DNA of 64,000 nucleotides from an uncultured Roseobacter sp. (lineage in GTDB: Bacteria; Pseudomonadota; Alphaproteobacteria; Rhodobacterales; Rhodobacteraceae), in contig NZ_CANMNK010000001.1 of the NCBI RefSeq assembly GCF_947499265.1, positions 457,001 through 521,000 of the forward strand. The letters are read 5' to 3'. A program made the position numbers and the translations under genes. The notes under the pieces are model-generated. The model was not told where the DNA came from, made no database searches, and saw only the letters and a list, made by a program, of their open reading frames with translations. Below, piece by piece: positions 1 through 64,000 of this stretch (positions are counted from its first letter, which is position 1; each line of letters opens with the position of its first letter).

Positions 1-1331
1 CGGCGTTCACCTCGATGCGATCCCGCGGTGCGCAGGTCACGGATATCGTGGTTCTGGTTGTCGCGGCGGATGACGCGGTGATGCCGCAGACCATCGAGGC
101 GATCAACCACGCGAAAGCGGCGGAAGTGCCGATGATCGTGGCGATCAACAAGATCGACCGCCCAGCGGCTGATCCGGACAAGGTCCGGACGGACTTGTTG
201 CAGCACGAAGTGATCGTGGAAAAGATGTCCGGCGACGTGCAGGACGTCGAAGTGTCTGCCATCACCGGTCAGGGTCTGGATGAACTGCTGGAAGCCATCG
301 CGCTGCAGGCGGAAATCCTTGAACTCAAGGCCAACCCGGATCGTGCCGCACAGGGTGCGGTGATCGAAGCGCAGCTTGATGTGGGTCGTGGACCGGTTGC
401 AACCGTTCTCATTCAGAACGGCACGCTGCACCAGGGCGATATCTTCGTTGTGGGTGAGCAGTACGGTAAGGTCCGGGCGCTGATCGACGATCAGGGCAAT
501 CGCGTGAAGGAAGCGGGCCCCTCGGTGCCGGTTGAGGTTCTGGGTCTGAACGGAACGCCCGAAGCGGGTGATGTTCTGAACGTGACATCGACCGAAGCGC
601 AGGCCCGCGAGATTGCCGCCTATCGTGAGAATGCTGCGAAAGACAAACGCGCAGCCGCGGGTGCCGCAACGACGCTTGAACAGCTGATGGCCAATGCCAA
701 GGCAGATGAGAATGTCAGCGAGCTGCCCATTCTTGTGAAAGCGGACGTGCAAGGGTCTGCCGAAGCCATCGTTCAGGCGATGGAGAAGATCGGCAACGAT
801 GAAGTGCGCGTGCGCGTGTTGCATTCGGGCGTGGGTGCGATCACGGAAACAGACGTGGGTCTGGCCGAAGCCTCCGGCGCGCCGATCATGGGCTTTAACG
901 TGCGGGCAAATGCCTCCGCGCGGAATACGGCCAATCAGAAGAGCGTCGAGATCCGCTATTATTCGGTGATCTACGATCTTGTGGATGACGTGAAAGCGGC
1001 GGCCTCCGGGCTGCTCAGCGCGGAAATTCGCGAGAACTTCATCGGCTATGCGACCATCAAGGAAGTCTTCAAGGTCACGGGCGTCGGCAAGGTTGCCGGT
1101 TGTCTGGTCACCGAAGGCGTCGCAAGAAGATCCGCTGGCGTACGGCTGCTGCGTGACAACGTGGTGATCCACGAAGGGACGCTGAAAACGCTGAAGCGCT
1201 TCAAGGATGAAGTGGCGGAAGTTCAGTCCGGTCAGGAATGCGGTATGGCATTCGAGAATTATGACGACATCCGCGCCGATGACGTGATCGAAATCTTCGA
1301 GCGTGAAGAGATTACGCGGACGCTCAGCTAA
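1..1331 (+). CDS. infB: Translation initiation factor IF-2 (3' part, cut by window start)
   Basis: The frame is open from the first base and gives the last 442 residues of IF-2, the GTPase that places initiator fMet-tRNA on the 30S subunit. The visible part begins inside the G domain just after the switch II region ([11 protein letters not shown]) and carries the G4 motif NKID near visible residue 49. Domains II to IV follow, including the C-terminal fMet-tRNA-binding barrel that ends near residue 435. The start codon, the N-terminal extension and the Walker A loop lie outside the window. A strong terminator follows the stop codon, so this is the last gene of its transcript (in relatives the nusA-infB unit). 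Confidence 0.97.
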
Positions 1332-1352
1332 GCGGATGCACCTCTGAAACAG

Positions 1353-1386
1353 AAAAAGGGACAGCCCTCAGCTGTCCCTTTTTTTC
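1353..1386 (+). terminator. Intrinsic terminator after infB
   Basis: A perfect stem (AAAAAGGGACAGC at 1353-1365 with GCTGTCCCTTTTT at 1371-1383) encloses the five-base loop CCTCA. The stem runs into a T tract. It lies 22 bases after the infB stop. Because the stem is flanked by A on one side and T on the other, it could also stop minus-strand transcripts coming from the small gene at 1400-1534. Confidence 0.93.
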
Positions 1387-1399
1387 GGGTCGCGCGTAT

Positions 1400-1534
1400 T
1401 CAGGCGGCCTTGGTGACCGGTGCGCCCACATAGCTCGTATCGTCAACTTTCACAACAATGCGTCCGTCTGGTAATGCTCGAACGTAAATGCCTTGTATCG
1501 AAACGGCGCTTCCCAAAGTGATTGTCCGTAACAT
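1400..1534 (-). CDS. Small conserved-looking protein of 44 residues, function unknown
   Basis: ATG at 1534 opens a 44-codon frame beginning MLRTITLGSAVSIQGIYVRA and ending in a TGA at 1400-1402. A very strong ribosome binding site (GGGGAGG, about seven bases upstream) precedes it, which is the main reason to call it real. The protein is short and mostly beta-like, with a basic middle (DGRIVVKVDD) and no membrane segment or cysteine. It has its own upstream region of about 130 bases and is followed by the bidirectional-looking infB terminator, so it is probably transcribed alone. I recall similar tiny proteins in roseobacters but cannot assign a function. Confidence 0.7.
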   Translation of the reverse strand: MLRTITLGSAVSIQGIYVRALPDGRIVVKVDDTSYVGAPVTKAA

Positions 1535-1610
1535 GCCCTTTCCTCCCCAGGATCATGACTAACAAATCGTTACCTTAGAATGGTTAAATTACCATAAACA
1601 AAATTTGCCT

Positions 1611-1629
1611 ATTCGCCTGATAGGCGAAT
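1611..1629. repeat. Eight-base inverted repeat between mutT and the small gene
   Basis: ATTCGCCT at 1611-1618 and AGGCGAAT at 1622-1629 are exact reverse complements separated by GAT. It lies 35 bases past the mutT stop and upstream of the small gene, so it could be a hairpin ending the mutT message (there is no T tract in that direction) or a protein-binding site of the small gene's promoter region. Confidence 0.5.
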
Positions 1630-1663
1630 TTCCGCAGATGGCCTCGCCTTTACCATGAGTCGG

Positions 1664-2062
1664 TCACAACCAATCCCGTAAAACTGGAATTAATGGGATA
1701 TCTGCAGCGGGCATGGGGTAGTCTTTCAAGGCCTGCGGACGCACCCATTTCAGCGTTTGATTTTCACGTGAGACCGGCGTGCCCTCCCATTTTCGACAGG
1801 CAAAAAGCGGCATGAGCAAATGGAAATCGTCGTAACTGTGGCTCGCGAAGGTCAGCGGTGCCAGACAGGATTCCCAGGTATTGATGCCAAGTTCTTCTTC
1901 CAGTTCGCGGATCAGCGCGACCTCGGGTGTTTCGCCGGGCTCAACCTTGCCGCCCGGAAATTCCCAGAGACCGGCCATTGATTTGCCCGCCGGTCTTTGC
2001 GCCAACAATACGCGACCGTCTACATCGATCAATGCAACGGCAGATACAAGAATGACTTTCAT
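1664..2062 (-). CDS. mutT: 8-oxo-dGTP diphosphatase, Nudix family
   Basis: A 132-residue Nudix hydrolase of the MutT type, which removes oxidised dGTP from the nucleotide pool so that it is not built into DNA. The Nudix box lies at residues 37-60 (GGKVEPGE, then RELEEELGI), with all catalytic glutamates present. The N-terminal strand MKVILVSAVALID and the motif LLAQRPAGKSMAGLWEFPGG are typical of MutT. The gene begins five bases after argJ and is clearly in the same transcript. This argJ-mutT order is common in Rhodobacterales. Confidence 0.92.
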   Translation of the reverse strand: MKVILVSAVALIDVDGRVLLAQRPAGKSMAGLWEFPGGKVEPGETPEVALIRELEEELGINTWESCLAPLTFASHSYDDFHLLMPLFACRKWEGTPVSRENQTLKWVRPQALKDYPMPAADIPLIPVLRDWL

Positions 2063-2067
2063 GAGGC

Positions 2068-3294
2068 TCAGGACCGGTAGTCAGCGTTGATGCTGATGTA
2101 GCCGTGGGTGAGATCGCAGGTCCAGACGGTGGCGCGGCCCGCGCCCAACCCGATGTCGACCCCGATGAAAAGGTCCTGGCCTTTCATATGTGCGGCCGCT
2201 TTCGCTTCATCGTATCCAGCAGCGACCCAGCCTTTTTCGGCGACGGTCACATCGCCAAACCGGATGGAAAGCTGATCGCGGTCCGCGGCAGCGCCAGATT
2301 TTCCAACGGCCATGACGACACGGCCCCAATTTGGGTCCTCCCCCGCAATGGCTGTTTTCACAAGGGGGGAGTTCGCAATCGACAGGCCATGTGTCCTTGC
2401 ATCTGCATCGCTGGCGGCACCGGTGACTTCGATTTCGACGAATTTGGTTGCGCCTTCGCCATCGCGTACCACCTGATGGGCGAGGTCCAGCATCACGCGG
2501 TAGAGTGCATCCGCGAATGTCTGATCGCCGCTGACGTCCACACCAGACGCGCCGGTTGCCGCGACCAGAAGCGTATCTGACGTGGATGTGTCGCTGTCGA
2601 CCGTGATGCAGTTGAAGGACGTCGCATTGTGGCTCGATACCAGTGCCTGCAGGTCAGCCTGTGAGATCACCGCATCGGTAAAGATATAGACCAGCATCGT
2701 CGCCATGTCCGGCGCGATCATGCCCGACCCTTTGGCGATACCGGCAATTGTGACCGTACGGCCCCCGATGGTAAGCGTCTCACCAGCGCCTTTGGCGAAG
2801 GTATCCGTTGTCATGATCGCTTGCGCCGCAGGTTCAATGGCATCTGCGTCAAGCGTCCCGGCCAGAGATTGAAGATGCGCGGTGATCTTCTCAAACGGCA
2901 GTGGTTCGCCGATCACCCCGGTGGAGGCGGTGAACACCCGGTCCACGGGCAGGTCGCAGGCCGCTGCCGTTGCGGCGGTGATTGCTTCAACAGCTGCTAT
3001 GCCGTTGCGCCCGGTGAAGGCATTGGAGTTGCCCGAATTCACCAGGATGGCTGCACCGGCATCGCACGGCCCCCCCAGTTTTGCCTGACAATCCAGCACC
3101 GGCGCCGACCTCGTGGCCGAGGTGGTGAAAACCCCGGCAATGGTCGTGCCGGGAATGAGCTTTGCCAGCATGACATCGGCGCGGCCCTGGTATTTCACAC
3201 CCGCGGCGATGGTCGCGAAACTTACACCTGCCACAACCGGCAGCGCCGGGAACGCGTCAGGCGCCAGCGGCGATACAGCAGTGATATCGGCCAT
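2068..3294 (-). CDS. argJ: Bifunctional glutamate N-acetyltransferase / amino-acid acetyltransferase
   Basis: A 408-residue ArgJ (ornithine acetyltransferase) that moves the acetyl group from N-acetylornithine to glutamate in the arginine pathway and may also make N-acetylglutamate from acetyl-CoA. The self-cleavage site of the family is present (KGSGMIAPDMATML), with the nucleophilic threonine at residue 199, so the chain should mature into alpha and beta parts. The oxyanion-hole threonine pair lies near residues 125-128 (STGVIG). It starts five bases after the upstream parvulin gene and is followed by mutT, forming a three-gene operon. Confidence 0.96.
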   Translation of the reverse strand: MADITAVSPLAPDAFPALPVVAGVSFATIAAGVKYQGRADVMLAKLIPGTTIAGVFTTSATRSAPVLDCQAKLGGPCDAGAAILVNSGNSNAFTGRNGIAAVEAITAATAAACDLPVDRVFTASTGVIGEPLPFEKITAHLQSLAGTLDADAIEPAAQAIMTTDTFAKGAGETLTIGGRTVTIAGIAKGSGMIAPDMATMLVYIFTDAVISQADLQALVSSHNATSFNCITVDSDTSTSDTLLVAATGASGVDVSGDQTFADALYRVMLDLAHQVVRDGEGATKFVEIEVTGAASDADARTHGLSIANSPLVKTAIAGEDPNWGRVVMAVGKSGAAADRDQLSIRFGDVTVAEKGWVAAGYDEAKAAAHMKGQDLFIGVDIGLGAGRATVWTCDLTHGYISINADYRS

Positions 3295-3299
3295 TGGGA

Positions 3300-4163
3300 T
3301 TATTCCAGAAGTTCGGTTTGCTTCAGGATCGCGGGATCAAGATCCAGCTCTGCCGGAACTTTTACCTCTGCCTTGTCGGTAGCTTCCTCGATTGCGGCCT
3401 GCGCGGCTCCCTGACGGATTTCATTGGACAGTTCTTCGCGCACATCGTCCAGGGTCGGGATTTCCGCGCTGCGGGTCTCGTTCAGCTTGATCACGTGCCA
3501 GCCGAATTGGGTCTGGACCGGGGAGGATACCTCGCCCACGGCCAATGCAATGGTCGCAGCCTCAAAACTGGGCACCATCATGCCCGCGCCAAACCATCCC
3601 AGATCACCGCCATTGGGGCCGGAGGGGCCGGTAGACTTCTCACGTGCCGTGGCACCAAAATCAGCACCGCCATCGATCTCTTCCTTGATCGCCTGCGCCT
3701 CTTCCTCGGTCTCAACCAGAATGTGGGAGGCGTTATATTCTTCTGCGGGATCGATATCGCCATACTGCCGGTCATAAAGCGCCTGCAGCTCATCATCGGT
3801 CACGGCATCCGCCAGGGCGCTTTCGATAACCTCCGCTGCGGTCAGGGAGCGGCGTTCGTTCTCCAGCGATTTGGTCACGCGCGCAGGTAGTTCTCCTTCA
3901 AACAGCTGCGCCAGAGCGCTCTGTTGCACGAGCTGTTCCAGAATACCGTCATAGAGCACGCTGTCCTCCAATTGCTGGTATTGCTGCGGCAGCGTTGCGC
4001 GGGCAGCGATCATGTGGCCCAGCGTGATCTCGACGCCGTTCACCGTGGCAACAACCGTGTCGACAGTTGGCGCTTCGGCTTCGGTCTGGTCCTGTGCCCA
4101 GCCTTGAGCGGCGATACTCACCACAAACGCAGCGCTGGCCATAATTCTGAGATGTTTTTGCAT
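3300..4163 (-). CDS. Periplasmic parvulin-type peptidyl-prolyl isomerase
   Basis: A 287-residue protein with a signal peptide (residues 1-24, cut after GWAQ) followed by a SurA/PrsA-like N-terminal region and a rotamase domain at about residues 142-235 (YNASHILV, GDLGWFGAGMMVPSFE). It would help to fold exported and outer-membrane proteins in the periplasm. It heads the argJ-mutT operon and is divergent from secA, the export motor. PrsA, PpiC and SurA are all possible names, so no gene symbol is given. Confidence 0.93.
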   Translation of the reverse strand: MQKHLRIMASAAFVVSIAAQGWAQDQTEAEAPTVDTVVATVNGVEITLGHMIAARATLPQQYQQLEDSVLYDGILEQLVQQSALAQLFEGELPARVTKSLENERRSLTAAEVIESALADAVTDDELQALYDRQYGDIDPAEEYNASHILVETEEEAQAIKEEIDGGADFGATAREKSTGPSGPNGGDLGWFGAGMMVPSFEAATIALAVGEVSSPVQTQFGWHVIKLNETRSAEIPTLDDVREELSNEIRQGAAQAAIEEATDKAEVKVPAELDLDPAILKQTELLE

Positions 4164-4201
4164 GGATCGGTCCTATGGATGCGTCACGGCGGGGCGCGAC
4201 A

Positions 4202-4230
4202 TTGACACGGTTTGGCGTGACCCTTACATC
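4202..4230 (+). promoter_or_regulatory. Candidate sigma-70 promoter of secA
   Basis: TTGACA at 4202-4207 is a perfect -35 box. Seventeen bases later TACATC at 4225-4230 is an acceptable -10 box. The promoter lies in the 173-base gap between the divergent parvulin and secA genes and would give a leader of about 100 bases before the secA start. Confidence 0.55.
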
Positions 4231-4336
4231 GCCGTATGGACGTGGCAAGGGTGCTGCGTTCACATCCTATCTATGGGCTGCACCGCGGACGAGCAAGCAG
4301 ATCGGCACCATTGACTAAACTTCGGCTGGAGAACGC

Positions 4337-7042
4337 ATGCTGGGCATCGGAACAATCGCAAAAAAGGTCTTCGGCACGCCAAACGACCGCAAAGTCAAAG
4401 CGACCCGCCCGCTGATCGAAAAGATCAACGCGCTTGAGCCGGAATTCGAAAAGCTCTCCGACGACGGCATCAAGGAAAAAACCGAAGCGTTCCGCAAACG
4501 CGCGTTGGAGGGTGAGGCGCTTGATGACCTGCTGCCCGAAGCCTTCGCCAATTGCCGCGAAGCTGCGCGCCGCGCCTTGGGCTTGCGCGCCTTCGATACA
4601 CAGCTGATCGGCGCGCTTTTCCTGCATCAGGGCAATATCGCGGAGCAAAAGACCGGCGAAGGTAAAACACTGACCGCGACCTTTGCGGCTTATCTGAACG
4701 CGCTGACAGGCAAGGGCGTGCACATCGTCACCGTGAACGAATACCTCGCCAAACGGGATGCGGGCTGGATGGGCCAGGTCTTTGGCGCGCTGGGGCTGAC
4801 CACTGGTGTAGCGCACGCCGACATGACCGAAGAGGCCAAGCGCGAGGCTTACGCCAGTGACATCACCTATGCTACGAACAACGAGCTTGGCTTTGATTAC
4901 CTACGCGACAACATGAAATCCGAGCTCAGCCAGATTTTTCAGAAACAGCATAATTTCGCGATTGTGGATGAGGTCGATTCGATCCTGATCGACGAGGCGC
5001 GCACGCCGCTGATCATTTCGGGCCCGTCACAGGACCGCTCCGAGATGTACAAGGTCATCGATGTTGTGATCCCCGAGTTGCAGGATGACCACTACGAATT
5101 GGACGAAAAGACCCGCAACGTGACCTTCACCGACGAGGGCAACGAATTCCTGGAGGAGCTGTTGCGGTCGCGTGAACTGCTGGAAGAAGGGCAATCGCTT
5201 TACGATCCGGAAAGCACCACGGTTGTGCACCACGTGAACCAGGGCCTGCGCGCGCATAAGCTGTTCCAGCGCGACAAGGATTACATCGTGCGCGACGATG
5301 ACGTCGTGCTGATCGATGAATTCACTGGCCGCATGATGGCCGGGCGGCGCCTGTCAGACGGTCTGCATCAGGCGATTGAAGCCAAGGAGAATGTCTCCAT
5401 CAAGCCGGAAAACGTCACGCTGGCCTCCGTAACCTTCCAGAACTATTTCCGCCTCTACGATAAACTGGCCGGGATGACCGGGACCGCGCTGACCGAGGCA
5501 GAGGAATTCCAGGAAATCTATGGCCTTGGGGTCGTGGAAATCCCGACCAACAAACCCATCGCCCGTGTGGATGAGGATGATCAGGTCTATCGTACCGTGC
5601 GTGAAAAATACGGGGCGATGCTGGAACAGATCAAGGCGAGCCATGAGAAGGGCCAGCCCGCTCTGGTCGGCACCACGTCGATTGAAAAATCCGAAGCGCT
5701 GAGCCAGATGCTGACGGACGCCGGGATCAAACACAATGTTTTGAACGCTCGCCAGCACGAGCAGGAAGCGCAGATTGTTGCGGATGCCGGGAAATTCGGT
5801 GCTGTGACCATCGCGACCAACATGGCGGGTCGCGGGACGGATATTCAGCTTGGCGGCAACGTCGACATGCAGGTGATGAACGCCATCGCCGAAGATCCCG
5901 AAGCGGATCCCGAAGCGCTGCGCGCGAAGGTCGAGGCGGAACACGCAGGTGAGAAGCAAAAGGTGCTGGAGGCGGGCGGGCTCTATGTTCTGGCGTCCGA
6001 ACGCCACGAAAGCCGCCGGATTGATAACCAGCTGCGCGGGCGTTCCGGTCGTCAGGGTGACCCGGGTCGATCCTCGTTTTATCTGAGCCTTGAAGACGAT
6101 TTGATGCGTATTTTTGGGTCGGAACGTCTCGAAAAAGTACTCACAACGCTGGGTTTGAAAGAAGGCGAAGCCATCGTTCACCCCTGGGTCAACAAGTCGC
6201 TGGAGCGGGCGCAGGCCAAGGTCGAAGGCCGCAACTTCGACATCCGCAAGCAGCTTTTGAAGTTTGACGACGTGATGAACGAGCAGCGTAAAGTAATCTT
6301 TACCCAGCGCCGTGACATCATGGAAGCCGCCGATCTCAGCGAGATCACGCAGGACATGCGCCATCAGGTCATTGACGATTTCATCGACCAGTTCCTGCCG
6401 CCCAACACCTATGCGGATCAATGGGATGCGGAAGGTCTCTATGAGGCCGCAAAAGAACATCTCGGCGTTGATGTGCCGGTGACGGATTGGGTCGAGGAAG
6501 AGGGTGTTGACGACGACGCGATTCGTGACCGTCTGATCGAAGCCACTGACACCTATATGAAGGATAAGGCGGCGCAGTTCGGCTCGGAAAACATGCGCAA
6601 CATTGAAAAACAACTGTTGTTGCAGGCCATCGATACGAAGTGGCGCGAACACCTGCTGACGCTGGAACATTTGCGATCTGTTGTTGGTTTCCGCGGATAT
6701 GCGCAGCGCGACCCGCTGAATGAATACAAGAACGAATCCTTTCAGCTGTTTGAGCGCATGCTCGATAGCCTGCGAGAAGATGTGACGCAGAAGCTTTCCC
6801 AGATCCGCCCGCTGACCGAAGAAGAGCAGCAAGCGATGCTTGACCAGATGCGAGCCCAGCAAGCCGCAGCACAGGCAGCTGCAGCAGGGGCTACGGCGGG
6901 CGCAGCGGTTGTAGCAGGTGCCGGCGCGGCAGAGGGTTTTGTCGAGGATGACCCCTCCACATGGGGAAATCCGGGCAGAAACGAGGAGTGCCCCTGCGGT
7001 TCCGGTAAGAAATTCAAGCACTGCCACGGGCGCCTTATCTAG
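4337..7042 (+). CDS. secA: Preprotein translocase ATPase SecA
   Basis: A 901-residue SecA, the motor that drives unfolded proteins through SecYEG. Walker A is at residues 107-111 (GEGKT) and the DEVD box follows in the first nucleotide-binding fold. The second helicase fold carries the motifs [10 protein letters not shown] and [10 protein letters not shown] low-complexity Ala-rich linker (about residues 845-868) leads to the C-terminal zinc-binding tail with Cys885, Cys887, Cys896 and His897, used to bind SecB. The ATG at 4337 is preceded by GGAG six bases away. The length is normal for alphaproteobacteria. Confidence 0.98.
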
Positions 7043-7150
7043 GGTATTTGCCTTCTTCTTGCCCGAATGACTCCCCGGCACGGTCACAACTCAGCCGTGT
7101 TTACACATCATTAACCTTTGTATTCCGACTGGCGGAGAGGGATCAAAGGT

Positions 7151-8179
7151 ATGTCGCATAAAAAAGAAGTAGCTACGGCCGTTGGCACGCTTGCGTGCGC
7201 CGTTGGCATAGGCTTCGTGATGCAGAATGGGGAAGTTGCCGAATTACGATACGGATCGGCACCTGTCATTGTCGAAGAGTTGAAGGTGCAAAGCACGCTG
7301 TCGGTGGACGCGTTGAAGCTGGCCGATCCATTGCTTCACGATGATGACCAGACCCTGGATGTGCGCTCGATTACCCTGACTTCTGCTGAAGTAGAAGCGC
7401 CACACGTCATTCCAGTTTTCGCAGAACCGACGCTCACACGGGTGGGCCCGGTCAGCAGTCTGATCGCACCCACGGCTCCGGAAGTGCAGCCCATCGACGT
7501 CTGCCCGATTATGCTTTCGACAATGCCTCATGCGGCTGCGATGGTGAAACTGAGCCTGACGGCACCCTGTTTGCAAAATGAGCGTGTCACGGTACGTCAC
7601 AACGGGCTGGAATTTACCGAAACGACCTCAGCCAGCGGTGGTCTAGATATCGCCGTGCCCGCCTTGGAAGATCACGCCAAGTTTGCCCTGACCTTCCTCA
7701 ACGGCAATACGGTGACCGCCCATGCGGAGGTGCCCAGTATCGCGCTTTATGAGCGTATCGTTGTGCAATGGCAGGGCCGGGACAGGGTTCAGCTGCATGC
7801 GCGGGAATTCGGCGCCAGCTACGGTGACAGTGGGCACGTCTGGGCTGGTGCGGCACGCGATGTCACCGCCGTTATGGATGGCAATGGCGGTTTTTTGAGC
7901 CGACACGGCGACAGCGCTGCGCCGCTTGCCAAAATGGCCGAGGTCTACACCTACCCCTCAGCGATGACAGAAACCACTGGCGCGGTGGAGATCAGTATCG
8001 AAGCCGAAGTCACCCCCGCCAACTGTGGTCGGGAAGTGAAGGCACAAGCGCTTGGCGTTGTCGGCGGCAGGACCACGCAGGCACAATCGGTATCCCTCGC
8101 GATACCCGGATGTCATGCGGTGGGGAACTTTCTGGTGTTGAATAATCCGCTCCCAGACCTGAAAGTCGCAGCCAACTAA
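7151..8179 (+). CDS. Signal-anchored envelope protein of unknown function
   Basis: A 342-residue protein (start MSHKKEVATAV; ATG at 7151 with GGAG in the preceding bases, preferred to an in-frame TTG at 7118). One membrane segment lies at about residues 5-22 (VATAVGTLACAVGIGFVM), so the rest should be periplasmic. That part looks beta-rich, with three cysteines around residues 117-136 and near 300-325. Proteins in this position behind secA are often called translocase in roseobacter genomes, but nothing in the sequence supports that; I do not recognise a domain. It stands 21 bases before the PBP-OmpA gene and is probably co-transcribed with it. Confidence 0.8.
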   Translation: MSHKKEVATAVGTLACAVGIGFVMQNGEVAELRYGSAPVIVEELKVQSTLSVDALKLADPLLHDDDQTLDVRSITLTSAEVEAPHVIPVFAEPTLTRVGPVSSLIAPTAPEVQPIDVCPIMLSTMPHAAAMVKLSLTAPCLQNERVTVRHNGLEFTETTSASGGLDIAVPALEDHAKFALTFLNGNTVTAHAEVPSIALYERIVVQWQGRDRVQLHAREFGASYGDSGHVWAGAARDVTAVMDGNGGFLSRHGDSAAPLAKMAEVYTYPSAMTETTGAVEISIEAEVTPANCGREVKAQALGVVGGRTTQAQSVSLAIPGCHAVGNFLVLNNPLPDLKVAAN

Positions 8180-8200
8180 ATCTGCGACGAGGCCACAAAA

Positions 8201-9760
8201 ATGAACATGAGACGTGCAGCGACCTACGCTGCACTTTTCCTTTTTATCTCATGGCAGGCGGCATGGGCTCAGGATGTGACCCTGACGTCCCGCGACGGTC
8301 GTGTGGAGTTGACGGGTACGCTGCTCGGCTTTGATGGTGAATTCTACCGGATCGAGACGATCTATGGCGAATTGACGGTCGATGGGTCGGGTGTGCTGTG
8401 TGATGGCCCGGGATGTCCCAATTTGGCGGATTATGTTGCGGAGCTCTATATTTCCGGATCGGCCACGATGGGGGCGGTCCTGATGCCCGCCCTGATCGAG
8501 GGGTTTGCGCTGCGCAACGACTACACCGCCACACGGCAGGTCGAAGATAAAACCCACTTCAACTACACGTTAACGGACGATCAAACGGGCAAGCGCGCCG
8601 CTGTCTTTTACTTCCGGGTGACCAACACGAACGAAGGGTTCGCCGACCTGCTGGCGAATGAGGCGGACATGGTGATGGCGCTGCGCGAAATCCGACCTGA
8701 CGAACAATTGCGCGCGGAAGAAGCGGGCATGGGTGACATGACGGGGGACAATCGCAGCCGCGTTTTGGCGCTTGATGCGGTTGTGCCGGTTGTGGCGCCG
8801 AACAATCCCGTGCGGGATATTTCGCCGGTGGACCTTGCGCGGGTCTATGCCGGGCTCATCACCAACTGGTCCGATCTCGGCGGTCCGAATGCGCCGATTA
8901 CCCTGCATGCGCCGCAACCGGAAACGGGTCTCGGGCAGGCCATCGTGGATGAGATCATTGCCCCTGCCGGTCTGCAAATGTCGCCCAACATCAAAAGGCA
9001 CGACCGGGGCGCCGAACTTGCACAGGCGGTGGCGGCGGATGCCTTTGCACTGGGCGTGGCGAGTTTTGCCGAGGTTGGCAATGCCGAAGCTCTGACGCTG
9101 ACCGGGCAATGTGGGCGGTCCCTGCGGGCCAACCGTCGATCAATCAAGACGGAAGATTACCCGCTCACGGCACCGATGTTTGTCTATTTGCCCGCGCGAC
9201 GGCTGCCAAAGGTTGCGCGGGAATTCTTGGCGTTCACCCGTGGTCCGACCGCTCAGATCGTGATCCGGCGGGCCGGATTTGTTGATCAGGCGCCTGAGGA
9301 AGTGCCGGTGGATGAGCAGGGCAATCGGCTGGCAAATGCCATTGCGGCAGCTGGGCCAGAGGTTGGCCTGCGCGAATTGCAACGGATGACCTCCACCTTG
9401 GTGCCCATGAAACGGCTGACAACCTCGTTCCGTTTCGAGACAGGCTCCATCCGTCTGGATGCGCAATCGCGCTCAAACATTCAACAGCTGGCGCGCGCAT
9501 TGGAGCAGGGGCGTTATGACGCGCGACGGCTCTTGTTTGTGGGGTTTAGTGACGGCGACGGACCTGCAGAGACCAACAAGGGCATCGCATTAAGACGCGC
9601 AGATGCGGTACGTCGTGCGGTCATGGAAGCGGCCGAAACCGCAGATCTGGAGCGTGTCGCGCTAGAGATTGATGCATTTGGCGAGGCGATGCCAATGGCC
9701 TGTGACAACAGCGCTTGGGGCCGACAGGCGAACCGCCGTGTCGAAGTATGGGTGCGATAG
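8201..9760 (+). CDS. Periplasmic phosphate-binding-like domain fused to an OmpA domain
   Basis: A 519-residue secreted protein with a signal peptide (residues 1-23, ending AAWA). The middle (about 90-350) resembles a PstS-type binding protein, with the opening motif ISGSATMGAVLMPALIEGF and the later VYAGLITNWSDLGG. The C-terminal 110 residues form an OmpA/Pal peptidoglycan-binding domain (FRFETGSIRLD, then RRADAVRRAV and QANRRVEVWV). This would be a substrate-binding module tied to the cell wall rather than delivering to an ABC transporter; no such transporter is nearby. The N-terminal 65 residues (small beta domain with a CDGPGC loop) are unassigned. Confidence 0.88.
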   Translation: MNMRRAATYAALFLFISWQAAWAQDVTLTSRDGRVELTGTLLGFDGEFYRIETIYGELTVDGSGVLCDGPGCPNLADYVAELYISGSATMGAVLMPALIEGFALRNDYTATRQVEDKTHFNYTLTDDQTGKRAAVFYFRVTNTNEGFADLLANEADMVMALREIRPDEQLRAEEAGMGDMTGDNRSRVLALDAVVPVVAPNNPVRDISPVDLARVYAGLITNWSDLGGPNAPITLHAPQPETGLGQAIVDEIIAPAGLQMSPNIKRHDRGAELAQAVAADAFALGVASFAEVGNAEALTLTGQCGRSLRANRRSIKTEDYPLTAPMFVYLPARRLPKVAREFLAFTRGPTAQIVIRRAGFVDQAPEEVPVDEQGNRLANAIAAAGPEVGLRELQRMTSTLVPMKRLTTSFRFETGSIRLDAQSRSNIQQLARALEQGRYDARRLLFVGFSDGDGPAETNKGIALRRADAVRRAVMEAAETADLERVALEIDAFGEAMPMACDNSAWGRQANRRVEVWVR

Positions 9761-9849
9761 CGTCATTATTTTCAACGTGGCGCGAAACGGATCTCGCTTT
9801 GCTGAATGCGAAAAATGGGTCTCTTAGGCCCTCATTCATTCCAATGGCG

Positions 9850-10632
9850 CTAAAGAAATCCTTCGCTGCGAAAGCTGATTTCGCGTGATTTACCGATGAT
9901 CAGGTGATCGTGCAGCGTCAATCCTAAGGCCTGGCAGGCGTTGTTGATCTGGTCCGTCATGGCGATATCAGCCTGGGACGGCGTGGGGTCACCAGAGGGA
10001 TGATTATGCACAAGTATCAGCGCACTTGCGTTCAACTCCAGCGCCCTTTTGGCAATTTCGCGCGGATAGACAGGGACATGATCCACCGTGCCCTTGGCTT
10101 GCTCTTCGTCCACAATCACCACGTTTTTCCGGTCGAGAAACAGCACGCGGAATTGCTCTGTTTCGCGATGCGCCATGGTGGTGTGGCAGTAATCCAGCAA
10201 GGCATCCCAACTGCTAAGCACGTTCTGTTCGATCACCCGCGCCCGGGCCATACGCTGCGCCGCGGCCTCGACGATCTTCAGCTCCGTGACGACGGCGTCA
10301 CCCACGCCGGATACATCGCGCAAACGTTCCGGTGGCGCGGTGATGACCCGATTGAAATCACCGAACCGCTTCATCAGATCATGTGCAAGAGGTTTGACAT
10401 CGCGGCGCGGGATGGCGCGAAAGAGAACCAGCTCCAGCATTTCATAATCCGGCAGGGCAGCGGCCCCGCCTTGCATGAACCGGCTGCGCAATCGCTGCCT
10501 GTGATCGCTGATGTAAGAGGGCGTTTTGCCCCCGGCCAGGGGCCGGGGTTCAGCCTCGTCCAACAGGAATGGCAGCGGTGATTCCGCAAAGGTGCTGGAG
10601 TCTCTCGTCATGCTCCAAAGGTGTCGGATCAT
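9850..10632 (-). CDS. radC: RadC family JAB-domain protein
   Basis: A 260-residue RadC protein. A helix-hairpin-helix region (about 40-125, with DVSGVGDAVVTELK) precedes the JAB1/MPN metalloprotease-like domain with the full zinc motif His209, His211 and Asp222 (HNHPSGDPTPSQAD). The family was linked to DNA repair but its true role is unsettled. The start is uncertain: ATG at 10632 has no clear ribosome binding site, and ATG at 10611 has GGAG too close. A 7-base-stem inverted repeat lies just upstream at 10651-10686. Confidence 0.93.
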   Translation of the reverse strand: MIRHLWSMTRDSSTFAESPLPFLLDEAEPRPLAGGKTPSYISDHRQRLRSRFMQGGAAALPDYEMLELVLFRAIPRRDVKPLAHDLMKRFGDFNRVITAPPERLRDVSGVGDAVVTELKIVEAAAQRMARARVIEQNVLSSWDALLDYCHTTMAHRETEQFRVLFLDRKNVVIVDEEQAKGTVDHVPVYPREIAKRALELNASALILVHNHPSGDPTPSQADIAMTDQINNACQALGLTLHDHLIIGKSREISFRSEGFL

Positions 10633-10650
10633 AGTTTCTGAACGGTTAAT

Positions 10651-10686
10651 CGAAGCGCTAAAAGCCGATTTTTTCGGATCGCTTCG
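10651..10686. repeat. Two-tier inverted repeat upstream of radC
   Basis: CGAAGCG at 10651-10657 pairs with CGCTTCG at 10680-10686. Inside it CCGA at 10665-10668 pairs with TCGG at 10674-10677 around five T. It lies 19 bases before the radC start and 31 bases beyond the dnaJ terminator stem, so it could be a radC operator or leader hairpin. Confidence 0.45.
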
Positions 10687-10717
10687 TTGATGGTCGCTAC
10701 CGTGCCTAGCAAATAGA

Positions 10718-10744
10718 AAAGACCGGGCGAAACACCCGGTCTTT
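10718..10744 (-). terminator. Intrinsic terminator after dnaJ
   Basis: A ten-base perfect stem (AAAGACCGGG at 10718-10727 with CCCGGTCTTT at 10735-10744) with a seven-base loop lies 46 bases past the dnaJ stop. On the minus strand it runs into TTTTCTATTT. It separates the dnaK-dnaJ unit from radC. Confidence 0.88.
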
Positions 10745-10790
10745 GTGGTTTGATAGACTGAACCGGTGCGGTGCCGCCATCCTAGGGCGC

Positions 10791-11945
10791 TTATCCCTTC
10801 ATCGAATCCCAGAAGTTTTTCACCGAGGAAAAGAAACTGGAAGTTTCGGGGTTGTTGTTCTCCGACAGGTCCTCGAATTCGGCCAGCAGTTCTTTTTGCC
10901 GAGAGGTCAGGTTCACCGGTGTCTCAACCGCCAACTCGATGAACATGTCACCCGCGCCAGCGCCACGCAGGGCGGGCATGCCCTTGCCGCGCAACCGCAT
11001 TTGACGCCCCGATTGGCTGCCTGCCGGAATCTGCACGCGCCCCCGGCCGCCGTCGATGGTGGGCACTTCGATGGAGCCCCCCAGTGCCGCTTTGGCCATG
11101 GAAACCGGCACGCGGCAGAAAAGACTGCCACCATCACGCTGGAACAAATCGTGCTCTGCCACGTCGATGAAGATGTAGAGATCGCCGGATGGTCCACCGC
11201 GCATGCCCGCTTCGCCTTCGCCGGCGAGCCTGATCCGCGTCCCTGTTTCAACGCCTGCAGGGATGTTCACGCTCAGCGCGCGATCTTTCTCGACCCGGCC
11301 AGCACCCTGACAGGACTTACAGGGGTTTTTGATGATCTGACCCAGACCCGAACAGGTCGGGCAGGTGCGTTCGACCGTGAAAAAACCCTGTTGTGCGCGG
11401 ACTTTACCCATGCCGGAACAGGTCGGACAGGAGGTGGGTTCTGCACCGCCCTCGGCACCGGAGCCATTGCAGGCGTCGCATCCAATGGAGGTCGGTACAT
11501 TGATGGTTTTCTGCAGGCCGGAGAAGGCTTCTTCGAGGGTGACGCGCAGGTTGTAGCGCAGATCGGAACCGCGCGCGGCACGGCGTCCGCCGCCTCCGCC
11601 GCGTTGGCCGCCCATGAAGTCACCGAAGAGGTCGTCAAAGACATCCGAAAAGGCGGATGAAAAATCGCCCTGACCGCCGCCAAAACCGCCGCCCGGACGG
11701 CCACCGCCGCCCATACCGCCTTCGAAGGCCGCGTGGCCGTAGCGATCATAGGCTGCCTTTTTGTCCGCGTCTTTCAGAACTTCGTAGGCTTCATTGGCTT
11801 CTTTGAACTGGGCCTCTGCCTGTGGGTTGTCCTTGTTGCGGTCCGGATGCAGTTCTTTCGCCTTGGTGCGATAGCCCTTTTTGATTTCATCCGCGGACGC
11901 GCCTTTGGCGACCCCAAGCACGTCGTAGTAGTCACGTTTTGCCAT
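10791..11945 (-). CDS. dnaJ: Chaperone DnaJ (Hsp40)
   Basis: A 384-residue DnaJ of the full type. The J domain spans residues 4-70 with the HPD motif at 33-35, which triggers the DnaK ATPase. A Gly/Phe-rich linker (about 75-120) follows, then four zinc-finger repeats ([32 protein letters not shown]) and the two C-terminal substrate-binding barrels. It lies 77 bases after dnaK, with a GC-rich hairpin between them, and ends at a terminator. Confidence 0.98.
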
Positions 11946-11973
11946 TCGAGTAGTCCCCTTACTGGAACGTGAG

Positions 11974-11995
11974 AGGCCGACCCGGGGGTCGGCCT
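11974..11995 (-). promoter_or_regulatory. GC-rich hairpin between dnaK and dnaJ
   Basis: AGGCCGACCC at 11974-11983 and GGGTCGGCCT at 11986-11995 form a ten-base perfect inverted repeat with only two bases between. There is no T tract in the direction of transcription, so it is not a classical terminator. In this place it may protect the dnaK message or reduce read-through into dnaJ, which would fit the usual excess of DnaK over DnaJ. Confidence 0.6.
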
Positions 11996-12022
11996 ATGCA
12001 GTGGTTCCGGGTATCGCGCAAC

Positions 12023-13933
12023 TTACGCGCGCTTGTCGTCGTCGAGGTCTTCGAACTCGGCATCGACGATGTCATCATCGTCACCGCGGGGCTCATCGGC
12101 AGCTTCGGGCGTGTCTTCACCCTCTTCCTGCGCCGCCTTGTAGATGGCTTCGCCCAGTTTCATGGCGGCTTCTGTCACGTTCTGGATGCCGGATTTGATC
12201 TTGTCGGCATTTTCAGTTTCCAGCTCGTCTTTGAGCGCTGCGATCGCAAGCTCAATGGCTTCCACCGTGGTTGGGTCAACCTTGTCGGAGTGCTCCTCAA
12301 CCGACTTCTCGGTCGAGTGGATGAGGCTCTCCGCCTGGTTCTTCGCCTCGATCAGCTCGCGGCGCTCCTTGTCGGCCTCGGCATTCTCTTCGGCGTCCTT
12401 GACCATTTTTTCGATGTCCTCGTCAGAGAGACCACCGGAGGCTTGGATCGTGATTTTCTGTTCCTTGCCAGTGCCTTTGTCCATCGCACCCACGGACACG
12501 ATGCCGTTTGCGTCAATGTCGAAAGTCACTTCGATCTGCGGCATACCGCGCGGTGCGGGCGGGATGTTTTCGAGGTTGAAGGCGCCGAGGATCTTGTTGT
12601 CCGACGCCATCTCCCGCTCCCCTTGGAAGACGCGGATCGTCACAGCATTCTGGTTGTCTTCAGCCGTGGAGAAAATCTGCGACTTCTTCGTTGGGATCGT
12701 GGTGTTGCGGTCGATCAGACGGGTGAAGACACCACCTAAAGTTTCAATGCCCAGCGAGAGTGGGGTCACATCGAGCAGGACCACATCCTTGACGTCGCCT
12801 TGCAGAACACCGGCCTGGATCGCGGCACCCATGGCCACAACCTCATCGGGGTTCACCCCTTTATGCGGCTCCTTGCCGAAGAACTTGGTCACTTCTTCGA
12901 CCACTTTCGGCATGCGAGTCATACCACCAACAAGCACAACCTCGTCGATGTCGGAGGGCGACAGACCTGCGTCTTTCAACGCAGCCTGGCAGGGTTTGAT
13001 CGAGTTCTTGATCAGGTCGTTGACGAGGCTTTCCAGTTTGGAGCGGGTCAGCTTCATGACCATGTGCAACGGCTGACCAGTGGCACCCATGGAGATGAAC
13101 GGCTGGTTGATCTCGGTCTGGCTGGCGCTGCTGAGTTCGATCTTTGCTTTCTCAGCGGCTTCTTTCAGACGCTGCAGGGCCATCTTGTCCTGGGTCAGGT
13201 CAACCTGGTGCTCTTTCTTGAACTCATCCGCGAGGTAGTTGACGATGCGCATGTCAAAGTCTTCACCCCCCAGGAACGTATCGCCGTTGGTGGATTTCAC
13301 TTCGAAAAGACCGTCGTCGATTTCCAGAATGGTCACGTCGAAGGTACCGCCGCCGAGGTCATAGACCGCGATGGTCTGGGTGTTTTCCTTGTCGAGACCG
13401 TAGGCAAGTGCTGCAGCTGTCGGCTCGTTGATGATGCGCAGCACTTCTAGACCGGCGATTTTACCGGCGTCTTTGGTGGCCTGACGCTGAGCGTCGTTGA
13501 AATAGGCGGGCACGGTGATGACCGCTTGGGTCACGTCTTCGCCGAGATAGGACTCGGCGGTCTCTTTCATCTTGCCGAGGATGAAAGCGGAGATCTGGCT
13601 GGGCGAGTATTTCTCACCCTTGGCTTCCACCCAAGCGTCGCCGTTGCCGCCATCGATAACGTTGAACGGCATGTTCTTCTTGTCCTTGGCCAGATCCGCG
13701 TCGTCGAACCGACGACCGATCAGACGCTTGACGCCGAAGATGGTGTTTTCGGGGTTGGTGACGGCTTGCCGTTTCGCGGGTTGACCCACGAGGCGCTCAT
13801 CATCCGTGAAGGCGACGATGGACGGTGTTGTCCGCGCGCCTTCGGCGTTTTCAATTACACGGGGCTGGCTGCCGTCCATGATGGAAATGCAGCTGTTGGT
13901 GGTTCCCAGGTCGATACCAATGACTTTGGCCAT
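12023..13933 (-). CDS. dnaK: Chaperone DnaK (Hsp70)
   Basis: A 636-residue Hsp70. The start is the ATG at 13933, giving [15 protein letters not shown], which is the universal DnaK beginning; an in-frame ATG 15 bases earlier is less likely. The ATPase domain (1-385) contains the phosphate-binding loops GIDLGTTNS and DLGGGTFDV, then the linker [15 protein letters not shown] and the substrate-binding domain, ending in an acidic tail. DnaK works with DnaJ (next gene) and GrpE. A candidate RpoH promoter lies upstream. Confidence 0.98.
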
Positions 13934-14046
13934 GTTTAGATCCCTCATTTACTCAAGGCGATGACACGGAGCGATTGGCCCGTTATGGCGCCGCTGCCCC
14001 GATCTCAATACACATGAAGCGGGTCGCTCCATGCGGTTCGGAGGGT

Positions 14047-14075
14047 ATATAAGGAGGGGCTTGGGGCGCTGCAAC
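14047..14075 (-). promoter_or_regulatory. Candidate heat-shock (RpoH) promoter of dnaK
   Basis: Reading the minus strand, GTTGCAG (14075-14069) and CCTTATAT (14054-14047) are separated by 14 bases. This resembles the alphaproteobacterial RpoH boxes (CTTG-type -35, C-rich -10 ending in TAT). It would give a leader of about 105 bases before dnaK. The assignment is by eye. Confidence 0.45.
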
Positions 14076-14144
14076 CTTTACGGACCCCGCTGCAGAGGAT
14101 TCTTGTGGCAATTTCTGCGCAATTTTGACCATCCCGGAGGGTTA

Positions 14145-14747
14145 ATGGCACATTTGAGGGTTTCTGAGTTTGACATCCATAAATCCTACCTGCCCGGGGC
14201 GGCGCAAAAGCACCTGCTGGCAGAACTGCGTGAGATCGTGCGTGCGGCCCCTTTTGTCTCGCCGGTGACGCCCCGTGGCAAGCCGATGTCCGTGCGGATG
14301 ACGGCGGCGGGGGACTATGGCTGGATCACCGACCGCAAGGGGTATCGCTATGCGCCGCAACACCCGCAAGGCACGCCCTGGCCTGCGATTCCCGAGGTGG
14401 TTCTGGACATCTGGCGCGATCTGACCGGGCTGTCGCGCATGCCGGAGTGTTGTCTGATCAATTACTACGGCGAAGGCGCGCGCATGGGGCTGCATCAGGA
14501 CAAGGATGAAGCCAGCTTTGACTGGCCCGTCGTGTCGGTCTCTTTGGGGGATGACGGGCTGTTTCGCATGGGCGGGCCGACACGGGGCGGCAAGACGCAA
14601 TCGATCTGGTTGCAATCGGGGGATGTGGTGGTGATGAGCGGTACCGCGCGGCTGTCGCATCACGGCGTGGATCGGATCAGGTTCGGGTCCAGCACTTTGC
14701 TGCCCAAAGGCGGGCGGATCAATCTGACGCTGCGGGTGGTGACGTAG
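14145..14747 (+). CDS. alkB: DNA/RNA dealkylation protein AlkB
   Basis: A 200-residue 2-oxoglutarate and Fe(II) dependent oxygenase that removes alkyl groups such as 1-methyladenine and 3-methylcytosine. The iron ligands are His117 and Asp119 (GLHQDKDE) and His173 (SHHGVD). The upstream NYY (106-108) and the late arginines in GRINLTLRV bind 2-oxoglutarate. The ATG at 14145 has CGGAGGG seven bases upstream, so the longer in-frame opening at 14031 is not used. The gene is divergent from dnaK. Confidence 0.95.
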   Translation: MAHLRVSEFDIHKSYLPGAAQKHLLAELREIVRAAPFVSPVTPRGKPMSVRMTAAGDYGWITDRKGYRYAPQHPQGTPWPAIPEVVLDIWRDLTGLSRMPECCLINYYGEGARMGLHQDKDEASFDWPVVSVSLGDDGLFRMGGPTRGGKTQSIWLQSGDVVVMSGTARLSHHGVDRIRFGSSTLLPKGGRINLTLRVVT

Positions 14748-15113
14748 TGCGGTCATCCCAGACTGGAATATGTCGCAAGGGCCGGTCACCCAGTTTGGAT
14801 ACGATAGATGCCCTGCGCCGGACGGCCCGGCCAAAATCCTGCGCCGAAAGTCACTCAGCCAAATCCCGGCCATGCCAGCACCATCGTCGCGGGCCCGACG
14901 AAAAACGCCTCTGGCTCTTCGGTCGCAAGAAACCGCCACCGTGGCAAATACCACGGTAATACAACGCTGATTACAACGCTGGCTACAACGGTAGGAGTGG
15001 AAACTCGCGCGGGTGGCGGGCAACCGATTCAGCTGCGCAAAAAAAGCTTTTGGCGTGCATCTGCTTCGTTTGTCCGGACCACAATGTTCATTTTGACAAG
15101 AGGTAGAATTAGC
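14748..15113. other. 366-base gap before the VPLPA-CTERM gene
   Basis: No convincing gene is present; the open frames here lack ribosome binding sites. The only structure I see is a set of three tandem 12-base units at 14960-14995. The bases just before the next gene (AAGAGGTAG at about 15098-15106) are its ribosome binding site. Confidence 0.6.
14960..14995. repeat. Three tandem 12-base repeats (TACAACG-type)
   Basis: TACAACGCTGAT, TACAACGCTGGC and TACAACGGTAGG follow each other without gaps at 14960, 14972 and 14984. The common core is TACAACG, repeated every 12 bases. They lie about 120 bases before the VPLPA-CTERM gene and may be binding sites for a regulator or chance repeats. Confidence 0.55.
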
Positions 15114-15944
15114 ATGCGTTCACTTTCACCCCTTCTTTTGGTGCTGGCTTTGGCCGGTGGCCCCGGATTTGCGGCCCCGATCGTTTTTTCGGATGCCGGG
15201 CCCGGCGCGGAAGACATTCAAGACAGCGTCGATGGCTTCCGGGACCAGTTTTCGGCACTGAATTCGTTTACGCCGACCAATGAGGACCCGGAAGGTCGGC
15301 GCGAGATCAATTGGGACGGTGTCCCGGACAGTCTTGCCGATCCCAATGATTTCCCCGGCGACTTCTTCAACGGCGATGCGCCGGGCCGCGCCCGGGGGAT
15401 TGAGTTCAAAGAGACCGGCGATACCGAAGGGTTCGAAGTGTCGGCATCCTCGGCATCGGGCGTGCCAACGCTCTTTGATGAACCTGATGAATACAGCTTC
15501 TTCAGCCCGGAACGTATTTTCCGGCCAAAAGACGGCGCGACCTTTGACATCCTGTTCTTTGATCCGCTGGACCAGACGACGCAAGCCTTGACGCGCGGTT
15601 TCGGCGCCGTGTTCACCGGCCTTGAGGAAGTCGACCAGGTCATTCTGTCCTATTACGGCATTGATGGCGAATTGCTCGCCGAGGAAAGCGCCCCGCCGAG
15701 CGGTCTGACCAACCTCTCCTTTCTGGGTGTTGTGTTCGACGAAGCGGTGGTCGCGCGGGTTTCGGTTGGAACGGGCCTGATCGATTTCGATGATGAGCCA
15801 GTGATGGACGACTTTCTTTATGGCGAGCCGATCCCGGTTGATCTGGCACCGGTGCCGCTCCCTGCGGGTCTGCTCTTTGGTCTGACATCGATTGCAGGTC
15901 TTGCCGCGTTCCGTCGGCGCCGTCCGGCCAGTGTCTCCTCCTGA
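15114..15944 (+). CDS. Exported VPLPA-CTERM sorting-domain protein
   Basis: A 276-residue secreted protein. A signal peptide (residues 1-19, ending GFAA) leads to an acidic, beta-rich domain. The C terminus shows the sorting signal VPLPAGLLFGLTSIAGL followed by FRRRR: a VPLPA motif, a hydrophobic segment and a basic end. In Rhodobacteraceae this signal marks proteins processed by an exosortase-like system and placed at the cell surface, often together with exopolysaccharide genes, as here. The passenger domain is not recognised. The ATG at 15114 has AGAGGTAG upstream. Confidence 0.85.
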   Translation: MRSLSPLLLVLALAGGPGFAAPIVFSDAGPGAEDIQDSVDGFRDQFSALNSFTPTNEDPEGRREINWDGVPDSLADPNDFPGDFFNGDAPGRARGIEFKETGDTEGFEVSASSASGVPTLFDEPDEYSFFSPERIFRPKDGATFDILFFDPLDQTTQALTRGFGAVFTGLEEVDQVILSYYGIDGELLAEESAPPSGLTNLSFLGVVFDEAVVARVSVGTGLIDFDDEPVMDDFLYGEPIPVDLAPVPLPAGLLFGLTSIAGLAAFRRRRPASVSS

Positions 15945-15954
15945 GTCAAAAAGC

Positions 15955-15981
15955 GGATGCCCGGCGAAAGGCCGGACATCC
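15955..15981 (+). terminator. Weak hairpin after the VPLPA-CTERM gene
   Basis: GGATG and CCGGC (15955-15965) pair with GCCGG and CATCC (15971-15981) around a short loop with one mismatch. It begins 10 bases past the stop codon but has no T tract, so termination is uncertain. Confidence 0.35.
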
Positions 15982-16086
15982 CCGCCCATGGCTGGGATGC
16001 GGCAATGGCGGGTCAAATTAGTATTGGAACCAAACCCTGAAGATGCTCTGCGCGATAATTATGCCCCGCAAAAAAGAGTGTCGTCC

Positions 16087-16911
16087 CTACCGGCGCGCGC
16101 TCCAGCTCAGCGAGGCGTGGCGGCGGGTGTAGAATTCGCCCATCAGGCCGATCATCACCAGCACCAGCCCAACCCAGAGTGCGTAATGCCAATCGGTGTA
16201 ACGCGGATTGTAGTTGATGAATATAAAGCCACGGGCCTGATCAATTGCATGAAAGAGCGGGTTCCAGTCGAACATGGCCAGCATGAAGCCCGGCAGGCTG
16301 TTGGCCACAAACATCTTGCCGGATGCGATCATGTTGGCGCGTTGGTAGATCGTGCTGAAGATCGACACGAATTGCGGAAACCAGGGTTTCAGCGCCAGCA
16401 GTACCAGTCCTAGCGCGGCCCCTGTGTACCATGCCAGCAGCAACATCCCGAAAGCCGCGACAGGTTCTTCTATGACGATCGGGGTAAAGGCTACGTGATA
16501 GGCAAAGAGCACCAACGACAGAGACAGCACCTGAATGTAAAGCGCGCCCAAAGCCGCCGAGGCAATGGCGATGATAGTGTTCATCGGGGCGTGCTGCATC
16601 ATCGGGCTGGCAGGCCCCTCAGAGCCGACAACAGCACTCAACGTCTTGGTGTGCGTCATGAACAGAAAAATACCCGACATGATATAGAGCAGGAAATCCC
16701 CACGGATGGCGGAACCGCGCAACCCGAGCAGGGAGAACATGACATAGAATGCCATGACAAAGATCACCGTTTGCAGGACGTTTATCCCAATCGCCACAAA
16801 GGCGTTGCCGTGGCCTTTGCGCACGGAACGAACAATGGAGTGATAAATCAGCTCAAACAGTGTGAGAGCGGATGAAATACTATTGTTGTTTCGTCGTTCT
16901 GCTTGAAACAT
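16087..16911 (-). CDS. ABC-2 type polysaccharide export permease (KpsM-like)
   Basis: A 274-residue inner-membrane protein with about six membrane segments, of the family that exports capsule, O-antigen or exopolysaccharide. The start MFQAERRNNN (ATG 16911) matches the family's usual beginning better than the earlier ATG at 16947. Family-like stretches are LYIMSGIFLF, AMFDWNPLFHAIDQARG and GLMGEFYTRRHASLSWSARR. No ATP-binding partner is adjacent in this window. It is divergent from cysQ and lies in a surface-polysaccharide region. Confidence 0.85.
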   Translation of the reverse strand: MFQAERRNNNSISSALTLFELIYHSIVRSVRKGHGNAFVAIGINVLQTVIFVMAFYVMFSLLGLRGSAIRGDFLLYIMSGIFLFMTHTKTLSAVVGSEGPASPMMQHAPMNTIIAIASAALGALYIQVLSLSLVLFAYHVAFTPIVIEEPVAAFGMLLLAWYTGAALGLVLLALKPWFPQFVSIFSTIYQRANMIASGKMFVANSLPGFMLAMFDWNPLFHAIDQARGFIFINYNPRYTDWHYALWVGLVLVMIGLMGEFYTRRHASLSWSARR

Positions 16912-17029
16912 GCCTGCTGCGCCTTGCGATATTCGCCACACTCGCACGGAAATCTTGCTGTTCCGTTAGAGCGGTAGCATAAGGGGCATCGATTTGAACA
17001 TCAATGATCGCAGAATTGGGAAATCAGGT

Positions 17030-17827
17030 ATGGATTACGCGAAGTTGACCGAGGTGATGCGCAAGCTGTCGCTGGAAGCGGGCGCACGGATCATGGAGAT
17101 CTACGAGGCCGACGATTTTGATGTGAAGGTCAAATCGGATGAAAGCCCGGTCACAGCGGCGGATGAAGCGGCGGATGCCCTGATTTCCGCGGGGCTGCGC
17201 GCGGCCTTTCCGGATGTGATGTTGGTGACCGAAGAGCAATCCGCGACCCATAGCACCCGCGGAGATACATTTCTGATCGTGGATCCATTGGACGGCACCA
17301 AGGAATTCATTCACCGGCGCGGCGATTTCACCGTGAACATTGCGCTGGTGGAGGCGGGCGTGCCGACGCGCGGCGTGGTCTATGCCCCTGCGAAAGGCCG
17401 GATGTTCTACACTGACGCCTCAGGCCAATCGGTGGAAGAAACCGGGGATCTGGCGCTGGACACGGTGGGGCCGTTGACGCCAATCAAAGTCTCAGCGGCA
17501 GATAACGCCGCGTTGATGGTCGTCGCGTCTAAATCCCACCGGGATCAGGCGACCGATGACTACATCTCCAAATATGATGTGAAAGACATGAAGAGCGCCG
17601 GGTCTTCGTTGAAATTCTGTCTCGTGGCAACGGGCGAGGCTGACCTCTATCCGCGTTTGGGGCGGACGATGGAATGGGACACGGCGGCGGGCCACGCGGT
17701 GCTTTCCGGAGCGGGTGGCGCCGTGGTGCGCTTCGACGATCTGACGCCGCTGGGCTACGGCAAGGATGACTATGCCAATCCGTTCTTTATCGCCTACGCG
17801 CCGACTGTCGATTTGAAAGAAGCCTGA
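17030..17827 (+). CDS. cysQ: 3'(2'),5'-bisphosphate nucleotidase CysQ
   Basis: A 265-residue member of the inositol monophosphatase fold that converts 3'-phosphoadenosine 5'-phosphate (PAP) to AMP, clearing the by-product of sulfate assimilation and sulfotransferases. Metal ligands are the EE pair at 68-69 and the DPLDGT motif at 85-90; the later WDTAAGHAVL motif is also present. The ATG at 17030 (MDYAKLTEV) is chosen over an in-frame ATG at 16994 because the family begins here. It overlaps kdsB at TGATG. Confidence 0.92.
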   Translation: MDYAKLTEVMRKLSLEAGARIMEIYEADDFDVKVKSDESPVTAADEAADALISAGLRAAFPDVMLVTEEQSATHSTRGDTFLIVDPLDGTKEFIHRRGDFTVNIALVEAGVPTRGVVYAPAKGRMFYTDASGQSVEETGDLALDTVGPLTPIKVSAADNAALMVVASKSHRDQATDDYISKYDVKDMKSAGSSLKFCLVATGEADLYPRLGRTMEWDTAAGHAVLSGAGGAVVRFDDLTPLGYGKDDYANPFFIAYAPTVDLKEA

Positions 17828-18627
17828 TGTCTGTTCTGATCGCGATTCCGGCGCGCTATGCCTCCGGCCGTTATCCCGGCAAGCCGCTTGCCGAGCTGCG
17901 CGGGGCAAACGGCGTATCGCGCAGCCTCATCGAACGCAGTTGGCTGGCGGCCAAGGCGGTGGGCGGCGTGGACCGGGTGGTGATTGCGACCGACGACAAT
18001 CGTATCAAGGAAGCGTCAGAGGCTTTTGGGGCCGAGGTCGTGATGACCTCATCCGATTGCGTCAATGGCACCGAACGCTGCGCCGAGGCACATGACGCGC
18101 TGGGCGGTGGTTATGAGATCATCGTGAACCTGCAGGGGGACGCGCCCCTGACCCCGCATTGGTTCATCGAGGATCTGGTGTCCGGTCTGCGGGGTGCGCC
18201 TGAGGCGGAGATTGCAACGCCGGTGCTGCGCTGTGATGGCCTGACCCTGAACGGTTTTCTGAACGATCGCAAAGCCGGGCGCGTCGGGGGCACAACGGCG
18301 GTTTTTGCGCAAAATCAGCAGGCCCTCTATTTTTCTAAAGAAGTGATCCCGTTCACCGCGCAAACATATGCCGACCATGAAGACACCCCGGTGTTCCACC
18401 ACGTTGGCGTTTATGCCTACCGTCCCGAGGCGTTGGCGGCCTATGCCTCCTGGCCGGTTGGCCCGCTGGAACGGCTGGAGGGTCTTGAGCAATTGCGGTT
18501 CATGGAAAACGGTCGTGCCGTACTCTGCGTCGAGGTTGCTGCAAACGGCCGACAGTTTTGGGAGCTGAACAATCCCGAAGACGCGCCGAAGATCGAAAAA
18601 ATGATGGCGGACATGGGATTGGACTGA
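17827..18627 (+). CDS. kdsB: 3-deoxy-manno-octulosonate cytidylyltransferase
   Basis: A 266-residue CMP-Kdo synthetase that activates Kdo with CTP for lipid A inner-core synthesis (some relatives serve capsule synthesis). The N-terminal IAIPARYASGRYPGKPLA is the CTP-binding motif of the family, and NLQGDAPL and HHVGVYAYR are also typical. The start codon shares a base with the cysQ stop, so the two are translationally coupled. Together with kdsD at 27960-28922 this window holds two steps of Kdo supply. Confidence 0.92.
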   Translation: MSVLIAIPARYASGRYPGKPLAELRGANGVSRSLIERSWLAAKAVGGVDRVVIATDDNRIKEASEAFGAEVVMTSSDCVNGTERCAEAHDALGGGYEIIVNLQGDAPLTPHWFIEDLVSGLRGAPEAEIATPVLRCDGLTLNGFLNDRKAGRVGGTTAVFAQNQQALYFSKEVIPFTAQTYADHEDTPVFHHVGVYAYRPEALAAYASWPVGPLERLEGLEQLRFMENGRAVLCVEVAANGRQFWELNNPEDAPKIEKMMADMGLD

Positions 18628-18809
18628 AGTGATCCGGCCCAGAATGGAATCGTAAACGACTACGAAACAACCACCGTTTCGCGATAGGGTTGTTGCTGCT
18701 GGTTTTTTATACACGCATTGCGGGAATATGCGGCAGTATCAAGCTGGATTTCGCCAAAATGACTGACTCGTGCTGGAAAATTGCTTTAATTGAGTCTGAA
18801 GTCGTGTTT

Positions 18810-18838
18810 TTGACGCATTGCAGCGTTACGGTTACGTT
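18810..18838 (+). promoter_or_regulatory. Candidate promoter of galU-galE
   Basis: TTGACG at 18810-18815 and TACGTT at 18833-18838 are 17 bases apart. They lie 37 bases before the galU start, within a relatively AT-rich 247-base gap after kdsB. The -10 box is weak. Confidence 0.4.
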
Positions 18839-18874
18839 AGCTGAGTGCGATTATTTTAGTTTGAGGATCAGAGT

Positions 18875-19768
18875 ATGAAACGCAAAGTGACGAAGGCAAT
18901 TTTTCCTGTGGCGGGCATGGGAACGCGGTTTTTGCCAGCAACCAAATCTGTTCCCAAAGAAATCATGACCTTGGTGGACCGCCCGCTGATCCAATATGCG
19001 ATTGATGAAGCGCGTGCCGCCGGCATCAAGGAATTCATCTTTGTGACCTCGCGCGGTAAAGGCGCGCTGGAGGATTACTTTGATCACGCCCCACAGCTCG
19101 AACAGGAGCTGGAGAAGAAAGGCAAGACTGACCTTCTCGAAACCCTGAAAAGCACCAATATGGAAAGCGGTGCGATTGCCTACATTCGCCAGCACCGGGC
19201 GTTGGGCCTGGGCCACGCTGTATGGTGCGCGCGCCGCTTGATCGCGGACGAACCCTTTGCCGTGATCCTTCCGGACGATGTGATTGCCGCGGAAAAACCC
19301 TGCCTGCAGCAGATGGTCGAAGCCTATGCCGAAACCGGCGGCAACATGGTCGCCGCGATGGAAGTCGCCCCCGACAAAGCGTCGTCATATGGCGTGCTGG
19401 ATGTGTCCGAGGACATGGGCGCGATGGTCAAGGTGAAGGGCATGGTTGAAAAACCAAAAGCCGAAGAAGCACCTTCCAATCTGGCGGTGATTGGGCGCTA
19501 CATTCTGTCGCCGAGCGTCTTGACCAATCTGAACAAGATGAAATCCGGTGCCGGTGGCGAGATTCAACTGACGGATGCGATTGCCACCGAGATCGAAAAG
19601 CAGCATGGCGTCTATGGCTACCGCTTCCGCGGACAGCGGTTCGACTGCGGCTCCAAATCCGGTTTCCTGCAAGCGACCGTGGCCTTTGGCCTCGACCGCG
19701 AAGAACTGCGCGAAGACCTGTCGGCCTATCTTCATGATGTGGTCAATATGGGAAAGGCTGCCGAATAA
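18875..19768 (+). CDS. galU: UTP-glucose-1-phosphate uridylyltransferase
   Basis: A 297-residue GalU that makes UDP-glucose, the glucose donor for exopolysaccharide and glycolipids. The nucleotide-binding motif AGMGTRFLPATKSVPKE lies at residues 14-30, and the later PLIQYAIDEA and ILPDDVIA are family hallmarks. ATG at 18875 has TGAGGAT upstream. It is followed after 19 bases by galE. Confidence 0.96.
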   Translation: MKRKVTKAIFPVAGMGTRFLPATKSVPKEIMTLVDRPLIQYAIDEARAAGIKEFIFVTSRGKGALEDYFDHAPQLEQELEKKGKTDLLETLKSTNMESGAIAYIRQHRALGLGHAVWCARRLIADEPFAVILPDDVIAAEKPCLQQMVEAYAETGGNMVAAMEVAPDKASSYGVLDVSEDMGAMVKVKGMVEKPKAEEAPSNLAVIGRYILSPSVLTNLNKMKSGAGGEIQLTDAIATEIEKQHGVYGYRFRGQRFDCGSKSGFLQATVAFGLDREELREDLSAYLHDVVNMGKAAE

Positions 19769-19787
19769 TACCGGACAGGAATAATCG

Positions 19788-20771
19788 GTGAGTAACGTAT
19801 TGGTCACGGGCGGCGCGGGCTACATCGGGTCGCACGCCTGCAAGGCACTGAAAGCAGCAGGCTTCACGCCGGTCACCTTCGACAATCTGGTCACGGGCTG
19901 GGAAGAGGCCGTCAAGTTCGGCCCCTTTGAGCGGGGTGACCTGCTGGACCGGGCTCGGTTGGATCAGGTTTTCGCGCAATACGCGCCCGTGGCGGTGATG
20001 CATTTCGCAGCGCTCAGCCAGGTTGGCGAAAGCATGCAGGACCCGGGCATCTACTGGCGCAACAACGTCAGCGGATCATTGACTCTGATCGAGGCGGCGG
20101 TGGCTGCTGGTTGCCTGAATTTCGTCTTTTCCTCCACCTGCGCCACCTATGGCGATCAGGACAATGTGGTGCTGAATGAGGACAGCGCGCAGCATCCGAT
20201 CAATGCCTATGGCGCCTCGAAACGGGCCATCGAAGACATTCTGAAGGATTTCGAGCCCGCCCACGGGCTGCGCCATGTGATCTTCCGCTACTTCAACGTC
20301 GCCGGGGCTGACCCGGAGGGCGAGGTTGGTGAATTCCACCAGCCGGAGACTCATTTGATTCCGGTGCTTTTGGATGCCATCGACGGCAAACGCGATGCGC
20401 TGACCATCCACGGCACCGATTACGCCACCCCGGACGGCACCTGTATCCGCGACTATGTGCATGTCTGTGATCTGGTCGATGCGCATGTGTTGGGATTGAA
20501 ATGGCTACAGGACGGCAAGGGCAGCCGGGTGTTCAATCTGGGCACGGGCAGCGGCTTTTCCGTGCGTGAGGTGATGGACCATTCGCGTGAAGTCACCAAC
20601 CGCGAGGTGCCGTTTACCGAAGGGCCGCGGCGACCGGGCGATTGCACCAAACTTGTATCAGGCTCAACCCGGGCGGAAACGGAACTTGGCTGGCGGCCCA
20701 CACGATCATCGCTGAAATATATGATCACAGATGCTTGGCGTTGGCACCAAAACGGGCATTATGACAAATAG
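19788..20771 (+). CDS. galE: UDP-glucose 4-epimerase
   Basis: A 327-residue short-chain dehydrogenase-type epimerase that interconverts UDP-glucose and UDP-galactose. The NAD-binding GGAGYIGSH is at residues 7-15, and the catalytic Ser/Thr and YGASKRAIE (Tyr-x-x-x-Lys) lie near 120-150. The start is a GTG (MSNVLVTG), which places the Rossmann motif at the normal distance from the N terminus. It uses the product of galU and supplies the neighbouring glycosyltransferases. Confidence 0.95.
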   Translation: MSNVLVTGGAGYIGSHACKALKAAGFTPVTFDNLVTGWEEAVKFGPFERGDLLDRARLDQVFAQYAPVAVMHFAALSQVGESMQDPGIYWRNNVSGSLTLIEAAVAAGCLNFVFSSTCATYGDQDNVVLNEDSAQHPINAYGASKRAIEDILKDFEPAHGLRHVIFRYFNVAGADPEGEVGEFHQPETHLIPVLLDAIDGKRDALTIHGTDYATPDGTCIRDYVHVCDLVDAHVLGLKWLQDGKGSRVFNLGTGSGFSVREVMDHSREVTNREVPFTEGPRRPGDCTKLVSGSTRAETELGWRPTRSSLKYMITDAWRWHQNGHYDK

Positions 20772-20821
20772 GCGGTTTCCGCCTGGTCAACGACGTTTCT
20801 TCGCGCCCGAAAGCACATCTG

Positions 20822-21838
20822 ATGGCACAGCCCGGTCTCTGGACGAGATACAAATTGCGGTGGCGGCGCAGACGTCTGCTGTGGCGGGGGTTTCGTAGCC
20901 GGCACCGATTGACGGTCATTCAGAACAGAACGGAAAAAATCGCGGCGGGTGACATCCTGCTGTTCGCGACCGTCCGCAACGAAGCGCAGCGACTGCCGTA
21001 TTTTCTAGAGCATTACCGCGCGTTGGGGGTGCGGCATTTTCTGATCGTGGATAACGGCAGTGAGGATGGGACGCTGGAATTGCTCACAGCCGCACCGGAT
21101 GTGTCGCTCTGGTCGACGCAAGCCAGCTATAAAGCGGCGCGGTTCGGGATGGATTGGCTGACCTGGCTGATGATACGCTACGGGCATGGGCACTGGACCG
21201 TCACCGTCGATGCCGATGAGTTGCTGATTTACCCCGAGCACGACACGCGGCCCTTGCCGGAGCTGACGAAATGGCTGGATCAGCAGAATATCGCCATGAT
21301 GGGCGCGATGATGCTGGATCTTTATCCCAAGGGTCCGCCTGATGCGCAGGTCTATACACCCGGGCAAGACCCCTGCGGCGTTCTGAATTGGTTTGACGCC
21401 TACGGCTATTGGGTGCAACGCCAGCCAAAGCTGGACAATCTGTGGATGCAGGGGGGCGCCCGCGCGCGCTGTTTCTTTGCAGAAGATCCACGGCGGGCGC
21501 CGACCTTGAACAAGATCCCACTGGTGAAGTGGAACCGACGCTATGTCTATGTAAATTCAACACATAATGCGCTGCCGCGGCGGTTGAACCGAACCTATGA
21601 CAGTGCCGGGGCGGAGCGGGTTTCGGGGGTTTTGCTGCACACGAAATTCCTGCCCGGTTCCGCCGCCCGCGCCTGTGAAGAACGCGCGCGCAAGGAGCAT
21701 TTTTCAAATTCCGATCTCTATACCACCTACTATGACGCCTTGGCCCAAAACCCGGACCTGTGGCACGAAGGATCCACCCGTTTTACGTCCTGGCCGCAGC
21801 TGGTCGATCTTCACCTGATGGCGAAAGGCAAGTGGTGA
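20822..21838 (+). CDS. Family 2-like glycosyltransferase (copy A)
   Basis: A 338-residue cytoplasmic glycosyltransferase. A very basic N terminus (RYKLRWRRRRLLWRGFRSR) may bind the membrane. The catalytic domain shows FLIVDNGSEDGT, then the metal-binding DAD in TVDADELLIYP, and the later MLDLYPKG and KIPLVKW. The family (DUF4422/Glyco_tranf_2_4-like) is common in roseobacter surface clusters; donor and acceptor are unknown. It is a close paralogue of the next gene, with which it shares most motifs in the same order. Confidence 0.87.
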   Translation: MAQPGLWTRYKLRWRRRRLLWRGFRSRHRLTVIQNRTEKIAAGDILLFATVRNEAQRLPYFLEHYRALGVRHFLIVDNGSEDGTLELLTAAPDVSLWSTQASYKAARFGMDWLTWLMIRYGHGHWTVTVDADELLIYPEHDTRPLPELTKWLDQQNIAMMGAMMLDLYPKGPPDAQVYTPGQDPCGVLNWFDAYGYWVQRQPKLDNLWMQGGARARCFFAEDPRRAPTLNKIPLVKWNRRYVYVNSTHNALPRRLNRTYDSAGAERVSGVLLHTKFLPGSAARACEERARKEHFSNSDLYTTYYDALAQNPDLWHEGSTRFTSWPQLVDLHLMAKGKW

Positions 21839-22018
21839 TGTCACACTTCCTGCGCTCCATCGGGCGAATTTCCATAAAACGTTGCGAAAATTCGATTTTT
21901 GAGCAATAAAATCTCAAGAAGTCGCGATTTAACATAAGCGGCATAGATCAACTGCGGGGAAACGCGGAGGGAACTCCCAACAAATCCTTCAGTAGAGGCG
22001 GTATAGAAGGGCGGAAGC

Positions 22019-23029
22019 TTGAGTGTTCTGGGATCTTACCGGATGCGTCTAGCGCGGAAGCGCTTACGTGTGCGTGCCAAACGCAAAAGCCTTGAACTGC
22101 GCCGGGTCGTCGACCGTACATCGCAGATCCGTGACGGTGACATCCTGCTTTTTTCCACCCAAAGAAACGAGAAGGTCCGCCTGCCGTATTTTCTGGACTA
22201 CTACCGCGATATGGGCGTGACCCATTTTCTGATCGTGGACAACGACAGCACGGATGGCACCGCGGAATATCTGGCCGATCAGCCGGATGTGTCGCTATGG
22301 CGGAGCAAAAGCAGCTATAAAAAATCCCGCTTCGGCGCTGACTGGTTGAACTACCTGCAGGGCAAATATGCGGATGGTCATTGGTGCGTCGTTGTCGATC
22401 CCGATGAATTCCTGCTCTATCCGTTTTGCGACACGAGGCCGCTGCGCGCCTTGACCGACTGGTTGGATTCCTGCTCGATCCGCGCGTTTTCGGCGATGTT
22501 GCTGGACATGTATCCCAAGGGCCGTCTGGAAGAGCAGCCCTATCTGCCGGGTCAAAACCCGATTGATATCGCGTGCTGGTTCGACAGTGGCAACTATACG
22601 ATTTCGCGAAACAGCCTCTATGGCAATCTCTGGATACAGGGCGGGCCACGGGCGCGCGTCTTCTTTCCCGAGGAGCCGGAGCGTGCACCTGCGCTCAACA
22701 AGATCCCGCTGGTGAAGTGGGACAAGCGATATGCCTATGTGAATTCGACCCATATGCTGCTGCCGCGCGGGCTGAACCTCGTTTATGACGAATGGGGTGG
22801 GGAAAAGGCGTCGGGCGTTCTGCTGCACGCTAAATTCCTCGACACCTTCGCCGATAAAGCCACAGAAGAGATCGAGCGCCAGCAGCATTATGCGGAATCC
22901 TACGAATATCGTGCCTACGCGCAGGGTCTGAAGGATGATCCTCAGCTGTGGTGCAAATGGTCGGAAAAATACATCAACTGGCGGCAGCTTGAAATCCTGG
23001 GTCTGATGTCGAAAGGCAACTGGGCGTGA
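22019..23029 (+). CDS. Family 2-like glycosyltransferase (copy B)
   Basis: A 336-residue paralogue of the preceding gene, with the same motif order: FLIVDNDSTDGT, the DPD metal motif in VVDPDEFLLYP, MLDMYPKG and KIPLVKW. The TTG at 22019 is the likely start because the protein then aligns with copy A from its first residues (GSYRMRLARKRLRVR against RYKLRWRRRRLLWR) and a GGAAG lies just upstream; an ATG at 22043 is the alternative. It overlaps the next gene by four bases (GTGA). Confidence 0.85.
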   Translation: MSVLGSYRMRLARKRLRVRAKRKSLELRRVVDRTSQIRDGDILLFSTQRNEKVRLPYFLDYYRDMGVTHFLIVDNDSTDGTAEYLADQPDVSLWRSKSSYKKSRFGADWLNYLQGKYADGHWCVVVDPDEFLLYPFCDTRPLRALTDWLDSCSIRAFSAMLLDMYPKGRLEEQPYLPGQNPIDIACWFDSGNYTISRNSLYGNLWIQGGPRARVFFPEEPERAPALNKIPLVKWDKRYAYVNSTHMLLPRGLNLVYDEWGGEKASGVLLHAKFLDTFADKATEEIERQQHYAESYEYRAYAQGLKDDPQLWCKWSEKYINWRQLEILGLMSKGNWA

Positions 23030-24726
23030 GCGTCGGCATTGTCATGCTGGTGCATACGGCGCTCGGCCGGGCCGAACAGGTGGCGCGCCACTGGGCGGCG
23101 GCGGACTGCCCGATCGTAATCCACGTCGACAAGAATGTGCCGCGCAAGACCTACAATGCTTTCGTCTCCCGGCTATCGGATCTGCCGGATGTGGCATTTT
23201 CCAAACGCTTCCGCTGTGAATGGGGCACATTCGGCATCGTCGCCGCGACGCAATCGGCATCAGAACTGATGTTGTCGCGTTTCGCGCAGGTGCGGCACGT
23301 GTATCTGGCCTCAGGCTCTTGCCTGCCCTTACGCCCGGTGAATGAGTTGATCGACTACCTGGCAGAGCGACCTCAAACGGACTTCATCGAAAGCGCGACA
23401 ACAACAGATGTGCCATGGACGGTCGGCGGGCTTGAGGCCGAGAGGTTCACGTTGCGGTTTCCCTTTTCTTGGAAACGGCAGCGGCTCTTGTTTGACCGAT
23501 ATGTCGCCCTGCAGCGTCTGTTGCGCGTAAAGCGCCGGGTGCCGGGCGGGCTGACCCCGCATATGGGGTCGCAGTGGTGGTGCCTGACACGTCAAACCCT
23601 GTCTGCCGTCCTGCAGGATCCGGCACGGGAAGAATATGACCGCTACTTCCGCCGCGTATGGATCCCCGATGAGAGCTACTTTCAGACCCTGGCCCGGCAA
23701 TACGCGATCACGATTGAGAGCCGGTCCCTGACCCTGTCGAAATTCGATTTTCAAGGCAAGCCACATATTTTCTACGATGATCACCTGCAATTGCTGCGCA
23801 GGTCGGATTGTTTCGTCGCCCGGAAAATCTGGCCGCATGCCAACCGTCTATACGATGCGTTTCTGACGGATGCTGCGGGCGCGATGAAGAAGACCGAACC
23901 AAACCCGGGCAAAATCGACCGCATCTTTGCCAAGGCGGTGGAGCGACGAACACGCGGGCGCGCTGGCCTCTATATGCAAAGCCGCCATCCGCGCGAGGAT
24001 TGGGAAAATGGGGTGACTGCCGCGCCCTATTCAATGTTCCAGGGGTTTGCCGAGCTTTTCGAGAATTTCGAGCCTTGGCTGGCACGGACCACCGGGGCGC
24101 GCGTGCATGGACATTTGTTTGCACCGGACGGGGCGCATTTTGGCGGTGGTCAAACGGCAATGAACGGTGCGCTGAGCGACAGTGCTACATTGCGTGATTA
24201 TAACCCGCACGGTTTTCTGACCAACCTGATCTGGAATACGCGTGGTGAGCGCCAGTGTTTTCAATTTGGCCCCGGCGACAATCAGGTGATCAACTGGCGC
24301 GTCGCCAAGGATCCCAATGCGCAGATTTCTGTGATCAGCGGCGCCTGGGCGGTCCCCTTGTTTCGGTCAAACGCAAACTTCATGGATTTGCGAAAACTTG
24401 CAGCACAACTGCAGAAAACTGAAAGCGAACATCTGGATGTGCTGCGCTCAACCTGGGTAAAAGCGCGGGTGCGGATCTGGACGATGGCGGAGTTCATCGA
24501 GGCCCCGATGGAGCCGCTGCAAACCATCCTTGATGAAATTGGGCCGAATACATCGCACCGGCTGGCGGAAGTACCGCGTATGGTGGATCTGACAGGGTTT
24601 GGCCAGTTCCTGCAAAACCTCAAGAACCAGGGCATGCATCCCTATTTGATGGGCGACTTCCCGGTCGAGCAGGGCGATATCGTCAATACCAACGAAAAAC
24701 CACGCAAACCCTATCTGGTCCGGTAG
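23026..24726 (+). CDS. Branch-type (core-2/I) beta-1,6-N-acetylglucosaminyltransferase-like protein
   Basis: A 566-residue protein. Residues 1-260 match the Branch glycosyltransferase fold (GIVMLVHTALGRAEQVARHW, IHVDKNVPRKTY, LASGSCLPLRP, SQWWCLTRQ, IPDESYFQT). The remaining 300 residues are a separate C-terminal domain found with Branch domains in alphaproteobacteria (I recall it as DUF5927/5928). The GTG start overlaps the stop of copy B, so the two are coupled. The role is probably to add a sugar branch to a surface polysaccharide; substrates are unknown. Confidence 0.85.
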   Translation: MSVGIVMLVHTALGRAEQVARHWAAADCPIVIHVDKNVPRKTYNAFVSRLSDLPDVAFSKRFRCEWGTFGIVAATQSASELMLSRFAQVRHVYLASGSCLPLRPVNELIDYLAERPQTDFIESATTTDVPWTVGGLEAERFTLRFPFSWKRQRLLFDRYVALQRLLRVKRRVPGGLTPHMGSQWWCLTRQTLSAVLQDPAREEYDRYFRRVWIPDESYFQTLARQYAITIESRSLTLSKFDFQGKPHIFYDDHLQLLRRSDCFVARKIWPHANRLYDAFLTDAAGAMKKTEPNPGKIDRIFAKAVERRTRGRAGLYMQSRHPREDWENGVTAAPYSMFQGFAELFENFEPWLARTTGARVHGHLFAPDGAHFGGGQTAMNGALSDSATLRDYNPHGFLTNLIWNTRGERQCFQFGPGDNQVINWRVAKDPNAQISVISGAWAVPLFRSNANFMDLRKLAAQLQKTESEHLDVLRSTWVKARVRIWTMAEFIEAPMEPLQTILDEIGPNTSHRLAEVPRMVDLTGFGQFLQNLKNQGMHPYLMGDFPVEQGDIVNTNEKPRKPYLVR

Positions 24727-24765
24727 CCCAGCATCCCTGCGTCCGGTCCTGTGGCGAACGCGGTA

Positions 24766-25230
24766 TCAGGCGGCTTGCTCGGATTCGTTGGATGTCAGAA
24801 TCGTATGCAGCGTCGAAGGATTTGGGTTGGCCCGCAGTTTTGTGCAGATGCTCGTGTCGCGCAGCGTACGTGACACCATTGCCAGTGCCTTGAGATGCTC
24901 GACGCCCGCATCTTCGGGGGCGAAAAGTGCAAAGGCGATATCCACCGGCTGACGGTCGACGGCGTTGAAATCGATAGGTTTGTCCAGCAGCACGAAGGCG
25001 CCGACGACCTCTTCAAGGCCACTTAGCCGGGCGTGTGGCAGCGCAACGCCATGACCCACGCCAGTCGGTCCCAACGCCTCGCGCGCCAGCAACGCATCCA
25101 GCACATCGCCTGAATTCAGGTCATAGGCGTTCTCGGCGAGATCGCCGAGATCCTGCATCAACCGTTTCTTGCTTGAAGCGGAGGTTAATACCTTCACCGC
25201 CTCAGGCTTGAGGAGTTTGTTAAAATCCAT
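24766..25230 (-). CDS. ptsN: PTS IIA-like nitrogen regulatory protein
   Basis: A 154-residue EIIA-Ntr protein, a phosphoryl acceptor in the regulatory (not sugar-importing) PTS. The phosphorylated His66 is in GVALPHARL, and the conserved surrounding stretch VGHGVALPHARL is intact. The gene lies 43 bases after hpf, as in many alphaproteobacteria, where the pair belongs to the nitrogen-PTS and ribosome-hibernation region. Confidence 0.94.
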   Translation of the reverse strand: MDFNKLLKPEAVKVLTSASSKKRLMQDLGDLAENAYDLNSGDVLDALLAREALGPTGVGHGVALPHARLSGLEEVVGAFVLLDKPIDFNAVDRQPVDIAFALFAPEDAGVEHLKALAMVSRTLRDTSICTKLRANPNPSTLHTILTSNESEQAA

Positions 25231-25273
25231 TCTGCTCGCACTGTTCTGGAGGCATGTCGGCCTCGCGGGAATC

Positions 25274-25840
25274 CTACTGTGGGTCTATCCAGCCAATGTT
25301 TCCGTCATCACGACGATAAACGACATTTAAACCCTCTTTGCCTTCGTTTCTAAAGACTAGAACCGGCGCACCAGCGAGTTCCATCTGCATCACCGCCTCG
25401 CCCACGGAAAGAGATGGGATCTTGGTTTCCATCTCGGCGACGATGATTGGTTGCAGCGTCTCTGGTTCCTGCGACTCTGAGTCGGCATCTGATGCGAGGA
25501 TATAGGAGGAGGCGCCGTAGATTTCAACCGGTTCCACCCGATCTTTGTGATGGTCCTTCAACCTTCGCTTGTATCGTCGGAGCTGTTTCTCCATTTTCGC
25601 GGAGCAGGCGTCGAATGCCGCATAGATTTCCGTTTGATGGGCCTTCGCCTGAGCGGTCAGGCCGGTGGACAGATGTACGGTCGCTTCGCAAACAAACTCA
25701 TGTGCCGACTTTGAAAACACCACAACCGCTTCGGTTGGGCGTTCGGCATATTTCTTCACTGCTTCGCCCAATTCCGCTTTGACGTGGGTCTGCAGGGCTT
25801 CGCCGATGTCGATCTGTTTGCCGCTGATTTGATACCGCAT
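25274..25840 (-). CDS. hpf: Long-form ribosome hibernation promoting factor
   Basis: A 188-residue long HPF that pairs 70S ribosomes into inactive 100S dimers during starvation. The N-terminal S30AE/RaiA fold covers residues 1-100 (MRYQISGKQIDIGEALQTHV, then RYKRRLKDH), and the C-terminal dimerisation domain covers about 130-186 (IVAEMETKIPSLSVGEAVMQ). The gene lies between lptB and ptsN. rpoN, which sits between lptB and hpf in many proteobacteria, is absent, as is normal for this family of bacteria. Confidence 0.95.
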   Translation of the reverse strand: MRYQISGKQIDIGEALQTHVKAELGEAVKKYAERPTEAVVVFSKSAHEFVCEATVHLSTGLTAQAKAHQTEIYAAFDACSAKMEKQLRRYKRRLKDHHKDRVEPVEIYGASSYILASDADSESQEPETLQPIIVAEMETKIPSLSVGEAVMQMELAGAPVLVFRNEGKEGLNVVYRRDDGNIGWIDPQ

Positions 25841-26091
25841 ACTCTCTCCTTCAAGTGGTTGATTTCAAATGAAACCCCAGGGCGCAAAAGAGCCTTGGAG
25901 ATTGCAATTGAAATCACGGAAAATGGCATTCCTCTTGCATATTGCCTGCTGGGCCCTGACTATCAGGCCAATACACGATCGGGCAGGAGCTGGTGGGTGC
26001 CATACCCTTATTGAGCCCGATAACCAGACCGAGAGTCAAACAAAAGCGGGCGCGATCGGCGGAAAAAATGGTTAACAGAATTTTGCGGCGC

Positions 26092-26850
26092 TCAGGATAT
26101 CTTGAAGTTTTCGCCAAGATATACGCGGCGCACATTTTCATTCTGAACAACTTCCGTCGGCGTACCGGACATCAGAACACGCCCCTCATGCAAGATATAG
26201 GCGCGATCCACAATCTCTAGTGTTTCCCGCACGTTATGGTCGGTGATAAGCACGCCAATCCCGCGTTTCTTGAGGTCGGATACCAGATGCCGGATGTCCC
26301 CGACCGAGATTGGATCAACGCCGGCAAAAGGCTCATCCAACAACAGATACTTTGGGTTCGCTGCAAGACATCTGGCGATTTCGACACGTCTGCGTTCCCC
26401 GCCCGAAAGGGCCAGCGCCGGGGCGCGGCGCAAATGCTCGATTGAGAATTCACTGAGCAGTTCTTCGAGCCGTTCGCGGCGTTTGTGGCGGTCCGCTTCG
26501 GTGATGTCGAGAATGGCGCTGATATTATCCTGCACCGACAGACCGCGGAAAATGCTCATTTCCTGAGGCAGGTAGCCGATGCCCAAACGGGCGCGGCGAT
26601 ACATCGGCAGGTTGGTCACATCCTGGCCATCAATGAGCACGGTACCACCCTCTGGCGTCACCAACCCGGCAACGGCGTAGAAAGTCGTGGTCTTGCCGGA
26701 CCCGTTGGGACCCAGAAGCGCCACAACCTCGCCGCGTTGCAGATACATGGAGAAGTCGCGGATCACCGTCTTTTTCTTGTAGGACTTGCGCAGATGCTCG
26801 ACGTGCAATCCGGCAGAGCCCTCTTCGACGGTAAGCGTGGGGCGGGCCAT
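26092..26850 (-). CDS. lptB: LPS export ABC transporter ATP-binding protein
   Basis: A 252-residue ATPase that powers extraction of LPS from the inner membrane with LptFG. Walker A is at residues 47-55 (GPNGSGKTT), the signature is LSGGERRRVEIARCLA, and Walker B is KYLLLDEPFAGVDP. The start shares a base with the lptA stop (TGATG). LptF and LptG are not in the window. A 241-base gap separates it from hpf, with no clear terminator. Confidence 0.96.
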   Translation of the reverse strand: MARPTLTVEEGSAGLHVEHLRKSYKKKTVIRDFSMYLQRGEVVALLGPNGSGKTTTFYAVAGLVTPEGGTVLIDGQDVTNLPMYRRARLGIGYLPQEMSIFRGLSVQDNISAILDITEADRHKRRERLEELLSEFSIEHLRRAPALALSGGERRRVEIARCLAANPKYLLLDEPFAGVDPISVGDIRHLVSDLKKRGIGVLITDHNVRETLEIVDRAYILHEGRVLMSGTPTEVVQNENVRRVYLGENFKIS

Positions 26851-27341
26851 CAGTTGTCGCCGGTTTGCAGAATTGTTTTCACCGACCCGACCATCTGGGC
26901 GGTGCCATCGGTGAGCTGCACCGTCATCTGATCAGCGGTCAGGGCGGAAGGCCCCTGCGTCAGCAGAACATTGCCGCGCATCACGATGGTGCCATCGTCA
27001 ATGTTGTAATCCGCACGCTCCGATTCTGCTGCATCGGGGCCGGAGACAAGAACCACGTCACCGGTGGCTTCCATCCGTTCAATGCCTTGCGTGTCCTCAC
27101 GGTAGACCACCAGCAGCTTTTTCGTGGACAACCGCATCGCGCCCTGGGCTGCGACAACATTCCCGGTAAAAATCGCGGTCCCCGTGGCCTGATCCACCGA
27201 CAGATTGTCGGCAGTCACCTCAACCGGCAAATCAGTGTCCTGTTGCAGCGCGCCAAAGGCAACTTGCGTCCCCTGTGCCGCCAACGCGGTCGCGGTCAAC
27301 ATCAAGAACAGGGGTAGCATCAAATTTTTAAACAATATCAC
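26850..27341 (-). CDS. lptA: LPS transport periplasmic protein LptA
   Basis: A 163-residue periplasmic bridge protein. A signal peptide (about 1-22, ending ALAA) leads to an OstA-like beta-jellyroll with repeated strands of the type ADNLSVDQATGTAIFTGNVV and GDVVLVSGPD. It forms the slide that carries LPS across the periplasm between LptC and LptD. It lies three bases after lptC and overlaps lptB by one base. Confidence 0.92.
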   Translation of the reverse strand: MILFKNLMLPLFLMLTATALAAQGTQVAFGALQQDTDLPVEVTADNLSVDQATGTAIFTGNVVAAQGAMRLSTKKLLVVYREDTQGIERMEATGDVVLVSGPDAAESERADYNIDDGTIVMRGNVLLTQGPSALTADQMTVQLTDGTAQMVGSVKTILQTGDN

Positions 27342-27344
27342 GGG

Positions 27345-27953
27345 TCAGTCTTTCACCTGTTTGGGCAGATATAGCAGCTTCACGCCATTTGTGAAAACCA
27401 AATGGGCCGGCGCATCCGGTTCAGGCGATGACAAGTGCATCGACCCTGCCACGACCTCCCCCGCGGGTGTATCGGCAAAAACCGTATCGGGTGATCTGAT
27501 GTCGAGTTCGGTCATACGGGCGGTGATGGCTTCGCTGGTGATGATGTACCCTTGGGAGGTGGTGATCACCACGTTGCCCGTCAAGTCGCTGATGTCTTCG
27601 GCTACGTCCATGGATGCCGCGTGTGAGGTCACCCGGATCGTGGTGCCGTCGATCATGTCCACCTTCACAAAAACATCGCGGGCTTCGCTGGGTCCGGTCA
27701 GGCCGTTTGGCGTTTTGACCGTCTCGGCGATAAAGGCGATCAGATCGCCATCCGCGGTCGTCCCGGAATAATAGGGGCCGGACACACGTTGGTTCAGCAG
27801 CCGGTCGCGGACTTCGGTGTCGGCAAAGGGGATGGATTGGGTTGGATCAACGACCCGCGACAGCAAGAACAGCGTCGACAAGAGCCCCAGTGCGGCAAGC
27901 GGCAAAGCAACTTTGAGCCATGCCACCGTGCGCGAATACCGATCACCCTGCAT
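27345..27953 (-). CDS. lptC: LPS export system protein LptC
   Basis: A 202-residue inner-membrane anchored protein. One membrane helix lies at about residues 8-30 (VAWLKVALPLAALGLLSTLFLL), followed by a periplasmic OstA-like fold (DGTTIRVTSHAASMDVAEDI, LTGNVVITTSQGY). LptC hands LPS from LptBFG to LptA. The gene follows kdsD by six bases and precedes lptA by three. Confidence 0.9.
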   Translation of the reverse strand: MQGDRYSRTVAWLKVALPLAALGLLSTLFLLSRVVDPTQSIPFADTEVRDRLLNQRVSGPYYSGTTADGDLIAFIAETVKTPNGLTGPSEARDVFVKVDMIDGTTIRVTSHAASMDVAEDISDLTGNVVITTSQGYIITSEAITARMTELDIRSPDTVFADTPAGEVVAGSMHLSSPEPDAPAHLVFTNGVKLLYLPKQVKD

Positions 27954-27959
27954 GGCGGA

Positions 27960-28922
27960 TTACCCCAGACCCACGCGCAGGCAGTCGTGAATGCGGATCA
28001 ACCCAAGTGGTTTCGGCGGCCCGTCCGCCGCCACCACAAACAGGCTGGTGATCTTGCGCGCCTGCATCATCGCGACGGCCTTTTCCGCCAGCGCGCCGGG
28101 CTCGATTGTCACCGGGGATGCTGTCATCACGTCCTTGGCAGAAAGGGACAACAGCCCATCCATGTGGCGCCTCAGGTCGCCATCGGTGATAATGCCTGCC
28201 AAGTGACCGTCTGCATCCGCTACGCCCACCACGCCGAAACTTTTTTGGCTGATTTCGATCAGTGCATCGGACATCGGTGTATCGGGTGCGACCAGCGGCA
28301 TGTCGTCACCGCTGTGCATCAGGTCAGAGACGCGGCTGAGCTGTGCGCCCAGTTTGCCGCCGGGGTGAAAATCGCGGAAATTTTCTGGCGTGAAAGCGCG
28401 ATGTTCCATCAACGCAATTGCCAGCGCATCGCCCAACGCCAGCGTCATCGTCGTCGAGGAGGAAGGTACAACACCCGTGCCACAGGCCTCGCCAAGTCGG
28501 GGCAGCAGGAGCACGACATCGCACTCGCGGCCCAGGCTGGAGGTTTCGACGCTGGTGATGCCCAGCAGTGGAATGCTGAAACGTTTCGCGTAGATCACGA
28601 GGTTGGCGAGCTCAGGCGCTTCGCCGGAATTGGAGATTGCCAGCACCACATCGGCGCTGGTGATCATGCCAAGATCACCGTGGCTGGCTTCCGCCGGGTG
28701 CACGAATTGCGCAGGCGTGCCGGTGCTGGCCATGGTGGCGGCGATTTTGCGGGCGATATGCCCGGACTTACCGATACCGGTGACGATCACGCGGCCCTTG
28801 CTGTTGAGCAAGAGATCAATGGCATCGCGAAACCGTGCGTCCAGCCCATCGGCCAGCGTGGTGAGCGCATCGGCCTCCTTGCGGATCACCCGCCGGGCGG
28901 TATCAAGGAAGGGCGTGCTCAT
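27960..28922 (-). CDS. kdsD: D-arabinose 5-phosphate isomerase (KpsF/GutQ family)
   Basis: A 320-residue enzyme that makes arabinose 5-phosphate from ribulose 5-phosphate, the first step to Kdo. The SIS sugar-isomerase domain covers residues 30-170 (VTGIGKSGHIARKIAATMASTGTPAQFVHP), and two CBS domains fill the C terminus. The ATG at 28922 overlaps the rnd stop (ATGA), which favours it over the earlier in-frame ATG at 28952. Its neighbours for LPS export and the kdsB gene 10 kb away fit a role in lipid A core synthesis. Confidence 0.93.
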   Translation of the reverse strand: MSTPFLDTARRVIRKEADALTTLADGLDARFRDAIDLLLNSKGRVIVTGIGKSGHIARKIAATMASTGTPAQFVHPAEASHGDLGMITSADVVLAISNSGEAPELANLVIYAKRFSIPLLGITSVETSSLGRECDVVLLLPRLGEACGTGVVPSSSTTMTLALGDALAIALMEHRAFTPENFRDFHPGGKLGAQLSRVSDLMHSGDDMPLVAPDTPMSDALIEISQKSFGVVGVADADGHLAGIITDGDLRRHMDGLLSLSAKDVMTASPVTIEPGALAEKAVAMMQARKITSLFVVAADGPPKPLGLIRIHDCLRVGLG

Positions 28923-29533
28923 GAATGTGCAAAGATGTCCGTGTCGGGCCACCCTTCAAGGTCGAGGCGCGCGCGCATGGGCAGGAAGTCAAAACAGCTT
29001 TGTGCAATCTCCATCCGGCCCTCGCGTTCCAGCATCGTGTTCAGTGCATCGCGCAAGCGGTGCAGGTAAAGCACGTCGGAGGCTGCGTAATCCACCTGCG
29101 CTTCGGTCAGCGTTTCTGCCCCCCAGTCGCTGGATTGCTGCTGCTTCGAGATGTCGATGTTCAGCAGTTCCTGCAACAGTTTCGCGAGCCCGTGCCGGTC
29201 GGTGTAGGTGCGAACAAGCCTGCTGGCGATCTTGGTGCAATAGACGGGGGCGGCGGTGGCGCCAAAGGTGTTCAGCATCGCCGCAATATCAAACCGTCCG
29301 AAGTGAAACAGTTTCAACACTTTGGGGTCTTCCAGCAGCGCGCAGAGATTTGGCGCTTCGGTCTGGCCGATTGCGACCTGGACGAGGTGCGCGGTGCCGT
29401 CACCGCCCGAAAGCTGCACCACGCAGAGACGGTCGCGGTGCGGCTGCAGCCCCATCGTCTCACAATCGATTGCCACAACAGGCCCCAAATCGAGGTCATC
29501 CGGCAGGTCATTCTTGTAAACGCTATGTGTCAT
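28919..29533 (-). CDS. rnd: Ribonuclease D, short form
   Basis: A 204-residue 3'-5' exonuclease with the DEDD fold: Asp23 and Glu25 lie in AIDCETMGL, and the third and fourth acidic positions are in HFGRFDIAAM and the later DYAASDVLYL. The HRDC domains of E. coli RNase D are absent, as is common in Rhodobacterales. The start at 29533 (MTHSVYKND) is chosen because the upstream extension is the end of paaX. It begins only seven bases after paaX. Confidence 0.92.
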   Translation of the reverse strand: MTHSVYKNDLPDDLDLGPVVAIDCETMGLQPHRDRLCVVQLSGGDGTAHLVQVAIGQTEAPNLCALLEDPKVLKLFHFGRFDIAAMLNTFGATAAPVYCTKIASRLVRTYTDRHGLAKLLQELLNIDISKQQQSSDWGAETLTEAQVDYAASDVLYLHRLRDALNTMLEREGRMEIAQSCFDFLPMRARLDLEGWPDTDIFAHS

Positions 29534-29540
29534 GCGCCCC

Positions 29541-30353
29541 CTATATCCTGCCTCCTTGGCTTGTGGAAGCACGAGGTTCCTCCAAAAGCGTCGCGAGGTC
29601 GGGCCTTGGAAACCGGTGCAAAAGCTTGCTGACAAGTGCGCGGCAGTCATGCGCACGCCAGGCGTCGGTGTAAAGCGCTGCGGGCAGGTCAGGGTGTTTC
29701 AGCACGAGGCGTCGCCAGTTGTGTACGATCAGGCAGCGCAATATCGCCACCTCCAGCGGGGAGAGGTCCGAACCTTCGGGCAGTTCTGCATCGATCCGGG
29801 TCAGGATGACATGCAGGTTTTCGTAGTCCGCTATGAGGCGCGCAGGCGTAAGCTGGGTTTTGAGCCAATGCGGTACACGGTGGCCTTGCAATAGAAGCGC
29901 ATCACCCGGCACCCTGGCATCCTGTGGACCCGCAAAAACCCGCGAGGTCAGTGCGGTGTATCCTTCGGCAACAATGCGCGCCCGTTGATCCGGGTCTGCG
30001 CCTTCCGTCAGGATGATCTGCCAGCGCGTTGGCATGTCGTCAGGACCGGCATAGATGCGTTTGGCGGCGGCGATCGTTTCTGCGCGGCCATGTGCGGTCA
30101 GGCTGTGCCTGCTGGTGCGGCCGGATTTCTGCGACGTGATCCAGCCATCGTTGCGCAGGCGGTGCAGCGCCACGCGGATGGCTTCGGGTCGTACGTCCAT
30201 CGCCGTCATGATCGCGGATAGAACCGGGCCGTCGATGGCCGATGCCTCCTCCTGCGCCAGATCGCCAAAGACGCTGACGATCAGCGACCAGACCCGCTGC
30301 CCGCCGAGGTCGGTAAGTGCGGTTGTCAGCGGGCGCAGGGGATCAGAAGGCAT
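29541..30353 (-). CDS. paaX: Phenylacetate operon repressor PaaX
   Basis: A 270-residue regulator of the PaaX type. A winged helix-turn-helix at about residues 20-90 (RPEAIRVALHRLRNDGWITS, then GRTSRHSLTA) is followed by the PaaX central and C-terminal domains (WRRLVLKHPDLPAALYTDAW). In known systems the repressor releases DNA when phenylacetyl-CoA binds. Here it is the last gene of the operon it should control and overlaps paaZ by 11 bases, so it would be made only when the operon is read. Confidence 0.92.
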   Translation of the reverse strand: MPSDPLRPLTTALTDLGGQRVWSLIVSVFGDLAQEEASAIDGPVLSAIMTAMDVRPEAIRVALHRLRNDGWITSQKSGRTSRHSLTAHGRAETIAAAKRIYAGPDDMPTRWQIILTEGADPDQRARIVAEGYTALTSRVFAGPQDARVPGDALLLQGHRVPHWLKTQLTPARLIADYENLHVILTRIDAELPEGSDLSPLEVAILRCLIVHNWRRLVLKHPDLPAALYTDAWRAHDCRALVSKLLHRFPRPDLATLLEEPRASTSQGGRI

Positions 30354-32385
30354 TCATCGTCAACAATTCGTATTCCGCCACGGCGGCCTTTTCCTGATTG
30401 GTGAGGGTCACGTGCCAGCGGACCTCGCCATAGTCTTCATTGCGCGGTGTCTTGGCCTTGACCGTGAGGCGCACGTGGATGCTGTCGTCGGCCTGCACCG
30501 GTGCCATGAACCGCAAACTGTCCAGACCGGTGTTTGCCAGCACCGGGCCGGGATCGGGTTGCACAAACATGCCGGCGGCAAAGCTCAGAAGCAGATAGCC
30601 ATGCGCCACACGGCCCGGAAAGAAGGGGTTGGCTGCGGCTGCGGCGTCATCCATATGCGCATAAAACGTATCGCCGGTGAAATGCGCGAAGGTTTCGATG
30701 TCCTCCAGCGTGATCTTGCGCGGGCCCGCCATGAGCGTGTCACCGATCTGCAGGTCATTGAAGGGGCGGGTAAAGGGGTGCGGTTTATCGAACGCCTCAC
30801 GTGCACCGGGCACCCATTGGCCGCCGATGGCCGTCAAGATATCCGGGCTGCCCTGGATCGCGGTGCGCTGCATATAGTGCATCACACCCCGGATGCCGCC
30901 CAGTTCTTCGCCACCGCCCGCGCGGCCCGGTCCGCCGTGGACCATATGCGGCAGTGGTGCGCCGTGCCCGGTCGCCTCTGCCATCGAGGTGCGGTTGTTG
31001 AAGTAGAGCCGCCCGTGGTAGGCCGCCGCTCCCATCGTCATGTGCCGTGCGACGTCGCCATCGTTCGTGATAACGGAGGCGACCAGGGATCCGTTGCCCC
31101 GGTTCAGCAACGCGATGGCATGGTCCAGATCGCGGTACCCCATCACGGTGGAAACCGGCCCGAAGGCTTCGGTATCATGCACGCGTTCGGCAGCATCGGG
31201 ATCAGCGCAGTGAAAGAGCATCGGCGGCAAAAAGGCACCTTTGTCCGCCTCCGCGCCGTCAACCGCAAAATGACCGGGGTCGCCAAAGACGCGTTCGGCC
31301 TCAGTCGCAAGAAGCCCGGCTTTGTCCAGAACGTCGTTTTTCTGCGCGCCCGAAACCAGCGCCCCCATGCGGGTCGTTTCCAGACGTGGATCCCCGATCC
31401 GGGTTTTGCCCAAACGATCTGAGAGCGCGGCGATGACGGCATCGACATGTGCTTGCGGCGCCATGATGCGGCGGATCGCGGTGCATTTCTGCCCCGCCTT
31501 TGCGGTCATTTCACGGTGCGCCTCCTTGATGAAGAGATCAAATTCCGGCGTTCCGGGTCCTGCATCCGGCCCAAGAACCGACGCGTTTAGGCTATCCTGC
31601 TCGGCCATGAACCGGGTGGAGCGGCTCAACAGCCGCGGATTGCCGCGCAGTTTCAATGCTGTGTCGGCGGAGCCGGTGAAGCTGACCACATCCTGACAAT
31701 CCAGATGGTCCAGCATGTCGCCCAGACCGCCGGTGACCAGTTGCAGCGCGCCCGCCGGTAGCAGCCCGCTGTCCAACATGATGCGCACGCAAGCCTCGGT
31801 CACATAGCAGGTGGCGGTGGCCGGTTTCACGATCGCGGGCACACCGGCCAGCAGGGTGGGGGCCAGCTTTTCCAACATGCCCCAGACGGGGAAGTTGAAA
31901 GCGTTGATATGCACCGCGACGCCCAGCAGAGGTGTGGCGATGTGACGGCCCACGAACTGGCCTTCCCGACCCAACTGCTCGACGGGGCCGTCGAGATAGA
32001 CCTGCGCATCGGGCATCTCACGCCGTCCTTTTGAGGCGAAGACCAGCGTGGTGCCGATGCCACCATCCACATCGATCATGTGATCGGACTGCGTCGCACC
32101 CGTGTCAAAACTCAGATCGTAGAGCGTTTGGCGATGTTCCCTCAGATGCAGGGCCAGCGCCTTGAGCATGCGTGCACGATCATGAAATGTGAGGCTGCGC
32201 AAGGCAGGCCCACCGGTGTCGCGGGCATAAGACAGCATCGACTGTACGTCGAGCGCATCGTTGCCTGCGGTCGCAATCACCTCGCCGGTGATGGCGCTGG
32301 CGATGTGGCGCGCGCCCTGCCCCGGGCTGATCCACGCACCGGCGGCAAAGCTGTGAATGTCGCGGATGCTCGAATCTTTCGGCAT
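30343..32385 (-). CDS. paaZ: Bifunctional oxepin-CoA hydrolase / aldehyde dehydrogenase PaaZ
   Basis: A 680-residue two-domain enzyme that opens the oxepin-CoA ring and oxidises the reactive aldehyde. The aldehyde dehydrogenase domain (1-520) has the catalytic Glu262 and Cys301 (GQKCTAIRR). The C-terminal MaoC-type hydratase (about 540-680) shows [15 protein letters not shown] and [12 protein letters not shown]. Both active sites look intact, so the toxic aldehyde should not build up. It lies nine bases after paaE. Confidence 0.95.
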
Positions 32386-32394
32386 GATCTGTCC

Positions 32395-33459
32395 TTAATG
32401 GGTGTCGTATTCGACGGTGATTTTATCGCTCAGCGGATAGCATTGGCAGGTCAGGACCATGCCCTGTTCGACCTCATAATCTTCCAGCGCGTGGTTGCTG
32501 AGCATCTCGTACTCACCCTCCAACACCCGCGCCTTGCAGGTCGAGCAAACCCCGGCCTTGCAGGCAAAGGGGGCATCGAGCGCATTGTCGAGCGCGGCCT
32601 CCAGAACGGATTGATCCTTGGGCATGGTAAAGGACCGCGTGACACCTTCGACCGTGACCTGGGCTTGCGTTCCAGGTTGTTCCGCTGCGCGCGCGGCGAT
32701 CTCCTGTTTGGCCAGACGTCCCTGCTGGCTTTCGGTGAAGAGTTCGAATTTGATCTGATCAGGCTCTAACCCATGGGTTTTCAAGCTCTCGGCAATGGCC
32801 AGCATCATCGGTTCCGGCCCGCAGATGAATGCGGTATCGATCAATGTCACATCGATCCAGTGCTTGAACAGGTTTTCGCATTTCGCTTGGTCCACACGGC
32901 CGGTGAAGAGCTCCATATCCTGCCCGGATTCCAGAACGTGGATGATGGTCAGCCGCCCCATGTAGCGGTTTTTCAGGTCCTCCAGCTCTTCGCGGAACAT
33001 GATCGTGTTCACCGCCCTGTTGGCATAGACCAGCGTGAATGTGGCGCGAGGTTCGCGGTGCAGCACGGTTTTCAGGATCGACAGAACGGGTGTGATGCCC
33101 GACCCGCCCGCAAAGCCAAGGTAGTTTTTGGCCTTGTCAGGCTCTATCTGGGTGAAAAACGCGCCGGAAGGCGGCATCGCATGCAACGTGTCGCCGATCT
33201 TAAGGTCCGTGTTCGCAAAGGTGGAAAACGCACCGCCGTCGACCCGTTTGATCCCCACCTGCAGCACACCATCATCGAGGCCCGCACAAATCGAGTAGTT
33301 CCGCCGCAATTCCGTGCCGTCAAAATCCTGTTTGAACGTCAGATACTGGCCTTGGGTGAAGGCAAAGACACCGGGGTCCTCCGGCTTCAGGGTCAGCACC
33401 ACGGCATCGCGAATAGTGTGGTGGATCTCGGTGACGGTGAGTGGATGAAACTGGGCCAT
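32395..33459 (-). CDS. paaE: 1,2-phenylacetyl-CoA epoxidase reductase subunit PaaE
   Basis: A 354-residue reductase that passes electrons from NADPH to the PaaAC di-iron centre. The FAD domain (about 1-100, RRNYSICAG) and the NAD(P)-binding domain (GFAGGSGITPVLSI) are followed by a plant-type 2Fe-2S domain with cysteines in CKAGVCSTC and a fourth in LTCQC. The gene lies three bases after paaD. Confidence 0.95.
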   Translation of the reverse strand: MAQFHPLTVTEIHHTIRDAVVLTLKPEDPGVFAFTQGQYLTFKQDFDGTELRRNYSICAGLDDGVLQVGIKRVDGGAFSTFANTDLKIGDTLHAMPPSGAFFTQIEPDKAKNYLGFAGGSGITPVLSILKTVLHREPRATFTLVYANRAVNTIMFREELEDLKNRYMGRLTIIHVLESGQDMELFTGRVDQAKCENLFKHWIDVTLIDTAFICGPEPMMLAIAESLKTHGLEPDQIKFELFTESQQGRLAKQEIAARAAEQPGTQAQVTVEGVTRSFTMPKDQSVLEAALDNALDAPFACKAGVCSTCKARVLEGEYEMLSNHALEDYEVEQGMVLTCQCYPLSDKITVEYDTH

Positions 33460-33462
33460 ATC

Positions 33463-33930
33463 TCAGATGCACTTGAAGTAGTCGAAGGGTTCCAGGCAAT
33501 CGCTGCAGCGCCACTGCGCCTTACAGGGGGTCGAGCCAAACTGGCTGATCCGTTCTACCTGATCGGATTTGCAAAGCGGGCAATGCTGCGGCCCACCGGC
33601 GGGTTGCGGTGGCGCGATGCCATAGGCCTCAAGCCGCGCTCTGCCACGCTCGCTTAGCCAATCGGTGGTCCAGGCGGGCGATAGCTGCGTTTTCAGGGTG
33701 ATGCTTTCGATCCCCCGGTCCCGTAGCGCCGTTTCGATATCCAGATTGATGATCCGGGTCGCGGGGCAGCCGGAATAGGTCGGTGTCACGGTGACTTCGA
33801 GCGTGTCGCCCTGCCACTGAATGTCGCGAATGATGCCGAGATCAATCAGGCTGATCGCCGGGATCTCCGGGTCTGGCACGGCGTCGAGCCAATCCCATAC
33901 CGTCTTCAGATCAGGCTTGTCGGTTATCAT
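33463..33930 (-). CDS. paaD: Phenylacetyl-CoA epoxidase assembly protein PaaD
   Basis: A 155-residue protein with an N-terminal MIP18/DUF59 fold (DAVPDPEIPAISLIDLGII) and a C-terminal zinc-ribbon-like part with two CxxC pairs (CPLC and CSDC) near residues 120-150. It is needed for a working epoxidase, probably for iron-sulfur assembly of PaaE. The ATG at 33930 gives the normal beginning MITDKPDLKTVWDWLD. It starts seven bases after paaC. Confidence 0.93.
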   Translation of the reverse strand: MITDKPDLKTVWDWLDAVPDPEIPAISLIDLGIIRDIQWQGDTLEVTVTPTYSGCPATRIINLDIETALRDRGIESITLKTQLSPAWTTDWLSERGRARLEAYGIAPPQPAGGPQHCPLCKSDQVERISQFGSTPCKAQWRCSDCLEPFDYFKCI

Positions 33931-33937
33931 GTCGCGT

Positions 33938-34693
33938 CTACCATGTCGCGTCCGGATAGGTGCGTTGTAGCCATTGCATCTGCGCCAGCATATGGCCGAG
34001 ATGTTCGGAATGGCGTTGCCCGGACTTGCCGCCCTTATGCGCAAAATCGCTCTCGGGTTTGGTGAGCGTGGCCTCGCGGAGGACCGCGTCGAGCACCGCG
34101 TCAAAATCCGCGCGCAAGGCCGCAGGATCGGGCGCGATGCCAGCTGCGATCATCGCGTCATCCACATCGTCCCTGACGAAGAGCTCACCAACATAAGGGT
34201 AGAGCTTATCAAGGGCCTTTTGCATCCTGTTGTGGCTTTCCTCGGTGCCGTCGCCCAGGCCGATCACCGTGTCCATCGTGCGTTCAAGATGATAGGTGAC
34301 CTCTTTGAGAGATTTCTCGGCGACGGCTGCGATCTGATCATGTTTGCTGTCTTGCAGCGCGGTCAGATAGCCCTTGTGCCAGACATCGAACAGAAACTGC
34401 CGCATCATGGTCTGGCCGAAATCACCATTGGGCTGCTCCACCAGCAAAACATTTCGGAAATCCCAGACATCCCGGCGAAAGGCGAGCGCATCAGCGTCAC
34501 GCCCCTTACCCTCGACCTCGCCCGCCAGGTTCAGCCAAAGCGTCGTCTGACCAATCAGATCCAGCGCGGTATTGGCCAGCGCGATGTCTTCTTCCAGCAC
34601 CGGCGCCACGCCGCACCACTCCGACACGCGATGCCCCAGCACCAGCGTGTTGTCCCCCATCCGGCAGAGGAATTCGAACAGCGGGTCGCTCAC
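33938..34693 (-). CDS. paaC: Phenylacetyl-CoA epoxidase structural subunit PaaC
   Basis: A 251-residue ferritin-like subunit that pairs with PaaA; in known complexes it is structural rather than catalytic. Recognisable parts are MGDNTLVLGHRVSEWCG, LANTALDLIGQ and FLFDVWHKGYL. The start is the GTG at 34693 (MSDPLFEFLCRMGDN), whose bases overlap the paaB stop (GTGA). The upstream in-frame extension is in the paaB gene and is Arg-rich, so it is rejected. Confidence 0.93.
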   Translation of the reverse strand: MSDPLFEFLCRMGDNTLVLGHRVSEWCGVAPVLEEDIALANTALDLIGQTTLWLNLAGEVEGKGRDADALAFRRDVWDFRNVLLVEQPNGDFGQTMMRQFLFDVWHKGYLTALQDSKHDQIAAVAEKSLKEVTYHLERTMDTVIGLGDGTEESHNRMQKALDKLYPYVGELFVRDDVDDAMIAAGIAPDPAALRADFDAVLDAVLREATLTKPESDFAHKGGKSGQRHSEHLGHMLAQMQWLQRTYPDATW

Positions 34694-35034
34694 ATCGCAC
34701 CTACTTCGTCGGGGATGTCGAAGAACGTCGGGTGGCGGTAGACCTTGTCGTTGGACGGCTCGTAGAGCGGCCCTTTTTCCTCCGGACTGGAGGCGGCAAT
34801 GGCGCTGGCTTCGACCACCCAGATGCTGACTCCCTCGTTGCGGCGGGTGTAGACGTCGCGGGCGTTTTTGATGGCGCTTTCTGCGTCGGCGGCATGCAGC
34901 GAGCCCACATGCCGGTGGCTCAGCCCGTGCTGGCCGCGAATGAACACTTCCCAGAGCGGCCATTCGGTGGCGCGGGGTTTGCCATGGGGTGCGGCCTCGG
35001 TGGCGTCGTAGGATCCGGATTCAGGGCTGCTCAT
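34690..35034 (-). CDS. paaB: Phenylacetyl-CoA epoxidase small subunit PaaB
   Basis: A 114-residue subunit that bridges PaaAC units. The core (EWPLWEVFIRGQHGLSHRHV to LYEPSNDKVYRHP) is typical, and the first 20 residues are an unusual charged extension. The ATG at 35034 with GGAG nearby is chosen; it lies five bases after paaA. It is coupled to paaC by a four-base overlap. Confidence 0.93.
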   Translation of the reverse strand: MSSPESGSYDATEAAPHGKPRATEWPLWEVFIRGQHGLSHRHVGSLHAADAESAIKNARDVYTRRNEGVSIWVVEASAIAASSPEEKGPLYEPSNDKVYRHPTFFDIPDEVGAM

Positions 35035-35039
35035 ATCTT

Positions 35040-36032
35040 TTACTCCGCTGCCATTTTGCGTGCGCGTTTCTTCTCGGCATGGGCCAGCAATCCTTCGCGG
35101 ACCCAACGGCCCTCATCCCAGGCTTTGTTGCGCGCCTCCATCCGGTCCACCGAACACGGTCCATTGCCTTGCAACACGTCAAAGAACTCGTCCCAGTCCG
35201 GTTCCGAGAATTCGTATGACCCGCGATCTTCGTTCCATTTCAGGTGTTCATCCGGGACGGTCAGGCCAAGGTATTCCGCCTGTGGCACGGTCTGATCGAC
35301 GAATTTCTGACGCAGCTCGTCATTGGAATTCATCTTGATCTTCCAGGCCATGGACTGCGCCGAATGTACCGAGTTTTCATCCGACGGGCCGAACATCATC
35401 AGCGAGGGATACCAGAACCGGTTGAGCGCATCCTGTGCCATCTTGCGCTGCGCCTCTGTGCCATTGGCCATCTTCATCATGATGTCGAAGCCTTGCCGCT
35501 GGTGGAAGGATTCCTCCTTGCAGATGCGCACCATGGCGCGGGCGTAGGGCCCGTAGGAGGTGCGCTGCAACGGTACCTGGTTCATGATCGCCGCGCCATC
35601 GACCAGCCATCCGACGGCCCCCATATCCGCCCATGTCAGGGTTGGATAATTGAAGATCGAGGAGTATTTCATCTTGCCACTGAGCAGGTCGCGGGTCAGC
35701 TGATCCCGGCTGACGCCCAGCGTTTCGGCGGCGCAGTACAAATACAGCCCATGGCCCGCCTCATCCTGTACCTTGGCCAGCAGTATCGCCTTGCGCTCCA
35801 GCGTCGGCGCACGGGTGATCCAGTTGCCTTCGGGCAGCTGGCCAACGATTTCGGAATGCGCGTGCTGGCCGATCTGGCGGATCAGCGTCTTGCGGTATCC
35901 GTCCGGCATCCAGTCCTTCGGTTCGATCTTACCACCGGCATTGATGCGTTCCTGAAAGGCGCGCTCATCGGGTTCCATCTCATCCAGAGATTTCACCCCC
36001 TTGCCGGTTGATTTAATCATCTGTGCATACAT
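35040..36032 (-). CDS. paaA: 1,2-phenylacetyl-CoA epoxidase catalytic subunit PaaA
   Basis: A 330-residue di-iron oxygenase that epoxidises the ring of phenylacetyl-CoA. Two ExxH iron motifs are visible ([10 protein letters not shown] and [11 protein letters not shown]), plus the substrate-binding [13 protein letters not shown]. The beginning MYAQMIKST is the common family start. The next genes B, C, D and E complete the epoxidase. Confidence 0.96.
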
Positions 36033-36062
36033 GGTTCAGGTCCTTTCAAGGATCAGCGCGCG

Positions 36063-37268
36063 TCACGTCGCACGCTCCAGAATAAGGGCGACGCCCTGGC
36101 CGACGCCCACGCACATGGTGCAGAGCGCATAGCGTCCGCCGGTGCGTTTGAGCTGATAGGCCGCAGTCATCACCAGCCGCGCACCCGACATCCCCAGTGG
36201 ATGGCCGATGGCGATGGCCCCGCCGTTGGCGTTTACATGGGGCGCATCATCGGGCACCCCAAGCGCGCGCAACGTCGCGAGCCCCTGCGAGGCAAAGGCT
36301 TCGTTCAATTCTATCACATCCATCTGATCAATGCTCAGGCCCGCGCGCGCCAAAACTTTTTCGCAAGCGGGGACCGGGCCAATGCCCATGACCCGCGGCG
36401 CGACACCGGCCGCGGACATCGCAACGATCCGCGCCATTGGCGTCAGCCCATGGTCTTTCGCGGCGTCCTCGGAGGCAATGAGCAGGGCGGCGGCACCGTC
36501 GTTCACGCCAGAGGCATTGCCTGCCGTCACGGTCTTGTCGGCGCCGTTGATGCCGCGCAGTTTTGCCAGCGTCTCCGCGCTGGTGCCGGGTCTGGGGTGT
36601 TCATCCTTGTCAACGACGATGTCATCGCCGCGTCGCTGCGGTATTGCAATAGGCGTGATTTCTTCGGCAAAGACCCCTGCCGTATCCGCATCGTGCCATC
36701 TGGCCTGACTGCGGGCGGCAAAGGCGTCCTGATCTTCACGGCTGATCTGATAATCTTCGGCCACGTTATCCGCGGTCTCCGGCATCGAGTCCGTGCCGTA
36801 GGACTCCTTCATCTTGCGGTTCACAAACCGCCAGCCGATGGTCGTATCAAAGACCTGATTGGCACGGGAGAAAGCAGCCTCCGCCTTGGGCATCACAAAG
36901 GGCGCGCGGCTCATGCTCTCCACCCCGCCCGCGATGGCAAGGTCGATATCCCCTGCCCTGATTGCGCGCGCAGCGGCCCCCACGGCGTCCATGCCGGAGG
37001 CGCAGAGGCGATTGATCGTTGATCCGGGGACGTCAATCGGGAGACCTGCCAAAAGCGCTGCCATCCGGGCCACGTTCCGGTTGTCTTCTCCCGCCTGATT
37101 GGCACAGCCCAGGATAACATCATCCACACGTGCCCAATCCACAGATGGGTTGCGGGCCATCAGCGCCGCAATTGGCGCGGCCGCCAGATCATCTGCGCGC
37201 ACAGAAGACAGACTGCCGCCATACCGACCAATCGGCGTGCGCTGCGCGTCACAAATATATGCCTGCAT
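36063..37268 (-). CDS. paaJ: 3-oxoadipyl-CoA / 3-oxo-5,6-didehydrosuberyl-CoA thiolase
   Basis: A 401-residue thiolase that releases acetyl-CoA in the last steps of the phenylacetate (and possibly beta-ketoadipate) pathway. The active cysteine is in [11 protein letters not shown], and the C-terminal motifs are [19 protein letters not shown] and [10 protein letters not shown]. It is the first gene of the operon, with GGAGG seven bases before the ATG and a promoter in the 96 bases upstream. PcaF is a near equivalent. Confidence 0.92.
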
Positions 37269-37289
37269 AGAGTCCTCCGAATTAGCCGG

Positions 37290-37318
37290 AGTTTAGGTCA
37301 GGCGGGGATTCGGTTCAA
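37290..37318 (-). promoter_or_regulatory. Candidate promoter of the paa operon
   Basis: On the minus strand TTGAAC (37318-37313) and TAAACT (37295-37290) are 17 bases apart. They lie 22 bases upstream of the paaJ start. Each box matches four of six consensus positions. Confidence 0.5.
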
Positions 37319-37324
37319 TCATAA

Positions 37325-37362
37325 TGTTACGATTTATCTGCATGCATATAAATTTGGTAACA
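37325..37362. promoter_or_regulatory. Long inverted repeat upstream of paaJ, likely operator
   Basis: TGTTAC at 37325-37330 and GTAACA at 37357-37362 are exact inverted arms. TTTAT (37333-37337) and ATAAA (37348-37352) form an inner pair, and TGCATGCA (37339-37346) sits at the centre. It is just upstream of the candidate -35 box. PaaX is the obvious candidate to bind it, although an activator would also fit this position. Confidence 0.5.
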
Positions 37363-37364
37363 CT

Positions 37365-38096
37365 TTAGTCAGCTGCCAGGACAACTTCCCGCGCGGAATC
37401 GTAGATCGCCCGTGTGGTTTGCTGGCCGATGCCTTGGGTGCAATTGAAATCTGCCGGGGCTTGCGGGGCCTCTAGAGCTGGCGTGCTCATGGTCGATGGA
37501 GGACGGGTTTGGCGCACAGCATCCCTGATGTCCGCGACGGAGCGTTGAACCGTGCGGCAGATACCGCAGAGCCGGGTGACGCGGTTGAGACTGTCATGGC
37601 TGAACAGGCCCTGATCACGCGTGGCTTCAAACAGGGAGACCAGATTTTGCAATTGCATTTCAGCCAGCGAGGAATGGAACCGAATATTGTCAAAGGTGAC
37701 CCTTTCGCTGTCCGGGCTGCGGTCTTGCGCGACCTGAAACGCGGTGCCGATCACGCGGTCAGCACCTGACGGCAGCTGCACGTGCTGAAGGGTCGTGTCC
37801 CACTCCTGCCAACCAAGCGGTGTCTCCCAGGTTTCGCGACAGCGAAGACCCTGCTGCATGCCAGCGCATCTTGTCAGGTTTCCCACCATGACTTTCGCCA
37901 CCGTTTCCGGGAGAAAATCGCACAGATCACGCCCGCAGATTGTGTCAGGCTGAAATCCGGTGGCGCTGGACAGCGTGTGGTTGATGCAAATGTACCGAAA
38001 GCCATGCTTCCCTGTCGGGCGTTCGGCGGCGAACATCGGAACTGAGAATTGATTGAGCAGTCCCGCAAGCTGATCTGCGGAGTGTGTGTCTAACAT
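37365..38096 (-). CDS. Stand-alone PAS domain protein
   Basis: A 243-residue soluble protein. Residues 5-125 resemble a PAS fold of the photoactive/LOV-like layout (FRYICINHTLSSATGFQPDTICGRDLCDFLPE), but the LOV cysteine motif is not seen, so it is unlikely to be a flavin photoreceptor. The C-terminal half is helical and contains a CGIC pair in RLCGICRTVQRS. No output domain (kinase, cyclase, DNA binding) is found. It lies upstream of the paa operon on the same strand, separated by its promoter. Confidence 0.75.
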   Translation of the reverse strand: MLDTHSADQLAGLLNQFSVPMFAAERPTGKHGFRYICINHTLSSATGFQPDTICGRDLCDFLPETVAKVMVGNLTRCAGMQQGLRCRETWETPLGWQEWDTTLQHVQLPSGADRVIGTAFQVAQDRSPDSERVTFDNIRFHSSLAEMQLQNLVSLFEATRDQGLFSHDSLNRVTRLCGICRTVQRSVADIRDAVRQTRPPSTMSTPALEAPQAPADFNCTQGIGQQTTRAIYDSAREVVLAAD

Positions 38097-38255
38097 TGTG
38101 CCCCTCTGACGAATGTGGACCCCATCGTGTCAAATTCATTCCGCCAGCGCCTGCCGGAAAACAGAACAGTTTTAAGCGAATTGCATGGGTTGGCGCCGAA
38201 AGGGATGTGAGACACAGTTGCCGCCAGAGTTTTCGTCATTGATATCAGACAGGTG

Positions 38256-38280
38256 CCCGCCTGCTGAGGTCAGCGGCGGG
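38256..38280 (-). terminator. Hairpin after the sugar operon
   Basis: CCCGC and GCTGA (38256-38267) pair with TCAGC and GCGGG (38270-38280) with small bulges. It lies about 50 bases past the stop of the last gene of the sugar operon. No T tract follows, so it is only a possible terminator. The rest of the 230-base gap shows nothing clear. Confidence 0.35.
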
Positions 38281-38326
38281 TATTCAATTCTGGCGCGTAA
38301 ACAGTCTGTTTACGGAATGTAGATAC

Positions 38327-39466
38327 CTAATCCGGCAAATTCACCCATGCGGCATTGCGGGCGGATGATCGCACACAGGCATCCACGAAATACATGCCGC
38401 GCAGGCCGTCGTGAATGGTCGGATAGGTCACCTCCGCGTCCGGTTTTTGCCCGGACCGATGGGCCACAATGGCCTCTGCCGCTTCGCTGTAAATGTTGGC
38501 GAAACCCTCCAGATAGCCTTCGGGATGGCCCGGCGGGACACGGCTCATCCTGGCCGCGGCCTCACCTGCGCCCGCCCCGTTGCGGGTGATCAGGCGTTTT
38601 GGTTCGCCAAAGGGCGTATGCCACAGATGGTTGGGATGTTCCTGTTCCCACTCCAGCCCGCCCTGCTCACCATAGACCCGAAGCCGCAGTGCGTTTTCGT
38701 TGCCGGGGGCGACCTGGCTGGACCACAGCATACCACGGGCGCCACCCGCAAAGCGCAGCATCACATGCGCATTATCATCGAGCTGTCGCCCGGACACAAA
38801 GGCCTGCAGATCAGCGGCGAGGCTTTCCACGCGGAGGCCGGTGACAAAACAGGCCAGATTATGTGCGTGGGTGCCGATGTCGCCCGTTGACCCGCCAGCA
38901 CCGGATTGCGCGGGGTCCGTGCGCCAAGCGGCCTGCTTGAAATCCTCATGCTTGGTCAGCCAATCCTGCGGGTATTCCACCTGTACCACGCGGATCTCGC
39001 CGAGATCGCCGTTGGCGACCATCGCGCGCGCCTGTCGGACCATGGGGTATCCGGTGTAATTGTGCGTCAGGAGGAACAGCGCGTCCGAGTCCTCAACGGC
39101 CTTGGCCATCTTGCGGGCATCCGCCATGGTGGAGGTCAGCGGCTTGTCACAGATCACGTGGATGCCGCGTTTCAGAAATTCGCGCGCCGCGGCATAGTGG
39201 ACGTGATTTGGGGTCACGATGGCTACGGCCTCGATCCCGTTCTTCAGCCGTGCTTCACGGATCGCCATCTGCTTGAAGTCATCGTAGGTGCGCGCCGGGT
39301 CGAGCCTTAGCGCCGCGCCCGAGGCTTGCGCTTTTTCTGCCGTGGAAGAGAGTGCCCCGGCGACCAGTTCATAGCGATCGTCGAGCCGTGCCGCGATACG
39401 GTGCACGGCGCCGATGAAAGCGTCGTTGCCGCCGCCAACCATACCTAGGCGTATGCGATTTGTCAT
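38327..39466 (-). CDS. Gfo/Idh/MocA family oxidoreductase
   Basis: A 379-residue NAD(P)-dependent dehydrogenase of the glucose-fructose oxidoreductase and myo-inositol dehydrogenase family. The N-terminal dinucleotide fold (LGMVGGGNDAF) and the motif CDKPLT (the family's EKP, with D for E) are clear. The catalytic region is GGSTGDIGTHAHNLACF. It is the last gene of the sugar operon, two bases after the isomerase gene. It should oxidise a sugar or polyol; the substrate is unknown. Confidence 0.88.
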   Translation of the reverse strand: MTNRIRLGMVGGGNDAFIGAVHRIAARLDDRYELVAGALSSTAEKAQASGAALRLDPARTYDDFKQMAIREARLKNGIEAVAIVTPNHVHYAAAREFLKRGIHVICDKPLTSTMADARKMAKAVEDSDALFLLTHNYTGYPMVRQARAMVANGDLGEIRVVQVEYPQDWLTKHEDFKQAAWRTDPAQSGAGGSTGDIGTHAHNLACFVTGLRVESLAADLQAFVSGRQLDDNAHVMLRFAGGARGMLWSSQVAPGNENALRLRVYGEQGGLEWEQEHPNHLWHTPFGEPKRLITRNGAGAGEAAARMSRVPPGHPEGYLEGFANIYSEAAEAIVAHRSGQKPDAEVTYPTIHDGLRGMYFVDACVRSSARNAAWVNLPD

Positions 39467-39468
39467 GA

Positions 39469-40521
39469 TCAGATCCCCAGCATCTTACGGTTTGCAGCAT
39501 CATCCGTGCCGCCATCGGCAAAGTCGTCAAAGGCGCGTTCAGTCACACGAATGATGTGATCCTTGACGAATTGCGCGCCTTCGCGGGCGCCATCCTCTGG
39601 GTGTTTCAGGCAACACTCCCATTCCACAACGGCCCACCCGTCGAAATCAATCGCGGCGAGCTTGGAGAAGATGCCCGCGAAATCCACCTGCCCGTCGCCC
39701 AAGCTGCGGAAACGCCCGGCGCGGTCGACCCAGGACTGATAGCCACCATAGACGCCCTGCCGCCCGGTGGGATTGAACTCCGCATCCTTGACGTGAAACA
39801 TCTTGATCCGGTCGGCGTAGATGTCGATGTGATCGAGGTAGTCGAGACACTGCAACACAAAATGCGATGGATCGTAGAGCATGTTGCAGCGGGCGTGGTT
39901 GTCGACCCGTTCGAGAAACATCTCGAAGGTCACGCCGTCGTGCAGGTCTTCGCCCGGGTGGATTTCGTAGCAGATGTTCACATCGTTGTCTTCGGCATGG
40001 TCAAGGATCGGACGCCAGCGCTTGGCAAGCTCGTCAAATGCGGTCTCGACCAATCCGGCGGGGCGCTGTGGCCATGGGTAGATATAGGGCCAGGCCAGCG
40101 CGCCGGAGAATGACACATGGTTCTTGATGCCCATATTGGCCGAGGCGCTGATCGCCTTCATGACCTGATCCACCGCCCACTCCTGACGGGCCTTTGGATC
40201 ACCGTGCACGGAAGGATCGGCGAAGCCGTCGAAAGCGGTGTCATAGGCGGGATGCACCGCAACCAACTGACCCTGCAGGTGGGTCGAGAGTTCGGTTACC
40301 TCGACGCCATTCTCCGCCGCCTGCCCTTTGAACGTATCGCAGTAATCCTTGCTGGCCGCCGCCTGTTCCAGATCAAAAAGGCGTGCGTCCCAGCTTGGCA
40401 CCTGCACCCCCTTGTAGCCGCAATCAGCCGCCCATTTGGTGATCGCATCCCAAGAATTAAACGGCGCATCATCGCCTGCAAACTGCGCCAGAAACAGCGC
40501 CGGTCCCTTGATGGTTTTCAT
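39469..40521 (-). CDS. Sugar phosphate isomerase/epimerase, TIM-barrel (AP endonuclease 2 family)
   Basis: A 350-residue xylose-isomerase-like TIM barrel. Metal-ligand stretches are CYEIHPGEDLHDG, LYDPSHFVLQ and FHVKDAEFNP, with a C-terminal VVEWECCLKHPEDGA. The ATG at 40521 (MKTIKGPALFLAQF) is chosen over 40548, because the latter lies inside the LacI gene. It is between the regulator and the Gfo/Idh/MocA gene. These two enzymes often act in succession on rare sugars. Confidence 0.87.
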   Translation of the reverse strand: MKTIKGPALFLAQFAGDDAPFNSWDAITKWAADCGYKGVQVPSWDARLFDLEQAAASKDYCDTFKGQAAENGVEVTELSTHLQGQLVAVHPAYDTAFDGFADPSVHGDPKARQEWAVDQVMKAISASANMGIKNHVSFSGALAWPYIYPWPQRPAGLVETAFDELAKRWRPILDHAEDNDVNICYEIHPGEDLHDGVTFEMFLERVDNHARCNMLYDPSHFVLQCLDYLDHIDIYADRIKMFHVKDAEFNPTGRQGVYGGYQSWVDRAGRFRSLGDGQVDFAGIFSKLAAIDFDGWAVVEWECCLKHPEDGAREGAQFVKDHIIRVTERAFDDFADGGTDDAANRKMLGI

Positions 40522-40522
40522 C

Positions 40523-41599
40523 CTATCCTCCCAATGTGCCACCGGCATCCGGTGGCAGGTTTTCCTTTAGATATATGTCGATGCGAATGCGCTCCTGTGC
40601 CAGGTTGATTGGCGCGCTATCGCTGTGGGCACGCATGATGCGGACCGCGCTGCGCACCAGATGGCCGGAATCCTGACTGATGACCGCATCAAAAAGACCG
40701 GCGCCCAAAGCCGCGCGCGACAGGGGTGTCAATTCATGGGCAATGATCTTCGGACGCTTCACATCAGGGTGTTTGTCGAAATGTCGGATCAGACCGGCGT
40801 TGCCTGCAGCTGAAGAATAGATGCCCAGAATATCCCGCGATCCGGTCATTGCTTGTGGCAGGAGCTTTTCAATCAGATCGGGATCGTCCCGCCCTTCCAG
40901 CGAGGCAAGTATGTTCAGGTTGGGGAAGTCCCGCGACATGACCTCGTCAAAGCCCAGGCGGCGCTCCAGATGATCACGCGCCAGCATCGAGCCTGTGACC
41001 ACGAGGATGTTGCCCGAAACCGGCCCGAGAAAACGACCCATGAGCTGGGCAGCGGTACGCCCGGCTGCGATGTTGTCGATGCCGACATAGGTGTTGCGTT
41101 CCGAGCTGGGGATGTCGGCCACCAGCGAGACAACCGAGACGCCGTGCTGACGCAGGCGCGAGATACTGTCGCGTACGGAAGGCGTTTCCGGCCCGAAGAT
41201 CGCCACACCATCCACCTGTGTCGGATCAAGCGCATTGATGGCATCCGCCAGCGCCATGGGATCAAAGGCGGGGACGCGGGTGCAGGACAGCCGGGTGCGT
41301 TCACGTTTCAGACCGACAGATAGATCAGCCACCTGATTTTCGATGAGGTCGACAAATTCATTGTTGGTCGCGGGCAGAATGAACAGAAACCGATAGACCC
41401 GTCCACGCGCCAGATTGGCCGCTGCGGTATCGCGGACATAGCCCAGATCGGCAATCGCGCGGTTGACTTTTTCGACGGTGACTTTCCGCACGCCCGGGCG
41501 TTCGTTCAGCACGCGATCAACGGTCGCAAGGCTGACCTGCGCGACACGGGCAATGTCGTTCACGGTTGGGTTCAAGGGGGTGTCGCGGCCGATTTTCAT
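40523..41599 (-). CDS. LacI family transcriptional regulator
   Basis: A 358-residue repressor. The helix-turn-helix is at residues 12-31 (VNDIARVAQVSLATVDRVLN), followed by the hinge and a periplasmic-binding-like sensor domain (NILVVTGSMLARDHLERR). It is inside the operon it probably controls. Two LacI-type palindromes (49083-49131) lie before the first gene of that operon. Confidence 0.93.
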   Translation of the reverse strand: MKIGRDTPLNPTVNDIARVAQVSLATVDRVLNERPGVRKVTVEKVNRAIADLGYVRDTAAANLARGRVYRFLFILPATNNEFVDLIENQVADLSVGLKRERTRLSCTRVPAFDPMALADAINALDPTQVDGVAIFGPETPSVRDSISRLRQHGVSVVSLVADIPSSERNTYVGIDNIAAGRTAAQLMGRFLGPVSGNILVVTGSMLARDHLERRLGFDEVMSRDFPNLNILASLEGRDDPDLIEKLLPQAMTGSRDILGIYSSAAGNAGLIRHFDKHPDVKRPKIIAHELTPLSRAALGAGLFDAVISQDSGHLVRSAVRIMRAHSDSAPINLAQERIRIDIYLKENLPPDAGGTLGG

Positions 41600-41610
41600 G
41601 CTGTCTTTAG

Positions 41611-43242
41611 CTATCCTTTCAGCGCTTCCGCCAATCCTTCAAAGAGCCGTGCGACGGCCTCGGCACCGGGGTCGTTATGTCCGATCAGGTTTTCTTCGGG
41701 CACGTAGGAGGCGCGACCCGCTTTCGCCTTGCCCATTGCAGCAGTTCCATTCGCTCCCGTACGGGCAGCGAGGGCTGCGGTGTCGACCCCCTGCGGCAAT
41801 GCTTCGAGAGCTGGCTGCAACGCGTCGATCATGGTGCGGTCGCCGATGCCCGCACCGCCCACCTGGCTGATCCGCTCCAAGCCCATCAACAGCGCTTCGG
41901 GCGTCGGGTGGCCATTGGCGCAGGCGTCCCCCGTGGCGCCAAAGAAAATCGCAAGGATCACCCCGGATGATCCGCCCATGGTCTGGCTCAGCTCATTGCC
42001 AATGGCGCGGAATAGCTGTGTCAGATCCGCCAGCGGCATTCTGTCCAGCGATCCTTTCAAGGCGCGTGATGCTGTTGCCAATGTGCTGCCCGTGTCACCG
42101 TCCCCGGATTTGGCGTCCAGCGTGTTGAGATCCGCTTCCGCTGCTATCAGCAGATCGCAGCAGGTTTCGATCAAGGCGCGCGTCTTGGCGTTTTGCGAGG
42201 GGATCGGCTGGATCGGGCTTAACCCGTCAGGAAGCGGTTTGACCGCGACCGGCGCCAACATCGCCATGCCCGGCCAATCGGGAAGCGGCACAGAACGGTT
42301 GAGCGCCGCCTGTCTATCGGATGTCATCGGCAAGACGGATACCGAAAACCCATGCATGTCCAATGACGTCATCATCGGGGCCGGGCCGATGATCGCTTTG
42401 ATGCCTTGCGCCTTTTCCGAATGGGCCAGTGCGTGCGTCAGCACCGCCATTTCCAGAGGCGTGGTCGAGCCGAGATTGTTTAGAAGCGCCACACACTCCT
42501 GGCCTGCGACATGGGGCATGAGCTTGTCGAGCACCATCTCCATCGCGGAAATGGCCCCTTCAAAGGCGACCTGCTCGACACCTGCCTCGCCGTGAATGCC
42601 CAGCCCCAGTTCGGCCATACCGGTTGCGATGCGATCCTCTTTGGTCGATCCGGGCACGGTGCAGGTGTCCAGCGATTTGCCGATGGAGGCCATGTCGTTT
42701 ACCGTCGTTTCGGCGGCTTGGGTAACGGTCTCCAGATCGGCGCCATCTTCGGCCAGGCTGCCGGCGATCTTGTGGACAAAAAGCGTGCCTGCCACACCGC
42801 GCGCCTGCGGCAGATCGGGGAGTGCGATGTCATCGTCGACAATGACCATCGAAACCTTCAAACCATACGCACGCGCACGTTCCGCCGCTAGGCCAAAATT
42901 GAGACGGTCGCCGGTGTAGTTTTTCACGATCAGCAAACAGCCCGCTTCGCCCGTGACCGCAAGGATACCTGCAAGCACGGCATCGACCGAAGGCGAGGCA
43001 AAGACCTCTCCGCAGACGGCTGCAGTGAGCATGCCGTCCCCGACAAATCCGGCGTGCGCGGGCTCATGGCCAGACCCGCCGCCCGAGATCAGCGCAACGC
43101 GGGATTTATCCCAATCGCTGCGGCACACAACCTTGATGTGCGGATATCCATCGAGCCGGTAAAGAGCGCCATCCGAGGCGGCCAACAACCCATCGATTGC
43201 ATCCGTGACAAGCGTTTCCTTGTCGTTGATGAATTGTGCCAT
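41611..43242 (-). CDS. Dihydroxyacetone kinase family protein, fused DhaK-DhaL type
   Basis: A 543-residue ATP-type kinase. The N-terminal Dak1 domain contains SGGGSGHEPAHAGFVGDGML and the substrate-linking His217 (GLGIHGEAG). The C-terminal Dak2 domain contains Asp376, Asp381 and Asp383 (DAKSGDGDTG), which hold Mg-ATP. Family members phosphorylate dihydroxyacetone or four-carbon ketoses such as erythrulose. The ATG at 43242 is preceded by GAAGGGGAAAG. The context of a polyol/sugar ABC importer suggests a short-chain ketose as substrate. Confidence 0.92.
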   Translation of the reverse strand: MAQFINDKETLVTDAIDGLLAASDGALYRLDGYPHIKVVCRSDWDKSRVALISGGGSGHEPAHAGFVGDGMLTAAVCGEVFASPSVDAVLAGILAVTGEAGCLLIVKNYTGDRLNFGLAAERARAYGLKVSMVIVDDDIALPDLPQARGVAGTLFVHKIAGSLAEDGADLETVTQAAETTVNDMASIGKSLDTCTVPGSTKEDRIATGMAELGLGIHGEAGVEQVAFEGAISAMEMVLDKLMPHVAGQECVALLNNLGSTTPLEMAVLTHALAHSEKAQGIKAIIGPAPMMTSLDMHGFSVSVLPMTSDRQAALNRSVPLPDWPGMAMLAPVAVKPLPDGLSPIQPIPSQNAKTRALIETCCDLLIAAEADLNTLDAKSGDGDTGSTLATASRALKGSLDRMPLADLTQLFRAIGNELSQTMGGSSGVILAIFFGATGDACANGHPTPEALLMGLERISQVGGAGIGDRTMIDALQPALEALPQGVDTAALAARTGANGTAAMGKAKAGRASYVPEENLIGHNDPGAEAVARLFEGLAEALKG

Positions 43243-43255
43243 GTCTTTCCCCTTC

Positions 43256-44251
43256 TCAGTAAATTCTGTCACCGGATGCATCAAAGCAAAGCGGATCGCG
43301 CGGCGCGATTTTGATCTTGGCACCGGGCGCATAGTCTGCATGTGGATCGGCCAGCGTCGTGATGTCATGCCCTTCAAGGCGCAGATGCAGCCGGGTGTGA
43401 TCGCCAAGATGCTCGACGCGCCCAACCTCGGCCGCCCGCCCTTCGCCTTGCTGAACGTGCTCGGGGCGCAATCCGATTTGATGGGCATCCTTCGGCGCGG
43501 CGCCAAAAAGATCGGCGGGCAGGATATTGATACGCGGTTGGCCCAGACGGGAGGCGACGTAAACCGAATTCGGGTTTTCATAGATTTCGCGCGGCGTGCC
43601 GTATTGCACCAGTTTGCCTTCGTTCAGGACGCCGACATGGGTTGCCATGGTCATCGCCTCGATCTGGTCGTGCGTCACATATAGGATCGTGGCCCCGAGG
43701 CTGGCCTGAATGCGTTTGAGTTCGATGCGGAGATCCGTGCGCAGTTTTGCATCCAGCGAGCTGAGCGGTTCGTCCATCAGGTAGACCTGCGGATCGCGCA
43801 CCAACGCGCGCCCGATGGAGACGCGCTGCATCTCGCCGCCCGAAAGCGCGGTTGCCTTGTTGTCGAGCTTGTGGGTGATCTGCAGCACCGATGCGACCTC
43901 ATCAACCTTGCGTTTGATTTCGTCCTTTGGCGTGTTCAGGATTGGCGATTTCAGCGGGAACTCCAGATTTTCGCGCACCGTCAGATGCGGATAAAGCGAG
44001 TATTGCTGGAAAACCATCGCCACGTCGCGTTGAGCCGGTGTCTCATCCATGACGTTGCGCCCGCCGATGCTGATCTCGCCCGCGTCAAGCTTTTCCAGAC
44101 CTGAGATCAAACGCAGGGTCGTGGTTTTCCCGGCGCCAGTTGGGCCGAGTAACACCACGAAGGCGCCATCGGGGATGGTCATGTCGATGCCTGCAACGCC
44201 GACCGTATCGCCAAATGATTTCGAGACGCTCTTGAGAATGACCTCAGCCAT
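43256..44251 (-). CDS. Sugar ABC transporter ATP-binding protein 2 (UgpC/MalK type)
   Basis: A 331-residue ATPase. Walker A is GPTGAGKTTT, the signature LSGGEMQRVSIGRA and Walker B VYLMDEPLSSLDA. A C-terminal TOBE domain follows. The signature and P-loop differ from the other ATPase of the operon, so the two probably form a mixed pair. The start (MAEVILKSVSKSFG) overlaps the upstream gene by eight bases. Confidence 0.93.
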   Translation of the reverse strand: MAEVILKSVSKSFGDTVGVAGIDMTIPDGAFVVLLGPTGAGKTTTLRLISGLEKLDAGEISIGGRNVMDETPAQRDVAMVFQQYSLYPHLTVRENLEFPLKSPILNTPKDEIKRKVDEVASVLQITHKLDNKATALSGGEMQRVSIGRALVRDPQVYLMDEPLSSLDAKLRTDLRIELKRIQASLGATILYVTHDQIEAMTMATHVGVLNEGKLVQYGTPREIYENPNSVYVASRLGQPRINILPADLFGAAPKDAHQIGLRPEHVQQGEGRAAEVGRVEHLGDHTRLHLRLEGHDITTLADPHADYAPGAKIKIAPRDPLCFDASGDRIY

Positions 44252-45341
44252 GGGACAGCACCTCACTGTTGAGCTCAGAGCGCAGGGCGCGGCCAGATGT
44301 TTCATCAAATAGGGTCACTGCCTCCGGCTTGAACCCCAGCCCGACCTTCTCACCCACGGTCGCGACCTGCCCCGCAGGCACCCGCGCTTTCAATTCCCCG
44401 TTTGGTGTATCCAGCGTAATGATCTGCGTGGTGCCAAGGTATTCGGTTGCCAACACCTCGCCGCGGTAGCTGCCGCTGTCACTGAGCGTGACGTGCTCCG
44501 GCCGGACGCCAAACACCAGCTTGCCGGTGGTGCCTTCCATCTGGCGCGGCACGCCCATCGTCTGGCCATGCATGTCCACAGTCTGCGCACCCTCCGCAAC
44601 AGCGCCGTCAAATCGCAGAAAATTCATCGACGGCGAGCCAATGAAATCAGCCACGAACATGGTGGCGGGCTTGTCGTAGATCTCCTGCGGGGTGCCGAAT
44701 TGTTCGACCACGGCATTGTTCATGACCACGATCTTGTCGCCCATCTGCATGGCTTCGAGCTGGTCATGGGTCACGTAAACCGTTGTGGCCCCCATGCGGT
44801 CGTGCAACGCGCGCAACTCTTCGGACATGTGCTCGCGGAATTCCGCGTCGAGCGCGCCCAGAGGTTCATCCATCATGAAAGCCTTGGGATCGCGGACAAT
44901 GGCACGACCAAGCGCCACGCGCTGACGGTCACCTCCCGAGAGGCCCCCCACCGGCTTGTTGAGAATGCTTTCGATCCCCAGAATGCCCGCAACTTCCGCG
45001 ACCTTCGCTTTGACATCCCGGCGGGCCATGCCCTGCGAGACCAGCGGATAGCTGAGGTTTTTGCGCACATTCATATGTGGGTAGAGCGCAAACATCTGGA
45101 AGACAAAGGCGATGTCGCGCTGGCCCGGTGGTTTTTGACTGATCTCCTCGCCATCGAGATAAATCTCGCCCGACGTCGGCAATTCCAGACCCGCAATCAT
45201 GCGCAGCGTCGTCGTTTTACCGCAGCCCGAAGGGCCCAGCAGCATGAAGAATTCCCCGTCCTCGATGGTAAAACTGGATTCCTTCACGGCGGTGAAATCG
45301 CCGAATTCCTTGCGGACGTTCTTGATGATGATTTGCGCCAC
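44244..45341 (-). CDS. Sugar ABC transporter ATP-binding protein 1 (UgpC/MalK type)
   Basis: A 365-residue ATPase with Walker A GPSGCGKTTT, signature LSGGDRQRVALGRA and Walker B AFMMDEPLGALDA, followed by a TOBE domain (GVRPEHVTL). Two ATPase genes with two permeases and a small membrane protein are also the layout of the rhizobial glycerol importer GlpSTPQV. It lies six bases after the small membrane protein gene. Confidence 0.93.
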   Translation of the reverse strand: MAQIIIKNVRKEFGDFTAVKESSFTIEDGEFFMLLGPSGCGKTTTLRMIAGLELPTSGEIYLDGEEISQKPPGQRDIAFVFQMFALYPHMNVRKNLSYPLVSQGMARRDVKAKVAEVAGILGIESILNKPVGGLSGGDRQRVALGRAIVRDPKAFMMDEPLGALDAEFREHMSEELRALHDRMGATTVYVTHDQLEAMQMGDKIVVMNNAVVEQFGTPQEIYDKPATMFVADFIGSPSMNFLRFDGAVAEGAQTVDMHGQTMGVPRQMEGTTGKLVFGVRPEHVTLSDSGSYRGEVLATEYLGTTQIITLDTPNGELKARVPAGQVATVGEKVGLGFKPEAVTLFDETSGRALRSELNSEVLSHG

Positions 45342-45347
45342 GCGGGG

Positions 45348-45536
45348 TTACTCCGGAAAATGGCTGACGATGATGAACATCACCGTGCCGATCAATGTTG
45401 TGATGAAGGAGTAGGTGTAGGCCCACATCACGAAGGGTTGCATCAGCATGAAGACACCAAGGGCGATGAGAAGGGTTGCGACCATCTCCCAGGGGCCGCG
45501 TTTGAGGCGCAGCAGGCCGGTGATGAAGTTGCTCAT
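45348..45536 (-). CDS. Small two-helix membrane protein of the sugar importer operon
   Basis: A 62-residue protein with two membrane segments, about residues 16-34 (EMVATLLIALGVFMLMQPF) and 41-58 (YSFITTLIGTVMFIIVSH). Its ATG overlaps the stop of permease 2 (ATGA) and it ends six bases before ATPase 1. The position matches the small DUF2160-type protein of the glycerol ABC importer. It is likely an accessory part of the permease complex. Confidence 0.85.
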   Translation of the reverse strand: MSNFITGLLRLKRGPWEMVATLLIALGVFMLMQPFVMWAYTYSFITTLIGTVMFIIVSHFPE

Positions 45537-46471
45537 TTGCGCACGGCTCCAAATGTGATCCCGCGCAGCAGGTGCTTGCGCAGCGCGACGGTGAAGATCA
45601 TCACCGGCAGCAGGAAGATCGTGGCACCTGCGGCCACGGCCGGCCAGTCGAGGCCGCCGACACCGATGATTGTCGGGATAAAGGGCGGGGCGGTCTGCGC
45701 GGTGCCGGAGGTCAGCAGGACCGCAAAGGCGTATTCGTTCCAGGCGAAGATCAGGCAGAAGATCGCGGTGGAGGCGATGCCCGTGGCGGCCTGCGGCAGG
45801 ACGACTTTGTAAAAGGCCTGGAACCTTGTGTAGCCATCTATGAGGGCCGCCTCTTCGTATTCGCGGGGGATTTCATCGATGAAGCCTTTGAGCAGCCAGA
45901 CCGCCAGCGAGATATTCACTGCCGTGTAGAGCAGGATCATGCCAAGGTGCGTGTCCGACAGGCCAAGCTGGCGGTACATCAGGAAAATCGGGATCGCGAC
46001 GGCGATGGGCGGCATCATCCGCGTCGAGAGGATAAAGAACAGCAGATCGTCGGCCAGAGGGATTTTGAACCGGCTGAAGGCATAAGCAGCGAGAGTGCCG
46101 AGGAAAATGCTGAGGAAAGTGGAGCCAAAGCCGATGATCACCGAATTCAGGAACCGCTCGCCGAATTTTGACGGGCCCGCGATGACCATATCGTATTGGC
46201 GCACGATCTCTTCGTACCAGGTTTCGGGCGGGTTGGCGGCGAGGAATTCGTCCGTTTGCCGGGTCCGCGTGGTGAAAAGGTTCACGTAGCCTTCGAGCGT
46301 GGGTTCAAAGAACACCTTGGGGGGATAGCTGATCGCGTCGGCAGGTGATTTGAACCCCGTGAGCATGATCCACGCCAGCGGGATCATCGTGATCAGCGCG
46401 TAGAGAATGACGAGGCTACCGGCAAACCACTTCGAGCGCTTGCTGGGCTCGGTCACGGAGAAGCTGCTCAT
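45533..46471 (-). CDS. Carbohydrate ABC transporter permease 2 (MalG type)
   Basis: A 312-residue inner-membrane permease with six membrane segments. The EAA loop that contacts the ATPase is visible (EYEEAALIDGYTRFQAFYKVVLPQ). An insert of about 50 periplasmic residues lies after the first helix. It overlaps the small gene upstream by four bases (ATGA) and the small membrane gene downstream in the same way. Confidence 0.94.
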   Translation of the reverse strand: MSSFSVTEPSKRSKWFAGSLVILYALITMIPLAWIMLTGFKSPADAISYPPKVFFEPTLEGYVNLFTTRTRQTDEFLAANPPETWYEEIVRQYDMVIAGPSKFGERFLNSVIIGFGSTFLSIFLGTLAAYAFSRFKIPLADDLLFFILSTRMMPPIAVAIPIFLMYRQLGLSDTHLGMILLYTAVNISLAVWLLKGFIDEIPREYEEAALIDGYTRFQAFYKVVLPQAATGIASTAIFCLIFAWNEYAFAVLLTSGTAQTAPPFIPTIIGVGGLDWPAVAAGATIFLLPVMIFTVALRKHLLRGITFGAVRK

Positions 46472-46653
46472 GACGGGCTCTCCGAAGGATCGGGGTCCGG
46501 GTCGGCGATACGCATGCTTTCGATCCGTGCCGGTGCCGTATCAATGTTCGCATGGTCAGCCAGCGCGGCAAAGGCCAGGGCCAAGGGGGTGAGCGGCGCA
46601 GCCCAACGGCAGAGGCCTGCGTCTCTGGGCAGCCGGATTTCACAAAAAGACAT
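46468..46653 (-). CDS. Small open frame of 61 residues between the two permease genes
   Basis: ATG at 46653 shares a base with the stop of permease 1 (TGATG), GAAGGA lies in the preceding bases, and the stop overlaps the start of permease 2 (ATGA). The frame thus exactly fills the space with coupled ends. The product begins MSFCEIRLPRDAGLCRWAAP, has one short hydrophobic stretch (LTPLALAFAAL) and an acidic, Pro-rich end. I do not recognise it. It may be a real subunit or a frame that keeps ribosomes moving between the permease genes. Confidence 0.5.
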   Translation of the reverse strand: MSFCEIRLPRDAGLCRWAAPLTPLALAFAALADHANIDTAPARIESMRIADPDPDPSESPS

Positions 46654-47600
46654 CACCGTTCCTTCACCTTGTTGAGCGCTTTGACATAGATGCTGGCGAG
46701 ACCAAACACGGTGACAAAGAGTATTATGGCATAGGCGGAGGCATAGCCCGTGCGCCATTTTTCAAATGCCTCGCGTTTGAGGTTGATCGAGGTGAGCTCG
46801 GTCGTGGACCCGGGGCCGCCGCCGGTGAGCTGCACCACCAGATCAAACATCTTGAAGTTTTCGATCCCGCGGAAGAGCACGGCCAGCATCAGGAAGGGCA
46901 GGATCATCGGGATGGTGATGGTGAAGAACTGGCGCAGTTTGGAGGCGCGATCCACCTCTGCGGCCTCGTAGATGTAATCGGGGATGGATCGTAGCCCGGC
47001 GAGACAGATCAGCATCACAAAGGGCGTCCACATCCAGGTGTCGACGATCACGATGGACCAGGGGGCGAGATCGACAGACCCGAGCATCTCGAAACTCGAC
47101 GGATCCTTGCCGGTGAAGAACGCCACGATGTAATTGAAAAGACCGATTTGCGGCTGGTAGAGGAATTTCCAGAAATTGCCGACCACCGCCGGGCTGAGCA
47201 TCATCGGCAGCACGATGATCGTGGTCCAGAGATCATTGCCCTTGAATTTCTTGTTGATCAGATAGGCGAGGGTGAAGCCGATCAGCACCTGCAAGACAAT
47301 AGTCCAGAACAGGAAATGTGCGGTGGCCTGCATGTTCAGCCAGATGTCGCTGTCGGTCAGGATGCGTTCGTAGTTACGAAATCCGACGTATTCGACCTCG
47401 CGGTTCAGGCGGTTGGCGCGAAAATTGGTGAAGCTGAGATTGATCGTCCAGATCAGCGGAAAGATGTTGATCGCGAGCAGTAGAAAGATCGTTGGGCCAA
47501 CAAAGGTCCAGGCGATGGCGCGGTCGCTGAGGCCCTTGATCTTGCGGGCGACGGTGGGCGGTGTCGCCGCTGCGGCGCGGGTGATTGGGGTCTCGGTCAT
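46653..47600 (-). CDS. Carbohydrate ABC transporter permease 1 (MalF type)
   Basis: A 315-residue permease with about six membrane segments and the ATPase-contacting EAA loop (YEAAEVDRASKLRQFFTITIP). The ATG at 47600 (MTETPITRAAAATPP) is preferred; an in-frame ATG at 47633 has a poorer context. It follows the binding protein gene after a strong hairpin. Confidence 0.93.
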   Translation of the reverse strand: MTETPITRAAAATPPTVARKIKGLSDRAIAWTFVGPTIFLLLAINIFPLIWTINLSFTNFRANRLNREVEYVGFRNYERILTDSDIWLNMQATAHFLFWTIVLQVLIGFTLAYLINKKFKGNDLWTTIIVLPMMLSPAVVGNFWKFLYQPQIGLFNYIVAFFTGKDPSSFEMLGSVDLAPWSIVIVDTWMWTPFVMLICLAGLRSIPDYIYEAAEVDRASKLRQFFTITIPMILPFLMLAVLFRGIENFKMFDLVVQLTGGGPGSTTELTSINLKREAFEKWRTGYASAYAIILFVTVFGLASIYVKALNKVKER

Positions 47601-47661
47601 CAGGCACAGCTTTCCCGTGGCAAGATGACCCACAGGCCCACCTCACCGGCTAGAAGAGGGG

Positions 47662-47687
47662 GTCAGGCGGGCCGAAGCCCACCTGAC
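47662..47687 (-). promoter_or_regulatory. UUCG hairpin between binding protein and permease genes
   Basis: On the minus strand GTCAGGTGGGC, loop TTCG, and GCCCGCCTGAC form an 11-pair stem with one G-U pair. There is no T tract. Hairpins of this kind after binding-protein genes protect the upstream message, so that more binding protein than permease is made. Confidence 0.75.
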
Positions 47688-47694
47688 GTTTTGT

Positions 47695-49014
47695 TCAGAG
47701 TTTGCCTTCGTCTTCGAAGGTTTCCGTCCAGTCTTCGATCAGCTTGTCCAGCGCTTCCTTGGCGGTACCCTGATCGGCCACCACGTAGTCATGGATGCGT
47801 TTCTGCATCGCCAGCAGCAATTCGGCATAGGCTGGCTCCTGCCAGAAATCCTGCACCGCGCCCATGGCCTCAATGAAGTCCCCGGCAAAGGGGGCGCTGT
47901 CTTTGAACGTCGGGCTTTCCAGCACGGCCTTATGCGCGGAATAGCCGCCCAAGTCCCACCATTTCTGCTGGACCGCCGGATCGGCAAACCATTTGATGTA
48001 CTCAAGTGCTGCGTCCTGCTTGTCGGAATAGGCCACGACGGAGATGCCCTGACCGCCCAGCGTGGAGCCTGCCTGATTTTGCGGCGGGTTCACGAAGAAG
48101 TCGATCTTGTCGCCCCCCGTATTCGGGTCGGCATAGAGGCCCGGGAAGAAAGCGAACCAGTTCATTGCCATCGCGACCTGACCGGATTTGAAGGCGTCGA
48201 GCGATTCACCCATGTAGGAGTTAGTGTAGCCCGGGGGCGTCGCTGTTTCATAGAATTCTTTATAGAATTCAAGCGCCTCAACAGCTTCGGGCGAATTTAC
48301 AGCGCCCTCCATGTCATAGGAGCCGGGGGTGTTTTCATACTTGAAGCCCCAGGGGTAAAGCGCGCCAGTGACACCCATGGTGATGCCTTCGGATCCCCGT
48401 TCCGTGAAGATCGCGGCGCCATAGACGGTTTGGCCGTCGATTTCGCGTTCCTGGAAGAATTGCGCGATTTCAAGCAGCTCCTTCTGGGTCTTGGGTTCCG
48501 CCAATTCGCGGCCCGTGGCCTCTTGGAAGGCCGCTTTGATGTCGTCACGCTCGAACCAGTCCTTGCGATAGAACCAGCCGTTGGCGTCCCCCATCGCGGG
48601 CAGTGCGTAGTAGTTCGGCGTGCCCTTTGGCCATGTGGAATAGGCGTAGACCGTCGCGTCGGCGAAATCACCCATCGAGATGCCTTCGGCATCGAAGAAA
48701 TCGTTGAGTTTTACGTAGTGACCATTTTCGGCACCACCGCCGATCCATTGGCTGTCGCCAATCAGCAGATCGCACAGCTTACCGCCGGAGTTGAGTTCGT
48801 TGAGCATGCGGTCCGCAAAATTTGGCCACGGAATAAATTCAAAGCTCATTGTGTGCCCGGACTGGGCTTCAAATTCTTTGCTGAGTTCAACAAGCGCGTT
48901 TGCAGGGTCCCAAGCGGCCCAGCACAATGTCAGATCTTCGGCCTGAGCGGATGCGCCCATGCTCGCGACGACGAGGCTGAGGGCGCTGACCGAAGCCAGT
49001 TTTGAATGTTTCAT
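47695..49014 (-). CDS. Extracellular sugar-binding protein of the ABC importer
   Basis: A 439-residue periplasmic binding protein (family 1 solute-binding). A signal peptide (residues 1-25, ending SAQA) leads to LTLCWAAWDPANALVELSKEFEAQSG and the later WFADPAVQQKWWDLGG. It is the first and should be the most highly expressed gene of the operon. The ATG at 49014 follows GGGAGG by six bases. The ligand is unknown. Confidence 0.93.
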   Translation of the reverse strand: MKHSKLASVSALSLVVASMGASAQAEDLTLCWAAWDPANALVELSKEFEAQSGHTMSFEFIPWPNFADRMLNELNSGGKLCDLLIGDSQWIGGGAENGHYVKLNDFFDAEGISMGDFADATVYAYSTWPKGTPNYYALPAMGDANGWFYRKDWFERDDIKAAFQEATGRELAEPKTQKELLEIAQFFQEREIDGQTVYGAAIFTERGSEGITMGVTGALYPWGFKYENTPGSYDMEGAVNSPEAVEALEFYKEFYETATPPGYTNSYMGESLDAFKSGQVAMAMNWFAFFPGLYADPNTGGDKIDFFVNPPQNQAGSTLGGQGISVVAYSDKQDAALEYIKWFADPAVQQKWWDLGGYSAHKAVLESPTFKDSAPFAGDFIEAMGAVQDFWQEPAYAELLLAMQKRIHDYVVADQGTAKEALDKLIEDWTETFEDEGKL

Positions 49015-49082
49015 GTGTTACCTCCCATAAGTCCTCTCCGACCGGTCCATGCCGATTCGATTTTAGGACATCCTCAGGCTAA

Positions 49083-49131
49083 TTGAGGGGCGTACCTCAT
49101 GTCGATGATTTTTTTGAGGGGCGTACCTCAA
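49083..49131. promoter_or_regulatory. Two copies of a LacI-type operator before the sugar operon
   Basis: TTGAGGGGCGTACCTCAT at 49083-49100 and TTGAGGGGCGTACCTCAA at 49114-49131 are near-identical. Each has the arms TTGAGG and CCTCAA around a central CG, which is the symmetry of LacI-family sites. The centres are 31 bases apart (about three helix turns, same face). The 189-base gap holds the operon's promoter. Confidence 0.72.
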
Positions 49132-49203
49132 AAGAATTTAACCAATTGATTTAAAGAGAAAAGTAGTTGCGAAGGTTCATGCCGGTTGGATCGGATTACC
49201 GAT

Positions 49204-50115
49204 CTATTCTGCAACGCGGGCTTTGCTGCGTTGTCGTAAAACCCGCTCGCGCCAGACAATCATCAGGCCTCCGGCGGCGATCAGAAGAGCGCCCGGAAAC
49301 AGAGCATCGAAGGGTGTTTCGTCAAAGAAGATCCACCCCAGAACAAAAGCCATCGGAATGCCAAAATAGCTGAACGGGGCGAGATTGCTTTGCTCTGTCA
49401 TCCGGTACGAAACAACCAGAAAGAGCACCGCGGTACCTCCGACCGCCCCCATTGCGACGATCCACGCCATGTCGGTGCTATTGGCAATTGGGGTGAATCC
49501 GCCCCAGAAAAGAGCGACGAGAAACGCCCCCGCGAGTGAGGTGACAGAGGAGTAGAGGTTTACAAGCGGGCTGGGCACATCATCGTCGAAGAGCCGCGCG
49601 GTGACACCCACAAGAGCATAGAGAAAGGCCGCAATCAGCGGGAGCAGCGCATCGGTCGAAAAGGCGTCGGAGCCGGGTTGCATCACGAGGATGACACCGA
49701 CGAAACCGATCATGACCGCCGCCCATCTGAGTGGCCCGACTTTTTCGCCAAGCAAGGGTACAGCCATTGCCGTCATGAACAGCGCATTCGCGTATGTGAT
49801 GGTGGATGCGGTTGCAAACTCCAGCCGTCCCAGCGACAGGTAAAAACTCAACTGCGCCCCGGTGACGATGGCGCCGCGCGCCAGGGCAAGTCGCCATTGA
49901 CGGATGCGCAGGTTACGACCGGCGTTGTGCCAGGACCGCGAGGACCAGAGCGCAATAGAGGCCGGTACCAGGCCAAACAGGTTGCGCCAGGCAGAGAGTT
50001 CGGCGGCTGAGTAGCCAGCCGATAAATGCTTGATGATCAGCCCCATTGCGTCAAATAGGGCGAGGGCAATTAGGCTGAGCAGTATCGCCAGGCCGGTTCG
50101 ATCTTTGGTGGGCAT
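49204..50115 (-). CDS. DMT superfamily transporter (EamA type)
   Basis: A 303-residue inner-membrane protein with ten predicted segments in two EamA repeats (first about 1-140, second about 155-290). The motif LSAWRNLFGLVPASIAL and the late YFGIPMAFVLGWIFFDE are typical. The substrate is unknown; amino acids or metabolites are exported by relatives. Its upstream region has two inverted repeats: GCGTGA/TCACGC at 50146-50168 and CGGGACGC/GCGTCCCG at 50180-50219. Confidence 0.88.
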   Translation of the reverse strand: MPTKDRTGLAILLSLIALALFDAMGLIIKHLSAGYSAAELSAWRNLFGLVPASIALWSSRSWHNAGRNLRIRQWRLALARGAIVTGAQLSFYLSLGRLEFATASTITYANALFMTAMAVPLLGEKVGPLRWAAVMIGFVGVILVMQPGSDAFSTDALLPLIAAFLYALVGVTARLFDDDVPSPLVNLYSSVTSLAGAFLVALFWGGFTPIANSTDMAWIVAMGAVGGTAVLFLVVSYRMTEQSNLAPFSYFGIPMAFVLGWIFFDETPFDALFPGALLIAAGGLMIVWRERVLRQRSKARVAE

Positions 50116-50179
50116 GAAGGTTCCAGTTTGCTCGGCTCACCCTACGCGTGAAATATGGGATGTCACGCAAATAGGCGTG

Positions 50180-50219
50180 CGGGACGCGATGGTCCAAAGG
50201 CGATCTTCATAGCGTCCCG
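50180..50219. repeat. Eight-base inverted repeat between arfB and the DMT transporter gene
   Basis: CGGGACGC at 50180-50187 and GCGTCCCG at 50212-50219 are exact reverse complements with a 24-base loop. The position suits either the end of the arfB message or an operator of the transporter gene. There is no T tract in the arfB direction. Confidence 0.4.
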
Positions 50220-50307
50220 TGAAATACAAGGGTCGCTCCTGCGCTGCCATCCGTCTTTGTCTCAAATGAAAAGCGATGTTCGATGTCTTGGATTTTTGTG
50301 AAACGCG

Positions 50308-50730
50308 TCAGGTGTCAGGATCGACCCGGCCGCGCAGTGCCTTGACGTCGCCGCGGACCTTCTTGGCTTTGAGGCGGCGCTTTTTGGATCCCAAGGTTGG
50401 TTTGGTGGCGATGCGGCGTTTGGGCGGAACAAGCGCCTTGCGGATCAACTCGGCCAGCCGATCGCGAGCAATCACCCGGTTGCGGGCCTGGCTGCGGGTT
50501 TCGTCGCATTGGATGACCAAAGCCCCCTCAGACGTCCATCGTCGGCCCGCCAGCCGTTTCAAACGGGTTTTCACCGGACCGGGCAGGGAAGGAGAACGGG
50601 CTGCTTCGAACCGCAATTCCACGGCGGAGGAGACCTTGTTCACGTTCTGCCCGCCGGGGCCGGAGGCGCGCATGAAGCTTTCGGTCAACTCCCAATCCTG
50701 AAGGCTGATGTCATTGTTGATCTGCAGCAC
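50308..50730 (-). CDS. arfB: Alternative ribosome-rescue factor ArfB (YaeJ)
   Basis: A 140-residue peptidyl-tRNA hydrolase that frees stalled ribosomes lacking a stop codon. The catalytic GGQ is at residues 26-28 (SGPGGQNVNKVSS). The C terminus is long and very basic (LGSKKRRLKAKKVRGDVKAL), as needed to enter the empty mRNA channel. It lies nine bases after the VOC gene, so both may be read from the same leader. Confidence 0.95.
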   Translation of the reverse strand: MLQINNDISLQDWELTESFMRASGPGGQNVNKVSSAVELRFEAARSPSLPGPVKTRLKRLAGRRWTSEGALVIQCDETRSQARNRVIARDRLAELIRKALVPPKRRIATKPTLGSKKRRLKAKKVRGDVKALRGRVDPDT

Positions 50731-50739
50731 GCGCTTTCC

Positions 50740-51102
50740 CTACCCATTTGCCAAGCGACCGGACACGCTGACCGAATTGCCGGACGGATCCTTGGTATTG
50801 GCAAAAACATAGCCGTCTGCGTGATGCAAGCTCCCAAAAACCAGCCCTTTTGCGGCGCTGGCGTCACAAAAGGCAGGCACATCTGCCACGGTGAAGACTA
50901 GTTTGACAGCGGCCTGACCTTGGCGCGCGCCCTTTGCTGCAGGGTGCAACAATAGAATTGTGCCGTTGTCTTTTGGGCGCAACTCCACGATTCTGTCGTC
51001 GGGCAGCGCGTGACACGAGTAGTCGAAATGATCGACGTAGAATGCCGCCATTGCGTCGATTTTCCTGGTGTAGAGGATGAGGCTTCCAAGTGTGGGCGTC
51101 AT
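50740..51102 (-). CDS. VOC family protein (glyoxalase/bleomycin-resistance fold)
   Basis: A 120-residue single-module VOC protein (LGSLILYTRKIDAMAAFYVDHF, then VFANTKDPSGNSVSVSGRL). The family covers metal enzymes and drug-binding proteins, so no specific reaction is assigned. GGAG lies about eight bases before the ATG at 51102. The leader with an 18-codon frame, competing hairpins and a terminator ends 25 bases upstream. arfB follows it. Confidence 0.88.
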   Translation of the reverse strand: MTPTLGSLILYTRKIDAMAAFYVDHFDYSCHALPDDRIVELRPKDNGTILLLHPAAKGARQGQAAVKLVFTVADVPAFCDASAAKGLVFGSLHHADGYVFANTKDPSGNSVSVSGRLANG

Positions 51103-51126
51103 GATACACTCCGATCACGGCAACGT

Positions 51127-51154
51127 AAAAGGGCCACACCCGGAAGTGTGGCCC
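51127..51154 (-). terminator. Intrinsic terminator/attenuator in front of the VOC gene
   Basis: On the minus strand GGGCCACAC, loop TTCCGG, and GTGTGGCCC (51154-51131) form a perfect nine-pair stem that runs into TTTT at 51130-51127. It lies 25 bases before the VOC start and at the end of the leader element. Confidence 0.8.
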
Positions 51155-51161
51155 AATCGAA

Positions 51162-51300
51162 TGGTTTCAGGAGGGGGACCGGTTAGACCGATGTCCACTC
51201 AAGTGGTCTGCCCGTCAAGGGCTGCCTCAGCAGGCGACCTCCAAAGCTGTTCCGACACCTCGCTCCAATACCTTTCTTGACACTGGATCACCTCCTTTAC
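51162..51300 (-). ncRNA. Structured leader or small RNA upstream of the VOC gene
   Basis: After the 18-codon frame the minus strand shows successive hairpins: CTGC/GCAG (51233-51222), GCCC/GGGC (51222-51210), CCACT/AGTGG (51206-51195) and GGAC-CGGT/ACCG-GTCC (51196-51176). AGACC (51209-51205) and GGTCT (51189-51185) form a competing pair. CCTCCT at 51174-51169 matches the Shine-Dalgarno AGGAGG at 51296-51291. A terminator closes the element. A weak promoter candidate is TTGGTG (51350-51345) with GACGAT (51327-51322). It may be an attenuator or a free small RNA. Confidence 0.55.
51227..51283 (-). CDS. Candidate leader peptide of 18 residues
   Basis: GTG at 51283 follows AAGGAGGTGATC, which is nearly the full complement of the 16S rRNA end, at the ideal distance of seven bases. 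The product would be VSRKVLERGVGTALEVAC. The stop TGA is inside the first downstream hairpin. The very strong initiation signal on so short a frame is characteristic of leader peptides. No function is known to me. Confidence 0.55.
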   Translation of the reverse strand: MSRKVLERGVGTALEVAC

Positions 51301-51361
51301 CTATCTGTTGACGTTGAAAGAATCGTCGCACAGGTTTCGGAAATCACCAAGTTTTTTTTCG

Positions 51362-51982
51362 TTAATGCGCGGGGCTCAGCCGGGCAGTGATCACACGGAA
51401 GGGGATGAGCGCCAAGAGCGCAAGGCTCAGTTTCACGCCCCAGTCGGCAACCGCCAGTGACACCCAAAGCGGTGCGGCAGGACCAAAGCCCAAGATAGGG
51501 AGCACTTCGCCCGCCCAGCTGACATCGTTGGCCGGCTCAAGAAACACTAGGCTGGCGGAAAAGGCGATGGTGAAAAACAGGGCGGTGTCAATCGTGCTGC
51601 CGATCAGGGTGGAGGCCAGCGGCGCGCGCCACCAGCGCCCTTCGCGCAGTGCGGAAAAGATTGCGACATCCAGCAATTGTGCGGTCAGAAACGCGATGCC
51701 GGAGCCCAAAGCGATGCGCAGCGTCACCAGCGGGCCAAACTCACCCATGATCTGCGTGCCGATCAGCGAGCAAATCAACCCGACAACGAACCCCACCAGC
51801 ACAACGCGGCGGGCGGCGGCGGCACCATAGACGCGGTTCATCACGTCGGTCACCAGGAAGGCAAGCGGATAGGTGAAAGCCCCCCAGGTCAGCCATTGGC
51901 CATAGAGGAATTGCACGAGAATGTTGGAGGCTACAACGATGGCAGCCATGGCAAGAATGCCGGGAAGATGGGCGCGTGTCAT
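51362..51982 (-). CDS. Queuosine precursor transporter (VUT/YhhQ family)
   Basis: A 206-residue membrane protein with about six segments. YPLAFLVTDVMNRVYG is the family motif, and the next segments AQLLDVAIFSAL and STLIGSTIDTALFFTIAF are also typical. Relatives import the 7-deazaguanine precursor used to make queuosine in tRNA. The gene ends 78 bases before the leader peptide frame on the same strand. Confidence 0.9.
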   Translation of the reverse strand: MTRAHLPGILAMAAIVVASNILVQFLYGQWLTWGAFTYPLAFLVTDVMNRVYGAAAARRVVLVGFVVGLICSLIGTQIMGEFGPLVTLRIALGSGIAFLTAQLLDVAIFSALREGRWWRAPLASTLIGSTIDTALFFTIAFSASLVFLEPANDVSWAGEVLPILGFGPAAPLWVSLAVADWGVKLSLALLALIPFRVITARLSPAH

Positions 51983-52069
51983 TTGAATATCCGTTTTGGC
52001 AAGGGTGCGGCACTTGGTCTGACGGGGCCAGACGCGCGGTCTTTAGGCCCTAACGAACGCCAGCGCAAG

Positions 52070-52987
52070 TCATTCGTTCAACACGTATTCGATCAGATCG
52101 GTGGGCAGGAGGAACAGAAAGTTATCGTCACTGACCATGGTGAGCCGGATGCTGCCGGTGCTGTCCGCCCAGACCGCAAGCCCTTCGACATTGCCATGCT
52201 GCCGCAGCGGTGTTTGCAGGATGATTTCAATGTCTTCGATCCCCGCTTCCGTCACCGTCATGCGGCGCACCTGACTGCGAAACCCGTAAGGGGTGAAGTC
52301 ACGCTCCAGAAGATAGAGTTTTCCGTCTGGACCGAAATCGCCGCCGACCGGTGCAAAATCCGGCGTAAGCGGCAAGGTAAACGGCTGATCCCACTTGCTT
52401 TGCGGCAGACGGCGATAGACCAGCGCCTCATAGGCACCCACGGCGACCTTCTCGGGAATGGTGTAGAGCGTGCCGCCTGCATCGACGGCAACCATTTCCA
52501 TCCCGGCATTGTTGAAGAACGACCGCCAGGCCCGCGTATAAGACGGCCACGCGGCGTCGCTTTCCCAGGTGTCATAGCGCAAGACACGGTGAACATGCTC
52601 GAACGACACATTCAGGCGGCCCTGTGCATCCAGGGCCAGGCCTTCGGCATCGGTATGTGGGAATTCCCGCGTTTGTCCTTTGTCATCCACCAAAGGTTGG
52701 GCGTCTTCGATTTCAACACCCGAAAGAACGCCATTTTCCCGTTTGAGAGTGCCGCGCAGGATGTAGCCGCGATCCGTGACCGCATAGAAGGTCTGCCCAT
52801 CCGCGGTCACTTCGATCCCTGATAACCCGCCAAACCAATCGGCATCATGTGCCCAATTCAGCGTTGCGCTGTGCTGGGCGAGTTGATCCGTCGCGGCAAT
52901 CTCCGGGCCCGAAGGGGGCGGATGCAATGCCAGAACCGGGGCGACACCAAGGGCCGCGATGAAAGCTACTGCAAGACTGCGGCGCAT
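52070..52987 (-). CDS. Secreted esterase/phytase-like protein
   Basis: A 305-residue exported protein with a signal peptide (about 1-20, ending VLA) and a phytase-like six-bladed propeller domain (ADWFGGLSGIEVTADGQTFY, TDAEGLALDAQGRLNVS, EGLAVWADSTGSIRL). The family is often annotated as esterase-like; substrate is unknown. Its 5' end overlaps the end of mepA by 22 bases. Confidence 0.85.
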   Translation of the reverse strand: MRRSLAVAFIAALGVAPVLALHPPPSGPEIAATDQLAQHSATLNWAHDADWFGGLSGIEVTADGQTFYAVTDRGYILRGTLKRENGVLSGVEIEDAQPLVDDKGQTREFPHTDAEGLALDAQGRLNVSFEHVHRVLRYDTWESDAAWPSYTRAWRSFFNNAGMEMVAVDAGGTLYTIPEKVAVGAYEALVYRRLPQSKWDQPFTLPLTPDFAPVGGDFGPDGKLYLLERDFTPYGFRSQVRRMTVTEAGIEDIEIILQTPLRQHGNVEGLAVWADSTGSIRLTMVSDDNFLFLLPTDLIEYVLNE

Positions 52988-53895
52988 TGAGCGGGCAGGT
53001 CCGCGAGCAGGATCTCACGCTTTGGTTTTGGTTTGGGGGCGTTGGGGTCGGGCGGCGGTGGGTTCAGGATGTTATTCACCCAGGCCTGCGCATCCGCACA
53101 CCCATCTCCGGGGGGCGGTGGGTTTTGATCTATACATCCCTGTGCCCCGTCGGGGCAGGCCAGCCGCACGTGGAAATGGTAGTGGTGTCCATACCAGGGC
53201 CTGATCTTGCGCAACCAGCTGCGGTCGCCCTTGGCGTCATTGCACATTTGCACCTTTGCGCCCGGGAAGATAAAAATCCGGGCCACGCGCGGGTCTGAGG
53301 CGGCTGCCTTCAGGATTTCGTGATGTGCCGGTGTCCAGTTGTCGTTCACGAAGGCCCCGGCATTCCGGCGCATGGAGATGGAGGAGATGTTCTCGCGCGC
53401 GCTTCTGCTCAGGGTCAGGTTATCTGCGGGACGCAGCCAGATGTCGGCATCCAGACCGATCTGATGGCTGGCATGACCCGACAGCATGGGCCCACCGCGC
53501 GGTTGGCTCAGGTCGCCGACATAAAGACCATTCCACCCCGGTTGCCGTGCGGCCTTGGCGCTGAGTTTCTGGACATAGTCCACGGTTTCAGGATGCGCCC
53601 AATTGCGGTTGCGGGACAGGCGCATGGCTTGCCAGGTGGGGCCGGTTTCAGGCAGACGCGCAGAGCCTGCCAGACACCCCTTTGAGTAGCTGCCAAATGC
53701 AGCAGAGGCTGCTGGGGAAGCGACTTGTTTCGCGCCAAACAGCTTTTTGGCGGGTTGGTTGGCCTGAATGTGCCCGGATGTGCCGATGGTTGGCAGAATG
53801 GCGGAGGCCTGTTGCTGCGATTGCGGTGTGCCATCGGAGCAGGCCGCGACACCTGTTGCAAGGACGGCGATGGTGACAAATCTGCGCAGGTTCAT
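52966..53895 (-). CDS. mepA: Penicillin-insensitive murein endopeptidase (lipoprotein)
   Basis: A 309-residue LAS-type zinc peptidase that cuts the D-Ala-mDAP cross-links of peptidoglycan. A lipobox (VAAC, cysteine at residue 19) suggests a lipoprotein, unlike soluble E. coli MepA. Zinc ligands lie in SGHASHQIGLDADIW and YGHHYHFHVRL. The last 35 residues are Pro-rich. The ATG at 53895 overlaps the stop of the MFS gene (ATGA). Confidence 0.92.
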   Translation of the reverse strand: MNLRRFVTIAVLATGVAACSDGTPQSQQQASAILPTIGTSGHIQANQPAKKLFGAKQVASPAASAAFGSYSKGCLAGSARLPETGPTWQAMRLSRNRNWAHPETVDYVQKLSAKAARQPGWNGLYVGDLSQPRGGPMLSGHASHQIGLDADIWLRPADNLTLSRSARENISSISMRRNAGAFVNDNWTPAHHEILKAAASDPRVARIFIFPGAKVQMCNDAKGDRSWLRKIRPWYGHHYHFHVRLACPDGAQGCIDQNPPPPGDGCADAQAWVNNILNPPPPDPNAPKPKPKREILLADLPAQCAAVLQ

Positions 53896-55259
53896 GTTTG
53901 GAAATCCCCTTTTGGCTTGACCCATGCTAACAGGATCAGCCCAAGAATAAACAGCCCCGCGACAGGTGTAATGCCCAAGCGCTGGCTGCCGCTGATATCG
54001 CTGGCCAATGCGATGAGCGCAGGCGCTAAAAAAGATGTGGCTTTGCCGGAAAGTGCATAGAGACCAAAGGCTTCGGTCATCCGGTGCGGATCTGCCTGAT
54101 GGGTCATCATGTTGCGCGATGACGCCTGCAGAACACCGCCTGCTGCCCCGATCAGCGCACCTGCCACATAGAACATGATGTCTGGCAGCGAAGATCCCTC
54201 AGACAGGGTGACGCCCAGAACCGATGTTGGCGTCAGCGAGATGATCAGGCCGGATGTCAGGATCAGCGCGATACAGCAGGTCACAATAACGGGTTTGGGA
54301 CCGATGCGGCGGTCAATGCGCCCGCCGACCCAGCAGAAAAACGCCCCGCTGATGGCGGCGAGAATGCCGAACACACCGATTTCCGTGATCGACCAGTTCA
54401 GCACCCCCAGCGCGTAGATGCCGCCAAAGGTGTAGAGCCCGTTGAGCGCGTCGCGATAGAACATCGATGAACCGAGATAGGCGAGAAGCGAGGGGTGTTG
54501 CGGCAGGTTTTTCAACGTGCGCCAAAGGTCGCGCACGCCCGCGCCCAGTTTGAATACCGTGGCGTTGGGGTCTACGCGGTCCCTTGTGTAAAGAAAGAAG
54601 GGGATCATGAAGACGGCAAACCAGAGGGCCGTGAGCGGCCCCACAATGCGGGTGTCTGCGCCGGTCTCGACATTGAGCCCGAAAAGCGGCGTCAGACCTG
54701 CAATCGTCCGCCCGGTGTCCCCCGCCTGAAACAGCGCCAGCATCAGGATCAGCGCGAGCACGCCGCCCAGATAGCCAAAGGCCCAGCCCGAGCCGGAGAT
54801 GCGTCCGCGCTCATTTGGGTCATCGTGCAATTCGGGCAGGTAGGAATTGGTGAAAATCGTGGTGAACTCCATGCCAATAAGGCCGATACCGAAGAAAAAC
54901 AGCGCCCAGATGACGGAGAAATCGTCGGGCGCGGTCCACCACAGCCCGCCCGCGCCAACCACGTAGAGGGCAGAGAAAAACCAGACCCACGGCAAGCGTT
55001 TGCCAGAGCTGTCAGCGACCGCACCGAGAATGGGGGCGAGGATCGCAATGCTGATCCCTGCCGCTGTCAGCCCATATCCCCAATAAGCCTGCGCCTGCGC
55101 TTTGGCCGCCGCCACATCCATACCCTCTGCGACCAGAGCTGCGGTCGCGGTCTGGGCAAAATACGGGCCAAAGATGAAGGTCAGCAACAGCGTGTTGTAG
55201 GGTTGGCTGGCCCAGTCAAAGAAGTACCACCCCCAGATGCGTTTGCGCGCGCTGATCAT
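53892..55259 (-). CDS. MFS transporter, UMF1/Atg22-like family
   Basis: A 455-residue membrane protein with about 12 segments. The beginning WGWYFFDWASQPYNTLLLTF is the hallmark of the UMF1 family, related to the yeast vacuolar amino-acid effluxer Atg22. The ATG at 55259 (MISARKRIWGW) is chosen over 55319. It is coupled to mepA; with the murein hydrolase and a phytase-like protein it might recover cell-wall products, but this is a guess. Confidence 0.87.
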   Translation of the reverse strand: MISARKRIWGWYFFDWASQPYNTLLLTFIFGPYFAQTATAALVAEGMDVAAAKAQAQAYWGYGLTAAGISIAILAPILGAVADSSGKRLPWVWFFSALYVVGAGGLWWTAPDDFSVIWALFFFGIGLIGMEFTTIFTNSYLPELHDDPNERGRISGSGWAFGYLGGVLALILMLALFQAGDTGRTIAGLTPLFGLNVETGADTRIVGPLTALWFAVFMIPFFLYTRDRVDPNATVFKLGAGVRDLWRTLKNLPQHPSLLAYLGSSMFYRDALNGLYTFGGIYALGVLNWSITEIGVFGILAAISGAFFCWVGGRIDRRIGPKPVIVTCCIALILTSGLIISLTPTSVLGVTLSEGSSLPDIMFYVAGALIGAAGGVLQASSRNMMTHQADPHRMTEAFGLYALSGKATSFLAPALIALASDISGSQRLGITPVAGLFILGLILLAWVKPKGDFQT

Positions 55260-55416
55260 TGGCCTGCCTGTGTCGCTGCTCTCGGTGGCAGGTAGAGCAG
55301 GCTGGCGCGGATCAGGCAAGCAAAGCTTTGAGCGGCGTCAACCATGACCGGCCTGTTGGTCTTGCTTATTTTAGGCGGCTTGCTTACTTGAGGCAGACGC
55401 AAAGAGAGGTCCGCCG

Positions 55417-55704
55417 ATGCAATCGCTGTTCGAAATCCTGATGCTGCTGCTGAACGTGCTGTGGTTCTTCATCATCGCCCATGTGATCATGAGCTGGTTG
55501 ATCAATTTTCAGGTGTTGAACACGCGGCAGCAGTTGGTGGCGCAGATCTGGTACGGGCTGAACCGTATCCTGGAGCCAATTTATGCGCCGGTTCGGCGGG
55601 TTCTGCCCAATATGGGGGGCATCGATCTGGCACCGCTGGCTGTTTTGTTGGGCGTTGCGATTCTGCGGATTGTCTTGGTGAACAACTACGGTCTGTTTCT
55701 CTGA
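55417..55704 (+). CDS. YggT family membrane protein
   Basis: A 95-residue membrane protein with two segments (about 7-25 and 62-88) and the conserved loop ILEPIYAPVRRVLPNMGGIDLAPL. YggT proteins are linked to osmotic stress and membrane or division sites, but the function is not settled. GAGG lies just upstream. It reads towards recQ, 133 bases away. Confidence 0.92.
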   Translation: MQSLFEILMLLLNVLWFFIIAHVIMSWLINFQVLNTRQQLVAQIWYGLNRILEPIYAPVRRVLPNMGGIDLAPLAVLLGVAILRIVLVNNYGLFL

Positions 55705-55783
55705 TTTCCAAAAGAGACCCGGCCAGAAACACGAACTGAGGCGGCAGTTTTTCGATGGCCGGTCGGTTGAGGGCTTGTTCACG

Positions 55784-55833
55784 ATTCCTTAGTGTGGGAC
55801 TCTGCAAAAAAGAGCAGAACCGACGTAAGGAAT
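55784..55833 (+). promoter_or_regulatory. Hairpin that covers the recQ ribosome binding site
   Basis: ATTCCTTA at 55784-55791 is the exact complement of TAAGGAAT at 55826-55833, which contains the recQ Shine-Dalgarno AAGGAA. Inside, TCTGC (55801-55805) pairs with GCAGA (55814-55818). The ATG follows five bases after the site. When formed, this structure should hide the ribosome binding site. Confidence 0.55.
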
Positions 55834-55837
55834 TCGG

Positions 55838-57883
55838 ATGTCAGGCGCGGCCAGGCTGTTACAGGATGTCTTTGGATTTGATGATTTTCGTCCTGGTCAG
55901 GGCGAGATTGTCGAGGCTGTTGCCGATGGCGAAAACGTGCTGGCCATCATGCCAACCGGTGGCGGTAAATCCCTTTGCTTTCAATTACCTGCCCTGATGC
56001 GGGATGGGGTGACGGTGGTGATCTCGCCGCTGATTGCCCTGATGCGCGATCAGGTTCGCGCCCTGCAGGAAGCTGGTGTCAGCGCGGGCGCCCTGACCTC
56101 GGGCAATACGCCGGAGGAAACGGACGCGGTATTTGAGGCGTTGGAGGCGGGTCGGCTCAAGCTGTTGTACATGGCGCCAGAGCGTTTGGCGGCGGGTGCA
56201 GCGGTTGGGTTGTTGCGCCGTGCGGGGGTCTCCCTGATTGCCGTGGATGAAGCGCATTGTGTGAGCCAATGGGGGCATGATTTCCGACCGGATTACCTGC
56301 GCATTGGTGCGCTGCGGCGTGATTTGAACGTCCCATTGGCGGCCTTTACCGCGACTGCGGACGCCGAAACGCAAGCAGAGATTGTCGAAAAGTTGTTCGA
56401 CGGTGTGGCACCCCGTGCTTTCCTGCGCGGGTTCGACCGACCCAACATTCATCTGGCCTTTGCCGCCAAGGATGGACCGCGGCGGCAAATTCTGGACTTT
56501 GCGGCAGCGCGCAAAGGGCAATCGGGGATCGTCTATTGCGGCACACGTGCCAAGACGGAAAGCCTGGCAGCCGCCCTGCGCGAAGCGGGGCATACAACAC
56601 TGCATTACCACGGCGGCATGGAAGCCGAAGACCGCCGCATCGCCGAGACCCGGTTTCAGCGCGAAGACGGGCTGATCGTAGTGGCCACCGTGGCTTTTGG
56701 CATGGGCGTCGATAAACCGGACATTCGCTGGGTCGCCCATGCGGACCTGCCCAAATCGATCGAGGCTTACTACCAGGAAATTGGGCGCGCAGGGCGCGAT
56801 GGCGCTCCGGCTGAAACGCTGACTTTGTTTGGCCCGGAAGATATTCGTTTGCGCCGGTCGCAGATCGACGAGGGGCTGGCATCGCCCGAACGACGTGCGG
56901 CCGATCACGGGCGGCTGAACGCGCTCTTGGGTTTGGCGGAAGCGCTGAAATGTCGACGTCGTACCCTGTTGCAGTATTTTGACGAAACCGATGTCTCTTG
57001 TGGCAATTGTGATCTGTGCGACCGCCCTGCAGATGTGTTTGATGGTACCACGGCGGTGCGCAAAGCGCTGTCTGCCATTTTACGCACGGATGAATGGTTT
57101 GGCGCTGGGCATCTGATCGATATTCTCACCGGAAATGAGACGGATAAAGTGCGCCAGCGTGGTCACCAGACCCTGCCAACCTATGGCGTTGGCACAGAAT
57201 ATGACCGGCGGCAGTGGCAGGCGATTTTCCGTCAAATGATGGGACATGATCTGGTGCGTCCGGATCCGGAACGCCATGGCGCGTTGCGGATGACGGACGC
57301 GGCGCTGCCGCTTTTGCGGGATGAGACCTCAATTGAGCTGAGACGTGATAGCATTCGTGCCGCCGCCTCAACCCGGCGTCCGGCGGTCAAAGCCATGGTC
57401 TCAGAGGAAGATGCCCCGCTATTGTCTGCGCTTAAAGCCAAGCGCCGGGCCTTCGCCGAAGCGGCAAAAGCCCCCGCTTATGTGATTTTCAATGATCGCA
57501 CGCTGATCGAAATGGCGGAAACGCGACCGCAATCCTTGGATGACATGGCGCGCATCGGCGGGGTTGGGGCAAAGAAACTAGAGCGCTATGGCGCGGCCTT
57601 TCTCGAAGTGATCGTCGGTGAGGCGCAGCAAATGCACCCGACACGGCGTAAACTGGCGGGGCGCGAAGCGGGCACCGTTTACGACCGGCTGCTGGCGGTG
57701 CAGGCGGATTTGACCCGCGGTGCGGATGGCGTCGAGAAACCGTTGAGTTGTTCGGCTTCGCTGCTGGCGAAGGTGGCACAGATGCGTAACGCCGACCCTT
57801 CTGCGCTGGAGCGATTGCTGGGAGACAGGCGGGCGGAACGATTTGGCCCCGCTTTTCTGGACGTGTTGCGGGAGGCGAGCTAA
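55838..57883 (+). CDS. recQ: ATP-dependent DNA helicase RecQ
   Basis: A 681-residue 3'-5' helicase for recombination repair. Walker A is in MPTGGGKSLCFQLPA, the DEAH box in AVDEAHCVSQWGHDFRPDY, and motif VI in GRAGRDG. The zinc-binding cysteines are in the stretch around CRRRTLLQYF and CGNCDLC. A winged helix follows, and one HRDC domain lies at about 520-600. Length and layout are normal. A hairpin in the leader may regulate it. Confidence 0.96.
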   Translation: MSGAARLLQDVFGFDDFRPGQGEIVEAVADGENVLAIMPTGGGKSLCFQLPALMRDGVTVVISPLIALMRDQVRALQEAGVSAGALTSGNTPEETDAVFEALEAGRLKLLYMAPERLAAGAAVGLLRRAGVSLIAVDEAHCVSQWGHDFRPDYLRIGALRRDLNVPLAAFTATADAETQAEIVEKLFDGVAPRAFLRGFDRPNIHLAFAAKDGPRRQILDFAAARKGQSGIVYCGTRAKTESLAAALREAGHTTLHYHGGMEAEDRRIAETRFQREDGLIVVATVAFGMGVDKPDIRWVAHADLPKSIEAYYQEIGRAGRDGAPAETLTLFGPEDIRLRRSQIDEGLASPERRAADHGRLNALLGLAEALKCRRRTLLQYFDETDVSCGNCDLCDRPADVFDGTTAVRKALSAILRTDEWFGAGHLIDILTGNETDKVRQRGHQTLPTYGVGTEYDRRQWQAIFRQMMGHDLVRPDPERHGALRMTDAALPLLRDETSIELRRDSIRAAASTRRPAVKAMVSEEDAPLLSALKAKRRAFAEAAKAPAYVIFNDRTLIEMAETRPQSLDDMARIGGVGAKKLERYGAAFLEVIVGEAQQMHPTRRKLAGREAGTVYDRLLAVQADLTRGADGVEKPLSCSASLLAKVAQMRNADPSALERLLGDRRAERFGPAFLDVLREAS

Positions 57884-57935
57884 GTCATCGCGCAAGGGCG
57901 CCGCGCGCAGGACAGGCAAGATGGGGGAGATAGGT

Positions 57936-58715
57936 ATGTTGGTGGTAATTTCGCCGGCCAAGCGTTTGGATTGGGCAGAACGGGGCGTTCAGACAACCGA
58001 ACCGGTTTTTCAGGAAGATGCGGTCAGACTGGCCAAAACCGCGCGCAATCTCACCTTGGGAAATCTGCGGCGTTTGATGGATTTGTCGGATGATCTTGCC
58101 CGGCTCAACCGCGATCGTTTTGCCGCTTTTGAGGATGCGCCTGAGACTGAGGTTACACGCCCGGCCGCGCTGGCTTTTGCCGGAGACACGTATCAGGGGC
58201 TGCAGGCAGACAGTCTGGATGAGGACGATCTGGCCTGGGCGCAGGAGCATTTGCGGATTTTGTCGGGCCTTTATGGGTTGCTGAAACCTCTGGACGCCAT
58301 TCAACCGTATCGCCTGGAAATGGGCAGCCGGTTGAAGACGCGGCGGGGTAAGACCCTCTATGAGTATTGGCGCGACGGCTTGTCCAAGGCGCTGAACGCG
58401 CAGGCGAAAGTGGTCGATACCGATACGCTGGTGAACTGCGCCAGCCAGGAATATTTTGGTGCGGTCGCGCCAAATGCCCTGAAACTGCGCGTCATCACGC
58501 CCGCCTTCATGGAGGATAAAGGTGATGGGAAGCGGCCAAAAACCGTCAGCTTTTTCGCAAAGAAAGCCCGCGGTGCCATGGCACGCCATATCGTTCAAAA
58601 CAGGCTGACTTCACCTGAGGATTTGCAAGATTTCGACCACGAGGGATATCAGTATCGCGCAGATTTATCCGTTGTAGACAATCCTGTCTTTGTCAGACCC
58701 TATCCAACAGCCTGA
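57936..58715 (+). CDS. yaaA: Peroxide stress protein YaaA (DUF328)
   Basis: A 259-residue protein of the YaaA family, which in E. coli lowers free iron during hydrogen peroxide stress. The start MLVVISPAKRLD (ATG 57936, GGGGGAGA upstream) is the family's usual one, so the longer frame from 57843 inside recQ is not used. Other family stretches are FAGDTYQGL and LSGLYGLLKPLDAIQPYRLEMG. Its end overlaps the hybrid kinase gene by 16 bases in convergent fashion. Confidence 0.94.
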   Translation: MLVVISPAKRLDWAERGVQTTEPVFQEDAVRLAKTARNLTLGNLRRLMDLSDDLARLNRDRFAAFEDAPETEVTRPAALAFAGDTYQGLQADSLDEDDLAWAQEHLRILSGLYGLLKPLDAIQPYRLEMGSRLKTRRGKTLYEYWRDGLSKALNAQAKVVDTDTLVNCASQEYFGAVAPNALKLRVITPAFMEDKGDGKRPKTVSFFAKKARGAMARHIVQNRLTSPEDLQDFDHEGYQYRADLSVVDNPVFVRPYPTA

Positions 58716-60997
58716 TCCGGCAGTTCGGGGCGCGGATTGACCGCATCCGCCGGACAATAAGCCATGATGTGTGTGTGCATCTCCGCCTTGCGCACGGGCT
58801 TGGACATGTAATGATCGAGACCAACCGCGAGTATTTCCTTGCTGTCTCCCTGCATGGCGTGGGCGGTCAAGGCGATGATCGGCACGTGATCACCGGTGCC
58901 TTCTTCTGCTTTGCGAATGGTTTGCGTAGCCTCTTTGCCGTCCATTCGCGGCATCGAGATATCCATGAAGATAAGGTCCGGCACGAAAGATTTGTGGGCC
59001 TCCACAGCTTCCAGCCCGTCATTTGCAAACTTCAGATCAACATCAAAGTCCTTGAGCATTTTGCGCAAGACCAGCTGATTGGTTTTGTTGTCTTCTGCCG
59101 CCAGAACCCGCATGCGTCGTGGACCGGTTTGCGGCGTTTCAATCTCTTCAAGAGCGGGTTTTTCGGCGGCCGTTTTGACCACTTCAAGAGGGGGATCAGC
59201 CGCCTTGCCACGCTTATGGGAAAATGTCGGTACGTCCAACTCGGGCAGTTGATCGGGGTTGTCTTCAACCTCTTCCACTTCAGCTGAGGACAGCCATTGC
59301 AGTATTTCGCGACGTGGAAACGGGCGCGGCGCAATGGAATTGACGGCGTCTTTCCCCGGATCGGCCTGCGCATGCCCGACATTGGAACTGAGCAGGACCA
59401 TCGGCATTTCGTGCCCCGCCTTGCGCGCGGTTTCGGCGAACTCCAACCCGTTCATATCGGGCATGATGTGGTCGACCAGCACGATGTCCACGCTGCGGTC
59501 CAGCAGGGCCAGCGCGCTGGCGGCATCCGGGCATGAGGTTACCTTCAATCCGAGCGCTTCGATCTGTTGGCTCAGAATGTGCAGGTTGGGTTCAAAATCA
59601 TCGACCACCATCACATGCCGCAGCGATGGTGGCAGCGCCGGAGTGTCAGGCTTGACCTCCTCGGCACCTTCAAAGGTAACCTCAAAGCCAAAGCACGAGC
59701 CTACACCCTCCTCTGAGGTCAGCCAGATTTTACCGCCCATCATGTTGATCAGGTGTTTTGTGATCGACAGGCCAAGCCCGGTGCCATCGAACTGACGATT
59801 TCGCTCATTTTCCACCTGGTTGAACTGGCCAAAGACATGATCGATCATATCTTCCGGAATGCCGATGCCGGTGTCTTCCACGGTGACGCTGAGCGTATAT
59901 TTCTTGCTCGTATCGTCCAGCGCACCCCGCACTTTCACGATGACATGGCCCTGCTGCGTGAACTTCACGGCATTGCCCATCAGGTTGGTCAGAATCTGCC
60001 GCAACCGGCCCGGATCGCCGATGAAGCGCGAGGGCAGGAACATGTCATAGTCGAGCGCCAGCATCAGGCCCTTATCGCGGGCCGAGGACTGCAGCAGCAT
60101 AATGATTTCAAGGATCGATTGCTCAAGATCGAAGGGTTCCGGATGAAGCTGCAGACGTTCCGCTTCGATCTTGGAGTAGTCGAGCACGTCGTTGATGATG
60201 ACCAACAGCGCCTCGCCCGAGTTCTTGATCGTGTCGACATAAAGCCGTTGTTCTTCGGTCAGGGGCGTGTCGACCAGTACATCCGCCATGCCGACAACGC
60301 CGTTCATCGGCGTCCGAATCTCGTGGCTCATATTGGCGAGGAATGCCGATTTTGCCCGGTTCGCAGCCTCCGCACTCTTGCGGGCGGCCTTCAGCTTCTT
60401 CTCATATTCAACGGTTTCGGTGATGTTGAGCCCCAGCGAGATGATGTCGCCATCCGGCCCCCGTTGGTCGATCATCTTGATGTATTCGCCATTCCACAGG
60501 CGAATGACCACCGGTTCCGGTTCCGGGCTCTGCACCCGTTCGATCATATTCTGGCGCCAGTCGGCGGGTTTCATATCGCCGATGTTGACGATGCCCTCAT
60601 CCGTCAGCACCTGCAGGATGGTGACGTAATTCACCCCTGGTTTGATCTCTTCAAGCTTGTCGAAAACGGCCAGATATGACCGGTTCGCCATGATCATTTC
60701 CAGACCCGGCGTGAAGAACGCAAAGCCGTCATTGATGGTTTCGATCGAGTGCCACAGCCGTCGTTCGACCAACTCGATCTTTTCATGGGCGGCGGAAAGG
60801 TCGGATTTGACGCGCTGGTTTTCATTCCGGACCGTGGCCACTTCGGCACGGGTTTCGACGATTTCATGCGAGAGCTGCTTGGCGTGTTCGCCAAGTTTTC
60901 TGTTGGCGGCAAAAAGCTCCGCCTGCTTGAGTTCAAGCAGGCGTTCTGCGGCCAATCTGCCACGCCGTTCTTCTGCCAATTTGTTGGCAAGACTCAT
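58700..60997 (-). CDS. Hybrid sensor histidine kinase with two receiver domains
   Basis: A 765-residue soluble kinase. A coiled coil (about 1-80) leads to a PAS-like domain (82-200), a HisKA domain with His225 (NMSHEIRTP), a HATPase domain (330-445) and two receivers. Receiver 1 (460-570) has Asp466, Asp467 and Asp509 but Arg558 where the invariant Lys should be. Receiver 2 (628-745) is complete with Asp679. No membrane segments are seen. The partner regulator is not in the window. Confidence 0.92.
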
Positions 60998-61107
60998 CCG
61001 ACCACCGGCATTTCCAATCCTTTTGCATAGATTGGCATGCGCAGGGTGAATATCTGTTTAACTCAGACGTCAGGGCCGAGCGGGCGTTGAGCCCGATGGT
61101 CAGCGGA

Positions 61108-63150
61108 TCAGCGGCGGCCCTCACGCAACCACGCCGCGGTGATCAAAGCGGCGGATAACAACAGGACAAGCCAGCCGGGCAAAAGACCGGTCTGACGTAC
61201 ATCGCGGGTTTCAAACGCATCGCGTGGGGTCAGGCCGATCCACCCGCGCCCGGCGGCAGGCCTGCCAACGCGGATATTGCGCAGGCGTGGCAGGCCTTCT
61301 TCGATGCGGACAACACCGCCGCGCAGGTCTTCGAGCACTGGCGCCATGACATCCCCGGTCGCAATGGTCTGTTCGAACTCGCGCGGCGCAGCAGGCCCCA
61401 GTCCGATCACGGCGTTCTGGTCTCCATTGGCCAGCCGATAGAGGCCGATTTCGGGTCCCTCAAAAATACCCTCAAAAACGCCGGGGCTGGTCTCCGTGAG
61501 CGACAATTCCGTCTCATTGCCCGAGGGGTCAGTGATCGTTAGCGGCGGTACGGTGTCTTCGAGCGTGCGGCGCTTGATCCGCATGGTCTGCCCTGTGGCT
61601 TCTGCGGTCAGCGATTCCTCTTCGAGCTCGGGCTCTTTCATCATCCAGTGCGCCAGCCTGCGCAGCAGTTCCAATTGCGGCCCACCGCCCTCATAGCCGC
61701 GATTCCACAGCCACGCGTGATCGGAGGCCAGCAAGGCGACACGGCCCTGATCCACCCGATCCAAGATAAGCAAGGGGCGTTCATTCACACCGGACATCAC
61801 GACGTTGCCGCGCGCTTGCGCGATATCAATCTGGCGCAGCCAACGCCCCCAGTCGCCATTGCCTGGCAGCTCGGTGGTAACCGGGTGCCGCTTGCCCAGA
61901 TCAGTGATGGCCGGCAGGTAGGGTTCATCGAGCACGCGCGCAGTAGGCGAAGCAGGTAGCACCGTGCCCAGCGGTGAGCGATAGATGCTATCGGCACCGG
62001 CAAAATCGGCACCGGCCGCCACCAGAACAGCGCCGCCTTGCCGGATGTAATTGGCCACATTGTCAAGATAGAGCGCGGGCAGGATCCCACGTCGCTTATA
62101 GCGATCAAAGATGATCAGGTCGAAATCATCGATCTTTTCCAGAAACAGTTCCCGCGTCGGAAAAGCGATGAGGCTGAGTTCGCTGACCGGGACGCCATCC
62201 TGCTTTTCAGGGGGGCGCAGGATGGTGAAATGCACCAGATCAACCGAGCTGTCGGATTTCAGCAGATTGCGCCAGGTACGTCCCCCGGGATGCGGCTCGC
62301 CGCTGACCAGCAACACGCGCAGGCGGTCGCGCACACCATTCATCTGGATCAGGGCGGTGTTGTTGCGATCGGTCAATTCGCCTGGTGCCACAGGCACGGT
62401 GAATTGGATCACGTTGCGCCCGCCGTGCGGCAAGGTCACAGGCAGTTCGATGTCCTGGCCCAGGGGCACCTCAAAGCGTTGCGGCGTGTCACCATCCACG
62501 GAGATTTCCAGCGGCGCCAGCCCGGTGCTTTCCGGTGCCGCGCCCATGTCCTCAATCCGCAGTGTCAGGGTGACCGGCTCGCCGATGATGGCAAAAGCGG
62601 GGGCGTTTCGAATGCTCAGGCGGCGGTCCCAGTCGGTGGATTTTCCAGTCAGCAACAGATGCATCGGGGCGGGCAGATCAACCGGCAGGTCGGCGTCATG
62701 AACCTGCCCATCGCTGAAGGCGAGAATTCCTGCGATCCGGGCACGGGGCTCTTCGGCCAAGGCGCTGGAAAGCTTTGTCATCAGCTGCGTGCCCGCGTCC
62801 CCCTCGCCATCGGGCACCATAATCCGGCGCACTTCAGTATTCGGGCGGGCGGCGATCTGTGCGGCAAGGCGATCTGCGGCGGATTTTGTCTGTTCCGGCC
62901 TGTCCGAGAGTGCCTGACTGGCGCTTTCGTCTTCCAGCAACATCACGATATCGGTCAGCGGTGCGCGATCTTCCTGCTGGTAAGAAGGGCCTGTCAACGC
63001 GCCGAGGATGACCATCGCGGCCAGCGCCCGCAGTGCCCAGCCGTTGAGCCCCCGCACCGCGGCCAATATCACGCCAATGGTGGCAATGACGGCAACCGCC
63101 GCGACAAGGCTCCAGGGGATGAGCGGGTCAAATATGATGCTGCCGGTCAT
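61108..63150 (-). CDS. Membrane protein of a MoxR/Bat-type cluster
   Basis: A 680-residue protein with two N-terminal membrane segments (about 10-55), a long periplasmic part and a C-terminal segment (about 657-675). The middle resembles glutamine-amidotransferase-like domains (DLIIFDRYKRRGILP, YIRQGGAVLVAAG). An early VWA-like fold (DIVMLLEDESASQ) lacks a clear metal site. It overlaps the next upstream gene by four bases. Such proteins accompany MoxR ATPases and DUF58 proteins. Confidence 0.8.
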   Translation of the reverse strand: MTGSIIFDPLIPWSLVAAVAVIATIGVILAAVRGLNGWALRALAAMVILGALTGPSYQQEDRAPLTDIVMLLEDESASQALSDRPEQTKSAADRLAAQIAARPNTEVRRIMVPDGEGDAGTQLMTKLSSALAEEPRARIAGILAFSDGQVHDADLPVDLPAPMHLLLTGKSTDWDRRLSIRNAPAFAIIGEPVTLTLRIEDMGAAPESTGLAPLEISVDGDTPQRFEVPLGQDIELPVTLPHGGRNVIQFTVPVAPGELTDRNNTALIQMNGVRDRLRVLLVSGEPHPGGRTWRNLLKSDSSVDLVHFTILRPPEKQDGVPVSELSLIAFPTRELFLEKIDDFDLIIFDRYKRRGILPALYLDNVANYIRQGGAVLVAAGADFAGADSIYRSPLGTVLPASPTARVLDEPYLPAITDLGKRHPVTTELPGNGDWGRWLRQIDIAQARGNVVMSGVNERPLLILDRVDQGRVALLASDHAWLWNRGYEGGGPQLELLRRLAHWMMKEPELEEESLTAEATGQTMRIKRRTLEDTVPPLTITDPSGNETELSLTETSPGVFEGIFEGPEIGLYRLANGDQNAVIGLGPAAPREFEQTIATGDVMAPVLEDLRGGVVRIEEGLPRLRNIRVGRPAAGRGWIGLTPRDAFETRDVRQTGLLPGWLVLLLSAALITAAWLREGRR

Positions 63151-64000
63151 TGGCCCAACCTGTCGAGCAAGGCAGGCACATGCACCTGATCAGATTTGTA
63201 ATTACCGGTCAGCACATGCATCACCAGATTGACCCCGAAGCGGAAGGCAAGCTCACGTTGACGCTCGCCAGTAAAGCCGCGCCCAATGGGCACCATGGGC
63301 GCGCCCGAGGCTGCAACGGCCCAGGCCGCGGCCCAGTCGTTGCCGCCGATGACCACTGGCGTCACACCGTCATTGAGGTTGCGGAAGGGCATGCCCTCCA
63401 CCTGCTCCGCATCGGGCGGGGCGGCTTCGACCCAGACGTCGCGGCTGGTGTGGCGACCGGGGAAATCCTGCAGCAGGTAGAAGGTGCGGGTCAGCACGTG
63501 ATCCGACGGCAGCGGCTCCAACGGCGGAATGTCGAGCGGCGCTGCAAGGTCCTGCAGCTTGCGCCCGTTCGGGCTGGCGGCGCCAAAGCGCGCGATATCG
63601 GCGTCGCGCGTGTCGAAAAGGATCAACCCACCGGATCGCAGATAGGCGTTAAGCCTGGCATAGGCCTCTGACGACGGGCGGGGCTGATCAGGGGTGATCG
63701 GCCAGTAGAGCACCGGGAAAAACGCAAGTTCATCGGTTTCCAGATCAACGCCGACGGGTTCGGCAGGCTCCACCGAGGTGCGGAAGAAAAGCGTGTCCGA
63801 GAGACCGCGCAGCCCCGCGTCCGACATATCATCCACGCGGGTGTTGCCGGTCATCACAAACGCCAGTGCCAGTTCCGCCGTTGCATTCAGGGCAAAGGCA
63901 TCGGCATCGGTGGATTGGGCTTTGACATGTTGCGGCAGTCCAAGGGGCAAAAGAGTGACCAAAGCGACCGTTGCCGCGCGGTTCACCTTGCCCAGCAGTC
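63147..64000 (-). CDS. DUF4159-containing membrane protein (5' part outside window)
   Basis: The frame remains open to the window end, so only the last 284 or so residues are seen. A hydrophobic segment (ATVALVTLLPLGLP) precedes the DUF4159 domain (AFALNATAELALAFVMTGN, RLNAYLRSGGLILFDTRD, RQRELAFRFGVNLVMHVLTGNYKSDQVHVP). A GTG at 63986 could serve as a start, but relatives carry an N-terminal BatA-like region, so it is probably internal. It is coupled to the next gene by ATGA. Confidence 0.8.
   Translation of the reverse strand, partial: LLGKVNRAATVALVTLLPLGLPQHVKAQSTDADAFALNATAELALAFVMTGNTRVDDMSDAGLRGLSDTLFFRTSVEPAEPVGVDLETDELAFFPVLYWPITPDQPRPSSEAYARLNAYLRSGGLILFDTRDADIARFGAASPNGRKLQDLAAPLDIPPLEPLPSDHVLTRTFYLLQDFPGRHTSRDVWVEAAPPDAEQVEGMPFRNLNDGVTPVVIGGNDWAAAWAVAASGAPMVPIGRGFTGERQRELAFRFGVNLVMHVLTGNYKSDQVHVPALLDRLGQ

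Follow-up and report, generated by a model that had tools for sequence, protein, structure and literature searches.

The window, the 64,000-nucleotide stretch of DNA analysed here, carries on its minus strand a short interval that follows a gene for a queuosine-precursor transporter and precedes genes for a VOC/glyoxalase-fold protein and the ribosome-rescue hydrolase ArfB (Table 1). An earlier note on this DNA had read the interval as an attenuating leader, in which a leader peptide and competing hairpins control the VOC gene and arfB, and had named a free small RNA as the main alternative. That alternative gained support. From its sequence and conservation, the interval looks like a stand-alone gene for a small RNA of about 185 nt, which has its own terminator and for the most part does not serve the VOC gene as a leader.

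Table 1. Features of the minus-strand interval and its flanking genes, in window coordinates
Feature	Position	Strand	Remark
Queuosine-precursor transporter gene (Vut_1)	51362..51982	-	Upstream neighbour; kept across the family
Promoter-like TTGGTG (51350-51345), 17 bases, GACGAT (51327-51322)	51322..51350	-	Read by eye; weak
Extended Shine-Dalgarno AAAGGAGGTGATCCAG	51283..51298	-	Complementary to the 16S 3' tail over its full length
18-codon frame GTG...TGA (VSRKVLERGVGTALEVAC)	51227..51283	-	GTG at 51283, TGA at 51229-51227 within a hairpin; length conserved, peptide not
Start-codon hairpin TCCAGTGTC/GGTATTGGA	51264..51287	-	Paired in 96.8% of cells (45 family copies)
Stop-codon hairpin TGAGG-CAGC-CCTTG	51216..51229	-	Holds the TGA stop codon
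Small hairpin CGGT-CTA-ACCG	51180..51190	-	Kept with compensation in the genus
Anti-Shine-Dalgarno CCCCTCCT	51169..51176	-	CCTCCT at 51174-51169; family consensus CAYCTCC
Intrinsic terminator, nine pairs and TTTT	51127..51154	-	Stem 51154-51131, TTTT 51130-51127; two-sided changes in eight of nine pairs
VOC/glyoxalase-fold gene	50740..51102	-	Pfam PF00903; between the RNA and arfB; sporadic
arfB, ribosome-rescue hydrolase gene	50308..50730	-	NF006718, 188 bits

Identity, distribution and neighbouring genes

No Rfam family passed its gathering cut-off at the interval, and the sole gathering-level match in the window, to Cis2_sRNA (RF02645, 'Ruegeria cis2 sRNA'; 111 bits), lies at 16192-16344 on the plus strand. 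A lenient threshold gave three matches at the interval, two of them with E above 1. The best match was to CC2171 (RF01867), a family that Rfam types as an sRNA gene; it covers 51130-51307 at 32.1 bits (E 1.2e-4) against a gathering cut-off of 75 bits, so that by score the window RNA stays outside CC2171. The alignment runs from position 1 to position 159 of the model, its full length, and takes in both the 5' block and the terminator; the window RNA resembles CC2171 in its 5' GAAAGGAGGUGAUCCAGUGUC-type block, its length, its terminator and its organisation as a stand-alone gene. The earlier note had held that its reading would be weakened if the interval matched an unrelated RNA family already described; this came about by half, the best match being to a free sRNA and below the cut-off.

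Searched over 385 genomes of the class, the CC2171 model matched 96 at E<=0.01, including all five genomes of the family (Rhodobacteraceae) in that sample, and exceeded its cut-off in 13. Among 14 named control genomes it matched Caulobacter vibrioides and Deinobacterium chartae, one of the two over the cut-off. At E<=0.01, a covariance model built from 45 family copies (R1) found a match in 138 of 149 genomes of the family, each from a different genus; 120 of these scored above 70 bits. On 20 chosen class genomes, R1 gave several CC2171 loci 17-29 bits, not clearly above background, and because it does not separate these loci from background we describe the window RNA as CC2171-like. When named genomes were scanned with a DNA pattern, at least 120 records matched, and the matches listed include what we take to be Rhodobacterales, Rhizobiales, Caulobacterales and Acetobacterales. 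No relative turned up among viral contigs. These searches suggest that the window RNA is a divergent relative of CC2171, its Rhodobacteraceae form, and that CC2171-like RNAs occur in several orders of the Alphaproteobacteria. Common descent of the window RNA and CC2171 is likely, short of proof.

The window RNA was not recognised in those portions of other papers that were available, in part of which the name CC2171 was sought. The literature searched yielded no functional study of CC2171; outside it lies the founding paper of the family, reportedly Landt 2008, on Caulobacter. One passage lists CC2171 among the Rfam structures improved with R-scape (PMC11701678), and a passage of another paper names it as a candidate sRNA in M. 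huakuii (PMC5596092).

The transporter gene lies upstream at all 60 pattern-found family loci and at 35 of 40 loci found with the model. On the downstream side the VOC gene is present at 8 of 19 loci of the genus and was found nowhere among the remaining 41 loci of the family, a distribution that argues against the VOC control proposed earlier. The gene arfB follows 53 of the 60 family copies and 32 of the 40 model-found copies; its distance from the terminator is at most 60 nt in 26 family copies and 61-150 nt in 12. Seven family copies have no arfB in view, six with more than 1.3 kb of downstream sequence and one (L092) with only 72 nt. Since the arfB link is a family feature with an often short gap, read-through into arfB stays plausible, and to this extent the proposed arfB control survives within the family. 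It does not extend beyond it. No protein cluster (frames of at least 70 aa) recurs at more than 7 loci outside the family, and the next gene lies on the same strand at 25 and on the opposite strand at 30 Rhizobiales-type loci, the corresponding counts for Bradyrhizobium-type loci being 4 and 10 (both names are our group labels, set by the frame). These strands come from a GC-frame gene caller that is right for 45/53 downstream and 50/58 upstream family neighbours, 8 of the 53 downstream calls being wrong; an earlier strand test was set aside as too noisy, with 10/32 family loci miscalled. With the next gene on either strand, control of arfB cannot be the general function of the RNA.

Ribosome-binding site and reading frame

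The Shine-Dalgarno sequence, described earlier as almost full-length, is longer than stated (16 nt) and kept beyond chance. All 16 bases of AAAGGAGGTGATCCAG are exactly complementary to the 16S 3' end CTGGATCACCTCCTTT of two same-genus genomes (L221 and L222), from which the tail was taken because the 16S 3' end was not found in the source assembly (G000), where rRNA sequence may have been lost or withheld. The 15-base core of the element is found a single time in the 5.2-Mb genome, and the 11-mer AAGGAGGTGAT occurs four times, which is about chance by our own estimate. The AAAGGAGGTG core is kept in all 40 model-found copies, most of them low-scoring; in the 45 family copies the Shine-Dalgarno is invariant partly because it was used to find them. 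The full 16-nt match was considered as the conserved unit and this was revised, the part after GGAGGTG being variable in divergent copies. In the Rhizobiales-type RNAs the segment following GGAGGTG pairs with the frame, with two-sided changes. The same AAGGAGGTGATCCA(A/G)TG start site stands in front of frames of 39-104 codons at four loci (L032, L035, L045, and L156), and the motif alone therefore does not define the RNA. Three genomes of one genus (L038-L040) carry a Shine-Dalgarno and a 26-codon frame with no clear terminator.

The 18-codon frame with its stop in a hairpin, as described in the earlier note, was confirmed, and both frame and stop position are kept beyond chance. The frame has exactly 18 codons in 60/60 pattern-found family copies, which were collected with the Shine-Dalgarno pattern, or with BLAST and retained for having it; the pattern is blind to frame length. 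Eighteen codons were likewise present in copies that lack the pattern (L026 and L027 and, by our reading of the printed DNA, L223 and L224) and in 35 of the 40 model-found copies, mostly low-scoring, with 20 codons in four and 12 in one. The 60 family copies end in TGA (27), TAG (18), or TAA (15) and none in TGG (Fisher 1.4e-6, and 4.1e-4 on 44 thinned rows, in tests that ignore relatedness).

Variation within the frame was measured over 80 18-codon copies, comprising the 45 thinned family copies and 35 model-found copies, the latter chosen for having 18 codons. The two other frames contain stops in 41/80 and 40/80 of these copies. The pN/pS ratio was 0.87 overall, 0.72 for codons 2-7, 0.66 for codons 8-12 and 1.11 for codons 13-18, and peptide identity had a mean of 0.46 and a pairwise minimum of 0.06. 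Synonymous change in the 18 codons had been suggested earlier as a check; the length of the frame is indeed kept, but the peptide drifts. Together with the use of all three stops, these patterns indicate that translation and the place of its termination seem to be kept, not the peptide. To judge by conservation, the frame appears to be translated and its peptide largely free to change, although the lower ratios in codons 2-12 suggest some constraint there, at the level of the peptide or of the RNA.

A gene for a functional micro-peptide could be argued from the strong Shine-Dalgarno, the fixed frame and these lower ratios, but it is very improbable in view of the ratio in the last six codons, the overall ratio and the low pairwise identity. 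The frame length, moreover, differs between groups: it is 14 codons in 9/9 loci titled Bradyrhizobium, where all three stop codons are used, and 21-25 codons in 17/19 loci of five other genera. By the same pN/pS values, which are indirect evidence, the functional encoded peptide that marks a dual-function sRNA does not appear to be present.

Pairing, predicted late closure and termination

Around the stop codon, a stem of five pairs or more can be formed in 35/45 family copies, compared with 18% of shuffles; in at least three of these 35 copies the best stem is a neighbouring one. Of the two stems that the earlier note took to exclude each other, CGGT/ACCG is conserved in the genus; read by eye, it is kept in 19 genus rows, compensatory ATCG/CGAT and GGTCG/CGACC included. 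In contrast, AGACC/GGTCT is intact in only 6/19 rows, in one case by virtue of a G-U pair, and is probably a chance stem.

The match of CCTCCT to the Shine-Dalgarno held up: it can occlude the Shine-Dalgarno, and a CCTCC-type element is kept beyond chance. AGGAGG and CCTCCT form six pairs in the window fold, and the RNA folds at -73.3 kcal/mol (z -2.0; 5/200 shuffles as low). In the 45 family copies the helix between the Shine-Dalgarno and CAYCTCC is 97.8% paired (308/315 cells). The 7 unpaired cells fall largely in L002, L013, and L063, which are aligned one base off; the window copy is one of the exceptions to this pairing in the alignment, its own fold giving the six pairs. Changes in the 3' strand of the helix mostly preserve G-U or U-G pairs, and a CTCC-type element was matched in 34/40 model-found copies. 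CAYCTCC can pair equally well with codons 7-11, the Shine-Dalgarno being the stronger partner in 15/45, and ribosome position could therefore choose between two pairings. In three copies (L111, L084, and L098) whose start region and terminator are intact, about 50-110 nt are inserted downstream of the stop codon and ahead of the 3' closing segment, so this stretch tolerates insertions.

As transcripts were folded at increasing length, the mean unpaired probability of the Shine-Dalgarno was 0.50 up to a point 25 nt short of the terminator; from there on it was 0.01 (45 copies). For the window RNA the successive values were 0.46, 0.21, 0.45 and then 0.00. Shuffled tails gave a mean of 0.32, and a value of at most 0.05 was reached with 43/45 natural tails vs. 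7.8% of shuffles.

These pairings bear on whether the RNA is a non-coding sRNA of the ordinary kind, acting in trans to repress mRNAs by means of its CCTCC anti-Shine-Dalgarno, with the frame incidental. Such a role would agree with the Rfam type of CC2171 and with the CCTCC-loop sRNAs known in Alphaproteobacteria from the portion of PMC3927594 available. We consider it unlikely: frame length and stop are kept while the sequence drifts, the CCTCC is predicted to be paired with the RNA's own Shine-Dalgarno, and in 9/9 loci titled Bradyrhizobium TCACCTC falls within the frame itself.

The nine-pair terminator is real, stands 24 bases before the VOC ATG and is kept beyond chance. A strong terminator-like hairpin lies 3' of the frame in 60/60 family copies (one set by hand), and such hairpins score at least 17 in 102/114 copies outside the family. 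The earlier proposal that ribosomes select between terminator and antiterminator stems was not borne out, one of its stems not being conserved. Upstream sequence pairs with its own terminator arm no better than with swapped arms (rank 0.51, vs. 0.26 for the true 3' arm), and by this comparison the mutually exclusive terminator and antiterminator of an attenuator were not found. A cis attenuator, in which ribosome position on the leader decides read-through into arfB and, where present, the VOC gene, would explain why arfB follows most family and model-found copies and why the gap, at most 150 nt in 38, leaves little room for a promoter of its own. We nonetheless judge it improbable. It lacks an antiterminator, the AGACC/GGTCT stem is not conserved in the genus, six copies have long downstream sequence without arfB (the seventh, L092, being short), and outside the family there is no consistent downstream gene or strand.

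A TTG hexamer with at least 4/6 consensus bases is found 44-63 nt upstream of the Shine-Dalgarno in 38/45 family copies (17% of shuffles). A TTG-type -35 element upstream of the Shine-Dalgarno was detected in 32/73 Rhizobiales-type loci (shuffles 13%) and in only 3/15 Bradyrhizobium-type loci (11%).

A proposed ribosome-gated RNA and its relatives

The reading that we favour, and regard as reasonably likely from sequence comparison and predicted folding, is that of a CC2171-like, independently terminated RNA that is ribosome-gated and self-limiting, its 3' CAYCTCC closing its own Shine-Dalgarno late. Ribosomes would load during synthesis, while the transcript is still short, and the emerging CAYCTCC would then compete with 16S rRNA for the Shine-Dalgarno and shut translation. 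Only an RNA engaged by a ribosome in time would stay open, and the RNA would in this way read out prompt ribosome loading. The closed and the ribosome-held RNA would differ in stability or in the pairing partners available. Because nothing links the pairings of the Shine-Dalgarno and codons 7-11 to the terminator, the likeliest output would be the RNA's own fate or pairing capacity; in Rhodobacteraceae, as a family-specific extra, transcription may in addition run on into arfB through a leaky terminator. A broader version is possible but doubtful: throughout the class, the role of the RNA might be its engagement by ribosomes, with a start site that complements the 16S tail, a fixed-length frame indifferent to its peptide, and an intramolecular mimic of the 16S tail in competition with real 30S subunits. 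It would then sense free initiating ribosomes, its state setting the fate of the RNA and, in Rhodobacteraceae, leakage into arfB.

The start region appears to be paired in each group, but by different partners. In 50 partly hand-picked Rhizobiales-type rows, GAUCCAG pairs with CUGGAUC in the frame (89.4%) and CAUUGUC, in codons 3-5, pairs with a GACAAUG that precedes the terminator (91.4%); two-sided changes occur in both helices. The 3' element thus has codons 3-5 as its partner there and the Shine-Dalgarno in the window RNA. Over all 73 Rhizobiales-type loci, the complementary element is present in 47/49 with CATTGTC; the 24 CATTGTC variants pair with their own 3' element at -8.6 kcal/mol vs. 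-6.9 kcal/mol with those of others (rank 0.33), and a few hardly pair. Late closure of the Shine-Dalgarno is predicted solely for the Rhodobacteraceae form. It was not predicted for the Rhizobiales-type or Bradyrhizobium-type RNAs, in which the Shine-Dalgarno was poorly accessible at all lengths tried; the Rhizobiales-type start codon was more open at full length (0.57).

Of the mechanisms compared, that of the S. meliloti duf1127_1 leader comes closest. According to the part of its description available, when ribosomes arrive late a short upstream frame there pairs with its own ribosome-binding site, and the sequence of the RNA matters, not the peptide (PMC12218461). Unlike the window RNA, that 279-nt leader belongs to a DUF1127 gene, is thought to be Rho-dependent and has no intrinsic terminator (PMC12218461, same part). 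A link to the DUF1127 attenuator was sought with a quick tblastn search near the loci, which gave weak, scattered hits, none of them convincing. The rnTrpL/peTrpL system of S. meliloti, in the portions of its literature available, is a small attenuator-derived RNA with a 14-codon frame, but differs from the window RNA in its leaderless frame, its trp operon and the functional peptide reported for it (PMC10117765; PMC7298713). UpsM of R. sphaeroides, compared by its description in part of one source, is a small RNA in a gene leader of the same bacterial family and, unlike the window RNA, belongs to the dcw cluster (PMC5089854).

Although Rfam types CC2171 as an sRNA gene, a short frame is present in the copies that were read. 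A kind of RNA filed in this way bears marks of selection for translation without clear selection on the product, and is therefore a candidate natural gauge of ribosome availability. It also offers a simple system for testing competition between the 16S tail and an intramolecular mimic of it. Where peptide-like motifs are conserved in such RNAs, they can in truth reflect base-pairing, as with the TWILAS stretch of the Rhizobiales-type frames, whose CTGGATC pairs with GATCCAG. A VEQP stretch (VEQPL, VEQPS) is common to the frames of the distant copies L028, L055, L057, L087, and L155, and is perhaps another base-pairing constraint read as peptide.
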